NCBI GenBank assembly: GCA_943788505.1
Contig: CALSQR010000002.1
Coordinates: 124,001-188,000, forward strand
Direction: 5' to 3'
DNA: 64,000 nt
From: an uncultured bacterium
Lineage (GTDB): Bacteria; Bacteroidota; Rhodothermia; Rhodothermales; UBA10348
Shown here: positions 1 to 64,000 of the stretch, in pieces
Position numbering within the stretch: the first letter of the stretch is position 1
Layout: the number at the start of each line of letters is the position of its first letter
The notes under the pieces: generated by a model
Told to the model about the DNA's origin: nothing
Databases searched by the model: none
Seen by the model: the letters and a program-made list of their open reading frames with translations, nothing else
Translations under genes and position numbers: made by a program

Positions 1-568
1 CTGTGAGGATAGCCATTGCCAGCCCCCCAATAGTGCCCTCCCATGTCTTGTTAGGGGAGGTTTCCGGAGCGAATTTGTGCTTGCCAATCGTCTTACCCGT
101 GTAATACGCGCCGGAATCGGTAGCCCAGATCAAAACGAAGAGCAAGAGGATCAAGAGGAAGGATTCGTTCTCAGGAAGCATCTCGGAAGCCGTCCATCGA
201 ATGTCGATTAGAAAGCTTACAAAAAGCACTGGATAAATCACTGAGGCTACTGCTCCGGTAAATCGTCCAACTGCGTCTTCGACTTTTCCTCGAAGGGTTC
301 CTATTGCAAGCAGCAACAGGGCTCCGACAAGAAACGGCGGCCACGTATCAATCAGAAATCGACTCATCACGGCGCCGCCTGCCAGAAGTGGTAGCAGAGT
401 CTCTACGTTAGGTCCAGTCTTACGGATTAGCCGCAGCATTTCCCACTGACCTGCGAGGGCAACAATCGTAATGAATCCAAAAAAGAGCCAATTGCCTTGC
501 CATAAGGCAATGAGCACGAGTGGAATGCCAACAACCGCCGTAAGAATGCGAGAAACTCCTTGTGTCAT
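1..568 (-). CDS. cdsA: Phosphatidate cytidylyltransferase, C-terminus cut by window edge
   Basis: CdsA makes CDP-diacylglycerol from phosphatidate and CTP at the inner membrane, the branch point for phospholipid synthesis. About 189 codons are present, starting at ATG 566-568. Several hydrophobic membrane segments are followed by ATDSGAYYTGKTIGKHKFAP and then SPNKTWEG, both characteristic of the CdsA family. The C-terminal signature with the metal-binding residues would lie beyond position 1. The start overlaps the stop of the upstream DUF2007 gene (ATGA), so the two are probably co-translated. The family call is firm; completeness cannot be judged here. Confidence 0.93.
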   Translation of the reverse strand, partial: MTQGVSRILTAVVGIPLVLIALWQGNWLFFGFITIVALAGQWEMLRLIRKTGPNVETLLPLLAGGAVMSRFLIDTWPPFLVGALLLLAIGTLRGKVEDAVGRFTGAVASVIYPVLFVSFLIDIRWTASEMLPENESFLLILLLFVLIWATDSGAYYTGKTIGKHKFAPETSPNKTWEGTIGGLAMAILT

Positions 569-921
569 TTGACCTCTCCCGTTCCATTGTCTGCGTTTGC
601 CTCTGCTCGCTCATCCTGATCCCTGACTACTTCTTTCGATGGGTTTTCGGGGTCCGCTGCGAGCGCGATTCTGTCCAGTTCCTCACCAGAAGGGACCTCT
701 GCTGAAAGAAGAGAGATTGCTTCCTCTTGTCTTGCTTCAGGCACCATCACGTGAATTCGGGACATTGATCCTTGAGTAAGACTGAAAGACCGGTCCTTTT
801 TCCGCATGATGACGGCTTCAATTCCAGAATCATCCAGTCGATCTCGAACCAAGTCAGCCTCGTAGTCAATACCTGATTGGAATACTTCTACCCATCCGTC
901 TATGTGCTTAGGTTCGTTCAT
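565..921 (-). CDS. DUF2007-family putative signal-transducing protein
   Basis: A 118-residue soluble protein. Residues about 8-75 (WVEVFQSGIDYEADLVRDRL, then an Ile-Glu-Ala-Val strand) match the small alpha/beta DUF2007 fold, whose role is not established. The last 40 residues are acidic and probably disordered. Its ATG overlaps the stop of the CPBP protease gene upstream, and its stop overlaps the start of cdsA, so the three read as one translationally coupled unit. No catalytic motif is visible. The family assignment is by pattern only. Confidence 0.75.
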   Translation of the reverse strand: MNEPKHIDGWVEVFQSGIDYEADLVRDRLDDSGIEAVIMRKKDRSFSLTQGSMSRIHVMVPEARQEEAISLLSAEVPSGEELDRIALAADPENPSKEVVRDQDERAEANADNGTGEVK

Positions 922-1868
922 GCTGAATCTTGGGCTTGGGAATCTGCTGTCGTTGCCTCATCAGGCCACGTTCGAACAGCGATTCGGTGGATGAGCGTGA
1001 CCATCGCGGCTAAAACGAGCGCGGATAGCGCGGTAATTAGGATGGGAAACTCGAATGACTCTACGTCGATGTTGCTTCCTTCTTTCGATGCCATCTTTCC
1101 GAGAACTGCAGCAAACGTGTTGTTCAGAAGATGCACAATGATGGCAGGCCAGAGGCTACGAGTGCGCCACGTTAACCAGGCCATGAATATGCCAAGCAAG
1201 GAAAGAGGAATTGCTTGGGTCAGGCGAAGATGATAGAAACCGAAGATGATGCCTGAAAATAGTATGCCCCCCCAAGCACCAAGCCGGCGCTCTGCCTGAC
1301 GCTGTACAAATCCTCTAAATAGGATTTCTTCGCAAATGGCTGGTGTGAGGGCCAACATAGAAATGGTAAACAAAAGACTGAAGTCCTGCATGAGCACTTG
1401 CTCTATCAAAACCATCTGCCCTTCTTCCATGTCCCTGATCCACTGTGGCCACGGAAGCCCATCAAAGAGAGTAGCCGTCCATTGCACAAGAGGAATAAGC
1501 GCTAGGAGACCAATAACGGCCAGAACGACCATGCCTACTGGTACGCGGCGCAATCGAAGGAAAGAACGCACCGTCGAAGAGTGTAGGCGAGCAAACCAAA
1601 GTCCTGGCAATAGCAGACCAAATATCTGGCCTATTGTATTAGACCAGATGACGATATCGGCATGCTCCGTTAGAAAATCCGATAGACCCGTTTGAGTCAT
1701 CAAATCTGCGAGCGCAACGCCACTCATAATCGTAAATCCGACGAGAACTACAGCGCTGATCCCTTGAAACAGCAAAAACGCTGCCATCAGGCCGAGAACA
1801 GCCGATAACAGCGGAGATAATCCGGCGCGTTCAAGGCGGCCGTCTTTAAGGAAAGTTGCTTCAGACAC
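918..1868 (-). CDS. CPBP-family (Abi/CAAX-like) intramembrane metalloprotease
   Basis: A 316-residue polytopic membrane protein. The CPBP motifs are in order: Glu180-Glu181 with Arg185 in CEEILFRGFVQR, FGFYH with His213, and His246 plus Asn249/Asn250 in VHLLNN. These residues form the glutamate/histidine metal site of CAAX prenyl protease 2-like enzymes. In bacteria such proteins serve in bacteriocin self-immunity, anchor-protein processing or unknown roles, and the substrate here is unknown. The start is GTG at 1866-1868, with no clear ribosome binding site. It is first in the unit with the DUF2007 gene and cdsA. Confidence 0.85.
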   Translation of the reverse strand: MSEATFLKDGRLERAGLSPLLSAVLGLMAAFLLFQGISAVVLVGFTIMSGVALADLMTQTGLSDFLTEHADIVIWSNTIGQIFGLLLPGLWFARLHSSTVRSFLRLRRVPVGMVVLAVIGLLALIPLVQWTATLFDGLPWPQWIRDMEEGQMVLIEQVLMQDFSLLFTISMLALTPAICEEILFRGFVQRQAERRLGAWGGILFSGIIFGFYHLRLTQAIPLSLLGIFMAWLTWRTRSLWPAIIVHLLNNTFAAVLGKMASKEGSNIDVESFEFPILITALSALVLAAMVTLIHRIAVRTWPDEATTADSQAQDSA

Positions 1869-2027
1869 GATGTTTTGAGGTCGATTCCTGGTAGAGAACG
1901 TCCCCCTACGTGAAAGTAGATACCACCATCAGCTAGCATACTGCGTATGCCCGAAGTAGTCAAAACGGCACCTATACACTCCTAGACGTTCCAAATGGAA
2001 CATACGCCGGACCTGCTAAAGTGTCCC

Positions 2028-2843
2028 TCAGGAGAATTCGTAAAGATCGCGACGCAGTCGATTTATAATAGTGCGAAGTCGCGTATACACATATTTGTGA
2101 TTTTCGAATTGCATCACTTTGGCAATCTGCTGGGCTCGCATTCCGTGTTCAAACCGTAGAAGCACCAATAATTGATCTTCAGGATCCAAGTCTTGGATGG
2201 CCTTATTCAGCATCCCAACGCGGTCAGTTTCCTCCATTTCAGTCTGGTCTGGGGCTGGAAGCGACGTAGCAGGAGCAAGCCCCATTTCGGTCAGATCATC
2301 TAGCGAAAGCATCGGACGATTGGCCCGTAAGGCAGCCAGTAGATGCCAACGTTTATTTACGGACAGCATTTCGTCAATTTTGCCAATGGCCTGGTTGACA
2401 TCAGTCAAAGAACAGACTAAATCGTGGCCACCGGAAATCATATCCGAAATTTCGGACTGAGGGACGTGCTCTTGATAGTAATATCGGAATACCAGTTTTT
2501 CGAGAGGGCTTAGTTTCGATATGACCGAATTGGGAACTGACACCATTCGGTTTTTACGAAAACGATCTCGGCAAGCATTTGCTACCACCACAGAAAGCCA
2601 AGGAGTCAACTCGCTATTGACTCGGAAACGGCGAAGTGCCTGATAATCGTTGTGCTGCAATCGCTCGCAAATAGACGTATACGTCTCCATCACTTCATCC
2701 GGGTCGGATAAGAAGCGACGAATCATTCGCAGGATCACCGGGGTGTATTGATCAAGCAAGGTCGAGTACCCCTTAACAGGGTTCACTTTGAATTGCTTGA
2801 TTAGCGCGGTATCGGTCATGCCAATTGGTTTAGTAGTGCGCAT
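2028..2843 (-). CDS. RNA polymerase sigma-70-family factor with a long middle insert
   Basis: About 271 residues from ATG 2841-2843; ATG 2817-2819 is an alternative start. Residues roughly 25-105 resemble sigma region 2, with a Trp-Leu helix in TPWLSVVVANACRDRFRKNR. The last 70 residues resemble region 4, with a helix-turn-helix (MRAQQIAKVMQFENHKYVYT) followed by an Arg-rich helix. Between them lie about 100 residues with no recognisable domain, so it is longer than ordinary ECF factors (about 190). No anti-sigma gene is adjacent and the regulon is unknown. It stands alone between the CPBP operon and the tRNA gene. Confidence 0.7.
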   Translation of the reverse strand: MRTTKPIGMTDTALIKQFKVNPVKGYSTLLDQYTPVILRMIRRFLSDPDEVMETYTSICERLQHNDYQALRRFRVNSELTPWLSVVVANACRDRFRKNRMVSVPNSVISKLSPLEKLVFRYYYQEHVPQSEISDMISGGHDLVCSLTDVNQAIGKIDEMLSVNKRWHLLAALRANRPMLSLDDLTEMGLAPATSLPAPDQTEMEETDRVGMLNKAIQDLDPEDQLLVLLRFEHGMRAQQIAKVMQFENHKYVYTRLRTIINRLRRDLYEFS

Positions 2844-2961
2844 TGGAGGGGCCAATACGTTTTTCCTTTGATGGGCAGAGGAATTGTTAGCACAAACTTT
2901 GAAAGACTTGTGACTTCCCGGAGGAACTCCACTGGCCTTCGAAGCTATATTCCGCCTTCAC

Positions 2962-3035
2962 GCGCTTGTAGCTCAGTTGGATAGAGCGTTGGTTTCCGGT
3001 ACCAAAGGCCGGGGGTTCGAATCCTCCCAAGCGCG
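2962..3035 (+). tRNA. tRNA-Arg (anticodon CCG)
   Basis: A full cloverleaf can be folded. The acceptor stem is GCGCTTG (2962-2968) with CAAGCGC (3028-3034). The D stem is GCTC/GAGC, and the anticodon stem TTGGT/ACCAA holds loop TTCCGGT, with anticodon CCG at 2996-2998. The T arm is GGGGG-TTCGAAT-CCTCC with one G-U pair. The 3' CCA is not encoded. CCG reads the arginine codon CGG. A strong terminator follows 20 bases later, so it is a single-gene unit. Confidence 0.95.
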
Positions 3036-3054
3036 CAACGGCTTTCGCCGATCA

Positions 3055-3103
3055 ACCGTCTGTCGATCTAATCCCGAAGGATTGCATCGCCAGGCGGTTT
3101 TTT
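3055..3103 (+). terminator. Intrinsic terminator of the tRNA-Arg unit
   Basis: ACCGTCTG (3055-3062) pairs with CAGGCGGT (3091-3098), extended inside by CGAT/ATCG and AATCC/GGATT around a CGAA loop. A run of six T follows immediately (3098-3103). It is oriented to end transcription of the tRNA. Confidence 0.85.
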
Positions 3104-3118
3104 AATGCGGTAACCTTA

Positions 3119-3416
3119 TCCAAGAACACATATGCGTCCAGCCGGATAATGCGCATTCTTGGTTCGCAGCCGCAAGGCTGCATCCAAGAGCAAGGCAGGA
3201 TTGATCCACGACGGCTTCTGAAACAGGAGCCACACCCGAACGAAGTGATTCTCGGGTGGGGAGACCTTGGTAAGGCATACCCACCCGTGAGGGGGAGGCC
3301 AGATCGCAAGGGGCCGATCTGGCCAGAGAGGAGGTTCACCGCGTTCGAGGGAGTGAGGCGGATTCAGTCAATGAACTGTCCTGCCCCTTTCCATAATGAT
3401 GCCAGAAAATACCGAA
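3119..3416 (+). ncRNA. Candidate structured RNA of unknown family
   Basis: This stretch holds an exceptional density of helices and no credible protein. Visible helices are GCAGCC-GCAA-GGCTGC (3166-3181) inside TCTTGG/CCAAGA; a long-range helix GGCAGGATTGA (3194-3204) with TCAA (3368-3371) and TCCTGCC (3379-3385); GGCTTCTG-AAA-CAGGAGCC (3213-3231); CCTT-GGT-AAGG (3265-3275); and GGCCAGATCG (3297-3306) with CGATCTGGCC (3315-3324). Mutually exclusive pairings exist: CACCCGA 3233-3239 with TCGGGTG 3252-3258, or CGGGTGGG 3253-3260 with CCCACCCG 3280-3287. An intrinsic terminator follows. I could not match RNase P RNA, tmRNA, SRP RNA, 6S or 5S landmarks. Ends and strand are inferred. Confidence 0.6.
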
Positions 3417-3461
3417 GCCCTCGAATCAACCTGAAATAGCCGATTCGAGGGCTCTAATTTG
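3417..3461 (+). terminator. Intrinsic terminator after the structured RNA
   Basis: A perfect 11-bp stem, GCCCTCGAATC (3417-3427) with GATTCGAGGGC (3442-3452), is followed by TCTAATTT. The T-richness suits plus-strand transcription better than minus, though it may also stop gltP transcription arriving from the other side. The 5' arm can pair instead with TTCGAGGG at 3344-3351 inside the RNA candidate, an antiterminator-like option. Confidence 0.7.
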
Positions 3462-3516
3462 TACGACGTCTCATCTTAGGACGAGATCAGTCTGAGACCG
3501 GATCAATACGAGACAC

Positions 3517-4818
3517 TCAAGCAGGGACGGGAGCCGTCTTGAATTCTCCCTCAGATGCAGCCACAACGGTAGCAACTGTCGCATCCCCTGTCACATTCGT
3601 GACGGTACGGCACATGTCAAGGATTCGGTCCACACCCAGAATAAGAGCGATTCCAGCCGATGGAACTCCTACTGATTCCAGAATGATGACCAGCATGATG
3701 ATCCCGGCTCCTGGAACAGCCGCCGTGCCGATGGAGGCCAACACAGCAGTGAAGACGATCGTGAGCTGAGCGGTCAAGTCCAGATCCATTCCAATCGTCT
3801 GTGCGATGAACACTGCAGCTACCGCTTGATATAGACCCGTTCCATCCATGTTAATGGTCGCACCAAGTGGTAGAACAAACGAGGAGACTTCCTCACTCAC
3901 ACCAAGCTCTTTTTCGACACGCTCCATCGTGACCGGTAGTGTCGCGCCACTCGAGGACGTTGAAAAGGCTACGAGCTGTGCAGGTGCAAGAGCCCGAGCA
4001 ACTTCTCCCCATGTCTTTGGGGTAAAAAATTTGATCATTGACCCATAGGTCAAAAACATATGTACGATTAGGCCGGCAAGTACAACCAGACAGTAGTATC
4101 CGAGCGCTGTAATCAACTCCATTATCTGCCCTAAATCATCGCCCGCAATACTGGTGATCGTATCTGCCATCAGGGCAAAGACTCCGATAGGGGCAAACAA
4201 CATGATGATTTCAACCATGCGGATCACCAGATCATTGAGACTTTCAAATAAGTCGAGCAGTGGCTTGGATTTGTCTTTGGGGATCATCAAAAGACCGATT
4301 CCCGCAAAAATGGCGAAGAAAACGATCTGGAGCATGTTCCGATTACTAGAAGCCGCCTCAAAAAAGTTGCCTGGGACCATATCCACCAATGGTTGGATAG
4401 GACTCTTTTCCGCTCTAGAAGCTGCAGTTTCAACACCTGCTTGGGCCTGATCGGCAAACGTCATTTGCAGTTTTTCCCGCATTTCGTCAGGTACCGTTGC
4501 ACCTGGCTGGAAGAGGTTGACCAGAACGAGCCCAATGATCAGAGCTATGACCGTGGTTCCTATGTAGATCGCGATCGTTTTCCCCCCAATCCGCGACAGT
4601 TTCTTTAAATCTGACAATGATGCCACACCTGTAATGAGAGACGCGAGAACCAGCGGCACGGCAATCAAAAGAAGGAGTCGTAGGAAGATCTGGCCCCAAG
4701 GAGCAATCCAGTCAGATGTGAAACCACTCCAGCCCTGTGCGGCGGCTAATATGCCGAACAAAAGACCCAGAACGAGTCCGATGATGATCTGCCAGTGGAG
4801 TTTGCGGTACCAGGGCAT
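3517..4818 (-). CDS. gltP: Dicarboxylate/amino acid:cation symporter (DAACS family)
   Basis: A 433-residue inner-membrane transporter that takes up C4-dicarboxylates or acidic amino acids with protons or sodium. It shows the two hallmark re-entrant loop motifs, the Ser-rich SSSGATLPVT and LGATINMDGTGLYQ, plus the membrane pattern and length of the GltP/DctA/GltPh family. Start ATG 4816-4818 gives a typical N-terminus (MPWYRKLHWQIIIGLVLG). It lies 141 bases after the DUF5683-like gene on the same strand and faces the structured-RNA terminator. The substrate cannot be fixed from sequence. Confidence 0.93.
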   Translation of the reverse strand: MPWYRKLHWQIIIGLVLGLLFGILAAAQGWSGFTSDWIAPWGQIFLRLLLLIAVPLVLASLITGVASLSDLKKLSRIGGKTIAIYIGTTVIALIIGLVLVNLFQPGATVPDEMREKLQMTFADQAQAGVETAASRAEKSPIQPLVDMVPGNFFEAASSNRNMLQIVFFAIFAGIGLLMIPKDKSKPLLDLFESLNDLVIRMVEIIMLFAPIGVFALMADTITSIAGDDLGQIMELITALGYYCLVVLAGLIVHMFLTYGSMIKFFTPKTWGEVARALAPAQLVAFSTSSSGATLPVTMERVEKELGVSEEVSSFVLPLGATINMDGTGLYQAVAAVFIAQTIGMDLDLTAQLTIVFTAVLASIGTAAVPGAGIIMLVIILESVGVPSAGIALILGVDRILDMCRTVTNVTGDATVATVVAASEGEFKTAPVPA

Positions 4819-4959
4819 GGAGTCAGGGGGTATGATGGTTGATTCTGAGAAGAAGACCCAAGAACGGGCCGATATGACGGCAAGTCAAGACCTTAACAGC
4901 AGTCTGACTAGCTTCCTTTCATTCATGGGCCGTGGAATGCCTTCTACGACCATAAAAAA

Positions 4960-5967
4960 TCAGTTAGATCCCAGTCTAAGAGACATACGTAGTACTGGAA
5001 CAGCGCGCCCATCTGGCTCGAAGGCCATACCCATTGATGTATCCAAACGATCGTTGTGGATCTTAGCACTGACAGCCGCATCAATTCCCGCAATCAAGTG
5101 ATTGAAAATGAACAAAATGGACATTCGGCTGGCTTTCCTCAACAGGTCCTGCGCGTCGGCATGATCCTTTGCATACGAATAGAAGGTGTCGGAGACATTC
5201 GGTTTGGTATCGTTGGGGCCACTTAGTTCAGGATCGATCGCAGCAAGGAACGCACCTTCCGCGTCTTTCCAGTCTGGATAGTCATACCACCCGGGAGCAA
5301 ACTGGAAATACTTCCCGATCAACTCGTAATACTGCTGCTCCGCGAAATTGGGTACCTGATGCGAGAATGCAGCGCCAGTTTCTGGATGAATTGCTTGTCG
5401 TTCAATGGCCTGGATCTGATTGAACATCTGTTGAACAGCCTGCTGATCCGAAGAAGACCACTCGCCAGGATTAGAAAAATCCACACCGGAAATAATATCC
5501 ACAGGCGGCGCGGTTATGCCCGTTGAGTATTCCTCATTCAGGTAGTCACGAAAATCGTTCATCCAACTGGCATACTTGGTTGGACTCCAGTTTTGATGCG
5601 CAAAAGCTCGAAACTCATCTTCTCCATCCAATCCGTCACGCCGCGTGAGGGAATAAGTGGTGATAAGAAAAGCCTCTATTGCTATCGCAATGCCTGCTTT
5701 AACTTTCTGGCGGTTGTAAAGCTGGCCAGCTCCCGGTAGAACGGCCGATGCTCCAAACGCCAATGGAACGCTGCGTCTAGAATTGGCAGCCAAACTACCC
5801 GGGTGCAACATCCGATTACTTTCCATCGCTAGGCCGGGCGCCACGGCAAAGGGTGACAGAATCAACAACCGGATGTCATCAGCCGATGATGGGACTGCCT
5901 GCGAAGTGGCCGTAGATGGGAGGGCCAGCAGGATCAAAACGGTAAGAAGGAATGGAATTCGGTGCAT
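4960..5967 (-). CDS. Secreted DUF5683-like protein
   Basis: 335 residues. A clear N-terminal signal peptide (MHRIPFLLTVLILLALPSTA) is followed at about residues 70-110 by LPGAGQLYNRQKVKAG and a hydrophobic stretch, the pattern of Bacteroidota DUF5683-like envelope proteins. The middle is rich in Tyr, Trp and Gln, and there is a second hydrophobic segment near residue 285. The function is unknown. Its ATG shares one base with the stop of the TlpA gene, so it is probably the last gene of the porU-to-here operon. The domain call is tentative. Confidence 0.65.
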   Translation of the reverse strand: MHRIPFLLTVLILLALPSTATSQAVPSSADDIRLLILSPFAVAPGLAMESNRMLHPGSLAANSRRSVPLAFGASAVLPGAGQLYNRQKVKAGIAIAIEAFLITTYSLTRRDGLDGEDEFRAFAHQNWSPTKYASWMNDFRDYLNEEYSTGITAPPVDIISGVDFSNPGEWSSSDQQAVQQMFNQIQAIERQAIHPETGAAFSHQVPNFAEQQYYELIGKYFQFAPGWYDYPDWKDAEGAFLAAIDPELSGPNDTKPNVSDTFYSYAKDHADAQDLLRKASRMSILFIFNHLIAGIDAAVSAKIHNDRLDTSMGMAFEPDGRAVPVLRMSLRLGSN

Positions 5968-6635
5968 CAGATCAGAGGGACTACAGCTTTCTTGAAGAAC
6001 GAATAATTCCTGTTACCCAGAAGATAGCGTCGAACCACTCCTTCCCTGTCGATGATAAACGAGGATGGGCGGATCACAAAGGCACCTGCAAATGGCGGGG
6101 GTAGTTCCACACCCATTGCAACACGCTTACTGTGCGTTTCGAGTGGAAGCTGCTGCTCGAAATCAACCAAAAGCTGCCTATCCTCGTCCGATACGGATAA
6201 AATGACAAGATCATCAGCATACTCTCGTTGCAACCTGTTTAGGTCTGGAATTTCGTCAAGGCAAGGAGCGCACCATGTCGCCCAAAAATTCAGGATGACC
6301 ACTTTGCCTTCGTAATCCGAGAGATTGCTCTCCTGCTGAGAGTGCACATCTGAAAGCATGAAGTCAGATGCTTCCACCTCGATGATTGCATCTTGGAATG
6401 CACTCTCGGTAGCAACTTGCCCTCCTTGGCCAGGGATGGCTGCCTGATCTGCTTGCCTGCCTACAACCATGAGTCCAATGGCCGAAACGATGAGTAGTAC
6501 CGAAAGGACGGTACCTATCCATTCCATCGAATCCCTAGATGCCTCAGGGTCTCGACCGGAATGCAACATCCTGAGGAAGACAAGGCCCACGACGATCATT
6601 ACGATCCCCATTCCATAGATCACTGTTGCGTTCAT
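5967..6635 (-). CDS. TlpA/ResA-like membrane-anchored thiol-disulfide oxidoreductase
   Basis: 222 residues. Two N-terminal transmembrane segments (about 5-22 and 40-58) precede a periplasmic thioredoxin fold. The redox motif WCAPC is in NFWATWCAPCLDEIPDLNRL (Cys122, Cys125), and the later PPPFAGAFVIRPSSFIIDRE includes the usual cis-Pro region. Such proteins reduce or oxidise exported proteins, for example in cytochrome c maturation. It sits 56 bases after a large secreted metallopeptidase gene and overlaps the next gene. In this operon a role in handling disulfides of secreted proteins is an inference. Confidence 0.88.
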   Translation of the reverse strand: MNATVIYGMGIVMIVVGLVFLRMLHSGRDPEASRDSMEWIGTVLSVLLIVSAIGLMVVGRQADQAAIPGQGGQVATESAFQDAIIEVEASDFMLSDVHSQQESNLSDYEGKVVILNFWATWCAPCLDEIPDLNRLQREYADDLVILSVSDEDRQLLVDFEQQLPLETHSKRVAMGVELPPPFAGAFVIRPSSFIIDREGVVRRYLLGNRNYSFFKKAVVPLI

Positions 6636-6691
6636 TATGAGGCCTTTTATTGTTTACGATCGTCCTGCTTGAAAAGAGTGCGCGGATTCAA

Positions 6692-9600
6692 TCAAAACTG
6701 ATCAAAACCGAACAGCAATCCTAGGTGCCACTGCCAATCATGGCCGTAGCTCACACTCCGCTCACCATCTGGAGTTACAAATCCTTCGTCTAGCTCGAAA
6801 TCAAACTGATCGAGGCCGTACGTGGCACTGACAAAAAGGGCAGTAGGAAGCAAGTAAAACGACTCAATACCGAATCGGATCTCTGCTCCGACGTCTTTCT
6901 TAGCCGAGGACATTCCAGGCCATTCGCCTGACCAAGCCATGGCTGCATCCGCGTACAAGCGTAAATACACTTTATCCAGATACGTAAAGAAGGCGTGCCG
7001 ATTCGCATGTGTAACCAAAGGGACGATCCAAGATGCCTGAGCCCATAGCGTTTCATTTCCTCCCAATGCATAGAAGGGATACCCACGAGCACCCGTCAGA
7101 CCGCCGACATAATCACCGTAGAAATCGTCCTTTTCCTTACCAAGAATCGTACTAGCGCGCATGCGATATCCTACACCGTGCGTTCCACTCCCTCTCCAGT
7201 CTCCAAGCTTGAATCCACCTCGTGCATTCAATGAAAGCCGGTTAACTCTACTGGTTTCATATACAGGCTGCAGCACGCCATCCTCAACATCAAAGGTATT
7301 CAGGAGCCGTCCTTGCTCCGTATCAAACTCCAGTTCAGCTCTAAGGCCTTCTGGAATGACGTCCATGTTTCGATGGGCGCTAAACGACTCAAATGTCATT
7401 CTAGCCGTCCAAGCCCGACCAATGAAATACCGTGACGAGCTCGAAGGGACGCTCTGCTGCAATTCGCGAGAAAAGAATCCTTTCGTTTTAACCCGGTAGG
7501 GGCTGTAGCGATAACCAACTTCTCCGAGAAGCACTCGGCTAATCTTACTGCGAGCGCGGAAGTCGACCTCCCACAGATTGTAGGAGAGATCAGAGTAGGT
7601 CGTCTCAGGATAACAGGCGGTACAAGGAAATTCCTCGATGTTCAAACCGTTCTCAACGCTTCGGCGAATATTGAAGACCTGCGCCGAAAGATGAGGTGAC
7701 CATCGACCTGAAAGAAAGGGGAGGCCACGCGAGTAATCGACCTGCAGGAACGCATCCCGCTCCATATCGAGCAGGTTTGACGGAGAGAAAAAATCCCCTA
7801 GCGATTCTGCGTCCGATGAACCAGGACCGACAAGCATTCCACCAAAGAAGCTCATTCCGCCTAGGACCTCTCTAGTTGAGGCATACATCCCAAATTTGGT
7901 GTTCCTCCAGACTGTTTCTCCTCTCGTCCGATCTTTCAGGCGTACGTCCATTCTACTGCGCTTTCGCGATACGTACTGATCGACTCTGAGTACGGGAAAA
8001 AAGCTGAACGAGGTAAAGACAGGGTCGTAGGAAACAGACTGAGCCTCGAACTCCTCGGACGTGAAGGCTCGCACGTCTGCGTCCGAATCACTATCGCCTG
8101 GCGATCCAGGTAGTGAATCTGGATTTGTCGATTGATCGAACCGACTAAGAAACGGGGGTGGCTCGTACGGGGTAGGCGTCACACTCGCTACAGGAGCCAT
8201 TATCGAGGCAATCTTGTAGCCTTCGGATGTGAATCTTGAATAGACAATTCGTCCATCACTAGTGGACTGTCCCATGAAGGCCCCTCCACGCTCGTTGCTC
8301 AGCGCGTTCACCGTTCCATCTTCTTCAAGACGATACAAATTGTATATACCAGATCGATCGCTGGAAAAAATGAGCCGACCGAGGGGATCGAACGAAGGAT
8401 TACGATCATCTTGAGGCCCGTCCAAAACGGATTCAATGACCCCATCGCTAACATGAACTCGGTGAATGTCGCGTCCATGATCGCGGGAACGACCGAAGTA
8501 TACCCACTGACCATCAGGACTCCAGACGGGATCGGTAACCTGCGTACCATCCGAAAAGAATGTCAATTCCGACACTGCACTAGCATCTATTGGCTCTGCT
8601 CCAGGCTCTGGAATTGAGGCCATAGCCAGATTGGTTGTTCCATCTCCTTGCGTGACGAATACCATGCGGCTGCCATCTGGGCTCACCTTTGGAGAGGACG
8701 CCCTTAATCCACGCGTTAGACGCTCCTTCTCGGTGGTTTCAATATTGACACGGTAAAGATCTAGCACCAGATACCCTTCACTGGTGTCGCGCGTGCGGGG
8801 AAATATGATGGACGCCCCATCAGCCGACCACGATACCGACCCAGCCACGGAGGAGACCAGCTTGTGCCCCAGAGAACAGGTATAACCGGATAGTAAGCCA
8901 AGATCGTCTTCGCCCAGAAGAAGCCTGGCCGTTGACGGGTCATCTAGCTCTTTTAGCCAGATACCAGAACGTGAGTAGTCTTCGCCTCGGTTTGATACAT
9001 AGGCTAGCGTCTTGCCATCAGGAGAAAGCGTTGGCCAGTAGTTGTGAAACCCTTCCTTTTCTATTAGTACGGCTGAGGATTCATCCGGAGCATGTTCGTG
9101 GTACCAGGTGTCCAACAAGGCCATCCAGTCTGCATACAATTCCTCTCCTCGGATGCCGAATGCATCTTTCGCGGCCTGTTTGAAATTCCAGTTACCCCAC
9201 TGCCCCAGCGCCGCACTAATTTTTTGTAGGCCTTCTTCTCCAAAACGATCTGCGATGTATCGAGAAAAGGCAAAACCATGATTATAGACCGATTCTCGCA
9301 TCATACTATTGTGCGAGTAGAATCCTCCCATCTCAACCAAATCATGCTGCCTGCCGTCCAGAACTTCCGTGCGTAGCAACATATCCCTGTGGGCATCCCA
9401 TCTATCATAATCCAGGTCGGCTCGCTGGAACTGGGCCGTACCCTCAGCCAGCCAAGCAGGATTATTCAAAACAGGCATTGGGTAGGACGCAATAATGTTT
9501 GGAAACCCATAGAGCACGTCAGGGCGCCGAACAGTTTCGTAGTCCAGATACTGCAGGTATACAAACGGAAGTCGGCGTGAAGCCTTCATGGTTTTCTGCA

Positions 9601-10057
9601 CCTGGACCATATGCGTAAACTCATGAGTGATCACGTTTCGTAGCCAATTGTGATCTCCGCGAAACGGGGTCTGAAGGGCTGGGGCCCATATTTCGATCAC
9701 ATTATCGAAAAAGTAGGCCGCTCCATTCGAATAGTCTTCGTAGTCCTTGAGCACAAAGGAAACCTTCGTATCGAGACGCAAATCATAGAGCTCCGTGATG
9801 GGCTCATATACATCCTCTGCAATTCTAGATACTACGCGCGCCGTACGGCTTCCTTCTCCGTCTTCTGTAGCATGATAGTGGACCAGAAAGTGGTCCGTTT
9901 CGATCGTGTACCAGTCTAGGTCACTTCGAACATAGTCGATGTAGGCTAGCGGCTCCTGGGCATTGGCGCGTTCCGCGGCAAGACCTGAAACCAGAAGTCC
10001 TGCCACTAGAAGAGGCACGCTAATCCGATGTGTGATGATATGTACGATTGCATTCAT
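6692..10057 (-). CDS. Secreted gluzincin metallopeptidase with beta-propeller and outer-membrane barrel
   Basis: 1121 residues with a signal peptide (residues 1-33). Residues about 35-330 form a peptidase MA-like domain with the zinc motif His145-Glu146-Phe-Thr-His149 and a third ligand Glu205 in NPAWLAEGTAQF. Residues about 335-640 carry TolB/PD40 propeller repeats (SPDGKTLAYVSNRGEDYS, SPDGQWVYFGRSRDHGRD, PSFDPLGRLIFSSDRSG). Residues about 690-1121 are rich in alternating strands and end in Phe (LGLLFGFDQF), typical of an outer-membrane barrel. It probably sits in the outer membrane with its protease and propeller on one side; the substrate is unknown. Its ATG overlaps the stop of the upstream M6-like gene. 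Confidence 0.85.
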   Translation of the reverse strand: MNAIVHIITHRISVPLLVAGLLVSGLAAERANAQEPLAYIDYVRSDLDWYTIETDHFLVHYHATEDGEGSRTARVVSRIAEDVYEPITELYDLRLDTKVSFVLKDYEDYSNGAAYFFDNVIEIWAPALQTPFRGDHNWLRNVITHEFTHMVQVQKTMKASRRLPFVYLQYLDYETVRRPDVLYGFPNIIASYPMPVLNNPAWLAEGTAQFQRADLDYDRWDAHRDMLLRTEVLDGRQHDLVEMGGFYSHNSMMRESVYNHGFAFSRYIADRFGEEGLQKISAALGQWGNWNFKQAAKDAFGIRGEELYADWMALLDTWYHEHAPDESSAVLIEKEGFHNYWPTLSPDGKTLAYVSNRGEDYSRSGIWLKELDDPSTARLLLGEDDLGLLSGYTCSLGHKLVSSVAGSVSWSADGASIIFPRTRDTSEGYLVLDLYRVNIETTEKERLTRGLRASSPKVSPDGSRMVFVTQGDGTTNLAMASIPEPGAEPIDASAVSELTFFSDGTQVTDPVWSPDGQWVYFGRSRDHGRDIHRVHVSDGVIESVLDGPQDDRNPSFDPLGRLIFSSDRSGIYNLYRLEEDGTVNALSNERGGAFMGQSTSDGRIVYSRFTSEGYKIASIMAPVASVTPTPYEPPPFLSRFDQSTNPDSLPGSPGDSDSDADVRAFTSEEFEAQSVSYDPVFTSFSFFPVLRVDQYVSRKRSRMDVRLKDRTRGETVWRNTKFGMYASTREVLGGMSFFGGMLVGPGSSDAESLGDFFSPSNLLDMERDAFLQVDYSRGLPFLSGRWSPHLSAQVFNIRRSVENGLNIEEFPCTACYPETTYSDLSYNLWEVDFRARSKISRVLLGEVGYRYSPYRVKTKGFFSRELQQSVPSSSSRYFIGRAWTARMTFESFSAHRNMDVIPEGLRAELEFDTEQGRLLNTFDVEDGVLQPVYETSRVNRLSLNARGGFKLGDWRGSGTHGVGYRMRASTILGKEKDDFYGDYVGGLTGARGYPFYALGGNETLWAQASWIVPLVTHANRHAFFTYLDKVYLRLYADAAMAWSGEWPGMSSAKKDVGAEIRFGIESFYLLPTALFVSATYGLDQFDFELDEGFVTPDGERSVSYGHDWQWHLGLLFGFDQF

Positions 10058-13000
10058 CGGATAATGGCCATTCTGATCAAACGAGTATCACTTTGTCCAT
10101 TTAGTCCCCGGGCCCTGACACGAGCGAGATATATGCCACTTCCCGCCGAGGTCTGCCAAGTCAGTTCATGAGGAATACCGGCCATCACGTTATCCATTGA
10201 GAGCGTACCAACTTCCATACCTGCCATATCAACGATCACGATATCCACTTCGGAAGGATCAGAAACAGCAAATCGGATGCGGGTTTCCCCATTCGTAATA
10301 GGATTAGGCCAGTTATATGTCTCAGAATTAATCAGGAGGCCATTGCCTGTTATCTGGCTAGATCCTGCTTTGCTGCGGGTGAGCAAGCCACTATCAGAAG
10401 CATTCGAGACCTCATCCAACTGAAGATCCCACGCGCGAATGCTACCGGCTCCCGAGACGGCAATCACCGCATTGGAAGTCAGCAGCGGTGCGGTGCGGTT
10501 AGACCTACCAATGGCGAGTGGAAACCCAGAGGCCGATTGCGCCGTGAATCCATCCACCTCGACGGCTTCGACAACACCTGCTTCTGTTCCAACAAGAACT
10601 AGTGTCTTGCCCGTACTCGTACGCCCAGCAACGGGTTGAGTGATTGGTGCCGACGACAAACGCACCGGAAAACCAGAGTGGACGGCACCCGTTTCATGCG
10701 CAACTATGATGCTCTCGCCGCAGGTAAAGATCAGATCTGACCATCCGTCTTGATCAACATCATACCAGACAATGTTCTGTGCAGCGCACGCGCTCAGCGC
10801 CGGTACGTGGCGTTGAACGCCTTCGGATGTGAGGAGGTTAATACCGTTGTCCCCGTGTCCTCCCTGCCATGCTAGGGTCCATTCAGCTGTGGTACCAGTC
10901 ATACTGGCCCCTTCCCAATCCTGACCCGACATGGGCACAACTGTAGCACCTTGGCCGTCTAGCACGCCAGAATCCGTCAACAAAAACACGTCGGCTGATT
11001 GACGATCTACCACCATAACATGTGTGACGGGAGCGTTCAATAGTGCCTGTGTGACATCGAAATTTCCATTACCATTGACGACAATAGTCATCAGCCCGGG
11101 CCCCTGCGATGTCTGAGCTCCTAGAAAAAGCCGTGTCTCAGAAGGCAGCTTCACCCATTCCATTCTGGAGGTCGAAAAAGAGGGTGGGGTTCCGGAGAAA
11201 TCAACGATCCTATTTCTCTCACAACCTTCCGAAAGCCCTGAAATGCTCCACACACCATCTTCCTGGACAACGAAAAATTGCGATCCGTCAAACACAGGGC
11301 GAAGAAGTGAGCTTGCACTACTACACGCAGCTCCTGCAGCCGGCTGCCAAATCCATTGTCCGGCATCAAACGTTGTTGGATGCCAAAGAAAAAAGCCAGC
11401 AGGATCTGATTGTTGCCAGACAAGACCAGAACCTGCATCCGCTGAGTTGACCGCTGAAGCCGCCCAGTCAGAAACCATCCATTCTGCCAATAGAGAAGGT
11501 CCCCCAACGTTAATAGATTCCCTTCGGAATGTCATAACGGGACCAGGAGCCGAGAAGTCTCGCAGCTCTATACCTGAGAGTCCTCCCCCATTTGATGTGC
11601 TCGCCGGCGTAGTGTCACTCGAAAACCGATTTTCATAAAGCTGTATATCCTGTCCCGAATTCGTGCGGACAGTAACAGGATTGCCCTCATACCAGAAATC
11701 GAAGGGCGTTCCTAGATTAAAAGACGGGCCGAAAAACCCTCCGCCTGAAGTGTATCCAATGTCCTGAGCACCATCAGCTTCTTCAAGATCAATGGATCGT
11801 GCTTCCCGATCTGCATTGACCGCGTTATCCGAGATCGTGGCAGAAAGACGGTTTTCATCGACATGCCAGATGAGGATCCCACCCATCAACGGATTGTCAT
11901 TCTCGTCGACTCCACCGGGAAGAACGAAGTCATAATCATCAACGGAAACCACGACTCCGCCAGGAAATCCACTGACAGTCTGGTCATTGAATTCTGGATC
12001 GGCGTTATAAAAATGGACTGTCTGTTCACCTTGCGGAGTCCAGACTCGCAGATTGACGCCATCACCATTTGGGTCACGGTGCCTGTTCTCTACAAGAAAA
12101 TATTCGGCATCCGAGATAGGGACAATTCCAACATCGTTTGCATCCGCATCACCAGAAGCCTTTAACGATACTTCCTGACCAGGCCCCACTAAAATCGGGT
12201 CAGTCCATCCGAGGAAGTGTTTGGTCCAGGCGGACGGCTCTGGTGGAAAGAGCCCTGAAAAAGCAAAGATGCCTAGAGCATCCATTACACCGAATGGGCC
12301 AATAGCACTTTCTCCATCCACAGTATTAAACAGATCAGGGACGCCTAAATAGTTCAAAAACGAGGCGGCCAACATACCATTAATTGATAATTCGATCAAA
12401 AACGGCTCATCGGTCAAAAAATTGAAGCCAAGTCTAGACTCTGTTCGAGGAATCACCATCGTGTTTGAGATCGCAAGCCCATCGACAGAGATTCCAGACA
12501 CCCCGAGCCGCCCAAGTGCCTCGTCACTGAAATAGATTGACGGCAAATCCTCAGGCGTCTTATCCAGAGACGTACCTACCAATTCAATGTCTCGCCCAAC
12601 CCCTGCATGAAAAATGACAAAGGCCGTATTCTCTGGGTTTAGATCAGCAGGCAACGTGAATCCACTCAGAGTCGTGCCAGCCCAGGCCTCGCCGATCAAG
12701 GCGGCCAACTTAGCTAGTTCAGCGTCCGAATCTGAATCCGGTCCTGTGGGACTGTATTGTCCCATAGTCCCACTTACTCTAACGACATTCGGCAGCAAAT
12801 GAGTTCGAACGAGAGTGCGACCGTCTGAAACGTGATCAATATAATTTTCTAAAAAGCGGAGATGTGCGTCGAAATAGGTCGCATCATGCGGAAATGGATC
12901 AATTGATGGTGGCTCAACACCTTCGAACAAAGGGCCAGCGAACGTACCATTTCCCGTGGTAAACCGCGTGGTGTCAGGCTGAAATTCAACCCGAAGAGCC

Positions 13001-13131
13001 ACTACATCAAGCAATTCAGGTGCATGCCTCGTTTGGGCATGCACCTGAATGAATGGGAGCAGCAGAATGAACGCTGGAATCACGAACCAAGCCACAGATG
13101 AGCTGCGGCCGGACGTGGGGGCATCAATCAT
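10054..13131 (-). CDS. Secreted M6-like pseudoprotease with T9SS sorting domain
   Basis: 1025 residues with a signal peptide (about 1-33). The N-terminal half resembles M6 (immune inhibitor A-like) peptidases: YLGVPDLFN at 261-269, a GxFGVMD-like stretch near 280, PSAWTKHFLGW at 299-309. The HExxH zinc motif expected just before LGVPD is replaced by Ala256-Ser-Phe-Leu-Asn260, so catalysis looks lost. A repeat region follows with a calcium-loop-like DVDQDGWSDLIF. The last 90 residues (NWPNP..., ending SGIYLARVRARGLNG...RLIRMAIIR) form a type A T9SS C-terminal domain. It starts 13 bases after porV and is probably PorU/PorV-dependent cargo. Confidence 0.82.
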   Translation of the reverse strand: MIDAPTSGRSSSVAWFVIPAFILLLPFIQVHAQTRHAPELLDVVALRVEFQPDTTRFTTGNGTFAGPLFEGVEPPSIDPFPHDATYFDAHLRFLENYIDHVSDGRTLVRTHLLPNVVRVSGTMGQYSPTGPDSDSDAELAKLAALIGEAWAGTTLSGFTLPADLNPENTAFVIFHAGVGRDIELVGTSLDKTPEDLPSIYFSDEALGRLGVSGISVDGLAISNTMVIPRTESRLGFNFLTDEPFLIELSINGMLAASFLNYLGVPDLFNTVDGESAIGPFGVMDALGIFAFSGLFPPEPSAWTKHFLGWTDPILVGPGQEVSLKASGDADANDVGIVPISDAEYFLVENRHRDPNGDGVNLRVWTPQGEQTVHFYNADPEFNDQTVSGFPGGVVVSVDDYDFVLPGGVDENDNPLMGGILIWHVDENRLSATISDNAVNADREARSIDLEEADGAQDIGYTSGGGFFGPSFNLGTPFDFWYEGNPVTVRTNSGQDIQLYENRFSSDTTPASTSNGGGLSGIELRDFSAPGPVMTFRRESINVGGPSLLAEWMVSDWAASAVNSADAGSGLVWQQSDPAGFFLWHPTTFDAGQWIWQPAAGAACSSASSLLRPVFDGSQFFVVQEDGVWSISGLSEGCERNRIVDFSGTPPSFSTSRMEWVKLPSETRLFLGAQTSQGPGLMTIVVNGNGNFDVTQALLNAPVTHVMVVDRQSADVFLLTDSGVLDGQGATVVPMSGQDWEGASMTGTTAEWTLAWQGGHGDNGINLLTSEGVQRHVPALSACAAQNIVWYDVDQDGWSDLIFTCGESIIVAHETGAVHSGFPVRLSSAPITQPVAGRTSTGKTLVLVGTEAGVVEAVEVDGFTAQSASGFPLAIGRSNRTAPLLTSNAVIAVSGAGSIRAWDLQLDEVSNASDSGLLTRSKAGSSQITGNGLLINSETYNWPNPITNGETRIRFAVSDPSEVDIVIVDMAGMEVGTLSMDNVMAGIPHELTWQTSAGSGIYLARVRARGLNGQSDTRLIRMAIIR

Positions 13132-13144
13132 GTCGTGAAGAGAA

Positions 13145-14335
13145 TTACCGGGCGAAATTCACGAGCATGGAGAACCGCATCGTGTTGGCGAGCGGCGAAT
13201 CCTGTTCGGCATAGATATACGAGAAATCAACACCGATAATGTTAACACGCACACCGGCACCCAGGGTCATGTACTTACGATTTCCATTATCAGGGTTTTC
13301 GTAGAAGTACCCAGCGCGCAGAGCAAACAGATCATTGTACCAGTACTCTAGGCCGGTTCCAATTGTCAGCTGGTCAACCACTGAAAGCGAAGCGAATTCA
13401 GCTTCGTCATCAGCCAATGCATTCGTTCGCACGTCGATAGACTGCCAAGAGCTGAAGATTGCCTTGTAAAAAGGATCTGCTTCGTACGATGTTGAATCCG
13501 TTCCTGAGTAATGGATCAAGTCTTTGTTGAAGTCAGTGACCCACGTCAGGCTGTTGTAGTCGTCAAAGTTCATCTTGAAGGCATACCCAAAGCGCAGGTT
13601 GGTCGGAATCGGATCCGCCTGTGCATTGTCTGAATACTGGATCTTCGGTCCCATATTGGCCAAGTTGAATCCTGCAGAAAACTCCCCTTTCATGGTTTCA
13701 CCCATGGAGAAAGGACGTGTCCGGTACAACCCAGCGATGTCAAACGCCGTTGAGACGCCCGCTTTTGTTTCCTGAGCTCCAACTATCTGACCAGGCGCTA
13801 GGTTTGAGTAGATGAACCGTACCGACGTACCGATACCGAACGTTTCGCTAAGCTTCGTTCCGTAGGACAGTCCGGCGGCCAAATCGTAGGAGCGGAACGT
13901 ACCTGTTGGGTTGTTCTGCTCGTCACGTCCTTCATGCTCCCCAAGGAACAGATAAGTAAGACTCGCGCCGAACGTACCCCAGCCAGGCACATTGTGCTTA
14001 GCAATCAGATACTCATAAAAGAGGTCTGCATTGAATTCTGGTAACCAGGCCGAGTGCGTGATAGCAGCCTCAGTTCCCGTTTGAAAGGCCAAGCCGGCTG
14101 GGTTCCAAAACATGGCGCTTGCGTTATCGGCAAGGGCCACTCCGGCGTTACCCATACCAGAGGCACGGCTATCTGGCTCGATTTTGAGAAATACTACGGC
14201 AGAGCCGCCAACCTGTGCACTGGCTGCCATGGGCAGGACCAGGAACAGTGCCAACAAACTCCCCATCACCCACCTACCCACTTTAGCGCGGCGGTTTCCC
14301 TCGGTGTTCTTACTACCCCAATTCATATCGTACAT
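13145..14335 (-). CDS. porV: Type IX secretion outer-membrane protein PorV
   Basis: About 396 residues from ATG 14333-14335. I prefer this start to an upstream GTG/ATG in the same frame because it puts the signal peptide (VGRWVMGSLLALFLVLPMAA) near the N-terminus. Mature residues show the PorV/FadL-like pattern: SRASGMGNAGVALADNASAM, FWNPAGLA, then a barrel ending MRFSMLVNFAR. PorV carries T9SS cargo from the translocon to the attachment complex, working with PorU. It lies directly downstream of porU, as in other T9SS bacteria, and upstream of a cargo-like gene. Confidence 0.92.
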   Translation of the reverse strand: MYDMNWGSKNTEGNRRAKVGRWVMGSLLALFLVLPMAASAQVGGSAVVFLKIEPDSRASGMGNAGVALADNASAMFWNPAGLAFQTGTEAAITHSAWLPEFNADLFYEYLIAKHNVPGWGTFGASLTYLFLGEHEGRDEQNNPTGTFRSYDLAAGLSYGTKLSETFGIGTSVRFIYSNLAPGQIVGAQETKAGVSTAFDIAGLYRTRPFSMGETMKGEFSAGFNLANMGPKIQYSDNAQADPIPTNLRFGYAFKMNFDDYNSLTWVTDFNKDLIHYSGTDSTSYEADPFYKAIFSSWQSIDVRTNALADDEAEFASLSVVDQLTIGTGLEYWYNDLFALRAGYFYENPDNGNRKYMTLGAGVRVNIIGVDFSYIYAEQDSPLANTMRFSMLVNFAR

Positions 14336-14555
14336 CGTTGCTTTGTCAGTTTGAGACTTCTGGTTTCCTATCGGGGTGTTCCGACAGGGGACCGTGCGTT
14401 GTCCGCAGTATGCGGACGGGTTTGCAATGCGTTCCGGTAGCGTTCTTGCGATGGCGTTTAGATTAATTCCTTGAAAACCCTGTGTAGGGCCGATTTCGAA
14501 ATCCAAGTAGGGTTCGAGACCGCAAGTGTTCAATGTTTAGTTGCCGATAGGCAGC
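14336..14555 (-). promoter_or_regulatory. porU-porV spacer / porV leader
   Basis: A 220-base gap inside the otherwise tight operon. It holds a perfect 7-bp hairpin, GTCCGCA (14401-14407) with TGCGGAC (14411-14417), with no T tract. It may be a porV promoter and leader or an mRNA-processing site. No convincing promoter boxes are seen. Confidence 0.35.
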
Positions 14556-17500
14556 CTAATGAATGATAGCAAGCTTTTCGACGTGTTCACTTACCTGTCG
14601 TTCCCCGTTTTCACGGTCGACAGCCACTCTGATACGATAAAGGTAGATACCGGTTGCCGGCCGGTCTAGATCATCATCTTTTCCGTCCCAGTGAACCACG
14701 AGAGGTCCACTGCCCAGAATGCCTTCAGGAAGGGCTTCGTCCGAATGTATAGTTCGTATCGGTCGTCCGCTAAGCGTAAAAATGCGTATTTGGACCTCGG
14801 CAGGGGTCCCTGAGGGCTGATTATGTTCGAACACGAATCGGGTTTCCCGATTCATGGGATTAGGGTAGTTATACACATTATGTACGTCCAATACCTCATC
14901 AGTTGCGAGAGAAAAAGAGAGATCTGACGAATTAGAATTATTGAGGACATCCCAAGCCCGAACACTTAGGGTGTGTTGCCCTGCTTCGAGGCCCGTCAGA
15001 TTCCACCGTATCTCACCCTCTCTAAATGAATTGGGCGAGGACACGAATGCTGAACCGATATCAACAGCTCCCTGGTCGTCATCATCTACCGAAAGAAGGA
15101 TTTCATGCCCCACTCCGGCTCCAACCGTATTGATGCCTGACTCATCAAAGAGACGGACGATAAGCTCCGGGTCTCCGTCGATGGACCCCCCATCTACAAA
15201 CGTCGTGTCATTTAGGAATAATCTCATTTGTGGGCCCTCCCCATCATCAGGTGGGTTATCAGAAGTGCCTCCCACGAGGAAGTTTTCTGAATACCCGATG
15301 GCCTGGGCATTTCCGTCACGAGCATAGACGGCAATACGTCCGGGCAAGTTGGTATAGGAGATATCTTTGGGCACTACGAATTCGGCCTCAAATCGACCAG
15401 ACGTGGCACTAACTTCCCCCCTCCACAACAGGTCTTCGCGTTCTCTAAAATAAAGTTTAGGGTTGTAGATCCTCTGCTTGATAGGCACCTGTCGCTCCGC
15501 GTCAAAAACGGCCACATTGACAAGTCCATTGAACGATGCATCCACTACTCCTTCGGGCGTGCGGATGGACCCGTTGACCGTAACTCGATCCAGAGCTTTC
15601 AACTGACCTTGTGTGTTGTCCAGATCGGTTTCCTTCAATTTCTCAACGACTGCATTACCGGCAGGCAATCCAATGCGCATCGATGGATCGCCCAGGAGGT
15701 TGAACTTACGACTGTTTCCCTGCAGGCCAACCTCGGTATTCTTGGTAATTCGAAGGATGTCACCCAGGCGTCTTGGCTGGCCGGTTCTGTCATCCATTTC
15801 GAACATCGTAATGTTGAGGGCTCTGTTCAGTCCGGCATTTAGAGACGTCTGTGATGACGATGTATAGGCCAATCGAACAGCCGTAAGAAGTGCAATCGCT
15901 CCACCATCAGGGTTGAGCAGCATAACTTCCGCACCGCTTTGCTCCTCCTCGAGGTCCCACCATCCAAACGAACAGGTAGCGGTGATGACGATCGGTTGTT
16001 TTACGCCGTTTGTGAGGAGTCTAGCGTCGTCGCGCGTGAAGATGCCCTCTTGAGCAAGACCGTCAGGGCCGCCATGGCCACTGTAATTCAGAACCAACGT
16101 GCCCCGATCAATTGCATCTAATATGTCCCGTCTGGCTTCGGGTATTTTATATCCCCCCAAGAATACGCGGTCATACGTTTCTCCGTAGATCTTCTGCATG
16201 TTGATCTTCGGGAAGGCCTCATCAGTGATAAGCTCTGCGACCTGGTCAATGTTTGAAAGATGGAGGTCAGCATCATTCTGTGTAGCGGCTAAACCGGTTG
16301 GCCCGTCATCTGCGATAGCGGTATACGTGGTACGCCACGATCCGAATGTGGCCGGGTCATCATAGGCGATCAGCTTGTCGACCATGATATCGGATTCTGC
16401 TACAGTTTGAAGAGGAAGCCGTCCTACCCCGATATCTAGTCGCTCAAACGTTCCATTGAAAATGGAGGTAAAGACCCACTCACCTTCATTGTCATCAAGT
16501 AGCCCGAAATAGTCATCCGAGGTATACGATGCAGCAGTAGCCGCTGACTCGGCTGTTTCATATGGAAAGATGTGATTCGAAAGAGGATTTTGGAATCCTG
16601 AGAGCCCTCGAAAATCGTAATGACCATCTCCGAATAAGAGCAGATAATCAAGCATCCGATCCGGATCATTGGTCCGGTCATACAGAAACTTTGCATAATC
16701 CCGAACAGCTCTCATGTCTGCAACACCGCCAGAAAACTCATTAAAAACCTGTTCCTGCGTAACGACTTGCACGATGAGGCCCTGTGACCTCCTGTGCTCA
16801 GCTAATCGGTTAGCTGCCGGAAGAAAGCCCTCAACGGTTACAATCAAGAGATCGGGCCAATCCGAGATACCATGGAGATTTTGGTTTACGACTGCCCGGA
16901 CCTGCTCCTGGAATAACGTCTGAACCGTCTCTTCCGTAAATGCGATCAACTCCCTCGGAGCAGACCCATCCCCTTGGAGCGGAACGTGAACAACTTGTGT
17001 TCCACCTACCGACTCTACCAAATAGCTATGATGCACAATACCATCGGTCACATCCCAAACAATGGGAGTAGAGGCAAAACCGGAGAGTGAAAAACGCTGG
17101 GGAATACCTTGATTGGGACGGGTCATGAAGGTAAGCATTCCTTCTTGCGCACTCAGTCCTCGCTCGTACGTCAGCCGAAGCCAGTCTATGGCTGCTTCCG
17201 GCTCGTTATTCTGCTGAAGCAGGCGCATGGACAGATTCAATAATTGTCCTTGCGTGACGGATTGTACAAAGTTGAAGGATGTTACAGATGCCGTCGGATA
17301 CTCACTTCCATTTAGGGTCGTTGTTGGAGCCGTTCGTTGACCGAGTGTTACGCCGTCTGATATCATGGCGACGGTTGCTCGTGGATTGGACGCGATGGCC
17401 ACTCTTGCTTCGAAAAGAACTGATCCAGCAAGCATGCCCGGTAGCTCTAGACCCGTAAACAACGACCGTTCGGATCCGACTCGAATGCGATTACTCATCC

Positions 17501-18584
17501 AATCATGACCACTGCCATGCTCTCGGCTCCAAACCGCCTCTTCCCAATCAATGAAATGGCGGCCTTGTGTGGACGTAAATGTTGCAGCATTTGCCGTCGA
17601 TGGGTCTGTCTGCTGAACAATGTCCTGCCCAAATGCGCCAACCTTGAGGATAACAGCATTCTCGTTCGAAAAAGGATGCACGTAATGCTGCATTTGACTG
17701 TCTTCAACTTGCCAGCCTGATGGGCCTGACGCGTAAAACGTCACTGCATCTGCCGCATCAAAGCGGCCATCTCCAGCACCCGAACGCAAAACAGGACTCT
17801 CTCGTAGGTCGTCAATCCGCTCTGCCCCAGCAATAACCGGAAGTGGTCGCCCCCCATTGGACAAGATCTGAATTTGCTGAGGATCTATCGTATCAGGATC
17901 CACTCCAAGAGACTGAAGGAGCGTTCTAGTAACTCGATATACACCTGCATCTTGAATGCTGATGCGAAACAGATTACCATCGGAAAGTGCGCTCTCAGTT
18001 ACTCTCGACGCTCCTTTGCTGGCAACCGAAAAGGCCTCTGAAGGTGATGTGCCAAACGTGATGTCTACTACGACTCGTCTCATGCGCTCCATGACACCAC
18101 GGTTGGCATCAAGACGAAAGGGCATAAGAACAATGTTTGCTACAGCTTTTTTGCGCTGAACACCAGCCTCTGACATCCAGACAGCGTCGCGATCGCTCAA
18201 AGGATCGCGCTCCTCGATATCAATGGCTACTGCGACTTCATTTACCAGTCGCTCGACGATCCGTAGTGACGCTGGGGCCAATCCTGGTAGCTCGATTAGA
18301 TGACTTGCAAAAAGCTGACCACCGGTCGCGGCATCCAAAACACCATGAGACCAAGTCTTGACCCCAGAGGAGTCCACAAACTGATGTAGCGATTCATCCC
18401 AGGAGAAATCAAAGGCAACGCGAAGACCATCAGTTGTCCATTCCTCTTGAACGGACATCTGGGCATTGACACGGCCAGGGATCACAAGTACAAGAAAAGC
18501 CGCCATCACCCCCGCTATAATCGTCCGAAAGCATGCGCTGTCAGCCGAAAAAAGGGACATAAAAGAATGGCGCAACGTGTGCAT
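14556..18584 (-). CDS. porU: Type IX secretion sortase PorU (peptidase C25)
   Basis: 1342 residues with a signal peptide (about 20-42). Residues about 575-930 are a gingipain-type C25 domain, with the catalytic His837 in LNYSGHGGPDG and Cys871 in ITATCSFGWWDLEE. PorU cleaves the C-terminal sorting domain of T9SS cargo at the cell surface and attaches A-LPS. The C-terminus (NYPNPMNRETRFVFEH ... GIYLYRIRV ... EKLAIIH) itself resembles a T9SS domain, as usual in PorU. It is first in a probable operon running to 4960, and porV follows. Confidence 0.95.
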   Translation of the reverse strand: MHTLRHSFMSLFSADSACFRTIIAGVMAAFLVLVIPGRVNAQMSVQEEWTTDGLRVAFDFSWDESLHQFVDSSGVKTWSHGVLDAATGGQLFASHLIELPGLAPASLRIVERLVNEVAVAIDIEERDPLSDRDAVWMSEAGVQRKKAVANIVLMPFRLDANRGVMERMRRVVVDITFGTSPSEAFSVASKGASRVTESALSDGNLFRISIQDAGVYRVTRTLLQSLGVDPDTIDPQQIQILSNGGRPLPVIAGAERIDDLRESPVLRSGAGDGRFDAADAVTFYASGPSGWQVEDSQMQHYVHPFSNENAVILKVGAFGQDIVQQTDPSTANAATFTSTQGRHFIDWEEAVWSREHGSGHDWMSNRIRVGSERSLFTGLELPGMLAGSVLFEARVAIASNPRATVAMISDGVTLGQRTAPTTTLNGSEYPTASVTSFNFVQSVTQGQLLNLSMRLLQQNNEPEAAIDWLRLTYERGLSAQEGMLTFMTRPNQGIPQRFSLSGFASTPIVWDVTDGIVHHSYLVESVGGTQVVHVPLQGDGSAPRELIAFTEETVQTLFQEQVRAVVNQNLHGISDWPDLLIVTVEGFLPAANRLAEHRRSQGLIVQVVTQEQVFNEFSGGVADMRAVRDYAKFLYDRTNDPDRMLDYLLLFGDGHYDFRGLSGFQNPLSNHIFPYETAESAATAASYTSDDYFGLLDDNEGEWVFTSIFNGTFERLDIGVGRLPLQTVAESDIMVDKLIAYDDPATFGSWRTTYTAIADDGPTGLAATQNDADLHLSNIDQVAELITDEAFPKINMQKIYGETYDRVFLGGYKIPEARRDILDAIDRGTLVLNYSGHGGPDGLAQEGIFTRDDARLLTNGVKQPIVITATCSFGWWDLEEEQSGAEVMLLNPDGGAIALLTAVRLAYTSSSQTSLNAGLNRALNITMFEMDDRTGQPRRLGDILRITKNTEVGLQGNSRKFNLLGDPSMRIGLPAGNAVVEKLKETDLDNTQGQLKALDRVTVNGSIRTPEGVVDASFNGLVNVAVFDAERQVPIKQRIYNPKLYFREREDLLWRGEVSATSGRFEAEFVVPKDISYTNLPGRIAVYARDGNAQAIGYSENFLVGGTSDNPPDDGEGPQMRLFLNDTTFVDGGSIDGDPELIVRLFDESGINTVGAGVGHEILLSVDDDDQGAVDIGSAFVSSPNSFREGEIRWNLTGLEAGQHTLSVRAWDVLNNSNSSDLSFSLATDEVLDVHNVYNYPNPMNRETRFVFEHNQPSGTPAEVQIRIFTLSGRPIRTIHSDEALPEGILGSGPLVVHWDGKDDDLDRPATGIYLYRIRVAVDRENGERQVSEHVEKLAIIH

Positions 18585-18719
18585 GATGGAACGGGACCTC
18601 GTTAGATAAAGGTCGTAGGGCTTTTGAGGATGCAGGAGGGTTGCGAGGCCACTAAGTGCGATTCGCTTCCCGACAAATGGTATCCGCAGTGCTATAGGCG
18701 TTCCGTCATGAAATTGATG

Positions 18720-19010
18720 TCAGTCACCATGTCCCAAATGAAGGGACAATTCGTTCAGTAAGCCACGTACGGCTAGCAGCTTATCCACGTTCTCCGTGAG
18801 CTGAACTACCGCAGCTGCGATGTCTTCAAGGGGGCCTTCAAGGTCTCCTTTCATTCCCAGTGCGTTGGTCAACTCGCTGATCAATTCGACGTTTCCTGAT
18901 ATCACCGATAATGGGTTGTTGATATCGTGATGAACGCGGGATAGTTGCCCCCGGATTGCCTCCAGTTGCTCCAAAAATTGATCGCGTGATATGGCGTCGT
19001 TTGATGTCAT
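18720..19010 (-). CDS. Stand-alone histidine phosphoacceptor (HisKA-like) protein
   Basis: Only 96 residues. LSRVHHDINNPLSVISGNVE (23-42) is a histidine-kinase H-box, with His28 as the probable phosphorylated residue. The rest is a second helix and tail, so it resembles a bare dimerisation/phosphotransfer hairpin. No ATP-binding (HATPase) domain follows within the frame or nearby. It starts 6 bases after the PAS sensor gene. The two together have sensor and phosphoacceptor but no kinase. It may be a phosphotransfer protein, a Spo0B-like intermediate or a degenerate kinase. Confidence 0.7.
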   Translation of the reverse strand: MTSNDAISRDQFLEQLEAIRGQLSRVHHDINNPLSVISGNVELISELTNALGMKGDLEGPLEDIAAAVVQLTENVDKLLAVRGLLNELSLHLGHGD

Positions 19011-19016
19011 CTTGGG

Positions 19017-21164
19017 CTATGAATCCATTTCTTGCAGGGGCGGTTCCCCTTTCCCAGAGGCCTTCGACGTGAGGACACCTGTAAATGCTGCCCAAAGCAC
19101 CCCAACAGGACCGGAATCAGCTGTTTCAATCTCTGAGGCGTGCCATCTTGCTGGCACGATGCCATCCTTTGTGCGCACTTTTAGTTCCTGACTTCGTTCG
19201 TCCGGATCTGAATCCAGCCATTGCATAAATAATTTTCGCTCCTTCGAATGGGGAAAAATTAATTTCGTGAAGCGTTGCAGATCCCCGATTTCCTCTTGCT
19301 CATGACCAGTCAGTTCTTTTCCAGCTGGGGACCAATAAATCGTTTGTCCCTCTTCATTGAATGCAACGGCAATATGACCCATCGCATGAAGAACCTGATC
19401 AGCTAGTGCAATCTTTTTCTTGTCGGAAGACGGGGTTGGTTGTGTGGCAGGCTGAGGAGCTGACGGTGAGTCGTTCGATGATGCAGACTTAGGAGCTGAC
19501 GGTGAGTCGTTCGATGACGCAGACTTAGAAGCTGATGGTGAGTCGTTCGATGACGCAGACTTAGGCGCATCCTCGCTTGCATCCACTTTCGCCTGATTGG
19601 GCGCCGATTTGTCAGGTTGTTCGGACACCTCTAGTGTCGGAATGAGATGGGCACCATCGCCAGATAGATGGCTCATTCCCTCCAAGGCCAGCGAGTCCAG
19701 TTCCAGGGCTGATTGTTCGTCGCCTGAAAAGTCTTCACCACGAAACAGCGCCAAGATAGCATCTGGCACCATGGAGACTGATTCAGCTGGCGTCGCGGCA
19801 AAGTCTGGTGCCCGATAATCGGCGGCCGCAGAAGCTGGCGTCGCGGAAGATGACGTCGCCGCAGCTGACGCCGGAGAAGGCTCCATCGTGGTAGCTTTCG
19901 TGGCCATCTCGTCAAAAAGTGTAGGATCATTCGGCAGATTATCATACTCAGTGCCAAAAGAGTCTGATCCACCCAAACCGCTCGCGCCGGCAGCTTCAGA
20001 TCTATCGCCAGAACCATTTGTGACTACCTGTTCAAGTACCGTCACATCCTCCATAATGATGAGATGTGCCATCCCTCCTTCAATCGGAAACGGATTAATG
20101 GTCATCAGAAGTGAATGTCGCTCACCCATGACCGAAGCATTGTCGATTCGAAGTCGCCTCACACCCAGTTTGGAGGACGCACTATTTGCAAACCACGTAT
20201 CCAGTCGGTCTACAGGAAGAAAATCTGATAGTAGTGCGAGAGGGCGCCCACTAATCCATTGTCGATCGATACCCGTGCCATTTGCCAAACTGTCGTTGCA
20301 ATCAAGGATACGGCCATCGGGTCCTCTCAAGAGCACCCAACTAGGTACGATGTCGAAAAGGGTTCTGAATTGGCGCGATGAAAGGTTGGAGGCGAGGCCC
20401 CTACTGCTTGTCATCCTGGCAAGGTCGACGACCGTGTCAGAATGTCCCCCCAACTGCTTTTCTGTTTCAGCCAATAACCGATCCAACGCAGCGGGAGCAA
20501 TGGTACCTCCCCTGAGAAATTCATATAGGCGCTCATCAATCTTACGCAATGGTTTCGAAACGCTCGTCTGTAACGTGTCTATTACTATAGCGGAACTGAT
20601 AACCCACAAAATGAGACTCACACCGAGAAAGATACTCGCGATGAGGATCCACGAAGGGAGAATGCTAATCGGGCGAGAAACAACAACGACGTGGCGTCCA
20701 ACTTCGACCGAATTGAGGCTCGTCATCATCAATCGTTGGTCTCCGAATTGAATCTCTTCCTGATGGAGCCCTGTCGACTGGTTGCGAACTAGGTCCCACC
20801 AACGCGATTCGAGGGGATACCCGATCTCAGCAGGGAGGCTAGAATCCAGAATGTCACCCGTGGCGCTGAGCACCCAAACGCGCTCAAAACCTCTGTTTCG
20901 AGCTAAAACAGACAATCCATGGTGTTCTGCATGGACCGCTGATGATGTCTCGAATATGGTCCTGACACCTGCCCGTTGATCGGCAGTCATCTGCCGTTGT
21001 AATAACCCGGCCTCTCGATACGAAAGGCCTGCAGCGAGCAGTAAGAGAAACAGACCGATCGGCAACAATATTCTTGTGGCGATGCGTCGCAACGGAATGC
21101 CCAATCGAACGGCAGAAGTTCGGGTCACGGTAGTACTTGGAGGTTCTTGGAGGTGTCCGACCAC
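19017..21164 (-). CDS. Membrane PAS-domain sensor without kinase domain
   Basis: 715 residues from GTG 21162-21164, which has GGAG upstream. TM1 is about 27-48, an extracytoplasmic domain 49-170, TM2 about 172-197, then a HAMP-like helix. The first PAS domain, about 268-385, includes FRTLFDIVPSWVLLRGPDGR. A Ser/Ala/Asp-rich linker follows with 12-residue tandem repeats. The second PAS, about 590-690, includes HAMGHIAVAFNEEGQTIYWS. There is no H-box or ATPase. It follows the LON-domain gene by 40 bases and precedes the H-box protein by 6. It probably senses an envelope signal and passes it on through the downstream protein; this is inference. Confidence 0.75.
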   Translation of the reverse strand: MVGHLQEPPSTTVTRTSAVRLGIPLRRIATRILLPIGLFLLLLAAGLSYREAGLLQRQMTADQRAGVRTIFETSSAVHAEHHGLSVLARNRGFERVWVLSATGDILDSSLPAEIGYPLESRWWDLVRNQSTGLHQEEIQFGDQRLMMTSLNSVEVGRHVVVVSRPISILPSWILIASIFLGVSLILWVISSAIVIDTLQTSVSKPLRKIDERLYEFLRGGTIAPAALDRLLAETEKQLGGHSDTVVDLARMTSSRGLASNLSSRQFRTLFDIVPSWVLLRGPDGRILDCNDSLANGTGIDRQWISGRPLALLSDFLPVDRLDTWFANSASSKLGVRRLRIDNASVMGERHSLLMTINPFPIEGGMAHLIIMEDVTVLEQVVTNGSGDRSEAAGASGLGGSDSFGTEYDNLPNDPTLFDEMATKATTMEPSPASAAATSSSATPASAAADYRAPDFAATPAESVSMVPDAILALFRGEDFSGDEQSALELDSLALEGMSHLSGDGAHLIPTLEVSEQPDKSAPNQAKVDASEDAPKSASSNDSPSASKSASSNDSPSAPKSASSNDSPSAPQPATQPTPSSDKKKIALADQVLHAMGHIAVAFNEEGQTIYWSPAGKELTGHEQEEIGDLQRFTKLIFPHSKERKLFMQWLDSDPDERSQELKVRTKDGIVPARWHASEIETADSGPVGVLWAAFTGVLTSKASGKGEPPLQEMDS
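19456..19563 (-). repeat. Three 36-base tandem repeats in the sensor linker
   Basis: Units at 19456-19491, 19492-19527 and 19528-19563 differ by a few bases and encode the linker peptide SASSNDSPSA(S/P)K three times. The length keeps frame, so unit number can vary without breaking the protein. It is a coding repeat, not a CRISPR. Confidence 0.9.
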
Positions 21165-21203
21165 CTATCTCCAAAATCCGTGCCACCATCAGGCTAAGCT
21201 AGT

Positions 21204-21836
21204 TTATACTTCAGGTGGGAAGTCCTTGAAATGACCATTTGATTTGATTTTCTGACGTATCGATTCTGCTCCCTCGACCGCAGGGATGAAGCGTTCCAAA
21301 TGAGTTATCAAATACTCTACCCGCATCGACTCTGCTCGAGTTTCGAGCACGGTCTGCTTTTGCTCCAGATTAAGACCTGCGTTATGAGCCACAAAAAATG
21401 ACAACCTATCACGGTTTTCATACAGAGAAGGTGATGGCGTCCTACCCGCTAATTCCAACAGTTTGATATGCTGCGCGATCAACCTATCCACCTGTGCCGA
21501 TTCAGCAGCTGATGGCAAATCCAAAATGGCCTCGAAATCAGCGGTGAGATAACTGCGCTTATTGTGTACCTGAAGAACCTTGAAGCGCTCTTGTCCAGTA
21601 ACAATAATGTTTTTTGATCCATCCTCGAAGGATTCGGTAATCTTACTGACCTTTGCCACGCACCCGACTTCCTTCATTTTACCCTCCTGAGAAAGTAGTA
21701 CACCGAACGGAATATCCTGCGTCGTACAATCGTTTAGCATCTCTTGATATCGATCTTCAAAGATGTGCAGAGGCAGCACCTCGTCTGGATAAAGAACAAG
21801 GTCCAGTGGAAACAGGGGGAGTTGATCTAGTGCCAT
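21204..21836 (-). CDS. LON peptidase substrate-binding domain protein
   Basis: 210 residues and no protease domain. The N-terminus, LPLFPLDLVLYPDEVLPLHI then FEDRYQEML, is the classic start of a LON substrate-binding (PUA-like) domain. A strand-rich core (EGKMKEVGCVAKVSKI) and a helical C-terminus follow. Stand-alone versions occur in many bacteria with unsettled roles, possibly in protein quality control. It is upstream of the PAS sensor with 40 bases between and probably co-transcribed. It diverges from the barrel gene at 21969. Confidence 0.9.
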   Translation of the reverse strand: MALDQLPLFPLDLVLYPDEVLPLHIFEDRYQEMLNDCTTQDIPFGVLLSQEGKMKEVGCVAKVSKITESFEDGSKNIIVTGQERFKVLQVHNKRSYLTADFEAILDLPSAAESAQVDRLIAQHIKLLELAGRTPSPSLYENRDRLSFFVAHNAGLNLEQKQTVLETRAESMRVEYLITHLERFIPAVEGAESIRQKIKSNGHFKDFPPEV

Positions 21837-21968
21837 GAGCAGAAGCTTCCTTGGGATTGGGTGTTTTGAATGTTCTACTTGAACCGCAGCCCTCGGTGCC
21901 GGTTAGTGACCCGATGCTTACTTTTTATTCGGCTAATTCATGAATCCGTACGGATCCCGAGGGGACGC

Positions 21969-23399
21969 ATGACCGCAGGGAAAAGAATTATTTCGGCTTT
22001 CGAAGGAACGCATCGAAGCGGTTTTTTCCGTTTCGCCTGTAAGACCACAGTGGCCCGCCTGCGAGTCACATGTTGCCTTATCGTCCTTGTATGTCTGTCA
22101 TTTCCAGGAGAATCCGTTTCTCAGCCCTGGGTTTTTGGATCAAAGGATGATCCCAATGAACAAGCATCCATGGCTTGGTGGGAGGCATACGGGCAACTAG
22201 ACCTAGCTGGAGGCTTTTCCTTGATAGGGCCGCAATGGCGCGGAGCAGGACACATCGACTTTCTACAGCACAGATCAAGTACCTCCCTTCGCATGCAGGC
22301 GACGCTGAGGTCTGGCATTTATGGTCTCAATGAAAGTGAAACGGACGAATGGGAAGATCTTCTTCGCGTGCTCCAATATGCTCGATGGCGATCGATAGAT
22401 CAAAGTAGCTACGTCCGGCTTGGACCCCTTAACCGAACACGATTTGGAGCTGGACATTTAGTCAATTTCTTAAGTTCAGAAACCGTCTGGGATGATCGAA
22501 CGATCGGCGTTGAAACCCAGTTGAAAGGCAATCGAAGCCTTATTGAGGCTTTTACCTCAGACGTCACAGCGGCATCCTTAACAGGAATACGGTTCCAGTT
22601 GGTTCCTTTTGGCCAAGCAGAAACTGGCCTCGGTTCGCTCAGGATTGGTCTTGCGGCCGTTCAAGATTTTTCCATCGATACTACCCCAGGACAGCCATTC
22701 AGAGGACTGGAGGGAGAGGTACGAATGACTGCGTACCAAAGCGGTAGTTTTGATTTCGTCCCATTTGCCAGTTTTGCCCGAATACCTGAGTACGGTCAAG
22801 GACTTATGGTCGGAGCAAGCCTCGAAAATGCCAACTTCATCGATATGGCGAGGCTTCACCTTACTCTTGCGCTCCAGTACAATAGTTCTGATTTCCGATC
22901 CGGCTACTTCGGCAGTTTCTACCAAGTAAGTAACCCTGTCCGTCATATTGCTCAGGGTGTGGACCCCACCCAATTGGATATCCCGTTAAGGGACGTTGAA
23001 CGGGGTAATTCAGTACATGCTGAGGCACGCATTTTATTTTTCGAACGATTCGAATTGTGGTATGCCTTTATGAGGTACCACGGGGTACAGCAATTGAGCG
23101 AATACCACCTCCGACTGTTTTTCAGGGCTCCACGATTCGTCCTCTCAGTCGCTCAGGATCGAAGAGGGCTGAAGGGTTTTGCTTCCCTATTCGGAAACTT
23201 GGGTGATGAAAACCGACTGCGATTCCAGTTTGATCTTCATCTTTTGCGTCAGTTGTGGGTCATGATCGATGCTCACTATACCTATCAGGCACAGGTTGCA
23301 GTCGAAGCTGATGGGGCAGACGGCATCCGAGCCGTCGGGGAGCCATTTGTGATTCAACGTCGCTTCGATCCGTTGATTGGACTACGCCTTCAGTTCTGA
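21969..23399 (+). CDS. Predicted outer-membrane beta-barrel protein, unknown function
   Basis: About 476 residues from ATG 21969, chosen because GAGGGG precedes it and because it brings the signal sequence (RVTCCLIVLVCLSFPGESVS) closer to the N-terminus. The mature part has regular alternating strands (SSYVRLGPLNRTRFGAGHLV, LMVGASLENANFIDMARLHL) and ends in the aromatic LRLQF, as barrels do. It resembles large uncharacterised barrels of Bacteroidota. No pore-specific motif is recognised. It ends 40 bases before the ArsC-like start. The barrel call is reasonable; the function is unknown. Confidence 0.65.
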   Translation: MTAGKRIISAFEGTHRSGFFRFACKTTVARLRVTCCLIVLVCLSFPGESVSQPWVFGSKDDPNEQASMAWWEAYGQLDLAGGFSLIGPQWRGAGHIDFLQHRSSTSLRMQATLRSGIYGLNESETDEWEDLLRVLQYARWRSIDQSSYVRLGPLNRTRFGAGHLVNFLSSETVWDDRTIGVETQLKGNRSLIEAFTSDVTAASLTGIRFQLVPFGQAETGLGSLRIGLAAVQDFSIDTTPGQPFRGLEGEVRMTAYQSGSFDFVPFASFARIPEYGQGLMVGASLENANFIDMARLHLTLALQYNSSDFRSGYFGSFYQVSNPVRHIAQGVDPTQLDIPLRDVERGNSVHAEARILFFERFELWYAFMRYHGVQQLSEYHLRLFFRAPRFVLSVAQDRRGLKGFASLFGNLGDENRLRFQFDLHLLRQLWVMIDAHYTYQAQVAVEADGADGIRAVGEPFVIQRRFDPLIGLRLQF

Positions 23400-23439
23400 G
23401 CCTTCCCACCTATTGCACATTAGACGACCTGATGATAGC

Positions 23440-23844
23440 GTGAAAAGCATCCTCTTTCTTTGCTCACACAATAGTGCACGCTCGCAGCTGGCAGAGGCTC
23501 TCATGCGTGATCTCTTCGGGGACCGATACGTGGTATATAGTGCCGGTACTGAGGCTACATTCGTAAAACCACCCGTCCCCATAGTGCTCTCGGAAATTGG
23601 TATTGACCCCTCCTCGCTTTGGTCAAAAACCACCAGCCAACTGGACGAGCCGACTACAGACATCGTTGTGACCGTGTGTGACGATGCACTGGAGAATTGT
23701 CCGTTTCGGCCAGCTCGCGAGCGCACGATTCATCGTGCATTTAGCGATCCTTCTAGTAAAGGAAGCAGTCCAGAGGAAAACTTAGAGGCCTTCCGCAAGA
23801 CACGTGATGAGATCAGAACGTGGTTGATCCAAACATTCAGCTAA
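23440..23844 (+). CDS. arsC: ArsC-type arsenate reductase / low-molecular-weight phosphatase family
   Basis: About 134 residues from GTG 23440, giving MKSILFLCSHNSARS, the normal family N-terminus; a TTG at 23377 inside the upstream gene is less likely. The P-loop CSHNSARS has Cys8. The thioredoxin-linked ArsC cysteine pair is also present (Cys80 in VTVCDDALENCP, Cys87), as is the Asp-Pro loop FSDPSS. That supports arsenate reduction rather than plain tyrosine phosphatase activity. No arsR or arsenite pump is adjacent. It ends 22 bases from the convergent glyQS stop. Confidence 0.85.
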   Translation: MKSILFLCSHNSARSQLAEALMRDLFGDRYVVYSAGTEATFVKPPVPIVLSEIGIDPSSLWSKTTSQLDEPTTDIVVTVCDDALENCPFRPARERTIHRAFSDPSSKGSSPEENLEAFRKTRDEIRTWLIQTFS

Positions 23845-23866
23845 GCGATCGAGCGCTGCCTCGCTG

Positions 23867-25303
23867 TTAGGACGTTTCCCAGTTATTGATCTGATCGATC
23901 AAGTATCCCGGGACGTTTTCCATTGGAAGACGTTCTTGCTGCATCGAATCACGGTCACGAACGGTGACCGTTCCTTCTTCAACCGACTCGCCATCGATCG
24001 TGATGCAGTAAGGCGTTCCAATTTCGTCCATTCTGCGATAGCGACGACCGATCGCCCCTTTCTCATCATAGAACGTATTGAAATGCTCCTTGAGCATGTC
24101 TTCCATCTTGTGCGCCTGTTCTGGCATGCCGTCTTTTTTGACCAGCGGCAGAATTCCAACGGTAACTGGGGCGAGTTTGGGATGGAATTTGAGAACGGTA
24201 CGAGAATCTCCTCCAACCTCCTCTTCTCTGTACGCTTCACAGAGTAGTGTGAGGATAGTACGGTCCAACCCTGCTGACGTCTCTACGACGTATGGAATAT
24301 ATTTTTCATTGGCCAATTGGTCGAAATATTCCATTTTCTTCCCGGAATGCTCCTGATGAGCGCCCAGGTCAAAGTCTGTCCGACTATGGATTCCTTCTAC
24401 TTCTTGCCATCCGATCGGGAATTCATACTGGATGTCCTGCGCCGCATCTGCATAATGGGCAAGCTTTTCGTGTTCGTGCCAACGTAGTTTCGATGGACGC
24501 ACCCCGTTGTCAATATGCCATTGCATTCTCTCCTCTCGCCAAGCTTCAAATGCTTCCATCTGCGAGCCTGGCTTAACAAAATATTGCATTTCCATCTGCT
24601 CAAATTCGCGCATGCGGAAGATGAACTGACGGGCCACAATCTCATTCCTGAACGCCTTACCAATCTGAGCGATACCGAACGGTACTTGATGACGACCCGT
24701 CTCGCGCACATTGTGGAAGTTCACAAAAATGCCCTGTGCCGTTTCGGGACGAAGGTAAATTTTGTTGTCTGCATTCGTGATCGGTCCGATGTGAGTATCA
24801 AACATCAAGTTGAACTGCCGCACTTCCGTCCAATCGAACATGCCAGAATCAGGAGACCTGATTTCCTCGGTCATGATAATGTCATATAGTGCCTTTGCTG
24901 CATCGTCTGCGTTTAGCGCATCGACCAGATCCGAATAGACCCGTTCGGCTTCATCGTCTTTGCCCTTACGACGAAGTCGATCAATGTGACCTTCGATCAA
25001 CTGATCGGCGCGGTACCTCATTTTCGAGGTTTTGTCGTCGATCATAGGGTCGTTGAATGCATCAACGTGCCCTGAGGCCTTCCAAGTAGTGGGATGCATC
25101 AGGATAGCCGCATCCAGACCGGATACATTATCGTGACGATACACCATTGAATTCCACCAGCGCTGTGTAACGTTGCGCTTTAGCTCAACGCCAAGTGGTC
25201 CATAATCATAGGTAGCCGAGAGGCCCCCGTAAATTTCGGACGACTGGAAAATGAATCCACGGCGCTTAGAAAGGGAGACAATTTTTTCAAACAGGTCGGA
25301 CAT
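23867..25303 (-). CDS. glyQS: Glycyl-tRNA synthetase, dimeric class II type
   Basis: 478 residues. It charges tRNA-Gly with glycine in the cytoplasm. Family features include RGFIFQSSEIYGGLSATYDY at the N-terminus, motif 2 in FRNEIVARQFIFRMREFEQM, RPETAQGIFVNF, and a C-terminal anticodon-binding domain (KFHPKLAPVTVGILPLVKKD). It is the single-chain alpha2 type found in Bacteroidota, archaea and eukaryotes, not the alpha2beta2 enzyme. It is transcribed alone, converging with arsC. Confidence 0.97.
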   Translation of the reverse strand: MSDLFEKIVSLSKRRGFIFQSSEIYGGLSATYDYGPLGVELKRNVTQRWWNSMVYRHDNVSGLDAAILMHPTTWKASGHVDAFNDPMIDDKTSKMRYRADQLIEGHIDRLRRKGKDDEAERVYSDLVDALNADDAAKALYDIIMTEEIRSPDSGMFDWTEVRQFNLMFDTHIGPITNADNKIYLRPETAQGIFVNFHNVRETGRHQVPFGIAQIGKAFRNEIVARQFIFRMREFEQMEMQYFVKPGSQMEAFEAWREERMQWHIDNGVRPSKLRWHEHEKLAHYADAAQDIQYEFPIGWQEVEGIHSRTDFDLGAHQEHSGKKMEYFDQLANEKYIPYVVETSAGLDRTILTLLCEAYREEEVGGDSRTVLKFHPKLAPVTVGILPLVKKDGMPEQAHKMEDMLKEHFNTFYDEKGAIGRRYRRMDEIGTPYCITIDGESVEEGTVTVRDRDSMQQERLPMENVPGYLIDQINNWETS

Positions 25304-25458
25304 GGGTCCCTGGCGGTTTCTCTGGGGAGGACAGCAATTAAGAGTCAGAAGGTACGCATTTGGATTGACCTGAGAGCAGACAAGGATTGAAGATCCCGGT
25401 GAAATCGCGACACTGGGAATTAGATCTGCTTAGCCTCTCGATGTGGAGAGTACCATCA

Positions 25459-26190
25459 TCAAGCACTCGCCGTCAATCCTCGTTCGGCGAGTGAGGTCCA
25501 GTTGTCACCTGCAATAATTACATGGTCTCGAACCGGGATACCGACAATTCGTCCTGCCTCAACCAATTGGCGTGTTACAACCACATCCTCCCTGCTCGGC
25601 TCTGGATTACCAGACGGGTGATTATGAATGCAGATTATGGCTGCAGCATGTTCAAGGATTGCTCGGCGGAAAATGAGCCGCGGCTCAACAATACTTGATG
25701 CTAATCCTCCTTCACTAGCTGTGAAATCAGCTATTCTGACGTGGGCTGTATTGAGTAAGATAACTTGGAATATTTCACGCTTGAGATCGGACATAGTCGG
25801 CCCGTATTCCCGAAAGACATCAGAAGGACTGCGGAAGGCAGCCGCCTTTTCCCTGGGTGTCTGTGGGAGTCGGCGCGCCAGTTCGAATGTCGCTGCCAGC
25901 CGCGAAGCCTTGGTGGGTCCAACCCCTTCTAATCCCATGAAATCGCGCACGCTACGCGCAGCCATTCCTCGAATGGATTTCCATGTCCGTACCATGGATT
26001 CAGCTACGTTTAGACTGGACCTATTTCGTGCGCCTGTACCTAGAATCAGTGCCAACAGTTCGGCATCCGTAAGTACATGCACGCCATGCCGGAAAAGCTT
26101 TTCTCGCGGAAAACCTGCTTTCAGGGCTGCAATAGCTTGTTGATTCCCATAGGATGTGACCTGCTCTGCTTTAACTGACGTATTGTCCAC
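25459..26190 (-). CDS. radC: RadC-family JAB/MPN-domain protein
   Basis: 243 residues. A helix-hairpin-helix region (about 45-105, LEGVGPTKASRLAA) leads into a JAB-like metalloprotease fold. The signature IHNHPSGNPEPSREDVV has His189, His191, Ser193 and Asp202. Named RadC for an early link to DNA repair that has been disputed; the true activity is uncertain. It lies between glyQS and rho on the same strand with gaps of 155 and 86 bases. Confidence 0.93.
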   Translation of the reverse strand: MDNTSVKAEQVTSYGNQQAIAALKAGFPREKLFRHGVHVLTDAELLALILGTGARNRSSLNVAESMVRTWKSIRGMAARSVRDFMGLEGVGPTKASRLAATFELARRLPQTPREKAAAFRSPSDVFREYGPTMSDLKREIFQVILLNTAHVRIADFTASEGGLASSIVEPRLIFRRAILEHAAAIICIHNHPSGNPEPSREDVVVTRQLVEAGRIVGIPVRDHVIIAGDNWTSLAERGLTASA

Positions 26191-26276
26191 TCAAGACCCG
26201 CTTTTTAAGCAAGACCCACTTGGCAGTTAAACATACCCTTTCGACATCGGTCAGACCTGTCAATACTCGTCCCGAG

Positions 26277-27398
26277 TCATTCAGGACGTGATGGTATCAG
26301 GTCGTGTAGCAGGTCTTCGTTTGACGGACTCTGCTGCATGTGCCGCTGGAGGGCAATCATGGCATCCACAGGTGATCGACTGTTCAGAGCACGGAAAAGG
26401 CGATGGTGCTGATCGATAAGATCCCGATCAATGAGCAATTCCTCGTTGCGTGTGCCGCTCTTGCGCAGGTTGATCGCTGGGTAGATTCGTTTGTCAGCCA
26501 GTTCGCGATCCAGCACAATCTCTGCGTTACCCGTACCCTTGAACTCTTCAAAAATAACCTCGTCCATCCGGCTTCCGGTGTTGACCAGCGCCGTTGCGAT
26601 GATCGTAAGCGATCCGCCGCCCTCAATATTGCGCGCAGCACCAAAAATCTTCCGTGGAATGTTCATTGCCCGCGCATCGAGGCCGCCAGAAAGCGTACGC
26701 CCACTGCCCTGCTGGTACAAGTTAAAGTTGCGACCGAGTCGAGTGAGGGAATCGAGAAGCAGGACAACATCTTTGCCTTGTTCCACGAGGCGTTTGGCAT
26801 ATTCTAGCGAGAGCTGTGAAACGCGAACGTGATTGTCTTCATCTCGATCGTTAGAGGAAGCAAAGAGCATAGCCGATGTCGTCCGCTTAAAGTCCGTGAC
26901 TTCTTCTGGGCGTTCATCAACAAGAAGCGCCACAAGCGCGACTTCAGGATGATTTATGGTGATAGCGGCTGCAATCTCTTTCAGCAAAAAAGTTTTGCCA
27001 GTGCGCGGGGGTGCAACTATCAGCGCACGTTGCCCCTTCCCAATCGGTGCTGCCAGGTCGACAATGCGGGTGGTAAGATTCGTGGGCGATGTCACCAGAT
27101 TTAATTTCTCATCCGGATATATGATATGGCCTTTCTCGAAGTCATACGTACGCGCCCAATCATCGGGTGTCATGCCCATGACGGTGTCAATATGATTGAC
27201 CTGCATATCCCCTTTTCTGCCGGGCCTTAGTGTCCCTTCAACTATGACACCATCTCGGAGATTGTATCGCTTGATGATTGCTGGCGAGACAAATGAGTCT
27301 TTCTTGCCTTTTGGGATATCGTGCCGCGTTCCACGGATGAATCCGAATTTCTTGTCTCCGATGAGCTCAAGAATACCTGTAAACGACGTGCTGGCCAT
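26277..27398 (-). CDS. rho: Transcription termination factor Rho (short form)
   Basis: 373 residues. The RNA-binding cold-shock domain is at about 5-75 (GILELIGDKKFGFIR). The ATPase has Walker A APPRTGKT (129-136), Walker B in DVVLLLDSLTRLGRNF, and the conserved GALVNTGSRMDEVIFEEFKG-like block. As a hexameric helicase it ends transcription of untranslated RNA. It is shorter than E. coli Rho (419) and lacks both the N-terminal helical subdomain and the long N-terminal extension common in many Bacteroidota. A 378-base leader region precedes it. Confidence 0.97.
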   Translation of the reverse strand: MASTSFTGILELIGDKKFGFIRGTRHDIPKGKKDSFVSPAIIKRYNLRDGVIVEGTLRPGRKGDMQVNHIDTVMGMTPDDWARTYDFEKGHIIYPDEKLNLVTSPTNLTTRIVDLAAPIGKGQRALIVAPPRTGKTFLLKEIAAAITINHPEVALVALLVDERPEEVTDFKRTTSAMLFASSNDRDEDNHVRVSQLSLEYAKRLVEQGKDVVLLLDSLTRLGRNFNLYQQGSGRTLSGGLDARAMNIPRKIFGAARNIEGGGSLTIIATALVNTGSRMDEVIFEEFKGTGNAEIVLDRELADKRIYPAINLRKSGTRNEELLIDRDLIDQHHRLFRALNSRSPVDAMIALQRHMQQSPSNEDLLHDLIPSRPE

Positions 27399-27776
27399 AT
27401 ACTTTGGAAATGTTACCGGTCTCCGTTTCGATTCTAGAGGTGAACGAGACGCGGGGGATAAGAGATCTGCGATCGCTATCTTGGATCGTTAACTTGACCG
27501 GGCAGCGAAGAGGATGAACTGCTGATTGAAAGTCCAGTACTTGATGGACGTATCAATTACACCTTTTACTCTCAGCTATCGTTCACGGCCTTTAAACATA
27601 GCTATTGAGTGCTTTCAGCTAACGCTGCTAGAATCAATGGCATAAAGGCTGTTGCCGGTTACAGGGTTCCACCACAGGAACCCTAGCTGCAACCCAACAT
27701 GTTTTCCCGCCCATGCGGTCATGCTTGGCTGCAACCCTAATATAGAGTGATTTAGGCCCCCGGACAAAGACAACGC
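27399..27776. promoter_or_regulatory. Divergent intergenic region, rho / alpha-beta hydrolase
   Basis: 378 bases with no convincing gene. It contains a perfect inverted repeat, AGGGTTCC (27663-27670) with GGAACCCT (27677-27684). It also has a 10-base direct repeat GCTGCAACCC at about 27687 and 27731, and GCCTTTA/TAAAGGC arms near 27589 and 27643. TAATAT at about 27738 could be a -10 box for the plus-strand operon. These may be operator or leader elements for either side. Confidence 0.4.
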
Positions 27777-28604
27777 ATGATCGTCGAACGAAATTCAGAT
27801 TCAGATTCAGCAGAGCACCTTTCGGTGATGATGGATGGAGAGCCCGTCGTCGTCCGATTGTCCGTATCTGGTCCTGAAGATGGTGCTCCATTGCTTGTTA
27901 TGCACGGATGGGGCAGTTCGACGTTACTCATGCGCCCAATGATCGATCGCTTATCAGATACATTTCGAGTAGCGGCCTTTGATTTTCCGGGTCACGGCGA
28001 ATCGCCTGTACCAAAAAAAGGCTACGGTATGGCGGGACACCTAGACATTGTGCATGGCGTTCTTGCCCACCTAGGATGGTCCTCTTACGCAATAGCAGGA
28101 CACTCTAACGGGGGCCGAGTAGCATTGGCGCACGCTGCAAAGTCATCCGACGACATACAATTTCTGGCATTGATCGCGCCTTCCGGCATCAGACGGCATA
28201 GATCCCTTTCCTATTATATCCGAAGCTGGAGTGCGCGCATCTTGAAGGCCCCCTTTGTCTTACTTCCTGGCCCCCTTCAAGCATTGGGCCTAGATTGGTT
28301 ACGACATTCATTGGTTTGGAAGCTTCTCGGATCATCGGACTATCGATCTCTTCACGGAGTAATGAGGGAAACCTTCGTTCAGACCGTCAATCATTATGTC
28401 GATAATGTTCTTCCCGATGTTAAAGCATCCGTTCTTCTGCTTCGTGGAGAGCGCGATGAAGCGATTACGAACGAACAGATTGAACGCATGAATTATCTGT
28501 TGCCGAATGCTGGAGCGTATGAGGTACCCGGGGCTGGGCACTATGCTCATATCGATCGCCCTGACGTTGTTGCCACAGCTATTCGATCATTGCACACTGG
28601 ATGA
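27777..28604 (+). CDS. Alpha/beta-fold hydrolase
   Basis: 275 residues with a complete catalytic triad pattern: nucleophile Ser110 in AGHSNGGRVALAHA, an Asp in LLRGERDEAIT and His in PGAGHYAHIDRP. The oxyanion region is MHGWGSS. The substrate is unknown. Its TGA overlaps the ATG of the MurF-like gene. It is first in a four-gene coupled operon with cell-envelope and RNase HII genes, so an envelope-related ester is possible but not shown. Confidence 0.88.
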   Translation: MIVERNSDSDSAEHLSVMMDGEPVVVRLSVSGPEDGAPLLVMHGWGSSTLLMRPMIDRLSDTFRVAAFDFPGHGESPVPKKGYGMAGHLDIVHGVLAHLGWSSYAIAGHSNGGRVALAHAAKSSDDIQFLALIAPSGIRRHRSLSYYIRSWSARILKAPFVLLPGPLQALGLDWLRHSLVWKLLGSSDYRSLHGVMRETFVQTVNHYVDNVLPDVKASVLLLRGERDEAITNEQIERMNYLLPNAGAYEVPGAGHYAHIDRPDVVATAIRSLHTG

Positions 28605-30241
28605 CGAGCTGGGCCATCATATCGATCCTATTAGCAGCTGGCTTTGCTTTTTGGCGGATTGGACGACGTACACGCTTCTTTCTGCATATGATGCAGCTCT
28701 CGGGATACCGCGTACGGCCATTCAGCGAGTTTCTCCGTGGAAAACTGTTCGATGTTCGCCTTCGATTATCACATGGACTGGGGGCGCTTTGGCTCATTTT
28801 AGTCCTCGGATTGAAGCCTGAAGGAGATGGTTGGCTGATACTACTAGGCCTCCTATGGGCTTTCACGTTTGCATCTTCGCGTCGATACCGGCGGGATCGT
28901 CCCAAAAAGAATCTCGCTTGGACCGCTCGAATGAAGCGTTTGACTGGAGTGACCGTCCTATTGCTGCTACTTCCTGTTTTGCTTACCGCTCTGATCACCT
29001 CGACGGTTCAGGACCTATCTACGGTTTTCACATTTGCGGGATGGCTAGTCGGTCTTTGGCTAGCCGATCTTGGAGCACCGGAGGCTGTCCGATTGGCTGC
29101 ACGGCTGACCACACCATTTGAGCGACGCATCCACGACGGTTTCAAAGCTGCGGCCGAGGCCCGATTGGCAGAGCGCACTGATTTATACCATGTAGCTATC
29201 ACGGGATCGTACGGCAAGACTTCAGTAAAACACGCAATACGCGCCGTGCTTGCTCAGCGCTATCCCGTCCTAATGACGCCCGGATCATACAACACTCCGA
29301 TGGGCATCAGTAAGGTCATCAATGATCAACTCGGTGATGACCATCGCTTTTTAGTTCTTGAAATGGGCATGCGGCATCCTGGTGACATCGCCGAACTAGC
29401 AGTTTTGGCTCCGCCCGATATTGCAGTAATTACGTCGATTGGCGTGGCGCATCTCGAATCTATGGGAAGCATAAAGGCCATCGCCTGCGAAAAGCTGACG
29501 CTTCTAGATCACATCCGCGAGGGCGGGACCGCTGTGCTAAACGGCGATGATGTGCGTGTAGCCTCTGCCACCACTCGCAAGGACGTCAAGCGCATCGTTG
29601 TAGCAACCACGCCAGGCACGGCTGATCTGTGGGCTGAAAACATTCAATACGGAGCAGAAGGAGCTGTTTTTGATGTCGTCGATAGATCAGGTGACCGACT
29701 TCAGGTGGCAACGCGCTTGCTCGGCCAGCACAATGTGCTCAACATCTTACTCGCCCTCGGAGTAGGTCGTGCCGCTGGACTTCGTCTTCGACAGGCAGTT
29801 CATGGCATTACACATCTCGACCCGGTTCCTCACCGTTTGGCACTACGCATAGAAAACGGGGTAAACGTCATTGATGACGCCTTCAACGCCAACCCTGTAG
29901 GCGCAAAACATGCCGTTGATGTTCTCAGTGCGTTTGATCGGGGTCGTCGTGTGATTATCACACCTGGCATGATTGAACTCGGTGAGGAGGAATCGGCACT
30001 GAATAAGGCATTTGGTATTCAGATTGCATCAGCGGCCGACGATGCTATTTTGGTTGGTCCTGAGAGAACGCTACCCATTAAAGAGGGTCTGCTAGAAGCT
30101 GGATTCAAGGAGAATCAGATTCACACTGTGACCACGCTTTTCGAAGCACAGGAGTGGGTTGCTCAGCATTGCAAGCCAGGGGATACAGTCCTGTACGAAA
30201 ACGACCTCCCAGACCAGTTCACAGAAGGGGGCTCACCTTGA
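28601..30241 (+). CDS. Membrane-anchored MurF-like Mur ligase
   Basis: 546 residues. Residues 1-160 hold about four hydrophobic segments in place of the usual MurF N-terminal UDP-binding domain. The Mur ligase core follows, with P-loop GSYGKTS (202-208), LVLEMGMRHPGDIAELA and TSIGVAHLESMGS, then a C-terminal domain with VIDDAFNANPVGA. MurF adds D-Ala-D-Ala to the peptidoglycan precursor, and related ligases make other amide bonds. The missing N-terminal domain suggests a different carrier or a lipid-linked substrate. It is coupled to its neighbours by ATGA and TGATG overlaps. Whether it is the only MurF of the cell is unknown. Confidence 0.85.
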   Translation: MTSWAIISILLAAGFAFWRIGRRTRFFLHMMQLSGYRVRPFSEFLRGKLFDVRLRLSHGLGALWLILVLGLKPEGDGWLILLGLLWAFTFASSRRYRRDRPKKNLAWTARMKRLTGVTVLLLLLPVLLTALITSTVQDLSTVFTFAGWLVGLWLADLGAPEAVRLAARLTTPFERRIHDGFKAAAEARLAERTDLYHVAITGSYGKTSVKHAIRAVLAQRYPVLMTPGSYNTPMGISKVINDQLGDDHRFLVLEMGMRHPGDIAELAVLAPPDIAVITSIGVAHLESMGSIKAIACEKLTLLDHIREGGTAVLNGDDVRVASATTRKDVKRIVVATTPGTADLWAENIQYGAEGAVFDVVDRSGDRLQVATRLLGQHNVLNILLALGVGRAAGLRLRQAVHGITHLDPVPHRLALRIENGVNVIDDAFNANPVGAKHAVDVLSAFDRGRRVIITPGMIELGEEESALNKAFGIQIASAADDAILVGPERTLPIKEGLLEAGFKENQIHTVTTLFEAQEWVAQHCKPGDTVLYENDLPDQFTEGGSP

Positions 30242-30882
30242 TGAAATCTCCAGAAGGACAATCTGAGTTGTTTGCTACCGCAGCTGATGATGATCTCGCG
30301 TTTGAACGACAGGTATGGTCATCCGGCATGCTCCATGTTGCGGGGGTGGATGAAGCTGGGCGAGGGTGTCTAGCAGGGCCTGTGGTGGCGGCTGCAGTTA
30401 TTCTGCCAAGGGGTGTTCGTATCGATGGTGTAACCGATAGCAAAGTGCTCTCAGCTCAACGTAGGACTGAACTGGCCGTCCATATCAAAGAGCGTGCAGT
30501 GGCATGGGCTGTAGGTAGTTGTTCGCCCGTTGAGATAGATGAATTGAATATTTTGTGGGCGGCCATGGAAGCTATGCGGAGGGCTGTTTCGGAGTTGAGC
30601 ATTCCGGCTGATCACGTGCTCATTGATGGGAATACAGCCATTCCAAACTTGGATCTACCCTCCCGGCCTATTATCAAGGGAGATTCCCGAAGTCATACGA
30701 TCGCTGCCGCCTCTATACTCGCTAAAACGCATAGGGACGAGTTGATGCAAGCTCTCCATGGTCTGCACCCCCATTTTGGATGGGACTCAAATATGGGGTA
30801 TCCGACCGAAGCTCACTATGCAGGCCTCGCGAAAGTCGGTCCGACCACGTATCACCGTCAATCATTCAGGCTAGCTCGATGA
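30241..30882 (+). CDS. rnhB: Ribonuclease HII
   Basis: 213 residues from ATG 30241, which overlaps the stop of the MurF-like gene; a longer frame reading back into that gene is not needed. It removes RNA from RNA-DNA hybrids and excises single ribonucleotides. The catalytic VDEAGRGCLAGPVVAAAV has Asp37 and Glu38. Further acidic residues sit in HVLIDGN and in IAAASILAKTHRDE. Its last bases overlap the glycosyltransferase start. Confidence 0.96.
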   Translation: MKSPEGQSELFATAADDDLAFERQVWSSGMLHVAGVDEAGRGCLAGPVVAAAVILPRGVRIDGVTDSKVLSAQRRTELAVHIKERAVAWAVGSCSPVEIDELNILWAAMEAMRRAVSELSIPADHVLIDGNTAIPNLDLPSRPIIKGDSRSHTIAAASILAKTHRDELMQALHGLHPHFGWDSNMGYPTEAHYAGLAKVGPTTYHRQSFRLAR

Positions 30883-31898
30883 AAACGGTCCGCGTATCAA
30901 TAGTGATCGTTTCGTGGAATGCGCTGGACATCGTCCGGAAGTGCCTTCCGAGTGTCGTAGCGACTGAATTTGACGGCTTCGAGATCATTTTTGCCGACAA
31001 TGCCTCCTCTGACGGTTCTGCTGAGTGGGTTGAATCTCACTATCCGGATGTCCGTGTGATCCGACATCCTGAAAACTGGGGGTTTGCTAAGGGTAACAAT
31101 GAAGCGTTGAAGCACGCCGAGGGTGACTTAGTAGTCCTACTCAATAATGACGTAGAAGTACATCCCGAATGGTTAACGCCTCTAGTTCGTCATCTTGACC
31201 AATTCCCCGATGTCGGCGCGGCCCAACCCAAACTCCTTCAGTATGACCATCGGGAGTCTTTTGAATATTCCGGTGCAGCAGGAGGTTTCCTTGACCGCTG
31301 GGGCTACCCCTTTGCCCGCGGTAGGCTTTTTGACGTCCTCGAGGTGGATGAAGGACAATATGACGGCGTCTCTGACATATTCTGGGCGTCAGGTACCTGT
31401 ATGATGGTCCGGCGCAAGTCGTGGAATGAGCTAGGCGGCCTGGAAGAATCTTTCTTTATGCATATGGAAGAAATCGACCTCTGCTGGCGCCTCCGCCGCT
31501 CAGGGTTACGTGTCTCTTGTGTTAGCGAATCCGTAGTGTTTCACATCGGAGGCGCCAGTCTACCCGCCTCAAACCCAAGAAAAACCTATCTCAACTTCCG
31601 CAATAACCTACTGATGCTTCATCGTAACCTACCGCCAGCAGAGTGGCGTCGGGTGCTTGTTGTTCGGGTGATGCTGGACTTGGTGGCGGTACTCCGGTTT
31701 CTTCTAACATTGAAACTTGGTGATGCTTGGGCCATCCTCAGGGCGTATGCATCGGCTCATCGAATGAAAGGCATTCTCCAGAACAACCTGCCCAATTACG
31801 CACCTCTTCCCTACCGGGGCTCAATCGTTTTGGATCGATTCGTTCGGGGAGTGAAACGCTTCTCCGACCTAAGCAAAGATCGATTCCTGCAGCCCTAG
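30879..31898 (+). CDS. Family 2 glycosyltransferase (rhamnosyltransferase-like)
   Basis: About 339 residues from ATG 30879, overlapping the rnhB stop (ATGA). The GT-A fold shows VSIVIVSWNALDIVRKCLPS, a nucleotide-binding ADNASSDGS, an NNDVE metal-binding motif and the late EEIDLCWRLRRSG acceptor motif. The C-terminal 80 residues are basic and hydrophobic, suggesting membrane contact. Likely role: adding a sugar to a surface glycan or lipid. Donor and acceptor are unknown. It is last in the operon; its stop lies in a tandem repeat. Confidence 0.92.
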   Translation: MKTVRVSIVIVSWNALDIVRKCLPSVVATEFDGFEIIFADNASSDGSAEWVESHYPDVRVIRHPENWGFAKGNNEALKHAEGDLVVLLNNDVEVHPEWLTPLVRHLDQFPDVGAAQPKLLQYDHRESFEYSGAAGGFLDRWGYPFARGRLFDVLEVDEGQYDGVSDIFWASGTCMMVRRKSWNELGGLEESFFMHMEEIDLCWRLRRSGLRVSCVSESVVFHIGGASLPASNPRKTYLNFRNNLLMLHRNLPPAEWRRVLVVRVMLDLVAVLRFLLTLKLGDAWAILRAYASAHRMKGILQNNLPNYAPLPYRGSIVLDRFVRGVKRFSDLSKDRFLQP

Positions 31899-31929
31899 TA
31901 TTCAGCCTAGTATATAGCCTAGTATTCAG
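31894..31929 (+). repeat. Three tandem 12-base units across the glycosyltransferase stop
   Basis: CCTAGTATTCAG (31894-31905), CCTAGTATATAG (31906-31917) and CCTAGTATTCAG (31918-31929). Because 12 is a multiple of three, each unit puts TAG in the frame of the upstream gene, giving three successive in-frame stops. It may be slippage-generated. Confidence 0.9.
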
Positions 31930-31971
31930 CCTTCCTTAGACTATGCGTCTGGGGATATTGGGCAGCCCACG

Positions 31972-32700
31972 CTAACCGACTTCTTCTACTCGGTACTTAT
32001 TGCCTTCTGAATCGATGTAAAACCCATCTTCCGTCTTCTTAAGAGTGAGGGTCTTTTGGGTGTCAATGCTTTCCTGAGCGCCGTTTTCCATTTCGACGTT
32101 TCCCGGTTCACTGTTCTCGTGATCACCGTTCTCGTGTTCACTGTTCTCCTTGCGCAGCTTCATCATGAGCGGCACCGTGAGTGTGACTAATGCGGCGAGA
32201 ATGCCCATGACGGAAAGCACTCTGGCATACCATTCACTTTCAAAATCACCCCAAATGATGGCAATGAGCATGATGGCAAGTGTGGCAATGATCACGGAGG
32301 AAGACTTTTGAATCCATTGCTGATTTCGGTCGAGCGAGGGTAATACCAAGAGGAATCCGTGCGCGAATCCAACGGCCGCCACGACAAGCGTCATTATGAC
32401 CCGAATCAACTCCCTGTTATCAATTTCAGCCCAAATGGCTACGATTGAAACCAGGGCCGCTGCTACTGCCATGGCGATACCTGCAAAACCCAACCAAGGC
32501 AACTTCTTTCGCTCCAAAAAAGCGGCGCAAGCCATGGAAAGAATACTCGCGGCCGAAATAATGGAACTCGTTGCTAATATCTTCGCCTGCAACTCTCCAA
32601 ACGTATTCGTCAGAATAGAAATAATGGCCATTACGGCTGTAAGGGTCAGAAAACCAAGGAATCCTTTTAAGAAAAGCTTTCGTGCATTTGTGTAATTCAT
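31972..32700 (-). CDS. Membrane protein of unknown function with acidic repeat tail
   Basis: 242 residues, ATG 32698-32700 with GGAAGGAA upstream. Six hydrophobic segments lie between about residues 12 and 180. A cytoplasmic-type tail follows, rich in Glu, Asn and His in short repeats (HENGDHEN, SEPGNVEMENG; DNA about 32086-32158), and the end contains DGFYIDSEGNKYRVEEV. No family recognised. It is divergent from the zinc-ribbon gene. Confidence 0.7.
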   Translation of the reverse strand: MNYTNARKLFLKGFLGFLTLTAVMAIISILTNTFGELQAKILATSSIISAASILSMACAAFLERKKLPWLGFAGIAMAVAAALVSIVAIWAEIDNRELIRVIMTLVVAAVGFAHGFLLVLPSLDRNQQWIQKSSSVIIATLAIMLIAIIWGDFESEWYARVLSVMGILAALVTLTVPLMMKLRKENSEHENGDHENSEPGNVEMENGAQESIDTQKTLTLKKTEDGFYIDSEGNKYRVEEVG

Positions 32701-32820
32701 TTCCTTCCATTTATCGCGGTATAGCGTCTCTGGCCGATAATTTTCCTAACTAATTGTTCTACCCGTCCGCTATATTCCGTTGTAAGCAATTCTCTAAAAT
32801 ACACTACATAAAGTATCGAC

Positions 32821-33024
32821 ATGGCAGCATACACATGCAAGAAATGCGGTATGAGCGTTGGATCAATGACCTGTGGTCATTGTGGCAAAGAGCTAGTTCA
32901 GGATATGATTACGAAAGACACAGGCGTGCAGGTATATGTTGCCAAATGTCCTGATGGTCACGGAAAGGTTAAGTCACCAATGTGCTGTGGAAACGACATG
33001 ACCTGCGAAATTGGTCTGGAATGA
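32821..33024 (+). CDS. Small zinc-ribbon protein
   Basis: 67 residues. Two CxxC pairs (CKKCGMSVGSMTCGHCG) at the N-terminus and a second Cys cluster (KSPMCCGNDMTC) at the C-terminus suggest a compact metal-binding fold with one or two zinc or iron sites. The length and motif spacing look like a conserved small protein of unknown function, not a chance frame. It is transcribed alone, convergent with the EamA gene 56 bases away. Confidence 0.75.
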   Translation: MAAYTCKKCGMSVGSMTCGHCGKELVQDMITKDTGVQVYVAKCPDGHGKVKSPMCCGNDMTCEIGLE

Positions 33025-33043
33025 TCTACCACGGTAATATTAC

Positions 33044-33077
33044 CAAGAGGAGCTGAGATTATTGGTCTCTACTCTTG
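33044..33077. terminator. Possible bidirectional terminator hairpin
   Basis: CAAGAG (33044-33049) pairs with CTCTTG (33072-33077), and inside it GAGA (33055-33058) with TCTC (33066-33069), between two convergent genes. Neither side has a good T run, so this is tentative. Confidence 0.35.
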
Positions 33078-33080
33078 CTA

Positions 33081-33992
33081 CTAGGAGGCGTTGTCTTTTT
33101 CAGGCTGCATCGCCCACCCGACGGAGGCAAGAATGATGATCATGGCAATAGCGCCCGTCAACGAGGGTACTTCGCCGAAAAAGGCAAAGGCCAATAGGGA
33201 TGCGCCAACGGGTTCAAAGAGACTAGCCAAGCCAATCGTAGCCGCAGGGAAAAATCGGACTACGTAGTTCAATGACCCATGGCCTATGAGTTGAGGAATG
33301 ACAGCCATCCCAAAACAAAGCACGTAAACGTGCATCGGATATCCGGTTAGCGGTATGTCCCGCAGCAGCGCTACCACCCACGTAGTGAGGGCAGTGACAA
33401 CATATAGAGGGGCAACATACGCGAGCCAACCGAGACGCTGCCTCACATGTCGTCCGATGAGGAGATAGACTGACACGAGAGCGGCTGCCGTCAGTGCGAG
33501 ACCATTGCCCAACAGGGGATTATCGCCATGGACCTGCTCGGCAGAGACCTGATCAGCCCAACCCAGAGCAACCGTTCCTGCTGTCGCTGTCAATATGGCG
33601 ATGATCTCGATCCGACGTGGTTTTTCACCAAGGACGGCGAAGCCCATGATGGCCAGAAAAATAGGACTCAAGGAAACGAGCGTAGAGGCACTGGCCACGT
33701 TCGTGTGATAGAGAGAACTGATCCATGTGACAAAATGAAGGCCAAGAAAAATGCCTGACACAACAATCAGCATCCACTCTCGCTTGGTTATAGCCCGTAT
33801 TTCCTTATCCGATTTAACGAGAGCAACCGGCAGAAGCAACAAGGACGCGAAAACTGTTCTCCAAACGGCAACAGCTTCTCCAGGTGCATCCCCAGCATAG
33901 CGTATAAGGATTGCACTCACCGAAATAGCAAGCAGTCCGGCCCCCAGTATCAGGTACTCTCGCAGACCCCGATGCGCGTCATGTGACGTCAT
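33081..33992 (-). CDS. EamA-family (DMT) transporter
   Basis: 303 residues with about ten membrane helices in two EamA repeats. The first has a hallmark GEAVAVWRTVFASLLLLPVA and FVTWISSLYHTNVASASTLV. The second ends in VVRFFPAATIGLASLFEPVG. Such proteins export metabolites or amino acids; the substrate is unknown. Its ATG overlaps the DUF4293 stop by one base (TAATG), so it belongs to the icd-DUF4293-EamA unit. Confidence 0.88.
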   Translation of the reverse strand: MTSHDAHRGLREYLILGAGLLAISVSAILIRYAGDAPGEAVAVWRTVFASLLLLPVALVKSDKEIRAITKREWMLIVVSGIFLGLHFVTWISSLYHTNVASASTLVSLSPIFLAIMGFAVLGEKPRRIEIIAILTATAGTVALGWADQVSAEQVHGDNPLLGNGLALTAAALVSVYLLIGRHVRQRLGWLAYVAPLYVVTALTTWVVALLRDIPLTGYPMHVYVLCFGMAVIPQLIGHGSLNYVVRFFPAATIGLASLFEPVGASLLAFAFFGEVPSLTGAIAMIIILASVGWAMQPEKDNAS

Positions 33993-34414
33993 TACCGGAG
34001 TCGATCCATCGACTTAATCAACTTAATGTCCTTGTCGATCCCTCGCCGAGCCATCAAAAACATGAGGTAGGCAATGATGGGGGCTCCAACAGAAGCCCAT
34101 GTCGAAAATGATGCGTTGGCAGTCAATGAGCCCCAGCCTCCCGCGAGCGAATTAGCACCAATCAATAGAGCCAAACCCAGCAGGGTGAGGTACTGAAGGA
34201 GGACTACAAAACCACGCTGACGTGGCTGGTCCTTATACAAGAAAACAGCCGTTACGCCTCCTGCAGCAGCAAGACCTAATAGCCCCATGGTGACGGGCAC
34301 AAACCATGCATACTCGGCAGCTGCAGCACCTGTCCAAATGCCGTCAAATAAGAATGCGATGGCCAGTAGTACAACGGCGAGAAGCAGATAGATTGTCTGG
34401 ATACGTTGAATCAT
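33992..34414 (-). CDS. DUF4293 membrane protein
   Basis: 140 residues with four transmembrane segments. The start MIQRIQTIYLLLAVVLLAIA is the signature opening of DUF4293, a family typical of Bacteroidota and relatives, and so a taxonomic hint. The function is unknown. It lies 7 bases after the isocitrate dehydrogenase stop and overlaps the EamA gene. Confidence 0.9.
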   Translation of the reverse strand: MIQRIQTIYLLLAVVLLAIAFLFDGIWTGAAAAEYAWFVPVTMGLLGLAAAGGVTAVFLYKDQPRQRGFVVLLQYLTLLGLALLIGANSLAGGWGSLTANASFSTWASVGAPIIAYLMFLMARRGIDKDIKLIKSMDRLR

Positions 34415-34421
34415 GATTTCC

Positions 34422-35438
34422 TCAAACGTGGTTGGCTACACGTTCAGCCAGTTTGCGTGCAAATTCATCTGTGCTTGCGGTACCACCCTGGTCACCCGTC
34501 AAGAAGCTACCATCGGTGTAAATCTCTACTAATGCAGTATGGAGGGCGTCTGCTGCGGTAGTCTCACCAAGATGTCTCAGCATCATTTCTGCTGAGCGGA
34601 TGAGCGCTGTAGGATTAGCCTTGCTCTGACCTGCAATATCTGGCGCACTTCCGTGAACCGCCTCGAACACGGCGTAGTCATCACCAATGTTGGCTCCAGC
34701 CACAACACCGAGTCCACCGACAAGCCCAGCTGCGAGGTCACTCAGAATGTCACCGAACAAATTGGTGGTAACGATACAGTTGTATTCCTGAGGACGGACA
34801 ACGAGTTGCATGCACATGTTGTCAATGATTCGATCATTAAACGCTAGTTCTGGGTAGGAAAGCGCCGCATCTTGGGCGAGTTTCAAGAACATCCCTGAGG
34901 TCAATTTCAGGATATTGGCCTTATGAACTACCGTAACCTTATCAAGACTATGCGTCCGAGCATACTCGAAGCAGAAGGAGATAATGCGCTTAGATCCCGC
35001 CTTGGAAATTCGAGCTACCGAGTCGGCGATATCATGCCTTTCGTCATAGGACTCGAGGCCAGAGTAAAGCCCTTCTGTATTCTCCCTAAAAATCATGAGG
35101 TCGACGTCCTTGAAGGGCGTCTCAATACCTGGCAAAGACTTGCAGGGTCGTACGTTTGCGTACAGATCGAGCTTCTGTCTAAGCTGCACATTGACTGACT
35201 TAAATCCTTTGCCTACCGGTGTCGTAACCGGGCCCTTCAGCGCAATGCGTGTTCCGCGGATGGAATCAATCACATGTTCTGGTAATGGCGTTCCATAATC
35301 ATCAACGGCATTGGCGCCCAGTTTTTCATGGCGCACCCAGTCAAACTCGACGCCCGTAGCGGCGAGAACTTCAACTGTGGCTTCCGTTACTTCGGGGCCG
35401 ATACCGTCTCCAGGCAACAATGTGATACGATAAGACAT
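34422..35438 (-). CDS. icd: NAD-dependent isocitrate dehydrogenase-type enzyme
   Basis: 338 residues of the isocitrate/isopropylmalate dehydrogenase family. Substrate-site residues Ser81, Asn83, Arg87 and Arg97 (FKSVNVQLRQKLDLYANVRP) follow the isocitrate pattern rather than LeuB. HGSAPDIAGQSKANPTALI near residue 250 suits NAD rather than NADP. It would convert isocitrate to 2-oxoglutarate in the TCA cycle. Homoisocitrate or tartrate dehydrogenase remains possible. It is first in a unit with DUF4293 and EamA genes, and the exbD terminator lies just upstream. Confidence 0.85.
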   Translation of the reverse strand: MSYRITLLPGDGIGPEVTEATVEVLAATGVEFDWVRHEKLGANAVDDYGTPLPEHVIDSIRGTRIALKGPVTTPVGKGFKSVNVQLRQKLDLYANVRPCKSLPGIETPFKDVDLMIFRENTEGLYSGLESYDERHDIADSVARISKAGSKRIISFCFEYARTHSLDKVTVVHKANILKLTSGMFLKLAQDAALSYPELAFNDRIIDNMCMQLVVRPQEYNCIVTTNLFGDILSDLAAGLVGGLGVVAGANIGDDYAVFEAVHGSAPDIAGQSKANPTALIRSAEMMLRHLGETTAADALHTALVEIYTDGSFLTGDQGGTASTDEFARKLAERVANHV

Positions 35439-35492
35439 GCGTAGGGGAGTTCCGGGTTCTTAATGGTGGTGCCCGGAAGGTACGAGAGGCAC

Positions 35493-35524
35493 AAAAAAAA
35501 AGGGCCCCGGTTTGCCGGAGCCCT
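35493..35524 (-). terminator. Intrinsic terminator after the exb operon
   Basis: On the minus strand a GGGCTCCGG-CAAA-CCGGGGCCC hairpin (35502-35524) is followed by nine T (35493-35501). It ends the ExbB/ExbD transcript before the icd promoter. Confidence 0.88.
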
Positions 35525-35580
35525 TTCGATTTCAGTATTGATTCACGCAGTCGGACTAACCGATCACGATTTTTAATGCA

Positions 35581-36033
35581 TCATGACGGTAATTCGCGTT
35601 TTGACGAATAGTTGATCCTGAGCGTACCTGCTTCGCGCAATTCCTGCTGTACATCCAATACCATCCCCATTTCTGATGTTTCGTCAACTTTGAGGGAGAC
35701 GATCAAACGAGGCTGTTCGAGCAGCTTCCGGTACATAATGGCTCTGACATTGCCCAAGTCTTCAACAAGTGCATCGTCAATCTGAACACCAGTCTCACCT
35801 AGACGATTACCGTCCAGCTTGCGAGGACCTATGTAGATGTAGGAAACAAGACGTTTCTGATCAATCTTCGTCAGTGCTTCTGCTGACGGGAGTGCTGTAC
35901 GAACTTGAACAGTCGTCTCCCTCAGCACGGTACTGACCATAAAAAAGATCAGTAGCATGAAGATGATGTCCGGAAGAGATGCTGTAGGTATATCTTCCTT
36001 CGTCTTAGTTTTCTTTTGAAAGTGACCAGCCAT
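35581..36033 (-). CDS. exbD: ExbD/TolR-family biopolymer transport protein
   Basis: 150 residues. There is a short cytoplasmic N-terminus (FQKKTKTKEDIPTASLPDII), then one membrane helix containing the proton-path Asp (LPDIIFMLLIFFMV), then a periplasmic domain. With ExbB it forms the motor that uses proton flow to energise TonB-type outer-membrane transport. It is the last of four genes and 41 bases after the other exbD. Confidence 0.93.
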   Translation of the reverse strand: MAGHFQKKTKTKEDIPTASLPDIIFMLLIFFMVSTVLRETTVQVRTALPSAEALTKIDQKRLVSYIYIGPRKLDGNRLGETGVQIDDALVEDLGNVRAIMYRKLLEQPRLIVSLKVDETSEMGMVLDVQQELREAGTLRINYSSKRELPS

Positions 36034-36074
36034 GAGTAGAGTTCAGTTTGCAGTGGGAGCGGTGGAAGCGGCTG

Positions 36075-36632
36075 TCAAGCTGCGTCTGGTTCGGCGATCG
36101 AGATAGCAGCTTTAATCTTCTCACGGATCTGATTGTCCGCATCCTGCTCTTCGATACTATCTACGTACGTCGCATAATCAGCATACCCGAGCTGGCGGGC
36201 TTCAGAGTCCCACATTTCGAAATAGGCCATCCATACTTCATCAAGGACCGACACATACGCATTGTACGGAGTCTGACGAGCGGTCTTGATAGATATCAAG
36301 GCCTTGCCAGGTTCTTCCGAGTAACGAGCGTCAACTCCCATGTTCAGAACATGCTTCTTGACCTCATCGCGAATGAGCTGCACGGCCGATGGAGTATCTT
36401 CAACCAGCACGAGACCCTGTTCGTTGACGAGAATCTTGAGAACGTTGCGCTCCTTAATCGGTGGCGGCTCAATATCGTCCTCGAGTTTCGGAGGAAGAAC
36501 CATTCCGATTCCCGTGTCAACGTCAATCGTAGTGGTAACGAGGAAGAAAATGAGCAGCAAGAAGGCAATATCCGCCATCGATGATGTCGGTATTTCAGCC
36601 TCTGTCCGCGCTTTCTTTTTCAGCAATGCCAT
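36075..36632 (-). CDS. exbD: ExbD/TolR-family biopolymer transport protein, second copy
   Basis: 185 residues. The N-terminal KKKARTEAEIPTSSMADIAF runs into a membrane helix with the key Asp (MADIAFLLLIFFLV). The periplasmic part is longer than in its neighbour (QEMIRDEVKKH-type helices, a charged C-terminus). Two different ExbD proteins with one ExbB are common in Bacteroidota. Why two are needed is not clear; they may form a mixed dimer. Confidence 0.93.
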   Translation of the reverse strand: MALLKKKARTEAEIPTSSMADIAFLLLIFFLVTTTIDVDTGIGMVLPPKLEDDIEPPPIKERNVLKILVNEQGLVLVEDTPSAVQLIRDEVKKHVLNMGVDARYSEEPGKALISIKTARQTPYNAYVSVLDEVWMAYFEMWDSEARQLGYADYATYVDSIEEQDADNQIREKIKAAISIAEPDAA

Positions 36633-36673
36633 CAGAATCCTCTGTATTGTTCAGTGCAACCGGTGTTGCCTGT

Positions 36674-36949
36674 TTAGAATCCGAAGAGACCTTTGAGTCC
36701 GGAAAGAAGCAGCACAAGTGATGTCAATGCAAGCGAAATAAGGAACGCAAGCATGGCAGCATGTGCCCAATCTCCGAGCACGAGTCCCAAAATGCCCAAT
36801 AGGGCAATTGGCACCATGGTCAGAACGATGGTCAACGGATCAACCTTGCCTTGGATAAGAGAACGGACACCAAAGATGCCGATCGCTAGGAGACTCAGTC
36901 CGGAAACGATGATTACTGCCCAGATGAGGTAGGGTACTAGTCCAGCCAT
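36674..36949 (-). CDS. Small membrane protein in the exb operon
   Basis: 91 residues, mostly three hydrophobic helices (about 8-28, 40-60, 65-90), with short charged turns (SLIQGKVDP). It lies between exbB and the two exbD genes, with 41 bases to the next gene. The place in the operon suggests an accessory subunit of the Exb/Tol motor, which is inference; no named family is recognised. Confidence 0.75.
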   Translation of the reverse strand: MAGLVPYLIWAVIIVSGLSLLAIGIFGVRSLIQGKVDPLTIVLTMVPIALLGILGLVLGDWAHAAMLAFLISLALTSLVLLLSGLKGLFGF

Positions 36950-36970
36950 TTCTATTCAGATGGTTTAGTC

Positions 36971-36995
36971 GGGCGGCCGGCAGCGCCGGCCGCCC
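36971..36995 (-). promoter_or_regulatory. GC-rich intercistronic hairpin in the exb operon
   Basis: A perfect 11-bp stem, GGGCGGCCGGC (36971-36981) with GCCGGCCGCCC (36985-36995), has a 3-base loop and no T run on either side. It lies between exbB and the small membrane gene. It may set relative mRNA levels by stabilising the exbB 3' end. Confidence 0.6.
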
Positions 36996-37019
36996 TTGAA
37001 TGGGTCAGCCTTCCTTCGC

Positions 37020-37715
37020 TCAGTTACCTGAAGGGGAACCGGCGTTAAGCAGTACTAGCGAGTCGATCAGCTCGATCGAAGCTTCTTCCATATCAATCAC
37101 GATCCGGTCAATCTTGGACGTGATGTAGTTGTAGAAGAACTGCAGGATAATAGCCGTAATCAAACCGAAGACCGTCGTGAGGAGAGCGACCTTGATACCA
37201 CCGGCAACAAGGCTCGGAGAGATGTCTCCAGCTGCCTCAATGGCGTCAAAAGCCTCAACCATCCCAACAACCGTTCCGAGGAATCCGAACATCGGAGCAA
37301 GCGAGATGAAGAGCGAAAGCCAAACGAGACCGCGCTCCAGGAAGCTCATTTCGATAGATCCGTAGGAAACTACGGCTTTCTCGACAGCTTCGATTCCTTC
37401 ATCATGGCGAAGGAGACCTGCCTGGAAGACAGAAGCAACAGGGCCGCGTGTGTTGGCACACACTTCCTCAGCTGCTGGGATTCCACCTTCTTCAAGGCGG
37501 CCCTTTACGTTGACGATGAATTTACGCGTGTTTATATCTGCGCGGTTCAGCGTGATGATGCGCTCAAATGCGATGGCAAGGCCAACGATAAGCGAAATTA
37601 GAACCGGCCACATGTACTCGCCGCCTTCGTTGAAGCGCTGGACTAAAACATTGACCAGACCGTCTTCAGCCATCGCCTCTTGTGGCAACATCAGAAGCAG
37701 ATTGTATAACGTCAT
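37020..37715 (-). CDS. exbB: MotA/TolQ/ExbB proton channel protein
   Basis: 231 residues with three membrane helices (about 35-55, 130-152, 170-195). Typical family text includes SFLERGLVWLSLFISLAPMF, LGLLGTVVGMV-type GFLGTVVGMVEAF and VAGGIKVALLTTVFGLITAI. It forms the pentameric stator around the ExbD dimer. The start has GGAGGGAAG upstream. It is first in exbB-orf91-exbD-exbD. No TonB gene is adjacent. Confidence 0.94.
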   Translation of the reverse strand: MTLYNLLLMLPQEAMAEDGLVNVLVQRFNEGGEYMWPVLISLIVGLAIAFERIITLNRADINTRKFIVNVKGRLEEGGIPAAEEVCANTRGPVASVFQAGLLRHDEGIEAVEKAVVSYGSIEMSFLERGLVWLSLFISLAPMFGFLGTVVGMVEAFDAIEAAGDISPSLVAGGIKVALLTTVFGLITAIILQFFYNYITSKIDRIVIDMEEASIELIDSLVLLNAGSPSGN

Positions 37716-38091
37716 GGAAGTCTTCCCTCCTATTCAGAAACAGGTTGTTATCGATGGTTTTGAAATGCTGGTGGGAGCCCGTCAACAGACGAAACAAAAC
37801 CCCAATCAGTCGAACGGCCACACAACTAATTTATTAGTAAAGATGGGCGGCCTCAAAGCAGCTTGAATAATATCCACTACATAATCTTTTGTCAATGCGA
37901 AGTTGCCTCCGATTAGCAGAAGATTTGAAAGTGATCTCTCCCGACTGCCTTCATAGCGATAGACACGCCAATCAAGCTCAAGTTGCCGAACACGTTTTTG
38001 TTTGAGGAAATTAATGGTTGAATCTGCCAGAATCTAGGTGCCGAAAGCCCTCCAAAAAAAAGCTTTTCTAGCGTGTATAAAGAGATGAATA
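37716..38091. other. Intergenic region upstream of exbB
   Basis: 376 bases with no supportable gene. It must hold the exbB promoter and the 3' end of the ctp transcript. An AAAAGCTTTT palindrome with eight T on the minus strand (about 38055-38068) could be a weak ctp terminator. No clear promoter boxes are seen. Confidence 0.4.
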
Positions 38092-39822
38092 TTAGTTGGC
38101 TACAGAGTAGGATTCGGCAAGTTCATTCGCCGGGGCCCATAACTTCTGAGACTCGTTAATAAGCTTGTCTACGTTGCGCCAGACGGGATACCACGCACTT
38201 CGATCATACAATCTAGTTGCCAGCCGACCCTTTAAAAGTGTGTCTAACATCTCTTGATCAGTTGCCAAATCGATGTCCGAAAAACGCGCACCTTCGTCCG
38301 CTTCTCCCGGACGATCTCCGATGACTACGCCATGCTCCGCCGCGTACGAAAGAAAGGCCTCACGCATCTCTGCTGAGACGGTAAAAGAGCTCACAAAACC
38401 GGATGGCGATTCGCCCCAAGTATTTTTGATGGATGCGCCGTAGAGATCAATCCATGACCGGATGAACTGGTTTTCAAGGCTTCGCCCAAGAACAGATCGC
38501 ATAAGTGGCGAGAGACTATCAGGGGGAACGATGAAATCCGGGATGACTCCTCCTCCGGCAACCACAAGGCGTCCGGCGTCCGTATAAAAGCGTAATGAGT
38601 CTGGAGCTTCTGATAGAAGTTCAGATGCCGTGTGCGTGGCATCTGCTCGTTTGATTTCAGCCTTGCTGGCATAGTAGTCAGCCCTATCTCCATCTTCATA
38701 CTCCGTCTGGATCAAGCGGCCTGAAGGCGTATAGTAGCGCGCTACAGTCAATCTAAGTGCACTGCCGTCACGCAATTGATATTGCTTCTGAACGAGTCCT
38801 TTACCAAATGTCCGCTGCCCGACGATCAATGCCCGGTCGTGATCTTGAAGGGCGCCAGCGACGATCTCACTAGCTGATGCCGATCCGCCATCAACCAGTA
38901 CCATCACGGGACCTTCCTCCCACAATCCACCACTCGAGGCGTAAAACGCTTCTTTACTGTCTTCGGTAGCTCCACTCTGCGAAACTACTAGCTGGCCTTC
39001 TTTTAGAAACTCGCCAGAAATTCGGACAGCCATTTCCATGTATCCCCCGCGATTACCACGCAGGTCAAGGACCAGCCGTTGCATATCCCTCTCCTTGAGA
39101 TCACGAAGGCTAGCCATGAACTCACTGTAGGTAGTCCGAGCAAAACGATTCATTCGAATGTAGCCCGTTCCGTCCTCCATCATATAGGAAGAGTCCAATG
39201 TGTAGATCGGGATCTTATCGCGAATGATATCAAACTCGATCAAGCGATCGACACCGGGACGTTGAATTGAAATCTTGACTTCGGTGCCGCGAGGACCTTT
39301 TAGGTGAGAACGCACATCGGCTTCGTCAAATCCAATAGTGGATTTCCCGTCTACCAGTAGAATCCTATCTCCAGACTGAAGACCCACACCCTCACTTGGT
39401 CCTCCCGGTAGAACGTTCAATACGGCAAGAGTATCTGCGCCTTCCACGCCCGGCAATAACTCAAATGAGATACCGATGCCTTCAAACGCGGCATCGAACG
39501 ACTCATTCTCCCCTTTCAGCTTTTCTGCATTGAAGTAAACACTGTGTGGATCCAATTCCTTCAACATCCCTGCAACCGCACTCTGTGCGATTTTGGCTGG
39601 ATCAACTTCTTCGACATAGCGTCGGTTGATCAGGATAAAAACATCCTCGATTTTCTGCAGGGCTTCCGCCGTATCCTGACTCAGAACCTTGCTTTCAAGT
39701 TGGACGCCCATCATCAGGGCCCCAACCATGAGCATGGTTACTATCGACACGCGACCTAATCGGCGCTTTGAATGATTTGCGTTCTTTCCTTCTGGGACTT
39801 CCCGATTGTTCATTCGGTCCAT
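38092..39822 (-). CDS. ctpA: S41-family C-terminal processing peptidase
   Basis: 576 residues. There is one N-terminal membrane anchor (about 25-40), and the PDZ domain is at about 110-195. The protease core has LDLRGNRGGYMEMA (253-266), the nucleophile Ser316 in GGSASASEIVAGALQ and Lys341 in QRTFGKGLVQKQ, with the normal 25-residue spacing. It cleaves C-terminal tails in the periplasm. The C-terminal 180 residues are family-typical. Start ATG 39820-39822 or the ATG three codons later. It is monocistronic. Confidence 0.94.
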   Translation of the reverse strand: MDRMNNREVPEGKNANHSKRRLGRVSIVTMLMVGALMMGVQLESKVLSQDTAEALQKIEDVFILINRRYVEEVDPAKIAQSAVAGMLKELDPHSVYFNAEKLKGENESFDAAFEGIGISFELLPGVEGADTLAVLNVLPGGPSEGVGLQSGDRILLVDGKSTIGFDEADVRSHLKGPRGTEVKISIQRPGVDRLIEFDIIRDKIPIYTLDSSYMMEDGTGYIRMNRFARTTYSEFMASLRDLKERDMQRLVLDLRGNRGGYMEMAVRISGEFLKEGQLVVSQSGATEDSKEAFYASSGGLWEEGPVMVLVDGGSASASEIVAGALQDHDRALIVGQRTFGKGLVQKQYQLRDGSALRLTVARYYTPSGRLIQTEYEDGDRADYYASKAEIKRADATHTASELLSEAPDSLRFYTDAGRLVVAGGGVIPDFIVPPDSLSPLMRSVLGRSLENQFIRSWIDLYGASIKNTWGESPSGFVSSFTVSAEMREAFLSYAAEHGVVIGDRPGEADEGARFSDIDLATDQEMLDTLLKGRLATRLYDRSAWYPVWRNVDKLINESQKLWAPANELAESYSVAN

Positions 39823-40024
39823 GTTCTCTCCAGTAATTTCAGTTCCGGGACATTCACACGTGCGAAAGCACGAGCGAATACGTTCTCAAGCTAGTGCGGG
39901 GAGGGAGGCTTCCTTACGGAGCCTCGAACAGGATTGATCCCACATATAATGGGGTTACTTTTTTTGACCTCTTCCATGTGAAGGTCCTTAGATTGTGGCG
40001 TCACCCCTAATCCTCTTCTGATTC

Positions 40025-41713
40025 ATGACGAATAAAGCCATCGCTAAGCCGCTCAAGGAGACGGCAGCATTGATAGAACTGACTGGCGGTAATCCATTCC
40101 GATCAAGGGCGTTTGCTGGGGCAGCTAGAACCATCGAACGACTTGAACAGCCTGTTATTGATCTTATTGCATCTGGCGAACTCACTGGAATCAAAGGAAT
40201 CGGCTCGGGGCTCGCATCTCAAATAGCCGAAATTTTGGACTATGGCTCATTTGAAGTTCGGGATAGCTTGTTGGGTGCACTTCCTCCCGGTCTGCTGGAC
40301 GTCCTAGCGGTTAAGGGACTTGGAGCAAAGAAAGCACGGGCTTTATGGCAGCAACTCGGCGTTCAATCTCTTGATGACCTAGAGGCCGCAGCCCGCACGG
40401 GTCGCATAGCAGAGCTCGAAGGATTCGCCCAAAAGAGCCAAGAGTCTATCCTGCAAAACATAGCGTTGCTACGTTCTTTCGAAGGCAAACGTCGATATGC
40501 AGATGCGTGGCTCCAAGCCGAGGTGCTTCGTACAGCCTTATTAAATGTAGCAGAGATCGAAGAGGTCTGGTACACGGGTGAATTGGCTCGTGGAATGAAT
40601 GAACTCAGTGTCCTTTCCATGCTGGTAGTTGGTACCCCTTCTTCAGAGGCCCTAATCGATGGCGTATCTCTTTCTGAAAAGACAGATTCGGATGGACGAC
40701 GGTGGTCGGGCTCACTCGAGGATGGGTTATCTGTCGATATCCTATGCCCGCATAGCGGGACCTCAGGGCGAAAAATGGTAGAAGAAACTGGACCAGCAGG
40801 ATTCGTAGAGGCTTTACGAAATCGCGTAGGTGCATTGCCCGATGCTGATACTGAAAAAGAAGTCTTTGAAAAGGTTGGCTTACCCTACATACCGGCAATC
40901 CTGCGAGACCTCCCTACTGCAGCCGATCGGCTCGATGAGCTTTCCGCCCTAACGCTTGTCTCGGACAGCGACCTGAAGGGGGTACTCCACAACCACTCCA
41001 CGTATTCCGATGGGGCCCATACGCTTCGGGAAATGAGCGAGGCAGTTCGCGAGCGAGGTTTTTCCTACTTCGGAATTTGTGATCACAGCCAATCGCTGAA
41101 GATTGCTCATGGAATGGACGTCCAGACCCTTCTCAAGCAAAAAGAAGAAATCGATCTATTGAACCGGGAGTTTACCTCCGACGGCGGATCTGAATTCAGG
41201 GTTTTCTTTGGTGTCGAAAGCGACATTTTGACGGATGGTTCGCTGGACTACTCGGACGATGTGTTGAATGAATTCGACTTCCTGGTAGCCAGTGTGCATG
41301 TTGGATTTAACATGACAGAGGCACAAGCCACAGATCGGGTTATCAAGGCCATTTGTCATCCTGCCACCAGGATATTAGGTCACCCCACAGGTCGCCTAAT
41401 TTTAAAAAGGGACGGTTATCCACTTGATCACGAGGCTGTCCTACAGGCGTGCGCTGCGTATGGCGTGGCTGTAGAATTGAATGCCAGTCCCTATAGATTG
41501 GATCTTGACTGGACATGGGTGGAACGGGCTCGCCAACTGGGCGTGCTGGTATCCATCAATCCGGATGCTCACTCTATTGATCAACTTGATGTCATGAAGT
41601 GGGGGGTCGTTCCTGCAAGGAAGGGAGGCCTTTCTGCTAACGAGTGCTTAAATGCTCTTTCGTTGGCCGATTTTACAACATGGATCGAATCCGGAAGAGG
41701 ATCCAGAGACTAA
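40025..41713 (+). CDS. polX: PolX-like protein: helix-hairpin-helix, degenerate polymerase and PHP domains
   Basis: 562 residues. Residues 1-165 are helix-hairpin-helix DNA-binding units (LTGIKGIGSGLASQIAEIL; LAVKGLGAKKARALW). The middle aligns with family X polymerase, but the GS..R...E...DxD site reads TGELARGMNELSVLSML (184-200), so the metal-binding Asp pair is absent. The C-terminal PHP domain is intact: HNHSTYSDG with His322 and His324, CDHS, GVESDIL, GHPTGRLI, NPDAHS. PolX repairs short DNA gaps; here the PHP nuclease may be the only activity. The next gene starts 4 bases after the stop. Confidence 0.88.
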   Translation: MTNKAIAKPLKETAALIELTGGNPFRSRAFAGAARTIERLEQPVIDLIASGELTGIKGIGSGLASQIAEILDYGSFEVRDSLLGALPPGLLDVLAVKGLGAKKARALWQQLGVQSLDDLEAAARTGRIAELEGFAQKSQESILQNIALLRSFEGKRRYADAWLQAEVLRTALLNVAEIEEVWYTGELARGMNELSVLSMLVVGTPSSEALIDGVSLSEKTDSDGRRWSGSLEDGLSVDILCPHSGTSGRKMVEETGPAGFVEALRNRVGALPDADTEKEVFEKVGLPYIPAILRDLPTAADRLDELSALTLVSDSDLKGVLHNHSTYSDGAHTLREMSEAVRERGFSYFGICDHSQSLKIAHGMDVQTLLKQKEEIDLLNREFTSDGGSEFRVFFGVESDILTDGSLDYSDDVLNEFDFLVASVHVGFNMTEAQATDRVIKAICHPATRILGHPTGRLILKRDGYPLDHEAVLQACAAYGVAVELNASPYRLDLDWTWVERARQLGVLVSINPDAHSIDQLDVMKWGVVPARKGGLSANECLNALSLADFTTWIESGRGSRD

Positions 41714-41717
41714 ACGT

Positions 41718-43616
41718 ATGCCCAAAAGACTGGGAATATCTGCGCTGCTGATTCTTCTTGGATTGGGGACGACTGTGACCCTGATCGTCTATCTCGCCTT
41801 TTCTGCGGGACCAGACGCTCCTTCTTCGATACGCGCAGCCGGTATGACACAACCGGGGACCGTTTCTTGGTCCGACAACGGGGGCATGCGCGTGCACGCA
41901 TCTTCGTTCGATGACAGCATGATCCTTTTGGGGTACGGCCAGGGGCGTAGCCGTGCTTGGCAGAGTGTTTTATGGCGCCAAGCAGCACTGGGTCGGTTAT
42001 CCGAGTGGTTTGGTCCGGATGCCTTGCCAGTCGATCGTCTGATCCTACGACTGGGCATTCCGTCCACGGCCCAGGCTATGTGGGATGATCCTTCTCTAAT
42101 GGATCCAGAAACCCGTATCCGACTGGCTCATTTCGCATCGGGATTGGATCTCGCCCTTACCGCCGACGACCTCAATCGAGCCTCCCCTTTCTTGCTTCTG
42201 GGTATCAAGGCAGAGTCTTGGCAACCTTGGCATTCTCTAGCTCTCGAACGGCTCTTTGCGTGGGTTTCAACGCCCTCCATTGCGCTCGAGGATAGTCTTG
42301 TCTCGGAATGGGCCGAGGCAGACCAAATGCTTCGCCGGCTACTTCGCATGCATGGAGCAGAGTTTAATACAGCTACCGGCGCCGCAAGTGATTCTATTCG
42401 ATATGCAGCGGCTCGATATGCGACGGGGAGCAGTGGAGTCCCCTTCTATGTAGAGACAGAGTTGGATTACGGAGCAGGTCGTTTTCTTGGCTTGACTGTG
42501 CCCGGAACACCTCTTGCCCCGATTGGAAGTACACACATCGACTCATGGGCTTTACTGGCGCATTCCGTATCAAACCTCAGCCAGGCTGTAGTTACATCTA
42601 ACATGGTGCAAACGGATCATCATCGCCTTAGTTGGAATGGGACCGAGGAAGTTGTGCAGTCGAACCGAATCGGGCAAGGTCTGCTCATTGAGGAACCACC
42701 ACGTGCAGGTGAATCGCGTTCCGTTCGACTCATGTCATGGACCGGGCTCCAGAAAGTAACAGACATGACAATGTGGTTTGAAGCACTCGCGGGACATCAC
42801 CCTTCGCCTTCTCTCTTTGCCCACGATGGCGTTCGCTGGAACGGAGCTCAATGGATGACTACTGGAAGTCCATCCACGGTTATTCGCCAACATTCAGGTC
42901 TTTTGTTCGTGACAAATGCGCCCGAAGAAATGAGTCCTATCGCCACTCTCCGCAAGTTTTCGGGGCCAGTGCCAGCTGATGAATGGCTTCAAATCACGCT
43001 GAGCCGAGCAGCTGAGTCGTTCGTTCCTGGACTGCTCGCCCAACTTTCAGAGAGCGACATTACCGGCCCCATGGAAATAGAAGCCCTACGATATCTCCAG
43101 AATTGGAACTATGAGTACGATGCATCAGAAACGGGTGCCTCAATTTTTGAATCAATGCTCCTCGAAATGTCCCTATCCGGCGATTCTATGGCGGAGACGG
43201 CGCTGCGTGAAACGGTGCGCAAACTTTCCGTTAGATATAGTCCAGATATGAGCTCCTGGCGATGGGAAGCCGTTCAAGAACGGACAGTTGGTTTTCCTGG
43301 AGCAGTTGATGAAGTCGCCGACGCAGGGCGATCAGAGGAGAGATTCCGTCAAAAGTATGAGCCGGTGAGCCTGCGTTCGTCCGGCCACCCTCAAACGCTC
43401 GTCTGGGGCGTACCAACATCAATCGGTGAAATGCGCGTAACAAGCGCATGGGAGGGGGCGGTCGGTCTTCGCGACAGTCAGTTACTTTTCCGTCGTCCCG
43501 CTGTGGATTTTGATCGTTTTTTGGGCACGTTTCTAACCGGAGACCGACCGCCCGACCTCCAATCACTTCAGGGGTCTGCTATGTATGAATCAACTACCCT
43601 TTACCCGCGCAACTGA
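41718..43616 (+). CDS. Penicillin-acylase-like protein, probably degenerate
   Basis: 632 residues from ATG 41718. One N-terminal membrane segment (about 5-28) anchors it. The region after it follows the penicillin amidase A-chain pattern: a Gly-Tyr-Gly-Gln-Gly...Arg...Trp-Gln stretch, GRLSEWFGPDALPVDRLILR and a later VPGTPLAPIGSTHIDSW. The expected GSN.W start of the B chain is best matched by Ala-Ser224-Asp, and the following ANDPHL-type loop is missing. The Ntn-hydrolase activity may be lost or altered. Substrate unknown. It follows polX by 4 bases and precedes a sugar kinase by 1. Confidence 0.65.
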   Translation: MPKRLGISALLILLGLGTTVTLIVYLAFSAGPDAPSSIRAAGMTQPGTVSWSDNGGMRVHASSFDDSMILLGYGQGRSRAWQSVLWRQAALGRLSEWFGPDALPVDRLILRLGIPSTAQAMWDDPSLMDPETRIRLAHFASGLDLALTADDLNRASPFLLLGIKAESWQPWHSLALERLFAWVSTPSIALEDSLVSEWAEADQMLRRLLRMHGAEFNTATGAASDSIRYAAARYATGSSGVPFYVETELDYGAGRFLGLTVPGTPLAPIGSTHIDSWALLAHSVSNLSQAVVTSNMVQTDHHRLSWNGTEEVVQSNRIGQGLLIEEPPRAGESRSVRLMSWTGLQKVTDMTMWFEALAGHHPSPSLFAHDGVRWNGAQWMTTGSPSTVIRQHSGLLFVTNAPEEMSPIATLRKFSGPVPADEWLQITLSRAAESFVPGLLAQLSESDITGPMEIEALRYLQNWNYEYDASETGASIFESMLLEMSLSGDSMAETALRETVRKLSVRYSPDMSSWRWEAVQERTVGFPGAVDEVADAGRSEERFRQKYEPVSLRSSGHPQTLVWGVPTSIGEMRVTSAWEGAVGLRDSQLLFRRPAVDFDRFLGTFLTGDRPPDLQSLQGSAMYESTTLYPRN

Positions 43617-43617
43617 G

Positions 43618-44553
43618 ATGGCACTATTTGACCAAGGTGATCGCCCCGCTTGCCGTGCAATTGGTGCAGACGCGGGAGGAAGCAAGCTCCTCATTCATTG
43701 GACGGATGGAGAGCGTACTCAGATTACTTCATATCCAAGTGTCAATGCTCGCACGGCCCATCCTGAGGCATTTGCCGAAGTATTGGCAGACGGTATCAGA
43801 GCCTCTCTCGATGACGGATATGTGGACGATTTGACGGCTTGTTGTGTAGGTGCAGCAGGAGCGGGTGGAAAAGAGTATGGCGCCCGCTGCGCATCGCGTC
43901 TGGCCGAGCTACTCGATCTGACTCCTTCCAGAGTTTCTGTGCAATCTGACGCCCGCATTGCTCTGAAAGCAGCTTTCCCAAGTGACGATGGTATAATCAT
44001 CATCGCCGGGACTGGGTCCGGATGCTACGGACTTGATGCAAATGGTACCCTGTTACGCTCTGGCGGCTGGGGACCAGGTCTAGAAGATCCAGGAAGCGGC
44101 AATGACATCGGAAAATCAGCCATCAAACGGTTGCTCTCCGAATTGGAATCAGGCTCGTTATCCGACTTGGGGCGAGCAGTTGCTGGTGCAATGAGCCTGC
44201 CTCGAGCATCTGTGCAAAACGTACTCGATACATTCTACGATCCTGACTTTAGGCCTGCCAGTCTTGCGCCACTCATGCTGCAATTGCTGGAGTCTGGGGA
44301 TGCTGCAGCCGTGAAACTCATTGAGGCGCAATGTCTTGCCTTGGCTAGACAGGCCTCCAGGTTACCTGGGATGACCTCTCAACTCTCTACACAGATCGCT
44401 CTAACAGGAGGCCTGACAGGCCATTCCGGGTATGTCGATTGCCTTCGCAAAGCACTTCTGAGCTTGCTTCCAGCATATACCATTAGCGTAAGCACACGCG
44501 CACCCGTGGAAGGGGCGATGGATTGGGCATTAAAGATTCGACAACAGGGATAG
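43618..44553 (+). CDS. BadF/BadG-type kinase, N-acetylglucosamine kinase-like
   Basis: 311 residues from ATG 43618; ATG 43585 inside the upstream gene is possible. The ASKHA fold shows phosphate loops IGADAGGSK and IAGTGSGCYG, plus GGWGPGLEDPGSGNDIG, a block typical of GlcNAc kinase-like members. It probably phosphorylates an amino sugar, perhaps from peptidoglycan recycling. It is the last gene after polX and the acylase-like gene, convergent with pckA. Confidence 0.82.
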   Translation: MALFDQGDRPACRAIGADAGGSKLLIHWTDGERTQITSYPSVNARTAHPEAFAEVLADGIRASLDDGYVDDLTACCVGAAGAGGKEYGARCASRLAELLDLTPSRVSVQSDARIALKAAFPSDDGIIIIAGTGSGCYGLDANGTLLRSGGWGPGLEDPGSGNDIGKSAIKRLLSELESGSLSDLGRAVAGAMSLPRASVQNVLDTFYDPDFRPASLAPLMLQLLESGDAAAVKLIEAQCLALARQASRLPGMTSQLSTQIALTGGLTGHSGYVDCLRKALLSLLPAYTISVSTRAPVEGAMDWALKIRQQG

Positions 44554-44575
44554 AGCCAGTTCTAACAAATTGGCC

Positions 44576-46162
44576 TTATATCACTGGTCCTGCATGCGCG
44601 ATTGCATCGGACGATCCTTCTCGGTATTGCTCAAAATTCTGATTGAACAATGAGGCAAGCTTAGCGGCGTTAGTGTCAAAAGCTGCAGCGTCACTCCACG
44701 TGTCCCTCGGAATCAATACTTCTGAAGGGACTCCGGGAACGGAGGTTGGAATCTCGACACGGAATACAGGGTCGGTGACGGTGTCAACTTCGTCTAACGA
44801 ACCATCGTGAATAGCATCAATAATGGCCCGCGTATAGGACAGCTTCATCCTAGACCCTGTACCATACCCGCCACCCGTCATCCCGGTGTTGATCAACCAA
44901 GCCTTAGCGCCATGCAGCTGCATTTTTTCAGCCAACATTTCTGCATACTGCCCTGGATGAAGAACTAAGAATGCATCGCCAAAACAAGCTGAGAACGTAG
45001 CCTGTGGCTCCGTAACACCCATTTCCGTTCCAGCAACCTTTGCCGTGTAGCCAGAAATAAAGTGATACATGGCCTGAGCTGAACTCAGCTTGGAAATTGG
45101 AGGGAGAACACCAAATGCGTCATAGGTCAGGAAGATGATGTTCTTCGGATGACCACCTATACACGGAATTTTGGCGTTGTCGATAAATTCGATCGGGTAC
45201 GCAACTCGCGTGTTCTCTGTTATGCTCGAATCGTCGAAATCCACAATGTGGGTTCGCTCGTCGTACACAACATTCTCAAGGACCGAACCAAATCGGATTG
45301 CATTGTAAATCTCTGGCTCTTTCTCGGCTGACAGCCCAATGGCCTTTGCGTAGCACCCGCCTTCGATGTTGAATACGCCGTTATCTGACCAGCAGTGTTC
45401 GTCATCCCCAATCAGATGACGGCGAGGATCCGCAGAGAGGGTTGTTTTGCCAGTCCCAGACAATCCAAAAAACAGCGACACATCTCCTTCGTCTCCCTCA
45501 TTCGCCGAGCAATGCATCGACAAGACACCTTGCTTCGGCATGAGATAGTGCATGATGGAGAAGACGCCTTTCTTCATTTCACCGGCGTACTCGGTACCAA
45601 GAATCGTCAATTCTTTTCGATCGAAGTTTAGGTCGATGCTGGTCTTCGACGACATCTGCTCCGTGTGGCGGTTTGCCGGAAACTTACCTGCATTCATGAT
45701 GGTGAAGTCCGGTTCGCCGAACGTTTTCAACTCTTCTTCCGTGGGCCGAATCAGCATGTTCTGCATAAACAGTGCATGGTACGGGCGCGTGCAGATCACC
45801 CGAACTTTTAATCTGTACTCGGGGGCCCATCCGGCGAAGCCGTCAAAGACGTATAGCTTCGATACGGCATCGAAATAGTCTATCGCACGCTCTCGGTTGA
45901 TCTCGTAATTCTTCGCGTCAAGCGGAATGTTTACTCGTCCCCACCAAACATCGTCTGTCTTTCCTTCAACATGGACTACACGTTTGTCCTTAGGACTCCG
46001 CCCTGTCTTCTCTCCACTGCGGAGCATGAGACCCCCAAGGTTCGAAATGGCCGCACCCTTATCATGGAGGATGGCCTCCTGGTAGAGCTCAGCTCGGGAA
46101 AGATTGCGGGAAAGGGAACGGTTGGAAATACCGAGATACTCTAGCGAGAATTCAGCACTCAT
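44576..46162 (-). CDS. pckA: Phosphoenolpyruvate carboxykinase (ATP)
   Basis: 528 residues from ATG 46160-46162; a TTG ten codons earlier is less likely. It converts oxaloacetate and ATP to PEP and CO2 for gluconeogenesis. The P-loop [11 protein letters not shown] and the [13 protein letters not shown] metal site are intact, as are RSPKDK near the N-terminus and the [12 protein letters not shown] region. Length matches the family (about 530-540). It is next to acs on the same strand, which fits growth on acetate or amino acids. Confidence 0.97.
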
Positions 46163-46365
46163 GGGGGTTTCGGGATGCTTCCGGAATGACAATGCGGAAA
46201 ACTACGCAAAGCGCTTCCGAAGATGGATGAAGATCAACCAAATATGTCTGATTGACCCCCAGGGTACTGTATAAAATGCCCTTCTCGGTCCTGTTCATGA
46301 CGCTGAATGTTACGATCAGCCTCTAGGCGAGAACTTGGTTTGATTCGTGATGAAATGGACCTGTA

Positions 46366-48312
46366 TTACCGGTTTTTTCGATCCGTAATCAGCTGTTCAA
46401 CGACAGATTCATCCGCTAGCGTAGACGTATCTCCAAGATTTGAAAAATCGTTGGCAGCGATCTTGCGCAGGATGCGTCGCATGATCTTTCCAGATCGAGT
46501 CTTAGGAAGACCCGGTGTACTCTGAATGAAATCAGGCTTGGCTATGGGACCAATTACCTGGCGCACATGAGCGGTCAGCGTGGCGATGAGCTCGTCGCTA
46601 GCATCAACCCCGGCATTGAGAGTTACATACGCATAGATGCCTTGCCCCTTGATGTCGTGTGGAAACCCAACGACCGCTGCTTCAGCCACCGCTTCGTGAG
46701 CAACCAGAGCGCTTTCCACTTCAGCGGTACCCATCCGGTGGCCAGAAACATTAATTACATCATCGACGCGACCTGTAATCCAGTAATATCCGTCTTCATC
46801 ACGACGGCACCCGTCCCCGGTGAAATATAAATTATCGAACGTGGAGAAATAGGTCTGAATAAACCGTTCATGGTCGCGGTACACGGTCCTAGCCTGCCCC
46901 GGCCATGAGTCTTCGATAACGAGTACGCCTTCTGCTGCTCCTTCGAGTTCTGCTCCTTCCGTAGTCAGCAACGCAGGCTTGATCCCAAAAAACGGAACGG
47001 TAGCAGAACCAGGTTTCGTGGCAATAGCGCCTGGAAGCGATGTAATCATGATGCCCCCCGTTTCGGTTTGCCACCAGGTGTCCACGATAGGGCAACGCCC
47101 CTCACCGACGACCTCGTTATACCATCTCCAGGCTTCTGGGTTGATGGGCTCCCCTACACTACCCAAGAGGCGCAGCGAAGATCGAGATGTTTTGGTTACA
47201 AAGGAATCACCTTGCTGCATCAAAGCGCGGATCGCCGTCGGTGCTGTGTAAAACTGATTTACCTGGTGCTTGTCTACCACTTCCCAGAAACGCGAGGCGT
47301 CTGGCCACGTCGGGACACCTTCAAAAAACACTTGCGTGGCGCCGTTGATCAGGGGTCCATAGACGATGTAACTATGTCCAGTTACCCATCCGACATCGGC
47401 CGTGCACCAAAACACGTCTCCATCGTGATAATCAAATACATATTTGTGCGTCATAGAGGCCCAAACCTGATAGCCCCCGGTCGTGTGTAGCAATCCTTTG
47501 GGTTTACCTGTAGATCCGCTCGTGTACAAAATGAACAAAGGATCTTCTGAATCCATATGCTCCGGCGGGCAATCGGCTGAAACAGATGCCATCGCTTCGT
47601 CCATCCAGATGTCTCGGCCAGCCATCATTGCAACATCTCTACCGCTTCGTCTCGCTACGATGGTGCACGTAACCTCAGGGCACTGCGCTAACGCCTTGTC
47701 CGCATTCACTTTCAAAGGAACGAACTTTCCTCCCCTTTTTCCTTCATCGGCCGTGATAAGAATGGTGGAATCGCAATCCAATATCCGACTTGCAAGGGCA
47801 TCTGGGCTAAATCCACCAAAGACAACCGAATGAATGGCGCCGATTCGTGCGCAAGCCAACATGGCGACAGCAGCTTCAGGGATCATGGGTAGATAGATCG
47901 TTACACGATCACCCTTTTTCACACCTTGTGCCTTAAGCACGTTCCCCATTCGGCTGACTTCTTCATGCAGTTCCTTATACGAAATGTGACGAGCAGGCTC
48001 GGATGGATCATCGGGCTCAAAGATCAACGCCGTCTGATCTGCCCGCGTTGCAAGATGCCGGTCCAATGCATTGTGGGAGGCGTTCGTTCTACCTCCTTCG
48101 TACCATCGAATATGCAGATCTTCTTTGGCAAAAGATGTGTTTTTAACGGTACTAAACGGCTTGAACCATTCGATGCCCTCAGCCATCTCTGCCCAGAATC
48201 CGTCGGGGTCTTCGACAGAGCGCGCATACATCGCATCATACTCTTCTCTGGAACCAATTAGAGCACCAGCGGCAAAATCGTCGGGAACCGGGTAAAGAGC
48301 GTTCATCTGCAT
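46366..48312 (-). CDS. acs: Acetyl-CoA synthetase
   Basis: 648 residues, the standard length. It activates acetate to acetyl-CoA through acetyl-AMP. It shows the P-loop [19 protein letters not shown], the [11 protein letters not shown] core, [20 protein letters not shown] and the catalytic, acetylation-prone Lys in [13 protein letters not shown] near the end. With PckA downstream it forms an acetate-to-sugar route. A 203-base gap before pckA suggests separate promoters. Confidence 0.97.
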
Positions 48313-48589
48313 TCAGGTTGTTTACGTGTCAACTTCTAGGGCCGATGGCTAACGTGTTCCGTGCCCGGAAGACGTCCTTATGGAGAAGGCAAAATACACC
48401 TCACTCACCAACTTTGTCTTGAGTGCTTTCCACCATATCACGCCGATGCCACTTCATCACCCCTTACCCGACTCTCAGAAAATGTGCGTTGCACACCGGT
48501 GTATATTGATCAAAATGACTCGGAGCCGCATGAAGGTAGCTTTCCTCAACGGCCCTTGCTTTTACCTTTTAGCTATCACCATTGAGAGC

Positions 48590-49402
48590 ATGTCAACGTC
48601 CAGACTCATCATTATCACCGGCGCAGCATGCGGCCTAGGCAGGTTACTTGCCGAACGATTTATTGCATCGGGTGATCGTGTTGCAGCTGTAGACCTTGAC
48701 CAGAATACCTTGGATGCAACAGCAAAGGCCTTGGGCTCGCTCTATGTCCCTGTTTTGATTGACCTCGCAGATCCAGAAGCCATTCAGAAAGGTTTTTCTG
48801 ACATCGAAGTTCAATTTGGACCGACTGATATCCTCATAAACAACGCCGGAATCGTAGCTGGACGTCATTTGCTGGAACTTACGACGGCAGACATCCGCAC
48901 GACTTTTGCAGTCAATGTGGAATCACATTTTCATACAACCCGCGCCGTACTCCCTGCGATGATCGAGCGCGGAAAGGGTCATATTGTAACGATAGCTTCA
49001 GCTGGAGGCATTGCAGCAACTGCCAGAATATCTGCCTACAGCTCCAGCAAGTTTGCAGCAGTGGGTTTTGATGATGCTCTTCGCGTTGAGCTACGACGTC
49101 TGGGACATCCTATCGACACTACGCTGGTGGCCCCTTTTTTCATAGACACGGGAATGTTTGCGGGTGTTCGCACGCGTTTTCCCAGGCTGCTGCCGATTCT
49201 GACACCCGAGTATGCTGTCGGACGAATTATGAAGGCGATACAAAAGAAGAAACGCAGGCTACTTATGCCACGCCTCGTATACGCCACTTACCCCCTGCGT
49301 CTTCTACCAGTGAGTTGGTACGATGCGATTGCCGATTTACTGGGCGTCACGCGGTCGATGGATGATTTCCGCGGACGAAGCGGGCCTTCCGAGCCCCAAT
49401 AA
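48590..49402 (+). CDS. Short-chain dehydrogenase/reductase
   Basis: 270 residues from ATG 48590; the frame stays open further upstream, but this start gives the standard N-terminus. The Rossmann motif is TGAACGLG, with NNAG, catalytic Ser in VTIASAGG and Tyr-x-x-x-Lys in SAYSSSKFA. After it come a hydrophobic stretch and a basic tail (MKAIQKKKRRLLMPRLVYA), like membrane-associated DHRS-type members. The substrate is unknown. Its 3' end overlaps the convergent pabBC gene by 56 bases. Confidence 0.9.
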   Translation: MSTSRLIIITGAACGLGRLLAERFIASGDRVAAVDLDQNTLDATAKALGSLYVPVLIDLADPEAIQKGFSDIEVQFGPTDILINNAGIVAGRHLLELTTADIRTTFAVNVESHFHTTRAVLPAMIERGKGHIVTIASAGGIAATARISAYSSSKFAAVGFDDALRVELRRLGHPIDTTLVAPFFIDTGMFAGVRTRFPRLLPILTPEYAVGRIMKAIQKKKRRLLMPRLVYATYPLRLLPVSWYDAIADLLGVTRSMDDFRGRSGPSEPQ

Positions 49403-51293
49403 TCGCGTTTGTGACAATGATTTCCTCAGCCAACTCCAGATCGGAAGGTTTCAAGACGTCTTCCCGTACCGCATTTTGCAGCATGAAAACTTGTCTCCCA
49501 ACGCCGGGAAGTAGCCCGCTAGAAAGCGGCGGGGTAACCCATTTGCCACCCTTTCGAACAAAGATATTGGTGATGGCACCTTCAGTGACTTCGCCTCGCT
49601 CGTTCATTAGAAGACCGTCGTAGCAGTCCCGTGTCCGAGCCTCAGTAAAAGCACTTTCGTACGCGCCCCGGTCGGTTGTCTTGTGATGATATCTGGGATG
49701 GGATGACGAAGTGCGCACACTACTAAGGCAAATAGCCAATGGCTGCGGCTTAGCATCTGCCTCGTTTCTCCTGGAGGCTTCCGTTCCTTCCATGTTATCC
49801 ATGTTCTCCATGTTCTCCATATTCTCCATGTTCAAGGAAGTCGCACTAAGAGTTACCACCCCTTGGTCGTCCATCAATAAACGAAGACGCCAGTCAGCGT
49901 TTTGATTTGAGGGTTGCCAATTAGTCACGGCTTGTGTCACAGAATCTCTGTCCCAGCTGAACCCGAGAACAGAAGCAGAATGCGCAAGCCTGTCCATGTG
50001 GTACCTAAGCAGCGGCACGTCATGGGTTGCCGCATCCCACCTCATGGTTTCGATGAGCTGTATCGGAAGGGCTGCTGCCCGATTCGAAAAAAACCTCGTT
50101 TTGAGGACCATTTCTTCGTACTCCTCTTCTGGATCCGAATCCCAGATGATGCCTCCTCCCGCACCAAGAATGAGCTCGTTCCGTCTTAGCACTGCCGTTC
50201 TGATGGCCACCGAGAAACACGCCTTTCGGTGTGCTGCAGATCCTGAGACATATCCAATCGCGCCGCAATACACGCCTCGAGGCCCAGCCTCCAATGCTTG
50301 GATTCGTCTCATCGAACGAATTTTTGGTGCTCCAGTAATGGATCCGCACGGAAATAGGGCATGAAACAGAGCAGGCACTTCGATTCCTTCGTGTAATTGA
50401 CCCGTGACTCTGGATGTCATTTGATGTACGCTGGGATAGGTCGAGACCGCAAACCGCTCCGGCACAGTAACCGATCCAGGTCGACACACCATAGAGAGAT
50501 CGTTTCGTAAGAGATCCACAATCATCAGGTTTTCTGCCCTGTTCTTCTCATCCCCGGCAAGCCAAGTGGAAAGACTGGTGTCCTGAGCGAGGGTTTCGCC
50601 ACGGGGAGCAGTGCCTTTCATGGGCTCAGCCTCAATAGATGTCCCATCTATGGCGAAAAACAATTCGGGAGAAAACGACAGCACGAAGAGGCCGCCCAGG
50701 TTCATAAAAGCACCGTACGCGACAGGCTGGCGGCTTCGAATGGTTAGAAAAAGATCAAGCGGATCGCCGTGAAATGGAGCCTTAAAACGAGTGGTGTGGT
50801 TAACCTGATAGACATCTCCTTCACGAATCAGATGCCGAATATCACGTACCCGCTGTCTGAAATCCTCGGCCGATTCCATCGCCTCCAGATCAGGCGCAAA
50901 ATCATCATCCTGCTCCAGCTTGCTGGAAGACGCCGTGGAAGCTGCGATGAGCTCTGGGCTCACTTCCTCGGGTGCATCATAAACACCAAACCAACCCAAC
51001 GGCGCCTCGCCGGGTAGGTTAAATCCACCATCAAATTCTGTAAAACGGTGTCGAAGAAAAGCATACCCTGCCTCATAGGCGAGGAAACCAGCCACATGAT
51101 GACCCTGCGCGGTCGCCTCTTCTACGGATGCTAGAAGCGGCTCCACTTCTTCCAGCCGATCAGCTCGCAGTATGCGAATTGGATGGGTAAAAAGAAGGCT
51201 CTTCGATCCTGGGCGACCGCCTGCGCCATCCAAGAGAATGGTACCCGGCTTTTGCAGGAGATCGTTTAGACGATTTGGATCATCCACGGACAT
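49347..51293 (-). CDS. pabB: Fused aminodeoxychorismate synthase (PabB) and aminodeoxychorismate lyase (PabC)
   Basis: 648 residues from ATG 51291-51293, with GGAAAAAG upstream; a TTG nine codons earlier would overlap the next gene. The N-terminal 400 residues are chorismate-binding PabB, with PMKGTAPRGETLAQD, FAVSTYPSVHQMTSRVTG and PCGSITGAPKIRSMRRI. The rest is a class IV aminotransferase fold (LIETMRWDAATHDVPLLRYH, then NERGEVTEGAITNIFV). Together they make 4-aminobenzoate for folate from chorismate, needing a PabA glutaminase from elsewhere. A 5-fold NME repeat lies in the second domain. It follows the GH109-like gene closely. Confidence 0.93.
   Translation of the reverse strand: MSVDDPNRLNDLLQKPGTILLDGAGGRPGSKSLLFTHPIRILRADRLEEVEPLLASVEEATAQGHHVAGFLAYEAGYAFLRHRFTEFDGGFNLPGEAPLGWFGVYDAPEEVSPELIAASTASSSKLEQDDDFAPDLEAMESAEDFRQRVRDIRHLIREGDVYQVNHTTRFKAPFHGDPLDLFLTIRSRQPVAYGAFMNLGGLFVLSFSPELFFAIDGTSIEAEPMKGTAPRGETLAQDTSLSTWLAGDEKNRAENLMIVDLLRNDLSMVCRPGSVTVPERFAVSTYPSVHQMTSRVTGQLHEGIEVPALFHALFPCGSITGAPKIRSMRRIQALEAGPRGVYCGAIGYVSGSAAHRKACFSVAIRTAVLRRNELILGAGGGIIWDSDPEEEYEEMVLKTRFFSNRAAALPIQLIETMRWDAATHDVPLLRYHMDRLAHSASVLGFSWDRDSVTQAVTNWQPSNQNADWRLRLLMDDQGVVTLSATSLNMENMENMENMDNMEGTEASRRNEADAKPQPLAICLSSVRTSSSHPRYHHKTTDRGAYESAFTEARTRDCYDGLLMNERGEVTEGAITNIFVRKGGKWVTPPLSSGLLPGVGRQVFMLQNAVREDVLKPSDLELAEEIIVTNAIIGARKARFVRGNHPSTA
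49791..49835 (-). repeat. Five 9-base tandem units within pabBC
   Basis: Units at 49791, 49800, 49809, 49818 and 49827 encode Asn-Met-Glu (or Asp) on the minus strand, giving an unstructured NMENMENMENMDNME insert in the lyase part. Each unit keeps frame, so slippage would change only linker length. Confidence 0.92.
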
Positions 51294-51316
51294 TTCTTTT
51301 TCCAATGGCGCGATCG

Positions 51317-52699
51317 TCAATAATCATCCCCAAGTGCAAACACTGGCTTACGCTTCATCCACAAGCCACGAGTGAAGTCAGGAAATGCCTGAGGAGCACT
51401 ACCGGCCGCAATCGAAGCTTCAGATAGCGGAGAGATCGCACTCCAAGCAGCTGCGTCGTAGGCGTCAAGAGGGGTATCAAGACCTCTTTTCACGGATTCA
51501 ACAAAGGCGTGATCGACGAAATAGTCCATTCCACCGTGTCCAGCTCCCGTTGCGTCAGCCTCGTACTTCTTCCATAGAGGATGGTCATATTTTTCAAGCC
51601 ACTCCTCAGCGGGTGTCCATGCATGCTGTGGCGTGAGGCCCTCGATCATGAGGGAGCGGTTGACATCCATCCAGATTCCCTTCGTTCCTTGAACACGGAA
51701 ACCGAGGGAATACGGACGCGGCAGGTTGGTATCGTGACTTACGATAATGGATTCGCCGTTTTGAGTTTGAATCACAGTTGTGATTACATCACCCAGTTTG
51801 AAGTCTACGGATGCATTCGGGTGGTCGCGGCCACCATTTGCTACCACATAGTCATGCAGACCACGCCCTTTGGAGGCGGTCGACGTCAAGGAAACGAATC
51901 GATTGCCGCGATTGATGTTCGTGTATACGGCAACCGGCCCAATGCCGTGGGTGGGATATAAATCGCCGTTACGGTGGACAGAATGCAAGGTCCGCCATTT
52001 TGCTTCTGAAAAAGCATTGTCGCCGAATTCAACACCTCCACCATAGGCCTGCGTACCGTTGTTGAATTTTACAGCCCTGAGATCATGCTGGTAGCCACAT
52101 TCGAGATGGACCATTTCTCCAAATAGGTTCTCTCGGACCATATTCATGATGGCCATAACGTCCCGCCTATAACAGACATTCTCCATGATCATGCATGGCT
52201 TCCCTGTCTCTTCGTAGGTGTTGACTAAGTCCCAGCATTCTTCCATCGTGTTAGCAGCTGAAACTTCCACGCCAGCATATTTGCCCGCTTTCATAGCAGC
52301 AACTGCCATCTTGGTATGCCAAAGCCACGGTGTTGCAATGATGACGCCATCAATATCATCACGCTCGAGCATGTCTTCGAATGCCCGCTCGCTTCCAGTA
52401 AACTCCGCCGCTGCAGGACGACCGGAATCCGCGATCATTTTTCGTGCGATAGCGAGATTATTAGCATCAATGTCGCAGATGGCAGGAATGATGGTGTCTT
52501 CACGGCGAAGCATGATGCGCAAATGCTCCTGCCCCCTGAGACCAACTCCAATGAACGCTATCCGGGCTGTGCGGTCATCCTTGCCGGAAACAATAGCGGC
52601 GGCCTTGCTCCGGACTTCAGCTGCAAGCGCTTCTCCTTTCGAAACGGTGGCTCCCACGCCGGCAATAGCTCCGGCTCGCAGGAAATTTCGTCTGTCCAT
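51317..52699 (-). CDS. GH109-like Gfo/Idh/MocA oxidoreductase, Tat-exported
   Basis: 460 residues. A twin-arginine signal opens the protein (MDRRNFLRAGAIAGVGATVS). The NAD-binding motif is FIGVGLRGQEHLRI, and the catalytic-side motifs MIMENVCYRRDVMAIMNMV and HLECGYQHDLRAV match the GH109 group, which cleaves alpha-N-acetylgalactosaminides using NAD as a bound cofactor. A general secreted dehydrogenase is the alternative. It is divergent from a sodium:solute symporter 186 bases away, and a galactokinase-like gene is close, hinting at a sugar-scavenging set. Confidence 0.85.
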   Translation of the reverse strand: MDRRNFLRAGAIAGVGATVSKGEALAAEVRSKAAAIVSGKDDRTARIAFIGVGLRGQEHLRIMLRREDTIIPAICDIDANNLAIARKMIADSGRPAAAEFTGSERAFEDMLERDDIDGVIIATPWLWHTKMAVAAMKAGKYAGVEVSAANTMEECWDLVNTYEETGKPCMIMENVCYRRDVMAIMNMVRENLFGEMVHLECGYQHDLRAVKFNNGTQAYGGGVEFGDNAFSEAKWRTLHSVHRNGDLYPTHGIGPVAVYTNINRGNRFVSLTSTASKGRGLHDYVVANGGRDHPNASVDFKLGDVITTVIQTQNGESIIVSHDTNLPRPYSLGFRVQGTKGIWMDVNRSLMIEGLTPQHAWTPAEEWLEKYDHPLWKKYEADATGAGHGGMDYFVDHAFVESVKRGLDTPLDAYDAAAWSAISPLSEASIAAGSAPQAFPDFTRGLWMKRKPVFALGDDY

Positions 52700-52827
52700 G
52701 TCTTTCTCCTCTTTTGCTTGATGACCGGAATCGGCTCCGGAAGTACGGCCGAAACAGAACGAATGTCAAGATCAACATTGGCTTTGAGAGAATCTTAGGT
52801 GATGTTATTACATTGCGTCCGCCACAT

Positions 52828-52857
52828 CGTGGTGCGCAGGCAGAGCCGCGCACCACG
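52828..52857 (+). promoter_or_regulatory. 10-bp hairpin in the symporter leader
   Basis: CGTGGTGCGC (52828-52837) pairs perfectly with GCGCACCACG (52848-52857) around a 10-base loop, 28 bases before the symporter ATG. There is no T run. As DNA it could equally be an operator shared with the divergent GH109-like gene. Confidence 0.55.
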
Positions 52858-52885
52858 CATCGCTTAATCAGTAACTCGTCTGCGC

Positions 52886-54655
52886 ATGCAACTCTCGACC
52901 CTGGACTGGACCATTATGGGCGGCTTTTTTGTCGTCTCTCTCATAATCGGACTGTCCGTTTCCCGCAGTAGTGGCCGGAGTTTTCGGTCATTTTTCCTAG
53001 CAGGACAATCCATGCCGTGGTGGTTTCTCGGTATCTCGATGGTTGCAACAACCTTTTCGACAGATACTCCAAACCTGGTAACGGACATCGTCCGAGGCAC
53101 AGGAGCGGATGGTAACTGGACATGGTGGGCCTTCCTCCTGACAGGTATGCTAACGGTCTTCTTGTATGCCAAGCTCTGGCGTCGTTCCGGCGTACTGACC
53201 GATGTAGAGTTCTATGAAATTCGCTATTCGGGTCCTATCGCAGCATTTTTGCGTGGATTTAGGGCTGTATACCTCGGAATCGTATTCAATATCATCATCA
53301 TGGCCTCTGTGACGCTTGCAGCGATCAAAATCGGAAGCATCATGATGGGCTGGACACCGCTCGAAACCGTAGTAATTGCGGCTGTGATTACCATGGCGTA
53401 CTCCGCCCTAGGAGGGCTTCGTGGCGTGGTCCTCACCGATATGATCCAATTCGCCATGGCCATGATTGGTAGCATCTGGGCGACTATCTATGTCCTGAAC
53501 CTGCCAGAAGTAGGCGGTTTGGCCAATATGCTCGCGCACGAAAACGTACAGCCGGCACTATCCTTTTTGCCTACATTCGACGGCAACTTCATGGAAGATC
53601 TCGTCCCGATCTTTCTGATTCCCATCGCGGTTCAGTGGTGGGCCGCCTACTACCCCGGATCTGAACCCGGCGGAGGCGGCTATCTCGCTCAGCGAATGAT
53701 CTCGGCCAGAAGCGAAAAAGAAGCAGCTGGAGCCGCCCTTTTGTTCAATGTCCTGCACTATGCTCTGCGACCATGGCCTTGGATCTTGATTGCCTTTGCT
53801 TCCATGATCGTCTTTCCTGATCTGGCATCGATCGCCGAACGCTTTCCCCATGTGCCGGAACAAGTTGTGCGAAATGACCTAGCCTATCCTGCTATGTTGA
53901 CGTTCCTCCCAGCTGGGCTGCTGGGACTGGTGGTTACCTCGCTTGCAGCTGCCTACATGTCTACAATGTCGTCCCAGGTGAACTGGGGGTCCTCCATCGT
54001 AGTCAATGACTTGTACCATCGGTTCATCAACCCTGAAGCATCGGAATCACAGCAGGTATGGGTAGGCCGTATAGCTACCGTTGTGTTGATGATTGTTGCC
54101 TGTACACTAGCTCTTTTCCTCGAAAATGCCCTTCAGGTATTCAACATCGTACTTCAAATCGGTGCGGGCACAGGATTGATCTTCATCCTTCGATGGTTCT
54201 GGTGGCGCGTCAATGCGGAAGCAGAACTGACGGCTATGATTGTATCCTTTGTCGTCGCATTGGTATTCACTTTCTCAGGAGGAATGGGCCTTGAAGGATG
54301 GGAACAGCTCTTGGTAGGAGTGATCATCACCACCATTGCGTGGGTCTCAGCCGCGTATATCTTCCCATCTACCGACGAAAAAACGCTTGTCTCCTTCTAC
54401 AAAAAAATTCGTCCTGGAGGCCGTGGTTGGACGCGCGTCGCTGGACAGATTTCAGAAGACACAAGTGAGGACGGATCTGATTTCCCGCTCGCTATCCTCG
54501 GGATGGTCGTAGGCTCCGGCATGATTTACGGAACACTATTCGCCACCGGGTACACTCTGTACGGTCAGACGATGCCTGCATTGATCGTAGGAGCTTTCGC
54601 TCTTGCGTGCGCATTTGGACTCTGGAAAATCTGGCCCAAAATGAAGTTTGACTAA
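52886..54655 (+). CDS. Sodium:solute symporter (SSS family)
   Basis: 589 residues with about 13-14 helices. The N-terminal pattern SFRSFFLAGQSMPWWFLGIS and MVATTFSTDTPNLVTDIVRG is typical of the SSS family. It also has the GGLRGVVLTDMIQFAMAMIG block and a Ser pair in YMSTMSSQVNWGSSIVVNDL that helps bind sodium. The substrate is probably a sugar or related solute; the neighbours (GH109-like, galactokinase-like) favour that but do not prove it. Convergent with the kinase gene, 28 bases apart. Confidence 0.93.
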   Translation: MQLSTLDWTIMGGFFVVSLIIGLSVSRSSGRSFRSFFLAGQSMPWWFLGISMVATTFSTDTPNLVTDIVRGTGADGNWTWWAFLLTGMLTVFLYAKLWRRSGVLTDVEFYEIRYSGPIAAFLRGFRAVYLGIVFNIIIMASVTLAAIKIGSIMMGWTPLETVVIAAVITMAYSALGGLRGVVLTDMIQFAMAMIGSIWATIYVLNLPEVGGLANMLAHENVQPALSFLPTFDGNFMEDLVPIFLIPIAVQWWAAYYPGSEPGGGGYLAQRMISARSEKEAAGAALLFNVLHYALRPWPWILIAFASMIVFPDLASIAERFPHVPEQVVRNDLAYPAMLTFLPAGLLGLVVTSLAAAYMSTMSSQVNWGSSIVVNDLYHRFINPEASESQQVWVGRIATVVLMIVACTLALFLENALQVFNIVLQIGAGTGLIFILRWFWWRVNAEAELTAMIVSFVVALVFTFSGGMGLEGWEQLLVGVIITTIAWVSAAYIFPSTDEKTLVSFYKKIRPGGRGWTRVAGQISEDTSEDGSDFPLAILGMVVGSGMIYGTLFATGYTLYGQTMPALIVGAFALACAFGLWKIWPKMKFD

Positions 54656-54683
54656 GCCGGTAGAAGTCCGCTCCCGCAAACGC

Positions 54684-56009
54684 CTAGTTCATCTGCCCCG
54701 AAACCACGCCCGCGACGCTGCCGGGCAAACTAACCCAGGCACCTGGGCCAGGGCTGTTGAGTAGGAAAATGCTCTGATCTCCGTGTTGGGGGTAGGCGCT
54801 TCGATATGCGGTAGCCCAATCGGACTTGAATTGCAGTGCGCTTTCTTTTTTGACCAGAGCCCAGACTGCTCCTCCGAAACCTGCGCCAAACCCATTTGCC
54901 CCGTAGGCACCCAAGCCCCTTGCCAATCGAACCAGCGCGTTCGTTTCAGGGATCTGGTTGAGGAGCCAATCAGATGCCATCCTTTGCGAGTTATCTGCCA
55001 CGTGACCAAACGTATCCCAATCTGAAGCTTTGATAGCCCGGATCGCTTCAGGAATCACATAATCGACCTCACGCTCAAACTGTTGATATCGATCCCACAG
55101 ATCATTGTCGGGAATCGCCCATCGCAGGCTTTCTCGGTCGAAGTATGGAGAGGCCATCATGGCACCCATTGTCGGGAAGTGTTCGTCTACATCGACCGAA
55201 TACAACCGGGCAACTTCTGCAGCCATGTCGCTGGCTCGGTTATAGGCTTCGCGGGCTGAACCCGTTTTATTGGCTTTCACGCCACTTCCCCCAATGACGA
55301 ATGTGCAATCGTCAGGGAAAACAATTTGCTCAAATCGCTGAACAGGATGATATCCATACAAGCCAAGAGTCTCGCTTTCGGAGAGTAGAATAGCAGTGTG
55401 GTCCTGACTTCCGCCTCGCGTTCCTACGCCGGACCTAGATTCGGCATCTGCTGAGGACGTCAAAAATGGAGCACCGGACTCAACTGCTCCTGCATATCCA
55501 GCAAAAGCTGCAACATCAGAAAATGGCAAATCGGAATATCCGCCTTCGCTGAGCAATCCCAGCAGCACAGCAACGACTAAACAACTCGACGAACTCATTC
55601 CAGAAGCCGACGGCAAATCACTCGAAATAACAAGCCGTATTCCGTGTTCTGGCATCCCGAAATCACTGATCACTCGCTTGAGCACGGTAAACGGATAAAT
55701 CGTCCATGACCCGTCTTGTACTAGCTTGTTATAAGCAAATTCGGCCTCTAGACCGCGCGCAACGTCGTGGATGATGAGGCTAGCTTTTTCATGCCGCTCA
55801 ACGAGCGCTGCAATTCCTTGTTCAGAGGCACAGGTCAGGCTCTCGCCACCTGCATAATCTGTGTGTTTACCAAACACTTCGATACGTCCGGGGACCCACA
55901 TGGCGGTGGGCGTAGTCGTCAAGCAAGCAGCCAGCAAAGCTGATCGCCTCACATCGTCAAGTACGATAGGCGCTTGACTAAAGGGGTTGGAGTCAGAACT
56001 GATTGACAC
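54684..56009 (-). CDS. galK: Galactokinase-like GHMP kinase
   Basis: 441 residues from GTG 56007-56009; no ATG fits before motif 1. The three GHMP motifs are GRIEVFGKHTDYAGG (41-55), LPSASGMSSSSCLVVAVLLG and GANGFGAGFGGAVWALV. In well-studied galactokinases motif 1 reads GEHTDY, with Glu and His binding galactose; here the Glu is Lys48. So it may use another sugar. It phosphorylates a sugar at C1 by family rule. Probably monocistronic. Confidence 0.8.
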   Translation of the reverse strand: MSISSDSNPFSQAPIVLDDVRRSALLAACLTTTPTAMWVPGRIEVFGKHTDYAGGESLTCASEQGIAALVERHEKASLIIHDVARGLEAEFAYNKLVQDGSWTIYPFTVLKRVISDFGMPEHGIRLVISSDLPSASGMSSSSCLVVAVLLGLLSEGGYSDLPFSDVAAFAGYAGAVESGAPFLTSSADAESRSGVGTRGGSQDHTAILLSESETLGLYGYHPVQRFEQIVFPDDCTFVIGGSGVKANKTGSAREAYNRASDMAAEVARLYSVDVDEHFPTMGAMMASPYFDRESLRWAIPDNDLWDRYQQFEREVDYVIPEAIRAIKASDWDTFGHVADNSQRMASDWLLNQIPETNALVRLARGLGAYGANGFGAGFGGAVWALVKKESALQFKSDWATAYRSAYPQHGDQSIFLLNSPGPGAWVSLPGSVAGVVSGQMN

Positions 56010-56119
56010 GTCAAAACACGTTTACATTGGAAGTAGTCTCGGTACTGTTTCTCGCCGTTTCTGATCCTTTTTATTTGGTGCGAAAACTACTAAAAACAGC
56101 CTATTTCGTTATCGGTCGT

Positions 56120-56734
56120 CTAGACGGAGATTTGCTTCCATCTTCCTCTTCGAAACAACCAAGCACTCACGATGGCAGCGAAAACCTGAGCAACAGCAAT
56201 TGCCCATGGAGGATATATAGTGTTAAGAGTCCTCATGCTTAGGACGCCCACCTCCCGCGCAGCAGCAGAATCAACAAAAAGAGCCACTGTATGAGCTGCA
56301 AAAATCCAAAAAATGATGACGCGTATCGAGATGGTATAGCCGGCCAGCGCATCACTCCCAAAATCCGCCATAAGACGCATGAGGGCCAGCCACCTGGCCG
56401 TACCTACCAAGTACTGCAGCATCCCCGGGCCAGAAATTTTGATCATAGTCCTCTGAACAGACGGATCGAATCACCAATGTTTTCTTTCGATTCTGATTCT
56501 CGTTCGACCCGACGTCAAGATCCATATCTGATATCCGACACCGATTGCGCGTCCTATGGCTGTCGCCACAGCAGCGCCCTTTCCCCGAAACACGGCATTG
56601 AAAAGAAACAGAAGTAAGAGGACCTGAGGCGGAGACAATGCCAAGCTTTCGCACCATTGTAAGACCGTGTCTAACGGGGTATCTGGGTAGGCCTCATTGA
56701 ACGAAGTGTCAAAAAGGTGAAATCCTTCGGGTCT
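56120..56734 (-). pseudogene. Decayed MATE-family efflux transporter gene
   Basis: One minus-strand frame between stops keeps recognisable MATE pieces but not a whole protein. The part before 56580 ends LFLFNAVFRGKG, like the RGaGD loop after helix 4. It is joined directly to AAVATAIGRAIGVGYQIW of a later helix, so tens of residues are lost. An in-frame TGA follows at 56471-56473, then QYLVGTARWLALMRLMADFG and SDALAGYTISIRV. That is joined to the normal C-terminal end (VFAAIVSAWLFRRGRWK). Only about 205 of some 450 codons remain and no start codon is evident at the front. Confidence 0.8.
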
Positions 56735-56843
56735 TTATCGGATCTTTTCTTGCCCATCGGTGAGTCGATGGCTAATTTGCGCGGCGAATTGCCCGAGGTG
56801 AATGAGTCTCTCTTCACCCTACTTTCCTGCCTCACCTACGCTC

Positions 56844-57353
56844 ATGACCGCCTCCATTTTGTTCTTCGTGCTGGCGTCCGTTGCCATTGCTGCCGCACTC
56901 GGAATGCTCATCTCCAGGAATCCGGTCAACAGCGCTCTTTGGCTCATTCTAAATCTGTTCTGCGTGGCGGGACTTTATCTGACTGTAAACGCTGAGTTTA
57001 TCGCCGTCATTCAGGTATTGGTCTACGCTGGAGCCATCATGGTGCTGTTCCTTTTTGTCATCATGCTGCTCAACCTTTCGGTCCTGCCGGATCTGAAACG
57101 CATCGAATGGCGCCGGATAATCGCTTTTATAATGGGTATGGGCCTTCTGGCTATGCTCATGTTCATTGTTGCAAATACACTGGATATGGTTCCAGACCCG
57201 GTAACTCTCCAAGTAGCTGCCGAGACTGGATCAGCCACTTCACTGGCGAAAGTCCTGTTTACTCAATACGCGATGCCGTTGGAAGTCATTGGCATCCTGC
57301 TGCTGGCTGCAACCATCGGTGCTGTTGTCATCGCTAAGAAAAAACCCGTTTAG
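56844..57353 (+). CDS. nuoJ: NADH-quinone oxidoreductase subunit J
   Basis: 169 residues from ATG 56844; ATG 56802 in frame is possible. There are five membrane helices, with the family stretch [20 protein letters not shown] and [20 protein letters not shown], including the pi-bulge helix 3 region involved in proton coupling. It is the first complex I gene in the window; nuoH and nuoI are not upstream here, so the complex I genes are split between loci. Confidence 0.95.
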
Positions 57354-57381
57354 TCCCTCACGGGTCACCCGGACTTACTCC

Positions 57382-57687
57382 ATGGAAATTACTCTTAATT
57401 GGTATCTGACTCTGAGCGCCCTCCTCTTTTCGATGGGGGTCATCGGGTTTCTATTCCGGCGCAATGCCATCGTCATGTTGATGTGCGTCGAGTTAATGCT
57501 GAACTCTGTCAATCTTTCCTTGGTAGCTCTTAGCCAGTCCATGGGAGATACCGCAGGTCAGATCCTTGTTTTCTTTGTGATGTCTGTTGCAGCGGCAGAG
57601 GCAGCCGTCGGGCTTGCGCTCGTCATTGCCATCTTCCGTGACAAGCTGACCATCGATGTCACGCAGATCAACCTTTTCAAATACTAG
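57382..57687 (+). CDS. nuoK: NADH-quinone oxidoreductase subunit K
   Basis: 101 residues from ATG 57382, the usual NuoK length. Three helices are present. The two conserved buried glutamates for proton transfer lie in [18 protein letters not shown] and [18 protein letters not shown]. It starts 28 bases after nuoJ and 51 before nuoL. Confidence 0.97.
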
Positions 57688-57738
57688 TCATCACCGGAGG
57701 GTCCGCCCGTTGGGCGCCTTCCACCGATCCATCGCCCG

Positions 57739-59721
57739 ATGCAGCCTGAAATGCTGATAAAATTGGTTGTCCTCCTCCCGCTGATTGGCGCCGCCATCAA
57801 CGGGCTTGGGGGACTATTCGTACCGGCTCTTCGCAATAAAGAGGGCCTGATCGGAATGATCGGCACCATTATGGTGCTCCTTCCATTCCTGATCACCGTG
57901 TACCTATTCATTGGATTCCAAGGGGATGCGATTATCTCCAACGCGTTCACATGGATGGCAGCCGGGGATTTGACTATTGGCTTTGATTACAGAATTGACG
58001 AATTGTCGTTGTTGATGACAATGATCGTCACTGGCGTGGGAAGCCTTATCCACCTCTATTCGGCTGGCTATATGCACGGGGACGACGGGTATTGGCGCTT
58101 TTTCGCCTACCTGAACCTGTTCATCTTTGCCATGCTGAACCTGGTGCTGGGCAACAACTTGGTCGTTCTTTTCCTCGGTTGGGAAGGCGTTGGGCTATGC
58201 TCCTACCTTCTGATTGGATTCTGGTATAAGGACCGCAATAACAGCAAAGCGGCAAGTAAGGCGTTCATCATGAACCGCATCGGGGACTTCGCTTTCCTGC
58301 TAGCCATGTTCATCATCTTCCGGGAAATTGGCTCGCTGGACTTCGATGCGGTCTTGACCGACGGGCTGACGATGTCGCAAGGTTCGATCACCGCAACCGT
58401 GCTCCTTCTGTTTATTGGGGCCACGGGTAAAAGTGCTCAGATTCCTCTCTTCACGTGGCTGCCGGACGCCATGGCTGGTCCTACGCCAGTTTCCGCACTG
58501 ATCCATGCTGCGACGATGGTTACGTCGGGCCTCTACCTCTTGGCTCGCCTGTCCCCACTTGTTCTGATGGCCCCGGGTGTCATGACAGTAATTGCGATCG
58601 TCGGAGCTGTCACGGCGCTGGTAGCGGCAACGATTGCCATCACGCAGAATGACATCAAAAAGGTTCTCGCCTATTCGACCGTGTCCCAACTCGGATACAT
58701 GTTCTTGGCAACCGGTGTCGGCGCGTTCTATGTAGCCATCTTCCACGTTATGACGCATGCCTTCTTCAAGGGCTGTTTATTCCTCGGATCCGGTAGTGTG
58801 ATTCATGGCATGCATGAGGTCGAGCACGAATTAGAGCATGATGGCCATGGGCATCATCTTGACCCTCAGGATATGCGCACGATGGGTGGACTGAAGAAGT
58901 TCATGCCGGCGACTCGCATGACCTTCCTTATCTCGACGCTGGCCATCGCAGGTATTCCAGGCTTAGCTGGGTTCTTCTCCAAAGACGAAATCCTCTTTAA
59001 AGCATTCGAGGCAGGTACCCACGGCATTGATGTAGGCTTGGTCGTTTGGGTTGTTGGACTCATTACAGCTTTTTTGACGGCCGTTTATATGACGCGCGCC
59101 TACGTCTTGACCTTCGAAGGCGAACCACGCTGGCCACATGCTGATAAAATTACGCCGCATGAATCTCCGTGGACCATGACCGTTCCTCTTTGGGTTCTTG
59201 CTGGTATGTCCGTCGTTGGTGGGTATCTCGGCATCCCTGCCGTCATTGCCCATGGAGACCTCAATTGGATCCATCATTGGTTAGCTGGCGAACAAGGTCC
59301 TGTTGCTGAAGCGGCTTTCGAGGGTCATGTGGCTCTAGCTGTAGAATGGGGACTCATCGCGCTCGGCTCTTTGATCGCCATCATGGGCGTCTGGCTTGGC
59401 TGGAGATGGTACTCGAAACGAGGTCTCTCCTTTGACGAAAAGCTTGCAGCTCGCTTCGGTGGCCTCTACAAACTCTGGCAGGGCAAGTATTTCTTCGACG
59501 AAGCCTACGACAAGACGATCGTTCGCCCGCTTATTGGCGGTTCGATTCACGGTCTGGCTCCGTTCGACAAGTATGTTATCGATGGACTGGTCAACTTCAC
59601 GGGTTTCTTTACCCGCGGAGCCAGTTTCACCCTACGCTACCTGCAGACAGGACTCGTGCAGTCCTATGCTGTGGCCATTGTCTTCGGTGTTGTCCTTCTC
59701 ATCTGGCTGATGCTGTTCTGA
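57739..59721 (+). CDS. nuoL: NADH-quinone oxidoreductase subunit L
   Basis: 660 residues. It is the distal antiporter-like proton pump subunit with the long lateral helix at its C-terminus. Conserved parts include LFLGWEGVGLCSYLLIGFWY, TGKSAQIPLFTWLPDAMAGP with its key Lys, STVSQLGYMF and a His-rich loop after FKGCLFLGSGSVIHGMH. That His/Glu-rich loop (HEVEHELEHDGHGHHLDPQD) is longer than in E. coli and could bind metal. Start ATG 57739. Confidence 0.97.
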   Translation: MQPEMLIKLVVLLPLIGAAINGLGGLFVPALRNKEGLIGMIGTIMVLLPFLITVYLFIGFQGDAIISNAFTWMAAGDLTIGFDYRIDELSLLMTMIVTGVGSLIHLYSAGYMHGDDGYWRFFAYLNLFIFAMLNLVLGNNLVVLFLGWEGVGLCSYLLIGFWYKDRNNSKAASKAFIMNRIGDFAFLLAMFIIFREIGSLDFDAVLTDGLTMSQGSITATVLLLFIGATGKSAQIPLFTWLPDAMAGPTPVSALIHAATMVTSGLYLLARLSPLVLMAPGVMTVIAIVGAVTALVAATIAITQNDIKKVLAYSTVSQLGYMFLATGVGAFYVAIFHVMTHAFFKGCLFLGSGSVIHGMHEVEHELEHDGHGHHLDPQDMRTMGGLKKFMPATRMTFLISTLAIAGIPGLAGFFSKDEILFKAFEAGTHGIDVGLVVWVVGLITAFLTAVYMTRAYVLTFEGEPRWPHADKITPHESPWTMTVPLWVLAGMSVVGGYLGIPAVIAHGDLNWIHHWLAGEQGPVAEAAFEGHVALAVEWGLIALGSLIAIMGVWLGWRWYSKRGLSFDEKLAARFGGLYKLWQGKYFFDEAYDKTIVRPLIGGSIHGLAPFDKYVIDGLVNFTGFFTRGASFTLRYLQTGLVQSYAVAIVFGVVLLIWLMLF

Positions 59722-59755
59722 TCTGGCCCCGGCGGCCTTACTGCTTCTGAATTCC

Positions 59756-61381
59756 ATGAATATCCCCTACCTCACATCGATCGTCATCTTCCTGCCGCTG
59801 GCCGGCGCGTTGTTGACAATGCTTTCCCGAAGCGAATCGGCCATCAAGTGGTCTGCACTCGGTGTGACTTCGCTGACCTTCCTAGTTTCCATCGGACTCT
59901 GGATGGGATTCGATCCAGCCATTTCGACGTCGATGGCTCCTCAGCTCGCTGACATGACTGGAAGCTGGTTTCCGGACATGTTCGACATCAAGTACTACGT
60001 GGGGGTTGACGGACTGAACCTCCTTCTAATCATGCTCACAACGTTGTTGGGGCCGATCGTAGTGCTGTCGTCTTGGACGTACATCGGCAAATCCCACAAG
60101 CCGTATTACACCCTGCTGCTCATCCTGCAGACCGGTGTAACGGGCGTTTTTGCATCCTATGACATCTTCCTGTTCTACATCTTCTTCGAGCTGACACTCA
60201 TTCCGATGTATTTCATCATCGGTATTTGGGGAGGAGAAAACAGGATTTACGCGGCTGTCAAGTTTGTGCTTTACACATTGGTTGGCTCGCTCCTAATGCT
60301 TGTTGCGCTGATCTACTTAGGCTACGCTGCCGGTGATGCCATCAATGCAGGCGTCTTCACGACTGACTGGTTCAAGCTGGTTGCTTTCCAGATGCCAGTG
60401 GACATGCAGAGCTGGCTCTTCCTTCTGTTTGCTCTCGCATTCGCTATCAAGGTGCCACTCTTCCCGCTGCACACATGGCTCCCTGACGCACACGTCCAGG
60501 CACCTACTGGTGGCTCTGTCATCCTAGCTGGTGTGTTGCTGAAAATGGGTACGTACGGACTAGTCCGCTTCTGCCTACCATTCTTCCCGAATGCTGCGCA
60601 AGAGTACGCCATGATGTTCGCCGTTTTAGCGGTAATTGGAATTATCTATGGCGCGCTCGTTTCGAGGGCGCAAAGCGATGCGAAGAAACTGGTAGCCTAC
60701 TCCTCCGTGAGTCACCTTGGGTTTGTGGTCCTTGGTATTTTTGCTTTCACAGCAGAAGCCATGCAAGGCGCCATGATTCAGATGATAAACCATGGCATCT
60801 CGACTGGAGCCTTGTTCCTCATCGTCGGCATGCTGTACGAGCGTCGTCACACGCGTGAGATGTCTGACTTTGGTGGATTGGCCAAGTCCGTACCCGTGCT
60901 GACGTTCTTCATGATTCTCAGTGTACTGGCCTCGGCCGGTCTTCCTGGCTTGAACGGATTCGTCGGCGAATTCCTGATCCTGATTGGTAGCTTCAAAAGC
61001 ACCGTTCTTGACAGCCTTTTCCTCGTGGCGCTTGCTACGACGGGTGTAATCCTCGCCGCCGTATATCTCCTCTACATGGTGTTCCAGATGTTCTGGGGAC
61101 CACTCGACAAGGAAGAGAACGCGACGATGAAAGACCTCAACGCACGCGAACTCGTACTTCTGTTACCGTTGGCAGCCTTAATGGTCATTATGGGTTTCTT
61201 CCCTGCACCATTTTTAGCAAAGAGTGAGCCAGCAGTGCAAGACCTCTTACAGAAGATTGAAACTAAGCGAGTTGCCGCTGCGCTTGAAGCCGCTGAATCT
61301 GATGAAATGACTCAGTGGACACCGGATGCTGAATCCGTTGGTGTCATCGAAGAAATCGTTGCCAATACAGATTCCAAGTAA
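59756..61381 (+). CDS. nuoM: NADH-quinone oxidoreductase subunit M
   Basis: 541 residues, an antiporter-like pump subunit. Typical parts are GVDGLNLLLIMLTTLLGPIV, FFELTLIPMYFIIGIWGGEN with the essential Glu, KVPLFPLHTWLPDAHVQAP with the pump Lys, and SSVSHLGFVVLGIFA. The C-terminal tail is acidic and about 40 residues longer than usual. It starts 34 bases after nuoL. Confidence 0.97.
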   Translation: MNIPYLTSIVIFLPLAGALLTMLSRSESAIKWSALGVTSLTFLVSIGLWMGFDPAISTSMAPQLADMTGSWFPDMFDIKYYVGVDGLNLLLIMLTTLLGPIVVLSSWTYIGKSHKPYYTLLLILQTGVTGVFASYDIFLFYIFFELTLIPMYFIIGIWGGENRIYAAVKFVLYTLVGSLLMLVALIYLGYAAGDAINAGVFTTDWFKLVAFQMPVDMQSWLFLLFALAFAIKVPLFPLHTWLPDAHVQAPTGGSVILAGVLLKMGTYGLVRFCLPFFPNAAQEYAMMFAVLAVIGIIYGALVSRAQSDAKKLVAYSSVSHLGFVVLGIFAFTAEAMQGAMIQMINHGISTGALFLIVGMLYERRHTREMSDFGGLAKSVPVLTFFMILSVLASAGLPGLNGFVGEFLILIGSFKSTVLDSLFLVALATTGVILAAVYLLYMVFQMFWGPLDKEENATMKDLNARELVLLLPLAALMVIMGFFPAPFLAKSEPAVQDLLQKIETKRVAAALEAAESDEMTQWTPDAESVGVIEEIVANTDSK

Positions 61382-61428
61382 TCTGCCACTCTCACTCTGA
61401 ACTACCAGAACCGAGCCCAATCAAAACC

Positions 61429-62946
61429 ATGCCTGACTGCCCATCGGTTCTGAGAATCGGCGCATTCAAAGCCGGCCTATTGGCGGTTTTGGCGTTCTTG
61501 GCGCTGAGCGTCCTGTTGCCAACCGATGCTGTTGCGTTCATTCAAGATGCGGGTGAAGCTACACATCAAGATGCAGGTGCGGATGGCGGACAGGCTTCAA
61601 TGGACGCGGGCGAACATGCTGATGACCATGGTCCCCTCCCTCCAGTTTGGCTGGTTATCCCTTTCATCGCCATTTTGTTGATGATTGCGATGGGACCGTT
61701 GTTCTTTCCGTACCACTGGCACCATCACTACCCTAAATATGCTGTCGGACTTGGCCTGAGCGTAGCAACGTATTACATCTTTGTTATGGACTCCATCCTT
61801 CCGATGGAGCATGCCATAGCTGAATACCTCTCGTTCATCGCTTTAGTGGCGTCGCTCTTTATTGCTGCTTCTGGCGTGTTCGTAAACATCAATATCAAGG
61901 GCACGCCGAGGAATAACGTAATTCTGCTATTCGTTGCTTCCTTGATCGCCAACGTGATTGCGACGACTGGAGCAGCCATGTTATTCATTCGCTCCTATAT
62001 GCGGCTGAATAGGGGACGCTTGAAAGCGTACCACATCGTCTTCTTCATTTTTCTTGTCGCGAACGTTGGTGGTGCGCTGACGCCCATCGGAGATCCCCCT
62101 CTGTTTCTGGGATTCCTTCGAGGCGTGCCATTCTTCTGGACTTTAACCCACATCTGGTATATCTGGCTGCCGGCTACAGCCATGATCTTGGGGATCTTCT
62201 GGTTCATCGATGCGCGCAACAAAGAAGAGAGCCCGGATCCTGACCCCAATGAGAAAACCGTTTCAATGATCGGAACGAAGAGTTTTATCTGGGTTGCCAT
62301 TATCATCGTCTCCGTTTTCATTGATCCAAATGTCTTCGATTGGGTCCCTGATCTTAACGAGCTGTGGCACGTACCCTTCGGAATCCGGGAAATCATCATG
62401 CTTGGCGTGGCTTTCCTTGCCTATGCCACAGCAGATCGTGAAGCATTCAAGCGAAACGAGTTTCATTTTGAACCCATTCGCGAAGTTGGCTGGCTGTTCC
62501 TTGGCATTTTTGCCACCATGCAGCCCGCATTGCAACTGATCGCCAACTTCGCCCAAGAAAATGCAGACTCCCTCGGTGTCGGCACATTCTATTGGAGCAC
62601 AGGAATCCTCTCGGGGATTTTGGACAACGCACCAACCTACCTCAACTTCATGGCTGCAGCCATGGGCAAGTTTGCCTTGGATGTAAACAGCCCTGAAGCA
62701 GTTGTTCTGTTTGCAAATAGTATCGAATCGACCATTTTCCTTCAGGCGATTTCGGTTGCGGCTGTGTTCTTCGGAGCCATGTCCTATATCGGAAACGCCC
62801 CGAACTTTATGGTTAAAGCGATTGCAGAAGCTAACGGAGTCGAAACACCTTCCTTTATGGGGTACATCCTGAAGTATTCGATTCCGATTCTTCTGCCGGT
62901 ATACGCAGTGATTTATATCATCTTCTTTAGTGGATGGGTGTTCTGA
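61429..62946 (+). CDS. nhaD: NhaD-type sodium:proton antiporter
   Basis: 505 residues. The N-terminal signal-like segment is followed by an Asp/His-rich stretch (HQDAGADGGQASMDAGEHAD), then about 12-13 helices. NNVILLFVASLIANVIATTG, VANVGGALTPIGDPPLFLGF and NAPTYLNFMAAAMG are typical of NhaD in the ion transporter superfamily. It exchanges sodium (or lithium) for protons. It sits between nuoM and pcd on the same strand with short gaps, as described for Rhodothermus marinus, suggesting that respiration and sodium export are made together. Confidence 0.93.
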   Translation: MPDCPSVLRIGAFKAGLLAVLAFLALSVLLPTDAVAFIQDAGEATHQDAGADGGQASMDAGEHADDHGPLPPVWLVIPFIAILLMIAMGPLFFPYHWHHHYPKYAVGLGLSVATYYIFVMDSILPMEHAIAEYLSFIALVASLFIAASGVFVNINIKGTPRNNVILLFVASLIANVIATTGAAMLFIRSYMRLNRGRLKAYHIVFFIFLVANVGGALTPIGDPPLFLGFLRGVPFFWTLTHIWYIWLPATAMILGIFWFIDARNKEESPDPDPNEKTVSMIGTKSFIWVAIIIVSVFIDPNVFDWVPDLNELWHVPFGIREIIMLGVAFLAYATADREAFKRNEFHFEPIREVGWLFLGIFATMQPALQLIANFAQENADSLGVGTFYWSTGILSGILDNAPTYLNFMAAAMGKFALDVNSPEAVVLFANSIESTIFLQAISVAAVFFGAMSYIGNAPNFMVKAIAEANGVETPSFMGYILKYSIPILLPVYAVIYIIFFSGWVF

Positions 62947-62947
62947 T

Positions 62948-63250
62948 ATGAGTGAATTCAGCAGACAGGCACTTTCTCCTCAAGCTGTTCAGGATGCTCT
63001 CCCCTCTATTCAAGGGTGGGAGTATGCTGACAACGCTATCAGTCGGATGTTCGAATTCAAATCGTTTCGTGAGGCCATGAGCTTCATTATGCGGATTGCC
63101 TTCGAAGCAGAAGAACTGGATCATCATCCTGAACTGAGCAACGTATATAACAAGGTTGGCGTGACGTTGCGCACGCACGACGCCAACAATAACGTGACAA
63201 GTCTGGACATCGAACTGGCACGTCGCATCAATCATCTTTCCTGGATCTGA
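62948..63250 (+). CDS. pcd: Pterin-4a-carbinolamine dehydratase
   Basis: 100 residues from ATG 62948, one base after the nhaD stop. The active-site pattern is present: His59-His60-Pro61 in EELDHHPELSNVYNKV, His77 in LRTHDAN and Asp87 in SLDIELA. It removes water from 4a-hydroxytetrahydrobiopterin to recycle pterin cofactor. The usual Gly-Gly after THDA is NNN here. No aromatic amino acid hydroxylase is in the window. Its place inside the nuo operon is conserved with Rhodothermus but unexplained. Confidence 0.93.
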   Translation: MSEFSRQALSPQAVQDALPSIQGWEYADNAISRMFEFKSFREAMSFIMRIAFEAEELDHHPELSNVYNKVGVTLRTHDANNNVTSLDIELARRINHLSWI

Positions 63251-63258
63251 CCAAAAGC

Positions 63259-64000
63259 ATGGATCTTTCGCAAGCCTATTCAATGATGATGACCGACCTG
63301 GGAGCGACGCTGTTTCTCCTGATTGTGGCCGTCAGTGGACTCGTGCTGGTTGTATTTGACGCATTCAAGCCGCGTCATGTCGCCACTCCTTGGATTGCAG
63401 GACTAGCTCTTTCAGCTGGTTTCGTAATCGAAATGATGAGCATCGGAGCGCCCGAGGGCCTCGCCTGGTATGACATGATGCGAACGGGTGGTTCAGCGGC
63501 CTTCGTAAATAGCCTCGTGTTGGGAAGCGGCGCGTTGAGCATAATCCTGACAGTGCCCTATCTCAAGAAAATCGGCCATAACATCGGGGAAGTCTATGCA
63601 ATGATCCTCTTTGCAACGGTCGGTATGCTTGTTCTTGGTGCCGCGAATAACCTTGTGACGGTATTTGTGGGACTCGAAACCATGTCCATCTGTCTCTACA
63701 TCCTGACCGGGTTTGTACGATCGGAATCAGGATCAACAGAAAGTGCGCTTAAGTACTTCTTGCTGGGCGCCTTTTCAACAGGTTTCTTTCTGTACGGTAT
63801 TGCGCTCATTTACGGCGCCACTGGCTCTATGGAATTTGGCGCGATTCGGATTGCTGCCGAGCAAAGTGCAGGCGTCATGTTTTGGGGCGGTGTTTCCCTC
63901 TTGTTGGTAGGCTTTCTGTTTAAAGTCAGCGCTGCGCCGTTTCACATGTGGACACCAGATGTCTACCAGGGCGCACCTACAACGATTACCGGATTCATGT
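63259..64000 (+). CDS. nuoN: NADH-quinone oxidoreductase subunit N, 3' end beyond the window
   Basis: 247 codons from ATG 63259, 8 bases after pcd, open to the window end. Conserved parts are VFVGLETMSICLYILTGFVR with the key Glu, ESALKYFLLGAFSTGFFLYG, and FKVSAAPFHMWTPDVYQGAP with the pump Lys. About half of a usual NuoN is present. It is the third antiporter-like pump subunit of complex I. Confidence 0.95.
   Translation, partial: MDLSQAYSMMMTDLGATLFLLIVAVSGLVLVVFDAFKPRHVATPWIAGLALSAGFVIEMMSIGAPEGLAWYDMMRTGGSAAFVNSLVLGSGALSIILTVPYLKKIGHNIGEVYAMILFATVGMLVLGAANNLVTVFVGLETMSICLYILTGFVRSESGSTESALKYFLLGAFSTGFFLYGIALIYGATGSMEFGAIRIAAEQSAGVMFWGGVSLLLVGFLFKVSAAPFHMWTPDVYQGAPTTITGFM

Follow-up and report, generated by a model that had tools for sequence, protein, structure and literature searches.

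The DNA analyzed here, referred to below as the window, is a 64,000-nt stretch of a contig from an uncultured bacterium of the order Rhodothermales. A tRNA-Arg(CCG) gene, detected by ARAGORN and Rfam on the plus strand (2962..3036), is followed by its own terminator (3086..3103; CGCCAGGCG then TTTTTT), which was recovered in a terminator scan. This tRNA is a constant neighbor at nearly all homologous loci, and similar hairpins follow it in most of the homologues. The tRNA is flanked, away from the element, by a minus-strand gene of the sigma-70 family containing regions 2 and 4 (2028-2855); the gene facing the tRNA across the element is gltP (3517..4818, minus strand), which encodes a sodium:dicarboxylate symporter (PF00375). 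A hairpin at 3415..3454 was scored by the terminator scan on the minus strand and is attributed to gltP; it stands upstream of the element described below when that strand is read. Paired GTCTCA and GAGAC sites (3468..3514, strand not assigned), a probable operator, are situated between gltP and the element.

The region between the tRNA-Arg terminator and gltP is exceptionally rich in complementary strands. Within positions 3104-3461, there were 18 perfect complementary 7-mers against a mean of 4.4 in dinucleotide shuffles, and 10 perfect 8-mers against 1.2. Folding of this segment surpassed 100 of 100 shuffles on either strand, with z-scores of -5.4 (plus) and -7.4 (minus). All of the complementary strands named in the original prediction were located at their positions: the long-range pairing of 3194-3204 with 3368-3371 and 3379-3385, the helix between 3253-3260 and 3280-3287 together with its alternative between 3252-3258 and 3233-3239, the TTCTTGG at 3156-3162 with CCAAGA(A) on both flanks, and the pairing of 3344-3351 with the terminator arm at 3418-3425. 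The switch-like logic of an attenuator or riboswitch that had been read into these alternatives is not supported. The 8-nt partner in the terminator-capture pairing (TTCGAGGG/CCCTCGAA) was present in the window only, the longest complement in the homologues being 6 nt or shorter and, in most of them, below 5 nt, while the alternative pairings at 3157 and 3233-3287 fall outside the conserved core, in a part specific to the window. Nor does the setting favor an attenuator or riboswitch: the capture helix is not conserved, and on neither reading does a same-strand gene come next before tRNA-Arg is reached.

Searches with Rfam covariance models in the window and five homologous loci returned only tRNA matches, the best other score falling far short of the threshold (E = 1.9). 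The search of the region itself on both strands, which the original prediction had proposed as a check, gave zero family matches, whether the gathering score was required or the cutoff was relaxed to E = 1. RNase P, 6S, tmRNA, and SRP RNA were rejected as identities in the absence of any Rfam match, with the RNase P RNA located elsewhere in the genome, and no riboswitch model in Rfam scored above its gathering threshold. A literature search on Rhodothermota small RNAs (sRNAs) or sRNAs with GAGGG hairpins found nothing relevant.

The usual setting of the element is between tRNA-Arg(CCG) and, mostly, a convergent gltP. A DNA search of 60 relatives detected the 3′ portion of this region in five further relatives, all with tRNA-Arg(CCG) adjoining. 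A covariance model combined with a pattern search identified the element in 15 of the 27 genomes of the window's family, and reading downstream of tRNA-Arg in the remaining family genomes added members in g2, g7, g8, and g10, along with a doubtful member in g9. Synteny thus raises the total to 22/27, and a second, sequence-only model likewise retrieved 22/27 genomes at E below 1e-6. Two genomes of the same genus, G003 and G004, lack the element, with only a short gap between the tRNA and gltP, indicating that it is dispensable. At these two loci (L089 and L088, respectively), the end of gltP lies almost directly after the tRNA terminator, and the element was lost. The locus of G015 (L091) carries two copies of a repeat, GGTTCGTGACGAGCGGCTGCGAAGCAGACGCGACTCACGAGCC, inserted beside the element, probably a mobile repeat. 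Beyond the family, the most conserved part of the element, box1, was also found in families f2 and f11, roughly 90-170 nt past tRNA-Arg, and the sigma-factor-like gene beyond the tRNA keeps its place in f1, f2, f5, f6, and f11. A pattern scan for homologues outside the order gave only extra matches unlike the homologues. Three matches to the pattern CAAKGAACTG..RTGCCA (L036, L051, and L054) appeared by eye to be threonyl-tRNA synthetase codons for KPMNCPHH and were taken as coincidence. Other motif clusters in the family genomes were also set aside, since those inspected lay in or overlapped long open frames or had no conserved end. With helices above chance, a conserved site, changing stems that still pair, and no Rfam match, the original claim of a structured RNA of no known family held up, and we consider it highly likely that a conserved RNA element exists at this locus.

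The conserved core is most readily described on the minus strand, where, from 3404 leftwards, box1 is followed by hairpin P3, a small hairpin (H1) with a CUCCCUC loop, the C/U-rich GUGAACCUCCUCU, and hairpin P2. Box1 (3390..3404; TGGCATCATTATGGA, consensus TTTGGCAYNNTNTTNGNNA) marks the start of the element and could be either a promoter or the 5′ end of the RNA. P3 (3361..3383) has the conserved loop GUUCAUUG, equivalent to box2, CAGTTCATTG, at 3369-3378 when read on the plus strand. The H1 loop (3347..3353) belongs to the conserved core, and its stem covaries in alignment A3. The C/U-rich stretch (3327..3339), the proposed seed, is similar to the 16S rRNA terminus that carries the anti-Shine-Dalgarno, and P2 (GGCCAGAUCG/CGAUCUGGCC; 3324-3297) is terminator-like in g6 relatives, although not clearly so in the window. 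The proposed sRNA core, measured from box1 through P2, spans 108 nt in the window (3297..3404), and 14 homologues representing four genera keep it at 105-118 nt despite their divergent sequences. The P3 stem differs in sequence across species with its pairing kept (combined p of about 2e-5, kinship ignored); for the stem of the window alone, p was 0.27. Of 23 homologues, 17 have a CCTCC within the first 140 nt when read on the minus strand. Additional hairpins and CCCUC motifs (3105..3296, minus strand) may extend the RNA at its 3′ end by an uncertain length, and longer arrays are found in homologues.

The strand assignment is supported by several concordant lines of evidence. Among strong hairpins with at least 7 Watson-Crick pairs across the homologues, mismatches read on the plus strand comprised 18 A·C against 5 G·U, an A·C on the plus strand being a G·U on the minus strand. 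With the g10 members left out and a six-pair minimum, the ratio was 19 A·C to 4 G·T, compared with 94:92 in shuffles, although these counts are small and the homologues share ancestry. As a control, the same script applied to the sense strand of E. coli 16S and 23S rRNA yielded an excess of G·T over A·C. A T-rich tract follows P2, on the minus strand only, in four or five relatives (TTTTTT at best), as seen in the g6 members G011 (TTTTTTGT), G017 (AATTTTCT), G024 (CATTTTAG), and G026 (TTCTTTCG), and the terminator scan gave P2 of L018 a positive score. The genus of the window has no U-tract after P2, which is thus only a tentative 3′ end of the RNA there. Most members also had better fold z-scores when read on the minus strand, but these scores were given less weight and not used alone for strand assignment, on account of a purine bias in the plus strand that makes its shuffles fold better. 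Collectively, these features make it probable that the element is read from the minus strand. The structure originally placed on the plus strand is thus real, with a minus-strand fold at least as strong, whereas its assignment to a plus-strand RNA is disfavored by the wobble pairs, U-tracts, and fold scores. The hairpin at 3415-3454, which had been taken as the terminator of such an RNA, was assigned by the scan to the opposite strand as the gltP terminator, and the suggestion of a gltP antisense RNA also falls, given that the minus strand is gltP's own.

An RNA on the plus strand, produced by read-through from tRNA-Arg or from its own promoter and ending with the conserved AUGAUGCCA, would nevertheless fit the recurrence of the element behind tRNA-Arg in three families, loci where gltP has been replaced included, and some f2 members seem, by eye, to lack a clear tRNA terminator ahead of the element. 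This alternative is unlikely, considering the direction of the wobbles, the U-tracts, and the fold z-scores, as well as the scoring of its supposed terminator on the opposite strand.

In the genomes searched, box1 is almost confined to this locus, and a role as a general promoter was rejected for that reason. A sigma-54 promoter was dismissed by eye, its spacing being too short by one base and its -12 box lacking GC; no promoter was recognized at box1. The right arm of P3 abuts box1, which makes P3 compatible with a box1 promoter only if transcription starts there. In 13 of 15 g1/g3/g5/g6 loci, GTCTCA is positioned 62-64 nt from box1, with no conservation of the DNA between them, and this fixed spacing suggests an operator and promoter arrangement. 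The g7 and g8 members have more copies of the GTCTCA/GAGAC sites, which look like the binding sites of a regulator.

The location of the element directly downstream of gltP on the same strand could also be taken to indicate a 3′ untranslated region, that is, a processed or structured mRNA end that stabilizes the gltP mRNA or releases a 3′-UTR-derived sRNA. We regard this as very unlikely, as a terminator-like hairpin separates gltP from the element, and box1 is kept in f2, where the neighboring gene was found by tblastn not to be gltP. The gene facing tRNA-Arg in these f2 loci (L061-L065) is a different one, also on the minus strand, whose product looks by eye as if it may be TPR-like.

A further property of the locus is the repetition of a short loop motif. 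GAGGG on the plus strand, corresponding to CCCUC in the proposed RNA, occurs 69 times in total over the 23 sequences, where shuffles predict about 17, and the top enriched plus-strand word was TGAGGG (27 versus 2.4). The complement of GAGGG was not enriched on the plus strand in most members. Many motif copies reside in the loops of separate hairpins in g2, g7, and g8, with copy numbers of up to 8 in g2 and g7, while g3 and g10 members have 0-1 copies. GGA showed no enrichment over shuffles in any homologue. A profile search for CsrA (PF02599) gave no match in 27/27 family genomes, with matches obtained in control genomes, and Hfq (PF17209) was likewise absent from 27/27; one RRM protein is encoded in 23 of the 27.

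Such arrays could act as a protein sponge, in which repeated hairpins titrate a regulatory RNA-binding protein through a loop of CCCUC (minus strand) or GAGGG (plus strand). This is the main rival to base pairing; the growth in copy number in g2 and g7, the placement of the motifs in loops with changing stems, and the frequency of the RRM protein speak for it. We nonetheless consider a sponge rather improbable: CsrA is absent, GGA itself is not enriched, the leaders of RRM genes almost never carry the motif, and the near absence of copies in g3 and g10 indicates that the arrays are not part of the core. A CsrA decoy was rejected for the first two of these reasons, and autoregulation of the RRM gene for the third.

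The explanation we favor, to which we assign a probability of about one half, is that the locus would encode a minus-strand sRNA whose C-rich seeds pair with mRNAs. We favor it because Hfq and CsrA are absent, an RRM protein is common, Bacteroides offers a precedent, and the C/U-rich stretch is anti-Shine-Dalgarno-like. Bacteroides species reportedly lack Hfq, ProQ, and CsrA and use RRM and KH proteins (PMC12119571), and RbpB works with sRNAs in this genus (PMC11697453). In the model that we infer, covering strand, promoter, mRNA pairing, and regulation, an sRNA with a core of about 110 nt would occupy the minus strand of the gap from the gltP terminator to tRNA-Arg. It would probably start at or just after box1 (3404) from a promoter in or near box1, with transcription probably controlled by a regulator at the GTCTCA/GAGAC sites a fixed distance upstream. 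The transcript would form P3 with its GUUCAUUG loop, continue through the C/U-rich CUCCCUCGA...GUGAACCUCCUCU, and end at P2, which together with the T-rich tract has the look of an intrinsic terminator in several g6 relatives. Its C-rich loops and CCUCC would most likely pair with purine-rich mRNA sequences (GAGGG and GGAGG), blocking or opening ribosome-binding regions with no need for Hfq, and in some lineages the arrays of CCCUC-loop hairpins may represent one binding surface offered many times.

The prospective targets were assessed in 975 genes from about 1.26 Mb, or 46% of the window's own genome. The C/U-rich stretch had six matches of 9 nt or more to translation starts among these genes, about the chance expectation. 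AGGAGG precedes 11/975 genes, and few genes use a Shine-Dalgarno sequence, while Bacteroidia ribosomes have been reported not to recognize it (PMC9976891). One of the few strong Shine-Dalgarno sites, AGAGGAGGTAGCTTATG near C2:416650, precedes a gene resembling outer membrane receptors and has a 9-nt match to the proposed seed, within chance. A different possibility is that the RNA mimics the 3′ end of 16S rRNA through its single-stranded ACCUCCU and CCCUC-loop arrays in a host where Shine-Dalgarno use is rare, either pairing in trans with the few Shine-Dalgarno mRNAs or titrating factors that hold the anti-Shine-Dalgarno; we hold this to be quite unlikely.

Returning to the favored base-pairing sRNA, we infer from sequence comparison that the locus represents a new, undescribed, and lineage-specific sRNA family belonging to a single lineage of Rhodothermales-like bacteria. 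Post-transcriptional regulation in bacteria without Hfq and CsrA is poorly understood, and this locus provides a concrete entry point. An RNA that keeps its synteny, spacings, and core while one loop motif multiplies in particular lineages could offer a clear test of C-rich-loop RNAs where Shine-Dalgarno pairing is little used.

Several known systems share features with this RNA. RNAIII and the Rsa RNAs of Staphylococcus aureus present C-rich loops or single strands (UCCC/CCUCC) suited to pairing with Shine-Dalgarno regions, and C-rich-loop sRNAs of this species can act without Hfq. The proposed RNA has similar C-rich hairpin loops and single strands; however, no sequence relation to the S. 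aureus RNAs was found, and its host rarely uses Shine-Dalgarno sequences. The CsrB/RsmZ decoy RNAs consist of a variable number of hairpins repeating one short loop motif, an arrangement also found here, but the motif at this locus is CCCUC/GAGGG, GGA, as in the ANGGA loops of such decoys, is not enriched, and the family lacks CsrA. In Bacteroides thetaiotaomicron, the FopS/GibS sRNAs work with RbpB (PMC11697453). They resemble the present case in acting in a Bacteroidota lineage for which the absence of Hfq, ProQ, and CsrA has been described (PMC12119571), an RRM protein being encoded in the present family as well, whereas FopS is multicopy with a single-stranded 5′ seed, in contrast to the one locus per genome, the different structure, and the absence of an Rfam match that characterize the element described here.
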